A DNA stretch of 6,811 nucleotides from Nitrospinota bacterium (lineage in GTDB: Bacteria; JADFOP01): assembly GCA_022562795.1 (NCBI GenBank), contig JADFOP010000063.1, positions 1 to 6,811 on the forward strand, given 5' to 3'. A model generated the notes under the pieces. The model searched no databases. It was not told the origin of the DNA and saw nothing but the letters and a program-made list of their open reading frames with translations. Numbering within the stretch: the stretch's first letter is position 1; the number at the start of each line of letters is the position of its first letter. The position numbers and the translations under genes are program-made. Shown here piece after piece: positions 1 through 6,811 of this stretch.

Positions 1-282
1 GATGTCGCCTTCTACGGTGGTCTTGAGCTTGTCCGGTTGAGACGGGATTCCGCGCACCTCCAGTGCGCCTGCTAGGGTCCCGACCAGTCACCCGGCGACG
101 GCGGCCACGATGTGGTCGAGGGTCGAGGGCACATCTTCCTCTGGCTCTAGACCATAGAATTCCTTAATGCGGCCGTGGACGCCGTATGGGACCGCCTCTT
201 CGAAGTCCTCGATGTATGCATGGCGGAGCGGCGGCTTTAGCTGCTCGATGCGAACCTGTGTGGTGTGGATGAGTTCACTCAC
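1..282 (-). CDS. OsmC/Ohr-family protein, predicted selenoprotein (in-frame UGA = Sec65), 3' end outside window
   Basis: The frame starts at GTG 282-280, preceded by AAGGAG at 295-290 with 7 bases spacing. It reads 64 residues to a TGA at 88-90, then continues without a stop for 29 more codons to the window edge. Residues before the TGA include STLDHIVAAVAG and residues after it LVGTLAGALEVRGIP and KLKTTVEGDI. This is the central helix and following strand of OsmC-family proteins, in which the TGA position is normally cysteine (the redox-active Cys of Ohr/OsmC peroxide reductases). A SECIS-like stem-loop lies at 82-43. I infer selenocysteine insertion and a thiol/selenol peroxidase-type role in the cytoplasm. 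The start overlaps the uvrC stop by 8 bases (GTGAGTGA), so translation is probably coupled. A Cys-to-stop mutation or base error is the alternative, but the stem-loop makes it less likely. Sec machinery (selA/B/C/D) is not in this window. Confidence 0.82.
43..82 (-). promoter_or_regulatory. Putative bacterial SECIS element
   Basis: Read on the minus strand just after the TGA, CGGGA (82-78) pairs with UCCCG (47-43). Inside this, GCGCAC (68-63) pairs perfectly with GUGCGC (57-52) around the loop UGGAG (62-58). The loop starts 25 bases after the UGA and has G at its second position; if U62 and G58 wobble-pair, the loop becomes GGA. These features fit the known bacterial SECIS pattern: a hairpin inside the coding region shortly after UGA, a small apical loop with an early G, and a lower helix separated by an internal loop. 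Its role would be to bind SelB carrying Sec-tRNA and GTP. Pairing was worked out by eye; no folding energy was computed. Confidence 0.75.
88..90 (-). other. In-frame UGA codon, predicted selenocysteine (residue 65)
   Basis: The codon falls between AAVAG and LVGTLAG, where OsmC-family members carry their conserved cysteine. The frame and the family similarity both continue beyond it. Recoding as Sec is inferred from the position together with the downstream stem-loop. Confidence 0.8.
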
Positions 283-2180
283 GTTTCATCTCCTTTATGT
301 CAGGTGGGTGGATTGGCCCGACGCTGAGCGCCTTGTGGAGCGCTTCGGCCAACTTTCGTGGGATGGCGGCGCGGCGGGCGACCTCTTCTGGCGTGGCTTC
401 GCGCAGCCGCTTGAGAGACCGGAAGGCCCTGAAAATCTGCTGCTTGCGTTTGGCGCCGATGCCTGGCACCTCGTCCAAGACGCTCCGGAGTGTCTGTTTT
501 TTACCCAGGGTTGCGTGATAGGCCCGCGCGAACCTGTGGGCCTCATCGCGGATGCGCTGGAGGAGGAAGAGCGCGCCTGAGCTTCGGGAGAATAGCACCG
601 GGTTTTTCCGCTCCGGCAGGTAGACCCTTTCAGAGGCCCAGCGGGCCGAGCCCTGCGGGCGGTCCGGCTCCTTGGCCAGGGCGGCCACGGCGAGGCTCCA
701 CACAAAGGTCCCTCATGGCCGCCAGAGCGATATTGAGCTGTCCCTTGCCGCCGTCCACAAGGAGAAGGTCCGGAAGGTCCCCATCCTCCAGGCCCCGGCG
801 AAAACGACGGGCGAGAACCTCGGCCATCATGCCGTAGTCGTCGGGGCCCTCGACCGTCCGGATGCGGTACTTGCGGTAGCCCCGCTTGGCGGGCTTGCCC
901 TCGACGAAGCGCACGATGCTTCCGGCGGCCAGGGTGCCGCCTAGGGCGGAGATGTCCACGCACTCGATGGTCGAGGGCGCGCGGCTCAGCCGGAGCTTGG
1001 AGGCCAACTCTTCCCGGACATCCTCCAGGGCCTCGCTCTCGTCGTCCCGTCGTCGGAAAGCCTGCTCGGCGTTCCGGCAGGCCAGGACCACAAGCTGGCG
1101 AGCTTCGCCTCGTTTAGGCGCCCGGAGCCGCACGGGACGGCCCCTGCGCTCCGAGAGCACCGCCTCCAGGGCCTCGGCCTCAGGAACCTCGATGGGCAAG
1201 AGCACCTCCTCCGGCAAGACCTCCTCGTTTAGGTAAAAGCGCGCCAGGAAGTCGGCCAGTACCGCCTCGTCGGGCAGGTGCATCCGGCCGAAGTGGTGCG
1301 CCTCGCCGCCTACGAGATTGCCGCCTCGGACCGTGAGCCGCTGGACGGTCAGCCGCTCACCCTCGCGGTAGAGGCCCAAGAGGTCCTGGTTACGCTTGAG
1401 CGCCTGCCGGGCCACCTTCTGGCGCTCTACGGTCCGCTCGATTGCCTGGAGCCGACGCCAGATGCGGCCCGCTTCCTCGAAGCGGAGCCCGTCGCTGGCC
1501 CGCCTCATCTCGGCGGTGAGCGTGCGGATGAGCTCGTCGCTTCGGCCCTCCAGGTGGAGAATCACCTGGCGGACCAGCCCGTCGTATTCCTCACGGGTCG
1601 TATAGCCCTCCACGCAGGGACCCACGCACTGCTTGATATCGTAATAGAGGCACGGTCGGCTGCGTCCGCGAAAGACGGTGTCAGAGCAGGAGCGTATGGG
1701 GAAGATCTTGAAGAGCTCCCGAACGGTGGAGCGGGTCTCAGCGGCCGAGGCGTAGGGGCCGAAATAGCGGGCGCCGTCGGTTGGCGGCCCATGGGGCAGG
1801 CGCACCACCTCGAGCCTCGGCCAGAGGTGCGCGGTGTCGAGCTTGAGGGAGACCAGGGTCTTGTCGTCCTTGAGGTCAACGTTGAACAGCGGCCTGTGCT
1901 CCTTGATGAGAACGTCCTCCAGCAGCACCGCCTCCTTTTCCGTGTCGGTCACCAGAACGTCGATGTCTTTCAGGCGGGCCAGAAGAAATGGAATCTGGTG
2001 GCGGGCGTCGGCCCCTGCCCGGAAGTAGCTTCTGACCCGGCTTCGTAAGTCCTTGGCCTTGCCCACGTAGAGGACCTCGCCCTTCCCTCCTTTGAAGAGG
2101 TAGACGCCAGAAGAGGCGGGGAGCTCCTCGATGATTGCCTCGAGGCGTTCCGATGAGGAGGTCTTCCTTGCGGTCGTCAT
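275..2180 (-). CDS. uvrC: Excinuclease ABC subunit C (UvrC), frame interrupted near 695-715
   Basis: UvrC makes both incisions around a lesion held by UvrB. From ATG 2180 the first frame (516 residues to a stop at 630) shows a GIY-YIG nuclease domain (GVY 25-27, YVG 38-40, Glu88 in LLED). It has four cysteines at 165, 177, 185 and 189 with the C-X11-C-X7-C-X3-C spacing of the UvrC iron-sulfur site. A UVR motif that contacts UvrB lies near 219-254. The RNase H-like second nuclease begins with VDIS (Asp409) and LVDGGKGQ (Asp476). The rest is in the next frame, from about 703 to 278: AVAALAKEPD, the catalytic His in RDEAHRF (His codon 538-536), and tandem helix-hairpin-helix DNA-binding motifs including VPGIGAKR. 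The switch needs one extra or two missing bases. All domains are present, so a sequence error or very recent mutation is likelier than decay. It starts 10 bases after uvrB. The Shine-Dalgarno AAGG at 2192-2189 overlaps the uvrB stop. Confidence 0.95.
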
Positions 2181-2190
2181 GTGTCGAACC

Positions 2191-4179
2191 TTACCTGATC
2201 TGAAGCTCCATTCCCTCGAGCTCAAAGACGCGGTCTCGAAGCTCTGCGGCCCTCTCGAACTCGTAGGCCTCGGCCGCCCGTCGCATCTCCTTCTTTAGGT
2301 CGGCCACCAGCCGCGGCACCTCTTCGGGCGGCACGTCACCGAAAGGATCGTCGGCCGGCACGGTGACATAGTCGGCTTCGTAAACACTCTTGATGAGCTC
2401 GTGGATGTCTTTGACGATGGTTTCCGGCGTGATGCCGTGTTCGGCGTTGTAGGCGAGCTGCAGCTCGCGTCGGCGCCGGGTCTCATCCACGGCCCGACTC
2501 AGGCTCTTCGTCATGGTGTCGGCGTACATGATGACGGTGCCGTGGACGTTTCGGGCCGCCCGCCCGATAGTCTGAATGAGGCTCCTTGCGCTTCGCAGAA
2601 ACCCTTCCTTATCAGCGTCCAGAATTGCCACGAGGGAGACCTCGGGAAGATCGAGCCCCTCCCGAAGCAGGTTGATGCCGATCAAGACGTCGAAGACCCC
2701 GAGCCTGAGGTCGCGGATGATCTCCGTTCGGGCCAGGGTGTGGATGTCGCTGTGGAGGTAACGTACCTTCACACCGAGGTCAGCGTAGTAGTTGGTGAGC
2801 TCTTCGGCCATGCGTTTGGTAAGGGTGGTGACCAGGCTCCGCTCGCCCCTCTCCACCCGCCGGGTAATCTCCTCCAATAGGTCGTCCACTTGGCCCCGGG
2901 CGGGCTTGACAACGACCTCGGGGTCCATGAGGCCCGTGGGCCGGATAATTTGCTCCACCACCACGCCCTGGCTGGCTCTAAGCTCGTAGTCGGCAGGTGT
3001 GGCCGAGACGTAAACGACCTGGCCGACCTTAGCGCTGAACTCCTCAAAGTTGAGAGGCCGGTTATCGAGTGCCGAAGGAAGACGGAAGCCGTACTCCACG
3101 AGGGTCTCTTTGCGGGAGCGGTCGCCGTGGTACATGCCTCCTAGCTGGGGGATGGTGGCGTGGCTCTCGTCTATGATGCAGAGGAAGTCTTCGGGGAAGT
3201 AATCAAGAAGGACGTGGGGCGGCTCGCCGGGCCCTCTGCCGTCGATGTGCATCGAGTAGTTCTCGATGCCCTGGCAGTGGCCGAGCTCGCGGAGCATCTC
3301 CAGGTCGAAGCGGGTCCGCTGCTCGATCCTCTGGGCCTCGAGGAGCTTATCCTGGGCACGAAGCTCGCCCAGGCGCTCCTCCAGCTCCCGCTCAATATCG
3401 CGGCTGGCCCGGGCCAGGTTGTCCGCCGAGGTGACGTAGTGGCTGCCTGGGTAGAGGCGCACCTTCTGGCGGCGCCCCAAGGCCTCTCCCCGCAAGGGGT
3501 CGATCTCGTAGATGGCGTCCACGTAGTCGCCGAAAAACTCTACCCGCACGGCGCGGTCCTCCTCGTAGGCCGGGAAGATGTCCACAACGTCGCCCCTAAC
3601 ACGGAAGCTGCCCCGGTGGAAGTCCACGTCGTTGCGGCTGTACTGGATCTCCACGAGCCGCTCCATGAGGGCGTCGCGGCCGAGCTCGCGCTGGTCCTCG
3701 AAGAGGATGAGCATGTTGCGGTAGTCCGCCGGCGATCCTATGCCGTAGATGCACGAGACACTGGCAACGATTACGACGTCACGTCGCTCCAGGAGGCTTC
3801 GGGTCGCCGAGTGGCGCATCTTGTCGATTTGGTCGTTGATGGAGGCATCCTTCTCGATGTAGGTGTCGGTGCGGGGCACGTAGGCTTCGGGCTGGTAGTA
3901 GTCGTAGTAGGAGACGAAAAACTCGACGGCGTTGTCCGGAAAGAGCTCGCGAAACTCTGTGTAGAGCTGGGCGGCGAGGGTCTTGTTGTGGGCGATGACC
4001 AGGGTGGGGCGGCCCCACCGCTCGATGACATTGGCCATGGTGAAGGTCTTGCCGCTGCCTGTGACCCCCAGAAGCACCTGGTGGGACAGCCCCTGATTGA
4101 GGCCGTCGGCCAGCGCCTCGATCGCCTTTGGCTGGTCGCCCTTGGGGGTAAAATCGCTAACGAGCTTGAACGGTCCCAT
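2191..4179 (-). CDS. uvrB: Excinuclease ABC subunit B (UvrB), damage-verifying helicase
   Basis: UvrB takes over the lesion from UvrA, inserts its beta-hairpin between the strands and recruits UvrC. The 662-residue product has the family's usual length and start ([16 protein letters not shown]). Visible elements are the Q-motif-like GDQPKAI (15-20), Walker A GVTGSGKT (38-45), the aromatic beta-hairpin [12 protein letters not shown] (91-102), Walker B DESH (337-340), and motif [10 protein letters not shown] (536-543). A C-terminal UVR domain (about 622-657, with [15 protein letters not shown]) pairs with the matching motif in UvrC. The frame stays open upstream to 4647, but that stretch only mirrors the carboxypeptidase gene on the other strand. 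ATG 4179 matches the family start. No Shine-Dalgarno precedes it, and a promoter sits 7 bases away, so the message may be leaderless. It is the first gene of a uvrB-uvrC-osmC unit. I saw no LexA-type operator. Confidence 0.98.
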
Positions 4180-4186
4180 ATAGCAA

Positions 4187-4215
4187 ATGATATCGTAGGG
4201 AGTGAGAAGCGGCAA
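4187..4215 (-). promoter_or_regulatory. Putative sigma70-type promoter of uvrB, predicted leaderless
   Basis: On the minus strand TTGCCG (4215-4210) and TATCAT (4192-4187) are separated by 17 bases. Initiation about 7 bases after the -10 box would fall at 4180/4179, at the uvrB ATG itself. The absence of a ribosome binding site before that ATG agrees with a leaderless transcript. Inferred by eye. Confidence 0.5.
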
Positions 4216-4257
4216 GGTGGGGTGGCTGCGTCTTAGCCGGCGGGGTGGGGAAAGTCC

Positions 4258-4285
4258 TTGCGCCAGCCTCGCCTTGAGGTATAAT
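4258..4285 (+). promoter_or_regulatory. Putative sigma70-type promoter of the carboxypeptidase-nth operon
   Basis: A perfect -10 box TATAAT (4280-4285) is preceded by TTGCGC (4258-4263) with a 16-base spacer. Initiation near 4292 would give a leader of about 96 bases before ATG 4388. It diverges from the uvrB promoter, with the two -35 boxes about 42 bases apart. Confidence 0.55.
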
Positions 4286-4293
4286 GACGGTTG

Positions 4294-4310
4294 CGCCCCC
4301 TCCGGGGGCG
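4294..4310 (+). promoter_or_regulatory. GC-rich hairpin in the leader of the carboxypeptidase gene
   Basis: CGCCCCC (4294-4300) and GGGGGCG (4304-4310) form a perfect 7-base-pair stem with a TCC loop. It begins within a few bases of the predicted transcript start. It could protect the 5' end of the mRNA or influence early elongation. It is not followed by a T-run, so it is not a standard terminator. The function is unknown. Confidence 0.4.
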
Positions 4311-4387
4311 TTACCTGCGCCAGACCACCAGTCGGATGGATCGAGGGAGGGGAAGATTCCGCCCGAAGGGGTGACGGAGATACCTCT

Positions 4388-5545
4388 ATGCGATCACGCT
4401 CCTTGTGCCCAGCCGTCGTACTCCTCCTGACCGCAACCCTCCATTTGGGCCTTTTTGACCCGTCTTCTGCCGCCGAGCGCCGGAAGTTCGTCAAACCACC
4501 CACGTACCAGACCGCTGTCCTCATGGAGCCCGAGACGGGCCAGTACCTCATCGAAGATGAACCCCACAAGCTCTGGCCCCCGGCTAGCCTCACCAAGATA
4601 ATGACCATGCTCATAGTGATGGAGAAGCTCAAGGAGGGGACCATCAAGCTTACCGATCCCGTTCAAGCAAGTGCCAAGGCCTCAAGGATGGGTGGTTCCC
4701 AGATTTACCTCAAGCACCGGGAGGTCTTCTCTGTCGAGGACCTCATGCGGGCGGTGGTCATTGCCAGCGCGAACGACGCCACCATGGCGCTGGCCGAGCA
4801 CATTGGGGGAAGCGAAGCCGGTTTCATCGAGTTGATGAACATCCGGGCCGAGGAGCTGGGAATGCACGATAGCCGCTTTTACTCCGTCCACGGCCTGCCA
4901 CCAGACCCCGGAGAAAGGGAAGACGTTACCACCGCACACGACATGGCGTTGCTCGCCCGCGAGCTGGTGAAATACCCCAATATTCTCGAGTGGGGCTCCG
5001 TTCGTCGGGCGACCATTCGGAACGGCAAGTTCGTACTTCGCAATCTCAACACGCTCATCAAGACCTTCCGGGGAGCCGACGGGCTAAAGACGGGCCACTA
5101 CGCCAAGGCGGGCTTCAACGTGGTGGCCACCGCCAAGCGGAGGGGGACGCGCTTCGTCGCCGTCGTCTTGGGGGCCCCCACAGACAGGGAACGATTCAGC
5201 GAGGCGGCCCGACTCCTCGCCCTCGGCTTCAACCTCTACCGCAGGGTCGAGGCCATCAAGGCCGGAGAGCCGGCGGGCAAGAAGGTGATCGTCTACTCCA
5301 GCCTCGCGAGCGAGGTGGAGCCCGTGGCTGCCCACGACGTCGTTCTATTGCTGAGCCGTGCGGAGGTCAAGAAGCTGGTCAAGACGGTGAACGTCAGCGA
5401 GGCAGTCACCGCACCGGTGGAGAAAGGCCAGCGGATGGGCGAAATCATCTGGATTGTGGACGGAGCGGTGAAAGGCTCAACACCCCTAGTGGCGGCCAAA
5501 CGGGTGGAATATGCCAGCTGGCTCCGTCGGCTCCTCCCTTATTGA
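4388..5545 (+). CDS. D-alanyl-D-alanine carboxypeptidase, peptidase S11 / PBP5-PBP6 type
   Basis: This enzyme removes the terminal D-Ala from peptidoglycan pentapeptides in the periplasm, limiting cross-linking. The 385-residue product has all three active-site motifs of serine penicillin-binding proteins: SLTK (Ser67, Lys70), SAN (127-129) and KTG (234-236, in DGLKTGHY). An N-terminal signal peptide (hydrophobic core about 8-22) ends near SSAA at 26-29. Residues from about 285 to 370 fit the beta-rich PBP5 C-terminal domain. The last residues ([10 protein letters not shown]) form an amphipathic tail like the membrane anchor of DacA/DacC. ATG 4388 was chosen because GGAG (4376-4379) lies 8 bases upstream and the signal peptide follows directly. 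An in-frame GTG at 4202 lies before the promoter and is unlikely. The subgroup (dacA, dacC or dacD) cannot be decided from sequence, so no symbol is given. It is first in an operon with nth. Confidence 0.95.
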
Positions 5546-5560
5546 GCGAGGCGCCTGGTC

Positions 5561-6280
5561 ATGAGGCCGTCCGACCTTTCCTCGAGCCAATCCCTCCGCT
5601 CCCAGCTCCAGACCGATGAGCTCCAACCGGCTGAAGCCATTGGCCCGGTGTTGGCTATTCTCACCGAAGCGGCCCGTCGTTGGCAGGTGCCCGTCGTCAC
5701 CGAGATGGCTCGAACCCGGCGAGACCCCTTCCGGGTGCTGATCGCCTGTGTTCTGAGCTCGCGCACTAAGGACGAGGTAACTGGTGAGGCCGCCCAACGC
5801 CTCTTCGCCGCCGCCGACGGGCCCGAATCCCTCGAAGCCCTAGGACAGCGGCGAATCGCCAAGCTAATCTACCCCGTGGGCTTCTACAACACCAAGGCCC
5901 GCCATATCGTGTTGATTTGCCGAGAGCTCCGAAGACGGTGGGAGGGCCGCGTTCCCGAGGAGATGGAGGAGCTCCTCTCGTTGCCTGGCGTGGGCCGCAA
6001 GACGGCGAATCTGGTTCTCACCCAAGGTTTTGGCGCCCCGGGCATATGTGTCGATACCCACGTTCACCGCATCACGAATCGCTTGGGCTACGTACGGACC
6101 TCCACACCTGAGCAGACGGAGTTCGCCCTCAGAGAGAAGTTGCCGCCCGAATACTGGATCGTCATCAACGACCTTCTGGTTGCCTTCGGGCAGCACTGTT
6201 GCACGCCCATTTCACCCCACTGCTCCACCTGCCCGGTGTCGGCCCGCTGCTGGAGGGTGGGGGTGGAGCGCTCGCGCTAG
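5561..6280 (+). CDS. nth: Endonuclease III, DNA glycosylase/AP lyase with [4Fe-4S] cluster
   Basis: The enzyme excises oxidised pyrimidines and cuts the abasic site by beta-elimination in base excision repair. The 239-residue product shows the helix-hairpin-helix LPGVGRKT (141-148) with the catalytic lysine at 147. The catalytic aspartate is Asp165 in VDTHVHRI. The C-terminal cluster ligands are Cys214, 221, 224 and 230 with C-X6-C-X2-C-X5-C spacing; Cys213 is an extra neighbour. The motif that reads LSAQATD in the E. coli enzyme is LSSRTKD here (65-71), as in some divergent Nth-type enzymes, so the base-gap-filling Gln is Arg. About 25 N-terminal residues exceed the E. coli length (211). It follows the carboxypeptidase by 15 bases with GAGG at 5548-5551, indicating co-transcription. 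MutY is unlikely, because there is no extra C-terminal domain. Confidence 0.95.
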   Translation: MRPSDLSSSQSLRSQLQTDELQPAEAIGPVLAILTEAARRWQVPVVTEMARTRRDPFRVLIACVLSSRTKDEVTGEAAQRLFAAADGPESLEALGQRRIAKLIYPVGFYNTKARHIVLICRELRRRWEGRVPEEMEELLSLPGVGRKTANLVLTQGFGAPGICVDTHVHRITNRLGYVRTSTPEQTEFALREKLPPEYWIVINDLLVAFGQHCCTPISPHCSTCPVSARCWRVGVERSR

Positions 6281-6287
6281 AAGGAGG
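6281..6287 (+). promoter_or_regulatory. Strong ribosome binding site fixing a GTG start at 6295
   Basis: AAGGAGG follows the nth stop codon directly and sits 7 bases before GTG 6295. It decides the start of the next gene against the longer open frame that begins inside nth at 6199. Confidence 0.85.
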
Positions 6288-6294
6288 TCGGCCC

Positions 6295-6801
6295 GTGCTG
6301 CATCGCTACGTATTCTCGCTGCTGGGGATGGTCCTTCTGCTCCTGGGGGCTGGATCGAGCCGGGCCCAGGAGGGATGGGTCTCCTTGGTGCCGGGCCTGG
6401 AGTACCGGGTGGTGGCCTGGGAGCTTCCCGAGACAGGCTTCGGAGCGGACCTCCAGGTGCTGCGGGCCGACCCTGAGGTGGTGCGGCTAAAGGTGCTTGA
6501 CGCGAGGGACTTCGGCGGCGCCCGACTGACGGTCAGGGAATTCGCCAACCGAACAGGGGCCCTGGCGGTGATCAACGGCGGCTTCACGACGGCGCAAGAG
6601 AGCGGTACGTTTGCGTCACAAGGTTTTCCCGAGATTGCCTATGAAAGAATTCGCACTGACGTGATCGCTCAGGGCGGCATCCCGAATCTGTTGATGGTGA
6701 TCACCGTTCGGGTTTGGGCCGACGACAACGGCAACGTTCTCCTCGATGCCGGCGAATCGGTGGTTGAGCTTCATACCAAGATGGCCAGGAGCATCGAATA
6801 G
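6295..6801 (+). CDS. Secreted protein: phosphodiester-glycosidase (NAGPA/DUF2233-like) N-terminus joined to a pilin-like C-terminus; possibly chimeric
   Basis: Starting at GTG 6295 the frame encodes 168 residues. Residues 1-25 form a signal peptide (hydrophobic core VLLLLGAG, cleavage near SRA|QE). Residues 28-97 resemble the start of phosphodiester-glycosidase domain proteins: a PGLEY-type strand, LRADPEVVRLKVLDA, then LTVREFAN and AVINGGF. That family normally continues with a long beta-sandwich carrying further conserved Gly/Asp residues, and these are absent. After Phe97 the sequence changes to a 71-residue segment (TVRVWADDNGN, DAGESVVELHTKMA) that looks like the end of a minor pilin or prepilin-like protein. 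GC by eye falls from about 70% to roughly 55% at the same place. The result is either an assembly chimera, a recombination product, or an unusual short fusion. The first-half assignment is reasonably firm and the second tentative. It lies 14 bases after nth. Confidence 0.6.
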   Translation: MLHRYVFSLLGMVLLLLGAGSSRAQEGWVSLVPGLEYRVVAWELPETGFGADLQVLRADPEVVRLKVLDARDFGGARLTVREFANRTGALAVINGGFTTAQESGTFASQGFPEIAYERIRTDVIAQGGIPNLLMVITVRVWADDNGNVLLDAGESVVELHTKMARSIE

Positions 6802-6811
6802 TGACGCCCCC
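6801..6811 (+). CDS. Possible start of a further gene, cut by the window end
   Basis: GTG at 6801-6803 overlaps the preceding TAG by one base, and AGGAG (6787-6791) lies 9 bases upstream. Only three codons (V/M-T-P) are visible, so no identity can be given. Tight stop-start overlaps like this are common in pilin operons, which would agree with the pilin-like end of the preceding frame. Confidence 0.3.

Follow-up and report, generated by a model that had tools for sequence, protein, structure and literature searches.

The Ohr/OsmC enzymes carry a catalytic Arg-Glu pair around the peroxidatic Cys. Solved hydroperoxide reductases of this group (PDB 1ukk, 1nye and 1n2f) and their NCBIfam models (TIGR03562, TIGR03561) are the closest described Cys-containing relatives of the gene reported here.

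A member of the fold family with selenocysteine (Sec) has also been described. The OsmC-like selenoprotein of the Sargasso Sea and GOS metagenomes has a UxxT motif (PMC1088965, PMC2398784). Published inventories give one OsmC-like selenoprotein, UxxT (PMC1088965, PMC2398784, PMC9312934, PMC13188914), and the 2026 inventory, with 119 families and subfamilies, holds a single OsmC entry, again UxxT (PMC13188914). In the genomes that we searched, members of NCBIfam NF041052 (OsmC_like_Se) read GFULLT, which is UxxT, and from this motif match the published family is apparently NF041052.

Like the UxxT family, the gene in the present window, which we call osmC-Sec, belongs to the PF02566 fold family, has a predicted Sec at the position of the peroxidatic Cys and is followed by a putative bacterial SECIS. 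It differs in the sequence around Sec, which is GFU-L-L-T in the UxxT family and [AG]-[GA]-U-[LM]-x-G in the clade of the window gene (core motif U-[LM]-x-G, hereafter UxxG). Members of both kinds occur side by side in four genomes (G033, G050, G139 and G276). Membership of NF041052 was rejected: the window-family protein scored 13 bits against a 95-bit cut-off, had no UxxT and fell in a separate group of the tree. The original prediction, which had been made from the DNA alone, pointed to OsmC-like selenoproteins from marine metagenomes; that published family exists, but it is apparently another clade than that of the window gene.

With the OsmC/Ohr reductases, the osmC-Sec protein shares the fold and the positions of the two redox residues. 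The sequence similarity to 1ukk is weak (E = 2.6e-7), and the structural Z-scores for 1ukk, 1nye and 1n2f were 11-12. The osmC-Sec protein differs from these enzymes in having a predicted Sec for the peroxidatic Cys, in its score against TIGR03562 (28.9 versus a cut-off of 85.8 bits) and in that the Arg-Glu pair is not evident.

Layout of the window

The window, that is, the whole stretch of DNA analysed (6811 bp), is the entire contig C63 of a draft genome with 84 contigs, 2.15 Mb in total and 97% complete. The C-terminus of osmC-Sec is therefore absent from it. The features around the gene are as follows.

1..282, minus strand: osmC-Sec gene, 5' part; 94 codons with a GTG start at 282..280; the 3' end lies past the contig, and the complete orthologue is L003 6004-6468
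88..90, minus strand: in-frame TGA, predicted Sec codon, U65 in L003 numbering; an invariant Cys column in OsmC homologues, TGT in five close homologues
52..68, minus strand: predicted bacterial SECIS hairpin GCGCAC-UGGAG-GUGCGC, from folding, family scan, a peak of synonymous-codon conservation and a consensus fold
275..2225, minus strand: uvrC, immediately upstream of osmC-Sec; a deletion of 2 nt, judged against L003, breaks it here
275..282, minus strand: 8-nt overlap of the uvrC stop (TGA 277..275) and the osmC-Sec start; the sister genome is without the overlap

The minus-strand frame from 282, its start and its formal stop at the TGA (90..88) were all as originally predicted, and the conventional ORF is 64 aa long, the fragment that standard gene callers had been expected to report. 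The interval 1-282 given for an OsmC selenoprotein does hold the gene, but covers only its first 94 residues. AAGGAG precedes the GTG start, and past the TGA no further stop occurs before the contig end, the translation reading LVGTLAGALEVRGIPSQPDKLKTTVEGDI.

Among named relatives the closest is 'Nitrospinae bacterium AH_259_B05_G02_I21', of the same genus, whose locus L003 has a complete osmC-Sec gene of 154 aa with the same TGA, a second Cys at 133 and a TAA end. The window and L003 proteins are 93% identical over the shared part. Against Pfam OsmC (PF02566, cut-off 27.5) the complete L003 protein scored 48.2 bits and the truncated window protein 16.1 bits.

The other genes in the window are uvrB (minus strand) and those for a D-Ala-D-Ala carboxypeptidase and an endonuclease III-like HhH-GPD protein, with a short unassigned ORF. 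The window uvrC is split at about 705-720 on the minus strand by the 2-nt deletion, the L003 uvrC being intact; the cause is an error of assembly or else a true frameshift. An Rfam scan of the window gave zero matches. No plasmid or viral contig matched osmC-Sec, and carriage by phages or plasmids is unsupported.

A second piece of osmC-Sec lies on contig C51 of the source genome (L004, 2192-2362). It is about 96% identical to window positions 1-145 and keeps the TGA, with G changed to A in the SECIS loop. We rejected it as a paralogue: since both of its ends are cut off and the loop G is altered, it looks like a fragment. This repeat may be the reason why the window contig ends within osmC-Sec.

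The TGA stands at a Cys column and is followed by selected protein sequence

Before the TGA, comparison of the window with L003 gave dN of 0.042 and dS of 0.81. Over the 29 codons after the TGA, dN was 0.00 and dS 0.36, with synonymous differences only, which is direct evidence of protein-level selection on the downstream part. The continuation of OsmC sequence past the TGA, as first proposed, is thereby borne out, and the complete L003 protein scores above the Pfam cut-off.

The TGA had been said to replace the redox Cys of the family, and it does fall on the column of the invariant OsmC Cys. In a family-profile search around G310, five genomes had TGT (Cys) at this column in full-length matches of 163-170 bits. 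In the alignment, the Sec column and C133 were the two columns invariant across Sec and Cys homologues. By hand count the clade has about 106 TGA loci, a number that includes some partial matches as well as one locus bearing an additional TAG; the Sec column itself was inspected in about 65. The ratio of about 106 Sec to five Cys loci is not an unbiased frequency, because sampling was confined to relatives of three chosen centres.

A predicted SECIS hairpin follows the TGA in the Sec forms

In the published model, a bacterial SECIS has a loop of 3-9 nt whose first two positions hold a G, lies 16-37 nt from the UGA and has a minimum free energy of -7.5 kcal/mol or lower (PMC13188914). The window hairpin agrees with all four of these constraints (PMC13188914): it has the loop UGGAG, the apical loop is 25 nt past the TGA, and the energy is -9.7 kcal/mol alone and -11.3 kcal/mol with flanks. 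Hairpins that fit the model were present in 63/63 Sec-form sequences (62 distinct loci; -8.0 to -13.7 kcal/mol) and in none of the five Cys forms, whose best hairpins had -0.5 to -5.0 kcal/mol.

For single sequences the p-values of the hairpin were mostly 0.01 to 0.26, most being only modestly better than synonymous recodings. Across the family, pairwise synonymous-codon identity was near background along the gene save at a few sites, chiefly U+8, +9, +11 and +12, where the excess was 0.35-0.62. These positions are the two arms of the SECIS stem. For the six-codon window U+7 to U+12, which was picked after inspection of the hairpin, 0 of 20,000 permutations reached the observed conservation. 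Covariation was weak, with a single compensatory pair, at which this genus has A-U for G-C.

The position of the hairpin differs by branch within the one protein family: in the first 48 nt past the TGA it lies 17-20 nt from the UGA in some branches and 25-26 nt in others. In G086 and its kin it is closer, at 17 nt, its stem being GCUAGC and its loop, for example, CGGGGC; other sequences have it at 18-20 nt. The differing positions suggest replacement or sliding of the SECIS.

The pairs of TGA and Cys loci, the SECIS, the purifying selection past the TGA and the tRNA-Sec and Sec-type SelD of the genome (see below) all support the selenoprotein reading of the original prediction. From these sequence data, we put the probability that the window TGA encodes Sec, and that the gene is that of an OsmC/Ohr-fold selenoprotein, at about 0.93. 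The UGA would be decoded as Sec by SelB with a Sec-tRNA of anticodon UCA, and the SECIS hairpin, which begins about 20 nt past the UGA, would direct the insertion.

Predicted structure and function

The AlphaFold model had a pLDDT of 91 and placed residue 65 in a long helix, 55-76. Its best PDB matches were all OsmC/Ohr proteins, with Z-scores from 13.2 to 9.8, against 7 to 8 for unrelated rows. U65 and C133 aligned with the invariant Cys pair of OsmC, C133 being read from L003, outside the window. On the selenoprotein reading, Sec would stand on the central helix where OsmC enzymes have the peroxidatic Cys, and C133 would be the resolving residue, with which the oxidised Sec could form a selenyl-sulfide. 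The invariance of U65 and C133 is consistent with such a selenyl-sulfide cycle.

The likely chemistry would be thiol-dependent reduction of organic hydroperoxides or of a related electrophile, and we lean towards peroxidase activity (a thiol or selenol peroxidase) for the osmC-Sec protein. We are less sure of hydroperoxide reduction than of Sec, as no Arg-Glu pair stands out from the alignment: no clear counterpart of the Ohr pair was found among the osmC-Sec proteins, in which D56 is invariant at U-9. It is possible, if rather unlikely, that this OsmC-fold selenoprotein acts on some other electrophile or redox partner in place of hydroperoxides, an alternative that touches the function only. 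The nearly invariant polar residues (H36, Y43, D56, R77, R124 and H129) include no obvious counterpart of the Ohr Arg-Glu pair, and no common neighbour ties osmC-Sec to peroxide sensing. However, both redox positions are invariant and the fold matches the solved Ohr/OsmC enzymes, both of which favour the peroxidase.

Selenocysteine machinery in the source and other genomes

The source genome has a tRNA-Sec with the anticodon TCA (C37:1708-1797, 77.6 bits) and a SelD of Sec type, LSHGGGUACK, cut by the contig end (C27:1-672, locus L086). This SelD is itself a predicted selenoprotein (GGGUACK). Neither SelA nor SelB was found in the draft assembly (97% complete), and the Sec machinery named as a check on the original prediction is thus present in part: tRNA-Sec and selD were found, but selA and selB were not. 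In the sister genome G002, of the same genus, SelA, SelB and tRNA-Sec were all found, with selA and selB adjacent (C277:5976-9259). The flank of this locus is present in contig C34 of the source genome, where the sequence diverges just ahead of the selA start, the region beside the locus being rearranged rather than simply cut off. The selA-selB pair of the source genome is therefore elsewhere, unassembled or lost.

In 14 other genomes with osmC-Sec, SelB was found in 13, SelA in 12 and tRNA-Sec in 11. No SelA, SelB or tRNA-Sec was detected in G192, which is 98% complete and has osmC-Sec and a Sec-type selD.

These data bear on whether the window copy is a recent relic, in which case the family would be a real selenoprotein family but the source genome would have lost SelA and SelB and would make only the 64-residue fragment. 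The failure to find either protein in the source assembly, the rearrangement of the sister's selA-selB neighbourhood and the truncated piece with an altered SECIS loop on C51 would all fit such a loss. We nevertheless regard it as very unlikely, since the genome retains both tRNA-Sec and a selD of Sec type, purifying selection on the window gene is strong downstream of the TGA, and, with selA and selB adjacent in G002, a single assembly gap could account for both absences.

That the TGA arose from a Cys codon, by nonsense mutation in a pseudogene or through a sequencing error, is extremely improbable. The 2-nt deletion in uvrC does point to at least one damaged gene in the assembly or strain, but the same TGA recurs in L003, on the C51 fragment and at more than 100 loci of other genomes, and the codon conservation is specific to the SECIS; for the family, conservation of the TGA in independent genomes refutes a mutation or read error. 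Genome-wide reassignment of UGA, for example to Trp, would likewise give an in-frame TGA within a conserved gene, but its probability is negligible, given that TGA terminates other genes of the window (uvrC and the D-Ala-D-Ala carboxypeptidase gene), the homologue column is Cys and not Trp, and a tRNA-Sec with a UCA anticodon is present.

Neighbourhood of uvrC

The original prediction had attached interest to a coupling with uvrB and uvrC. The 8-nt overlap of uvrC and osmC-Sec in the window is replaced by a gap of about 116 nt in L003, and adjacency to uvrC is specific to this genus, the two genes not being adjacent elsewhere. As the adjacency is limited to the genus and the overlap is absent even from the sister genome, the arrangement carries no functional weight; a functional coupling with uvrC was ruled out by the lack of any shared gene neighbour of osmC-Sec in eleven other contexts.

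The UxxG clade

Judging from the published inventories (PMC1088965, PMC2398784, PMC9312934, PMC13188914), the UxxG clade adds to a known fold family a new subfamily that is apparently unlisted and has Sec as the rule. The annotation models that we examined do not cover it either. The family had been taken to be rare, which does not hold for the window gene's own clade, widespread with its roughly 106 TGA loci. All 40 Sec-form genes tallied had Gly at U+3.

In the tree, the UxxG proteins formed one group (91/96; 92% of bootstrap trees), and Cys families lay between this group and the separate UxxT clade (100/99); the program flagged long branches in this tree. The five Cys forms were one clade (100/100) nested within Sec members (enclosing nine, 93/95; next nineteen, 100/100). 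With the Cys clade inside the Sec members, the change was most likely from Sec to Cys, and Sec is probably the ancestral state of the UxxG clade. We consider it likely that this OsmC clade is undescribed, that Sec is ancestral in it and has been kept across dozens of bacterial families, and that Cys arose once, late and with loss of the SECIS.

Bacterial selenoproteins have mostly been discovered through Cys homologues that outnumber the Sec ones. If the above holds, Sec-ancestral families would be of the sort that searches for Cys/TGA pairs tend to miss. With about 106 Sec loci to five Cys loci in the searched genomes, standard gene calling tends to give truncated ORFs of about 64 aa. In the genus-level group g280 (family f230), natural Sec and Cys members would permit a direct comparison of what Sec contributes to OsmC chemistry.

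A divergent UxxG branch was seen at L147 (G420), L148 (G440) and L150 (G406), with the sequence AGUMYGTLRG and also with a TGA. Several genomes of the same family as this branch have two loci each, one of each kind by score. Three further OsmC-like frames, G276:C151:12839-13231, G099:C152:1500-1895 and G063:C87:461616-461987, each have one in-frame TGA and score 39-50 bits against NF041052, below its cut-off; they are possibly further Sec subfamilies.
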